From a bacterium (lineage in GTDB: Bacteria; JAJRZV01): 5,907 nt of DNA. The notes beneath the pieces are model-generated. The model had not been told where the DNA came from, did no database searches, and saw only the letters and a program-made list of their open reading frames with translations. The stretch is taken from NCBI GenBank assembly GCA_024275095.1, contig JAJRZV010000055.1, positions 1 to 5,907 on the forward strand. The letters run 5' to 3'. Below are positions 1-5,907 of this stretch, piece by piece. The number at the start of each line of letters is the position of its first letter. The first letter of the stretch is position 1. A program made the translations under genes and the position numbers.

Positions 1-20
1 ATATCAGTTTAAAAGGTCCA

Positions 21-28
21 CCCTCCTT
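21..28 (-). promoter_or_regulatory. Shine-Dalgarno-like sequence downstream of the DUF1329 gene
   Basis: AAGGAGGG on the minus strand, 18 nt past the DUF1329 stop. The 20 nt left in the window after it contain no ATG. The only GTG overlaps the motif itself, and that frame reaches a TAA four codons later. A served gene would therefore have to start at or beyond the left edge, at a rather long spacing. It suggests, but does not prove, that the operon continues. Confidence 0.4.
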
Positions 29-44
29 ATTAACAATTTAATAA
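27..44 (-). repeat. Short AT-only inverted repeat after the DUF1329 stop
   Basis: A perfect 7-bp inverted repeat, TTATTAA / TTAATAA, around a 4-nt loop. It has no G or C in the stem and no following T-run, so it is not a convincing terminator. One arm overlaps the first two bases of the downstream Shine-Dalgarno-like motif. It may be no more than AT-rich spacer. Confidence 0.4.
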
Positions 45-46
45 AC

Positions 47-1363
47 CTACTTGCCATAATTAAGAAAATTACTCGATGTAAACATAGAAGCATCAATGTC
101 CAGATTGAAAATGGTGGGATTCACCTTTGGATCTACACGGCTGGAGACAGAAGCACGGTTGCGCTTTTCATCTACCACAAAAGATATTTCCGCGGCTGAA
201 GCCGAAAGTTCTCCATCAGGAGATATGTAGTAACTCTGATTCATTACCTGCGTACGCCAGAAATCACCAGCACGATCCCAGCCCAGTTTAATGTGAATAC
301 GATATGTTTCTTTATCTATAATAAGTATCTGGCGACCAATGCTGTAATACGGATCCTTGGATTTACCCTCAACGAGATATACCGGGCGTTTGACCCAAAC
401 CCAATTTAAAGGCCACCATGCCGCTTTTTTCTGAGCGGGATGTTCGTAACCCCACTTGACCTGATACCGGGGTTGCATAAACGCCTTTTTTCCGTATTTT
501 GGAGCAGGAATTCCCTTCCTTGGAAAAGTAACGACTGTTCCCTCAGGTTCATCCGGCAGAAAGGGCACAAGCATTTCCGTTTCTCCTATGAGTTTCCACT
601 TGAAAAACTCAATCTTCCCTGAATAGCCGTTTACATCGTCAAGAATGTAATCCGTCGGACCTACAGGGTCAGACCTGTTTGCGGATGTTGTTCGCCTGAC
701 TCTTCTTATAGAGGGCACGTATGTCCACGTGGTATCCCACTTGCGCGGTGACTGCCAGCGCCACGTCAGCACTACCGTGCCGAAAAGGTCAGCAGGAGCG
801 AGGTAGATGGCGTTTTCCATATACGAGACACCGGATTTCACGCCCCTGATCTTTTTCGTGTTGAAATCTATGTTGAACCGGGCCACCTTGCCCACAACCT
901 CCACCTCTACAGAATGGCCCTTGAGTGTTCTGAGCACCCACATGGCTTCCTGTGTATTTGTTTGAAGTTCGGTGGCATAGAAATTCCACATGATCTTGGT
1001 ACCGGCCTGGGGGTCAGAAGCCTCGACAGCAGGAAAAGGCAAACCATATGGGAGGGTTATGCGTTTGCCAGTACGGGCTTCTACTATTCCCCCGTCTTTG
1101 TCAACTTTAAAACGACCTTTATTTTTAGAGGAAGCAGCGTAAAAACCAGGAGCATACACCTGTGACATGTCACCCTTTATTTCCCCAACGGTAATTTCGT
1201 AATCCCCTGTCGCCACACGTTTGGCGACTGACTCCGGAAGTAGATCCTTGTAAGCGTCAATGTTGCTTTTATTAATTTTCATCCCGGGAGACAGCTCTGC
1301 TGCGTGGCTGAAGGCCGGGATGAGCATCACAACTACTGCTTTTATTATCCATTTCCATCTCAT
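47..1363 (-). CDS. DUF1329 family periplasmic protein (LolA/LolB-like fold)
   Basis: Complete 438-residue protein, about the usual length for DUF1329 (PF07044). Residues 1-21 form a Sec signal peptide: basic start (MRWKWIIK), hydrophobic core VVVMLIPAF, then SHA before AELSPG, so cleavage after Ala21 is likely. There is no lipobox and no cysteine, which predicts a soluble periplasmic protein. The family core is clear: WTYVPSIRRVRR at about 213-224, then a DP...D.I.DD stretch, then FKWKLIGETEMLVPF at about 254-268. A second conserved block runs from about 321 to 372 (RPVYLVEG, IIDKETYRI, DRAGDFWR). The ATG at 1363 is chosen because an AGGAGG sits 7 nt upstream. It is the last gene visible in the operon, 34 nt after the acylase, and ends in TAG. 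From family knowledge, DUF1329 belongs to the lipoprotein-carrier-like fold group and often neighbours DUF1302. A role in binding or ferrying a hydrophobic ligand is inference. Family assignment is secure; biochemical function is unknown. Confidence 0.92.
   Translation of the reverse strand: MRWKWIIKAVVVMLIPAFSHAAELSPGMKINKSNIDAYKDLLPESVAKRVATGDYEITVGEIKGDMSQVYAPGFYAASSKNKGRFKVDKDGGIVEARTGKRITLPYGLPFPAVEASDPQAGTKIMWNFYATELQTNTQEAMWVLRTLKGHSVEVEVVGKVARFNIDFNTKKIRGVKSGVSYMENAIYLAPADLFGTVVLTWRWQSPRKWDTTWTYVPSIRRVRRTTSANRSDPVGPTDYILDDVNGYSGKIEFFKWKLIGETEMLVPFLPDEPEGTVVTFPRKGIPAPKYGKKAFMQPRYQVKWGYEHPAQKKAAWWPLNWVWVKRPVYLVEGKSKDPYYSIGRQILIIDKETYRIHIKLGWDRAGDFWRTQVMNQSYYISPDGELSASAAEISFVVDEKRNRASVSSRVDPKVNPTIFNLDIDASMFTSSNFLNYGK
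1301..1363 (-). other. Sec signal peptide of the DUF1329 protein
   Basis: Codons 1-21 encode a charged start with Arg and Lys, a hydrophobic core and Ser-His-Ala before AELSPG. Cleavage after Ala21 is the best site, with Ala22 as an alternative. There is no twin-arginine motif and no lipobox Cys. Confidence 0.85.
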
Positions 1364-1370
1364 ATCATCA

Positions 1371-1376
1371 CCTCCT
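1371..1376 (-). promoter_or_regulatory. Ribosome binding site of the DUF1329 gene
   Basis: On the minus strand AGGAGG lies 7 nt before the ATG at 1363. It is part of TAAGGAGGTGAT (1367-1378), a 12-nt perfect complement to the usual bacterial 16S rRNA 3' tail. This sets the start codon and suggests strong translation even though the gene is last of the three. Confidence 0.9.
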
Positions 1377-1397
1377 TAAATTTTTATTACTGATACT

Positions 1398-4367
1398 TTA
1401 CTGTGCCGACTCAGGCTCAAAAATGATCACATACGCAGCTGCTGCTTTGACTTCGTCCAGTTTGAACGGGAACTGCTTGTATCCATTGGCCCACCAGTAT
1501 TTTCTGAGCTGGTTGTCGTAATATTTGCTGCTGGGAATGGCCACATCACCACCGGGGATTGTGGTGTAAGCCACGGGGCCATCTGCCGTCATTTCTACAA
1601 TCATTCTGTAAGAAGGTCCTGAACTGTAAGAATAATCACCCTGGCTCTCAGACGTCATCAGATCAAAACCCGGATCTGATGCATCAACCACGAACTGACC
1701 GCCGTGCCTCGGAAAACCACTGAGTCCAAGAGCATTTATTACTGGATCAAATGGGGACGGGATGTTAAACATCTCAGCTGAATCCTCGGGATACGTCTTG
1801 GAAGGATCGTCGCCAAGATGACGTACTGTAAGAGTATGGAGCTTGCCCCAGAGCCAATCATCCACGTTGGGACCCAGTTTTTCCGTGAGTCCGCTGATTG
1901 CTTCAACAAAAGCTTTCAAAGCAATGTCATCCCTTGTCTCAACGGTGGTCGAAGTATTCCAGTCGTCCCAGAACACGCTTTCTCCCGTACGTGCATCACC
2001 AGTGTACTGGCATGGTTCACCAGGCTGGAGGTCAGGAGATGCACAGTTTTTGCGTTTGACGATGTTGTAAATGGCACGGGCATATGCCTGTGGGTGAATT
2101 GTTATAGTATTACCGTTTTCGTCCTTTCCGAGCTGGTCATCAAACGTAAAATGTACAAAATTGGACATCCATGCATGAAACACGGCTGCAGCAACAGAAC
2201 TATGAACAGTTGAAGGATCTGATGCAGGAACAAGCGAACCTGTCTCAGGATCGTACACATACCCTGAAGGACTTGTACATGAAGAGGCCCATTCTTCAAT
2301 ATATCCCAGAGCAGTCAGGGCACTCTCGCTGAGAGTATTTCGATTCTTTTCGGCTGCAGATGTCAGCACATTTACAAAGTCTTCACACAGACCGAGGTAA
2401 TCGTCTGCCTGAATGCTCATCATATCATCCACGGTCAGTTTCCTGCCGGAGTTAATCACATCCTCCAGGCGCTGGGTAATGCGGTCTGCACGATAGCCAA
2501 TATCGTAGAAGTATCCGTGATAATATCCATCTACGGTATTGTAGGTCATGGAAAGAGGAAGGTTGTTGGCTGTGACGATGTATCCCTTCTCAGGGTTTTC
2601 AAGCTGGGGTAACTCTTCAGAAGGCCAGTAGCCCTGCCATTCACAGTATCCCACGCCGGGCTGGGGCAAATACAGTGGATTGGGCTGGCCTCCGAGTTCA
2701 GGATTGGTACATTTCGATGGATAGCGTATCGGAATATTTGCATATGGGAACCACCCGATGTTTCCGTCTCTGTCTATGACATTGTGATTCTGTGCGCCTA
2801 CTTTGAACTTTTGCAGTGCGTTTTTCGCATCGTCAATACCCTGGGCAGCGAGCAACCCCTTGAAGGCACCCAGCTCATCAGAAGCTTCAAATCCTGTCCA
2901 GCGAACAGTAACGAGATACTCAGGGTCACCATTATCATCCGTAAGCATTCCGACGACCGGGCCATGTCCATCAACAACGTAGTAGGTTACAGGGAGTATG
3001 CATACATCCTGGCCCATACTTTCACTCAGGTCCTGGGGTGTACCAGCATCCACCATCATGTCTTTGAGCTCATCAATAATATCCTGTGATATTCCACAGG
3101 GGTCCTCTGCATCCGAGTCCCGTTGATAAAGAATAAGCTCCACCGCCGAGTCGAGAGGCTTCTGCCCACCCTGTGAAAGCACCACCCAGTCTTTCATGGC
3201 ACCGGCAGACGAGACAATTGGTTCCAGATAAAAATCCGTCACATCATAACCGGTTGTCGTTTCTCCCCAGGCCACGTAATCGGTAAATCCAATCACTATC
3301 CCGGGAGACATGGGAAACATGACACCTGCGGCGTTAAGGGTCCCTCCCATGGCCTTGGTGTTGATGTGCACTTCATGAAACACGGGAGGCTGCTGAAGCG
3401 AAAGATGAGGGTCATTGGCGAGAATGGGATTGCCTGAGCTGGTCAGCTCGCCCCTCACACTCCAGTTGTTGGATGTGGGCTGTAAGCCTGTAATCCTGCG
3501 AAGAAGCTTCATGTAACCCTTAAAAGATTGAATTGCTCCTTTTGCAGCAAGAGGTGGAGTCACGGCGGATGTCACAGCTCCAACTGCTCCGCCGGAACCA
3601 GGCTGATCGATTACGGCTCCACGAACTGGATATACGCTGAAAATATCCTGGAGCCACCCGAGGGCCGTGGTCTGTGCTGAGGTGACATCCGAGGCATAAC
3701 CCCGCGCGAGAAGTTGCCCTGTAATGTTTTCCCAGATATTCATAAATTCCAGACCAAAGGTGCCTTCATCATCAAAGCTCAGCAGAAATGTCATGAGTCT
3801 GGCAAAAGCAAGTGAATCTATTGCTGACCATCCAGGTTCTCCGTCCGTCCCCAGTATTCCTTCGTAAATGGTGGCGGGATTCGTTATGCCCTGCGCGACG
3901 AATTCCAGAGGCATATCCTCGATACTCATGCTTTGCAGGTAAGCGTTTACACCCTCTGCGTAGCGATCGAGAAATTCTTTCTCGGTATCATCCAGAAGAG
4001 TTTTGTATACCTCCACAGCCACATTGAAAAAGCCCATCATGCGTGCCTGCACGTCGGTAGGAATATAACTCTGGCCAACAATGATAGAAAGCTGGCCTGT
4101 TGCAGCTCCGCGTTGAATGATCATCTGAAAAAGCCTGTCATGGGCATGAATGTATCCCTGCACAAAAGCCACATCACCCTCGTTCGCTCCATAAATATGA
4201 GGCACTCCGTAAATATCTCTGACAACTTCCACGCTGGAGATAAGCCCTGTCAACTTCACGACTTCATTAGCAGCCAGTCCTGTTGCCGGACCTGTACCTG
4301 CACTTTTTTTACTACACCCTGCGGCGAGTAACACCGCTGCCGCAAAAATGGTAAACCACTTTTTCAT
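1398..4367 (-). CDS. Penicillin acylase-family Ntn hydrolase, predicted lipoprotein
   Basis: A 989-residue amidohydrolase of the penicillin amidase family (PF01804). Members are made as one precursor that cuts itself so that a Ser becomes the beta-chain N-terminus and nucleophile. The alpha-chain signature is near the start (VVRDIYGVPHIYGANEGDVA at about 48-67, then QGYIHAHDRLFQM). The nucleophile is Ser299 in LQPTSNNWSVRG, giving alpha about 18-298 and beta about 299-989. Other visible sites are His321 (beta-23, in ANDPHL), Asn527 (AQNHNVIDRDGNIGW, the oxyanion-hole position), Arg548 (IPIR), and the C-terminal GPSYRM and IPGGD blocks. The start at 4367 is preferred over the in-frame ATG at 4406: it has GGAGGT 7 nt upstream and opens directly with a lipoprotein signal (MKKWFTIFAAAVLLAAGC). 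The protein is longer than many relatives (roughly 750-850), with extra beta-chain segments carrying cysteines. It lies between DUF1302 and DUF1329 genes. The substrate is unknown: beta-lactam side chains, acyl-homoserine lactones and other N-acyl amides are all used within the family. Confidence 0.94.
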   Translation of the reverse strand: MKKWFTIFAAAVLLAAGCSKKSAGTGPATGLAANEVVKLTGLISSVEVVRDIYGVPHIYGANEGDVAFVQGYIHAHDRLFQMIIQRGAATGQLSIIVGQSYIPTDVQARMMGFFNVAVEVYKTLLDDTEKEFLDRYAEGVNAYLQSMSIEDMPLEFVAQGITNPATIYEGILGTDGEPGWSAIDSLAFARLMTFLLSFDDEGTFGLEFMNIWENITGQLLARGYASDVTSAQTTALGWLQDIFSVYPVRGAVIDQPGSGGAVGAVTSAVTPPLAAKGAIQSFKGYMKLLRRITGLQPTSNNWSVRGELTSSGNPILANDPHLSLQQPPVFHEVHINTKAMGGTLNAAGVMFPMSPGIVIGFTDYVAWGETTTGYDVTDFYLEPIVSSAGAMKDWVVLSQGGQKPLDSAVELILYQRDSDAEDPCGISQDIIDELKDMMVDAGTPQDLSESMGQDVCILPVTYYVVDGHGPVVGMLTDDNGDPEYLVTVRWTGFEASDELGAFKGLLAAQGIDDAKNALQKFKVGAQNHNVIDRDGNIGWFPYANIPIRYPSKCTNPELGGQPNPLYLPQPGVGYCEWQGYWPSEELPQLENPEKGYIVTANNLPLSMTYNTVDGYYHGYFYDIGYRADRITQRLEDVINSGRKLTVDDMMSIQADDYLGLCEDFVNVLTSAAEKNRNTLSESALTALGYIEEWASSCTSPSGYVYDPETGSLVPASDPSTVHSSVAAAVFHAWMSNFVHFTFDDQLGKDENGNTITIHPQAYARAIYNIVKRKNCASPDLQPGEPCQYTGDARTGESVFWDDWNTSTTVETRDDIALKAFVEAISGLTEKLGPNVDDWLWGKLHTLTVRHLGDDPSKTYPEDSAEMFNIPSPFDPVINALGLSGFPRHGGQFVVDASDPGFDLMTSESQGDYSYSSGPSYRMIVEMTADGPVAYTTIPGGDVAIPSSKYYDNQLRKYWWANGYKQFPFKLDEVKAAAAYVIIFEPESAQ
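3471..3476 (-). other. Autoproteolytic site and nucleophile codons (Thr298-Ser299) of the acylase
   Basis: The Thr codon at 3474-3476 and the Ser codon at 3471-3473 encode the scissile pair in LQPTSNNW. In this family cleavage before this Ser frees it as the Ntn nucleophile. The SNNW context followed by ILANDPHL makes the assignment firm; that self-cleavage occurs in this protein is inferred. Confidence 0.88.
4314..4325 (-). other. Lipobox of the acylase (Ala-Ala-Gly-Cys)
   Basis: Codons 15-18 counted from the 4367 start encode AAGC after a hydrophobic core (IFAAAVLL), a usable signal peptidase II site with Cys18 as the lipidated residue. Leu is at -4 rather than the commoner -3, which is a permitted variant. 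Ser follows the Cys, so there is no Asp inner-membrane retention signal of the E. coli type. Outer-membrane anchoring is therefore the simplest guess, if the host sorts lipoproteins by the same rule. Confidence 0.8.
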
Positions 4368-4374
4368 GGCTGGC

Positions 4375-4380
4375 ACCTCC
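4375..4380 (-). promoter_or_regulatory. Ribosome binding site that fixes the acylase start at 4367
   Basis: GGAGGT on the minus strand, 7 nt before the ATG at 4367. The alternative in-frame ATG at 4406 has only a weak purine run upstream (GAAAGAAG). It would add 13 polar residues (MKECPKINQEVPA) in front of the lipoprotein signal, within which this ribosome binding site would be translated as Gln-Glu-Val. Confidence 0.9.
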
Positions 4381-4428
4381 TGATTAATTTTTGGACACTC
4401 CTTCATATCACGCTTCTTTCGTCGCTGG

Positions 4429-5907
4429 TTACAACATATATTCCAGCTTCAACATGATGTTGTCCCTGTCTCTGAAAAATCCAATTCCAGCATAATCACC
4501 GCCCAGGTAACTGTACTGTAAAAGTACCCTGAAGGGCTCCTTGTAATACTGAAGAGATGGCTGGATAAGATATGAAAAACTATCAAAGTCGCCGAATTCC
4601 AGCGCTCCGGCAATCTGGGGTGAAAGATATCCGCGTTTGAGTGGATAGCCGGTCTTGATAAGAAACGTGGCTTTGTAATTATTGGCTTTCATTTCTGTAA
4701 AAAATGGTCTTGAAACCGTTACTGAATCACCACCGGGTATGGGTATACGTGCCACGAGAGCATCATACTGTACTGTATAAGCAGCCCCTTTCCTGAGGTT
4801 GCGCCAGTTCTCGCCAAAGAACTGAATCGAGATGAAAAACGTCTGGCGTGGATTGAGAAAACGAATCCATATGTTGTGATCCAGTCCCACCGACCACCGG
4901 ATGACATCTGAACGTGGAAGGGTTCCATATTGCCCTTTCGCAATAATATTCGACTGTTGCAGAGCCATGTTTAACCACGCAGCGTAGTCATTGGCTCTGC
5001 CCGGATCCAGTTCAAGTGCAGGTCCGAGAATGGGCATATTCACCTCGGGAATGAAATAGGGATGGTCCCAGAAATACGCCATTTCTGCTCTGAATATGGT
5101 ATAGGGAGAGAAAGGCAGCGGGCCCGAGAGCGTAGCACCTGTCACCATGATTCTCGGGTACACCAGTTCAATCTCAGGTATACCTGCAGGGTAAGCTTGC
5201 TGAAACGCCTGTTGAGCCGAGGGAACAGCCGAGAGTTGCTGAGCAGTGGAAGTATTGAATCTGAGACGCGGAGTGGGTAATTCAGGATATGTCCAGTAAT
5301 TGGCAATACTCATTGTAATATCCAGAAAATTTAAAAGCAGCCTCGTACCACCACGTGCATCTTTCCAGTCCTTCTTCTCTTCCAGCACAAAGCTCAGGGG
5401 TGTTGGCGGGCCTGTAACAATGGACCACGGTCCATCAGGCGGAATAGTGGGTCCTTTCGTAAGTGCGGGAGAAGGTTCTATAAATCCTTCCAGTGAAATG
5501 TTATAAACAGGGCCAAAAGAACCCAGATCCAGCAAACCTTTAATCATAAAGGAAGGGACACGTCTTTCATCCAGCGCGATGAGAAATCCTCCAAATGTCT
5601 GGTCCAGTGGATTGATGTTATCGAGAATACGAAAGAGATCTGTTTCGCCCCACGAAATGTTCTGTTTTCCTATGCGCATGTTCAAACGACCGAAAAGGCG
5701 GAAGTCACCGTACGCCTCAAACAATCTTTTGCGAAGCCTGAGAGCATCTCGTGTTTCTTCACTGATACGAGTCCGGTAGAGATCTGGACCGTAATCATAA
5801 ATACCGTCATACTCAACACGCACTCCCATGAAAAATTTGATGTGGTCCAGCGTGAGCTTTTCCTTGAGAAACTCAAGCGCTGGAGTGATGCGCTCTCGCC
5901 TGGAAAG
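4429..5907 (-). CDS. DUF1302 family predicted outer-membrane beta-barrel protein (N-terminus cut by window edge)
   Basis: The reading frame is open to the right edge, adding 26 codons (LSRRERITPALEFLKEK...) before the first in-frame ATG at 5829. That ATG is almost certainly internal: it falls just before the conserved VRVEYDGIYDYGPD segment and no signal peptide follows it. The visible part is 492 residues ending in TAA. The DUF1302 (PF06980) hallmark is RIGKQNISWGETDLFRILDNINPLD at about visible residues 78-102, i.e. R.GKQ..WGE.D...D.NP.D. The rest has alternating aromatic/polar strands typical of barrels (IWIRFL, FFISIQFFG, SFSYLIQPSLQYY, FRVLLQYSYLGG), and a last strand NIMLKLEYML that resembles a C-terminal beta-signal. 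No cysteine is present in the visible part. Long Pro-rich and Gln/Ala-rich segments are likely loops. It is first in the visible gene order, 61 nt ahead of the acylase. The role as a channel or receptor for hydrophobic compounds is inferred from family context only. Confidence 0.88.
   Translation of the reverse strand, partial: LSRRERITPALEFLKEKLTLDHIKFFMGVRVEYDGIYDYGPDLYRTRISEETRDALRLRKRLFEAYGDFRLFGRLNMRIGKQNISWGETDLFRILDNINPLDQTFGGFLIALDERRVPSFMIKGLLDLGSFGPVYNISLEGFIEPSPALTKGPTIPPDGPWSIVTGPPTPLSFVLEEKKDWKDARGGTRLLLNFLDITMSIANYWTYPELPTPRLRFNTSTAQQLSAVPSAQQAFQQAYPAGIPEIELVYPRIMVTGATLSGPLPFSPYTIFRAEMAYFWDHPYFIPEVNMPILGPALELDPGRANDYAAWLNMALQQSNIIAKGQYGTLPRSDVIRWSVGLDHNIWIRFLNPRQTFFISIQFFGENWRNLRKGAAYTVQYDALVARIPIPGGDSVTVSRPFFTEMKANNYKATFLIKTGYPLKRGYLSPQIAGALEFGDFDSFSYLIQPSLQYYKEPFRVLLQYSYLGGDYAGIGFFRDRDNIMLKLEYML

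Follow-up and report, generated by a model that had tools for sequence, protein, structure and literature searches.

The cassette of DUF1302, DUF1329, YCF48 and RND genes occurs in several bacterial lineages. It has been connected with the ability to grow on, or to tolerate, surfactants, monoterpenes and aromatic compounds, but its chemistry is unsettled, as is the direction in which it works. The AmeABCD system of Castellaniella defragrans brings together DUF1302, DUF1329, a YCF48/BNR-type protein and an HAE3 RND pump. Monoterpenes are tolerated less well when AmeABCD is deleted, and insertion of a transposon in ameB reduces growth on them (PMC6394551). A 'nanopod' cluster of the benzene-degrading ORM2a comprises a porin-like protein, DUF1329, a YCF48-related protein and an MMPL transporter, and high expression of a DUF1329–YCF48–MMPL cluster is reported in the benzene degrader (PMC13101534). 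The same paper relates that deletion of a Delftia DUF1329 gene impairs growth on phenanthrene; the gene names were not found in the text searched of the Delftia paper that it cites. In Pseudomonas putida the DUF1302 and DUF1329 genes are required for the use of Tween 20, and correlated phenotypes connect them with a periplasmic protein and an efflux transporter (PP_0765/PP_0766 and PP_2018/PP_2019; PMC10866462). Co-regulation of the cassette with aromatic catabolism has been predicted in Betaproteobacteria (PMC6449761). A preliminary description of the DNA studied here held that DUF1302 and DUF1329 have no settled function. This was too strong, as genetics tie the cassette to hydrophobic substrates (PMC6394551, PMC10866462, PMC13101534).

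The locus described here contains counterparts of all four AmeABCD proteins, the RND pump being probably of the HAE3 type, together with an acylase of the S45 family, which AmeABCD lacks. In the ORM2a cluster a universal stress protein and a hypothetical protein are found where our operon has the acylase, while the P. putida components lie at two loci rather than one, and an acylase is not mentioned. Without the acylase, the operon is the known four-component AmeABCD or 'nanopod' cassette, and the new part is the enzyme.

The three genes of the window

The stretch of DNA analyzed (the window) is the entire contig C17, 5907 bp in length, of a 2.45-Mb draft genome that we call G000. This is the only sampled member of its phylum in the genome set used. 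For the phylum, JAJRZV01 or Candidatus Bobupiota, a published list gives a single genome, 2.45 Mb in size with 47.78% GC, obtained from an active black smoker (PMC11382960). Genes for DUF1302, an S45 acylase and DUF1329 run head to tail, all on the minus strand, with the following features.

5767–5907, minus strand: 141 bp identical to the end of contig C90, present in C90 and C17 only
4429–5907, minus strand: DUF1302 gene, 5′-truncated by the contig end (PF06980, 2.7e-18)
1398–4367, minus strand: gene for an S45 penicillin-acylase family lipoprotein of 989 aa (PF01804, 2.3e-149)
4314–4316, minus strand: codon of Cys18 in the acylase lipobox LLAAGC, the predicted site of lipid attachment
3471–3473, minus strand: codon of catalytic Ser299 of the acylase, predicted residue 1 of the beta chain by alignment with solved beta chains
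3405–3407, minus strand: codon of acylase His321, beta-chain position 23, in the ANDPH motif
47–1363, minus strand: gene for a DUF1329 protein of 438 aa, LolA/LolB-like and periplasmic (PF07044, 3e-41; LolA_like, 8.5e-12)
22–28, minus strand: AAGGAGG motif 3′ of the DUF1329 gene, seen in the sequence

A strong ribosome site lies ahead of each of the three genes. The gaps are 61 nt between DUF1302 and the acylase and 34 nt between the acylase and DUF1329, and no promoter-like or terminator-like match was found in either. These lengths presuppose an acylase start at 4367, where the ATG is preceded by the strong site CAGGAGGTGCCAGCC; an alternative in-frame ATG at 4406 would leave a gap of 22 nt after DUF1302. 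The 46 nt between the end of the DUF1329 gene and the end of the window contain no terminator-like match, and the AAGGAGG within them is possibly the ribosome site of a further gene past the contig end.

The DUF1302 protein is, from knowledge of the family, presumably an outer-membrane barrel. A barrel is also drawn from the work on P. putida (PMC10866462). Sequence searches yielded no solved relative of DUF1302, and AlphaFold models of DUF1302 and the acylase, made from two-row alignments, had a mean pLDDT of about 30. The signal sequence of DUF1302, MKSKWLWTVTIVGLFMMGVPRAQG, falls beyond the window and was read from C90. The DUF1329 protein has a signal-peptide-like N-terminal stretch, and gives profile matches to solved LolA-like structures. 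The preliminary description had reported three co-directional genes with these same gaps, all of whose products were predicted to be exported; it did not mention that the window is an entire contig or that its end truncates DUF1302. Our gene calls agree with the layout, and the signal of DUF1302, the lipobox of the acylase and the signal-like start of DUF1329 bear out the prediction of export.

A probable five-gene operon in two phyla

When the RND protein of a second genome, G150, was used to search G000, a protein 67% identical to it was found close to the end of contig C90. The final 141 bases of this contig are exactly those with which the reverse-complemented window begins, and within G000 this sequence is present in those two contigs only. 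Across this unique overlap the RND and YCF48-like genes join the genes of the window. On joining the contigs the DUF1302 frame remains open, giving a protein of 588 aa with a signal-peptide-like start, and its gene overlaps that of the RND protein by 4 nt. The RND protein matches PF03176 (MMPL) above cut-off; its best NCBIfam model is HAE3 (TIGR00921), at 141.6 bits against a cut-off of 351.9. Upstream of it on C90 is a YCF48/BNR-type gene, with PF14870 matches in its ORFs and in G150. The order over the join is therefore YCF48-like beta-propeller protein, RND pump of probable HAE3 type, DUF1302, acylase and DUF1329, and we infer that the window is the 3′ part of an operon of five or more genes, read as a single transcript. 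An assembly chimera at the join was rejected on the strength of the unique overlap, the kept frame and the identical order in G150 and a third genome, G289.

In G000 the YCF48-like gene (locus L098 on C90, 14766–15865) is split by a frameshift into two overlapping reading frames, which could be either a sequencing error or a real loss; in G150 it is one intact ORF (L055:17602–18687). Acyl-CoA dehydrogenase genes are found elsewhere on C90, and would be weakly compatible with the use of fatty acids. The operon is perhaps longer than five genes, because a lipoprotein gene with a CarboxypepD_reg domain comes next after DUF1329 in both G150 (L055:8408–9100, minus strand) and G289 (L059:11154–12134, plus strand; phmmer 1.8e-41). 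It may be a sixth member of the operon; the window ends before that position.

The second phylum came from a DUF1329 search of 386 genomes spread over bacterial families, from which loci giving long matches, with a few weaker ones, were examined together with their surroundings. G150 and G289 (locus JACPQY010000085.1) are the two sampled genomes of phylum JACPQY01 (Ca. Figaniota), listed with two groundwater genomes of 3.29–4.72 Mb. Both have the acylase, and the five-gene order is identical. The combination was found in these three genomes only, and its return in both genomes of a second phylum, in unchanged order, excludes a chance arrangement. Comparing G000 with G150 and G289, identities are 68–69% for the RND protein, 68% for DUF1329 with both orthologues, 56–60% for DUF1302 and 52–54% for the acylase. 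The last is the least conserved of the four proteins compared (52–58% among all three orthologues), and for each of the four G150 and G289 are each other's closest.

The acylase and the specificity of its linkage

The acylase matches PF01804 over profile positions 1–674 of 675 (500 bits), and is the sole S45 match in G000. Its Ser299, in an SNNW motif common to relatives, aligns with residue 1 of solved S45 beta chains, including a chain of PvdQ. His321 has the same spacing in distant relatives, and the ANDPH motif is kept in all three orthologues and most relatives. Membership of the S45 family predicts both self-cleavage and amide hydrolysis. The N-terminus comprises a signal peptide and a lipobox whose Cys18 is shared by the three orthologues without exception, and it is probably cleaved there by signal peptidase II. 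A further eight cysteines are conserved in all three operonic acylases and not, as a set, in relatives, a pattern that would be fitting for a protein exported and held by disulphide bonds.

PvdQ of Pseudomonas aeruginosa, a periplasmic Ntn acylase that also belongs to PF01804, had been offered as a precedent in the preliminary description. It serves as an analogy only, and is not the nearest relative. The window enzyme scores 43.7 bits against the PvdQ equivalog model of NCBIfam, where the cut-off is 950, and the closest of the solved relatives are D-succinylase and the penicillin G acylases, with PvdQ more distant. The best solved match of the acylase profile is D-succinylase (PDB 7EA4, 7EBY; 2.2e-44), yet this too is distant, and the match falls into three separate stretches. 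PvdQ has a siderophore context; none was found near our operon in the flanks examined.

How general is the association of an acylase with the cassette? We surveyed 80 DUF1329 loci, 60 from a sample of one large phylum and 20 from other searches; the large phylum is taken as Pseudomonadota, since its cassettes resemble those of known members. The commonest arrangements were DUF1302–DUF1329–YCF48–RND (32 loci), DUF1302–DUF1329 (20) and YCF48–RND–DUF1302–DUF1329 (6). Thus DUF1302–DUF1329 precedes YCF48–RND in most cassettes, whereas our operon begins with YCF48–RND, as do the six loci of the last, acylase-free type. An S45 acylase was nearby in only two of the 80 loci, those of G150 and G289. Around 19 distant S45 acylase loci no cassette genes were found, several of those contigs being short. 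In a tree the three linked acylases form one clade (100/100) on a long stem, with all sampled unlinked acylases outside. No match was obtained on scanning genome contigs with the single acylase as query, or viral contigs with the acylase alignment, and among the literature searched no paper was found that connects DUF1302 to a penicillin acylase, or an RND/LolA operon to any protein of that family. A role in a defence system was considered and rejected, there being no PADLOC match for the three window proteins.

The proposal that the three genes form a module is therefore upheld, with the RND pump and YCF48-like protein as constant partners in two phyla. The survey of gene order that the preliminary description had called for shows that the order is not confined to one clade with unrelated flanks, nor do the acylases group with unlinked relatives. 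The further idea, that from the acylase one can read the cargo of DUF1302/DUF1329 systems at large, is not supported by the survey. With an acylase absent near 78 DUF1329 loci, and 19 acylase loci unlinked, the enzyme is a rare conserved add-on and not a general clue to that cargo.

Other arrangements were seen in the course of the analysis. G000 has a second, more distant operon (L037 on C8, 7697–13291, minus strand) of a TetR-like regulator, an RND pump, a LolA_like protein that is weakly DUF1329-like and a DUF1302-like barrel. Close by (2517–6828, minus strand), three proteins resembling glycine-cleavage H were recognized by eye around an NrfD/HybB-like membrane protein. In a tandem cassette of genome G462 (L135 on its contig C3, 5824–17095) DUF1329 occurs three times and DUF1302 twice, and a single YCF48 gene and a single RND gene come after them. 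Three adjoining DUF1329 genes of mixed orientation are found on a short deltaproteobacterial contig (L060, VBKG01000004.1, 1–4243).

Proposed function and alternatives

The most likely role of the cassette, in our analysis, is the movement of hydrophobic compounds through the envelope, and the window cassette would share it. That the operon encodes such a trans-envelope transporter, together with a periplasmic acylase that cuts its substrate, has in our judgement an even chance of being right. Its basis in the sequence is the gene content and order, the recurrence in two phyla, the catalytic serine and histidine, the lipobox and the specificity of the linkage; we infer the substrate, direction and coupling. 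The mechanism draws on knowledge of the families, on published relatives and on gene order. An acylated amphiphile would enter the periplasm, through DUF1302 if imported or through the RND pump if exported, and so an N-acyl cargo may be processed in transit. There the acylase, which would cleave itself ahead of Ser299 and face the periplasm from a lipid anchor, would hydrolyse the acyl-amide bond of the amphiphile. DUF1329 would then pick up the hydrophobic product, in all probability the acyl chain, for transfer between the barrel and the RND/YCF48 complex. The acylase would then be a lineage-specific fifth component of an AmeABCD-type cassette. Since the cassette works without it in most genomes, the acylase is not required for transport as such.

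Other readings of the locus must be weighed against this. The RND pump might export an N-acylated precursor from the cytoplasm, the acylase removing its tail as PvdQ does, with DUF1329 and DUF1302 releasing the product or the tail. The co-encoded pump and the family relationship to PvdQ, known from the family and seen in weak profile matches, are consistent with such a maturation, but neither C90 nor the flanking DNA in G150 and G289 showed biosynthetic genes of the peptide synthetase or siderophore kind, and the shortfall against the equivalog model also speaks against it; we consider it quite improbable. We think it improbable too, if marginally less so, that the acylase degrades foreign amides such as acyl-homoserine lactones or beta-lactams at the outer membrane, sharing the operon only for the protection that the pump affords. 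S45 relatives include acylases of both these classes, and AmeABCD is reported as a tolerance system (PMC6394551), but the fixed place of the gene between DUF1302 and DUF1329 in two phyla suggests a closer functional coupling. Or there may be no functional link at all, the acylase having been inserted into the cassette in a common ancestor and simply carried along. The rarity of the linkage (two of the 80 surveyed loci outside the window) and the lower conservation of the acylase would fit. Yet the catalytic residues, the lipobox and the eight extra cysteines have been maintained at 52–58% identity, and the order is unchanged in all three genomes, so we rate passive carriage as low as maturation during export.

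A separate matter is origin, which leaves the proposed function unaffected. It is possible, but on balance unlikely, that the whole cassette was transferred horizontally between the two phyla rather than inherited from a shared ancestor. The distribution is very patchy: when 84,980 species were scanned for two peptide patterns conserved in this DUF1329 subfamily, G289 was the sole close relative to emerge, although exact seven-residue patterns can miss relatives. Identities of 52–69% between members of different phyla point the same way. Against this, the cassette genes match the base composition of each host, and thus no recent transfer is visible.

Returning to the transporter with its periplasmic acylase, a more integrated form can be envisaged, in which the acylase docks on DUF1302 or DUF1329, cleaves acyl-amide lipids at the outer membrane and passes the freed chain straight to the RND/DUF1329 route. 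This is tentative, and we think it rather unlikely; if true it would amount to an envelope system of a new kind, serving scavenging or detoxification in two phyla about which little is known. As for the module itself, it is real and rare, and is not a key to all DUF1302/DUF1329 systems. Nevertheless the enzyme-bearing variant provides a handle, because the acylase is a purifiable enzyme whose substrate would indicate what that transporter carries, and a specific, testable operon is now at hand from two almost unstudied candidate phyla.
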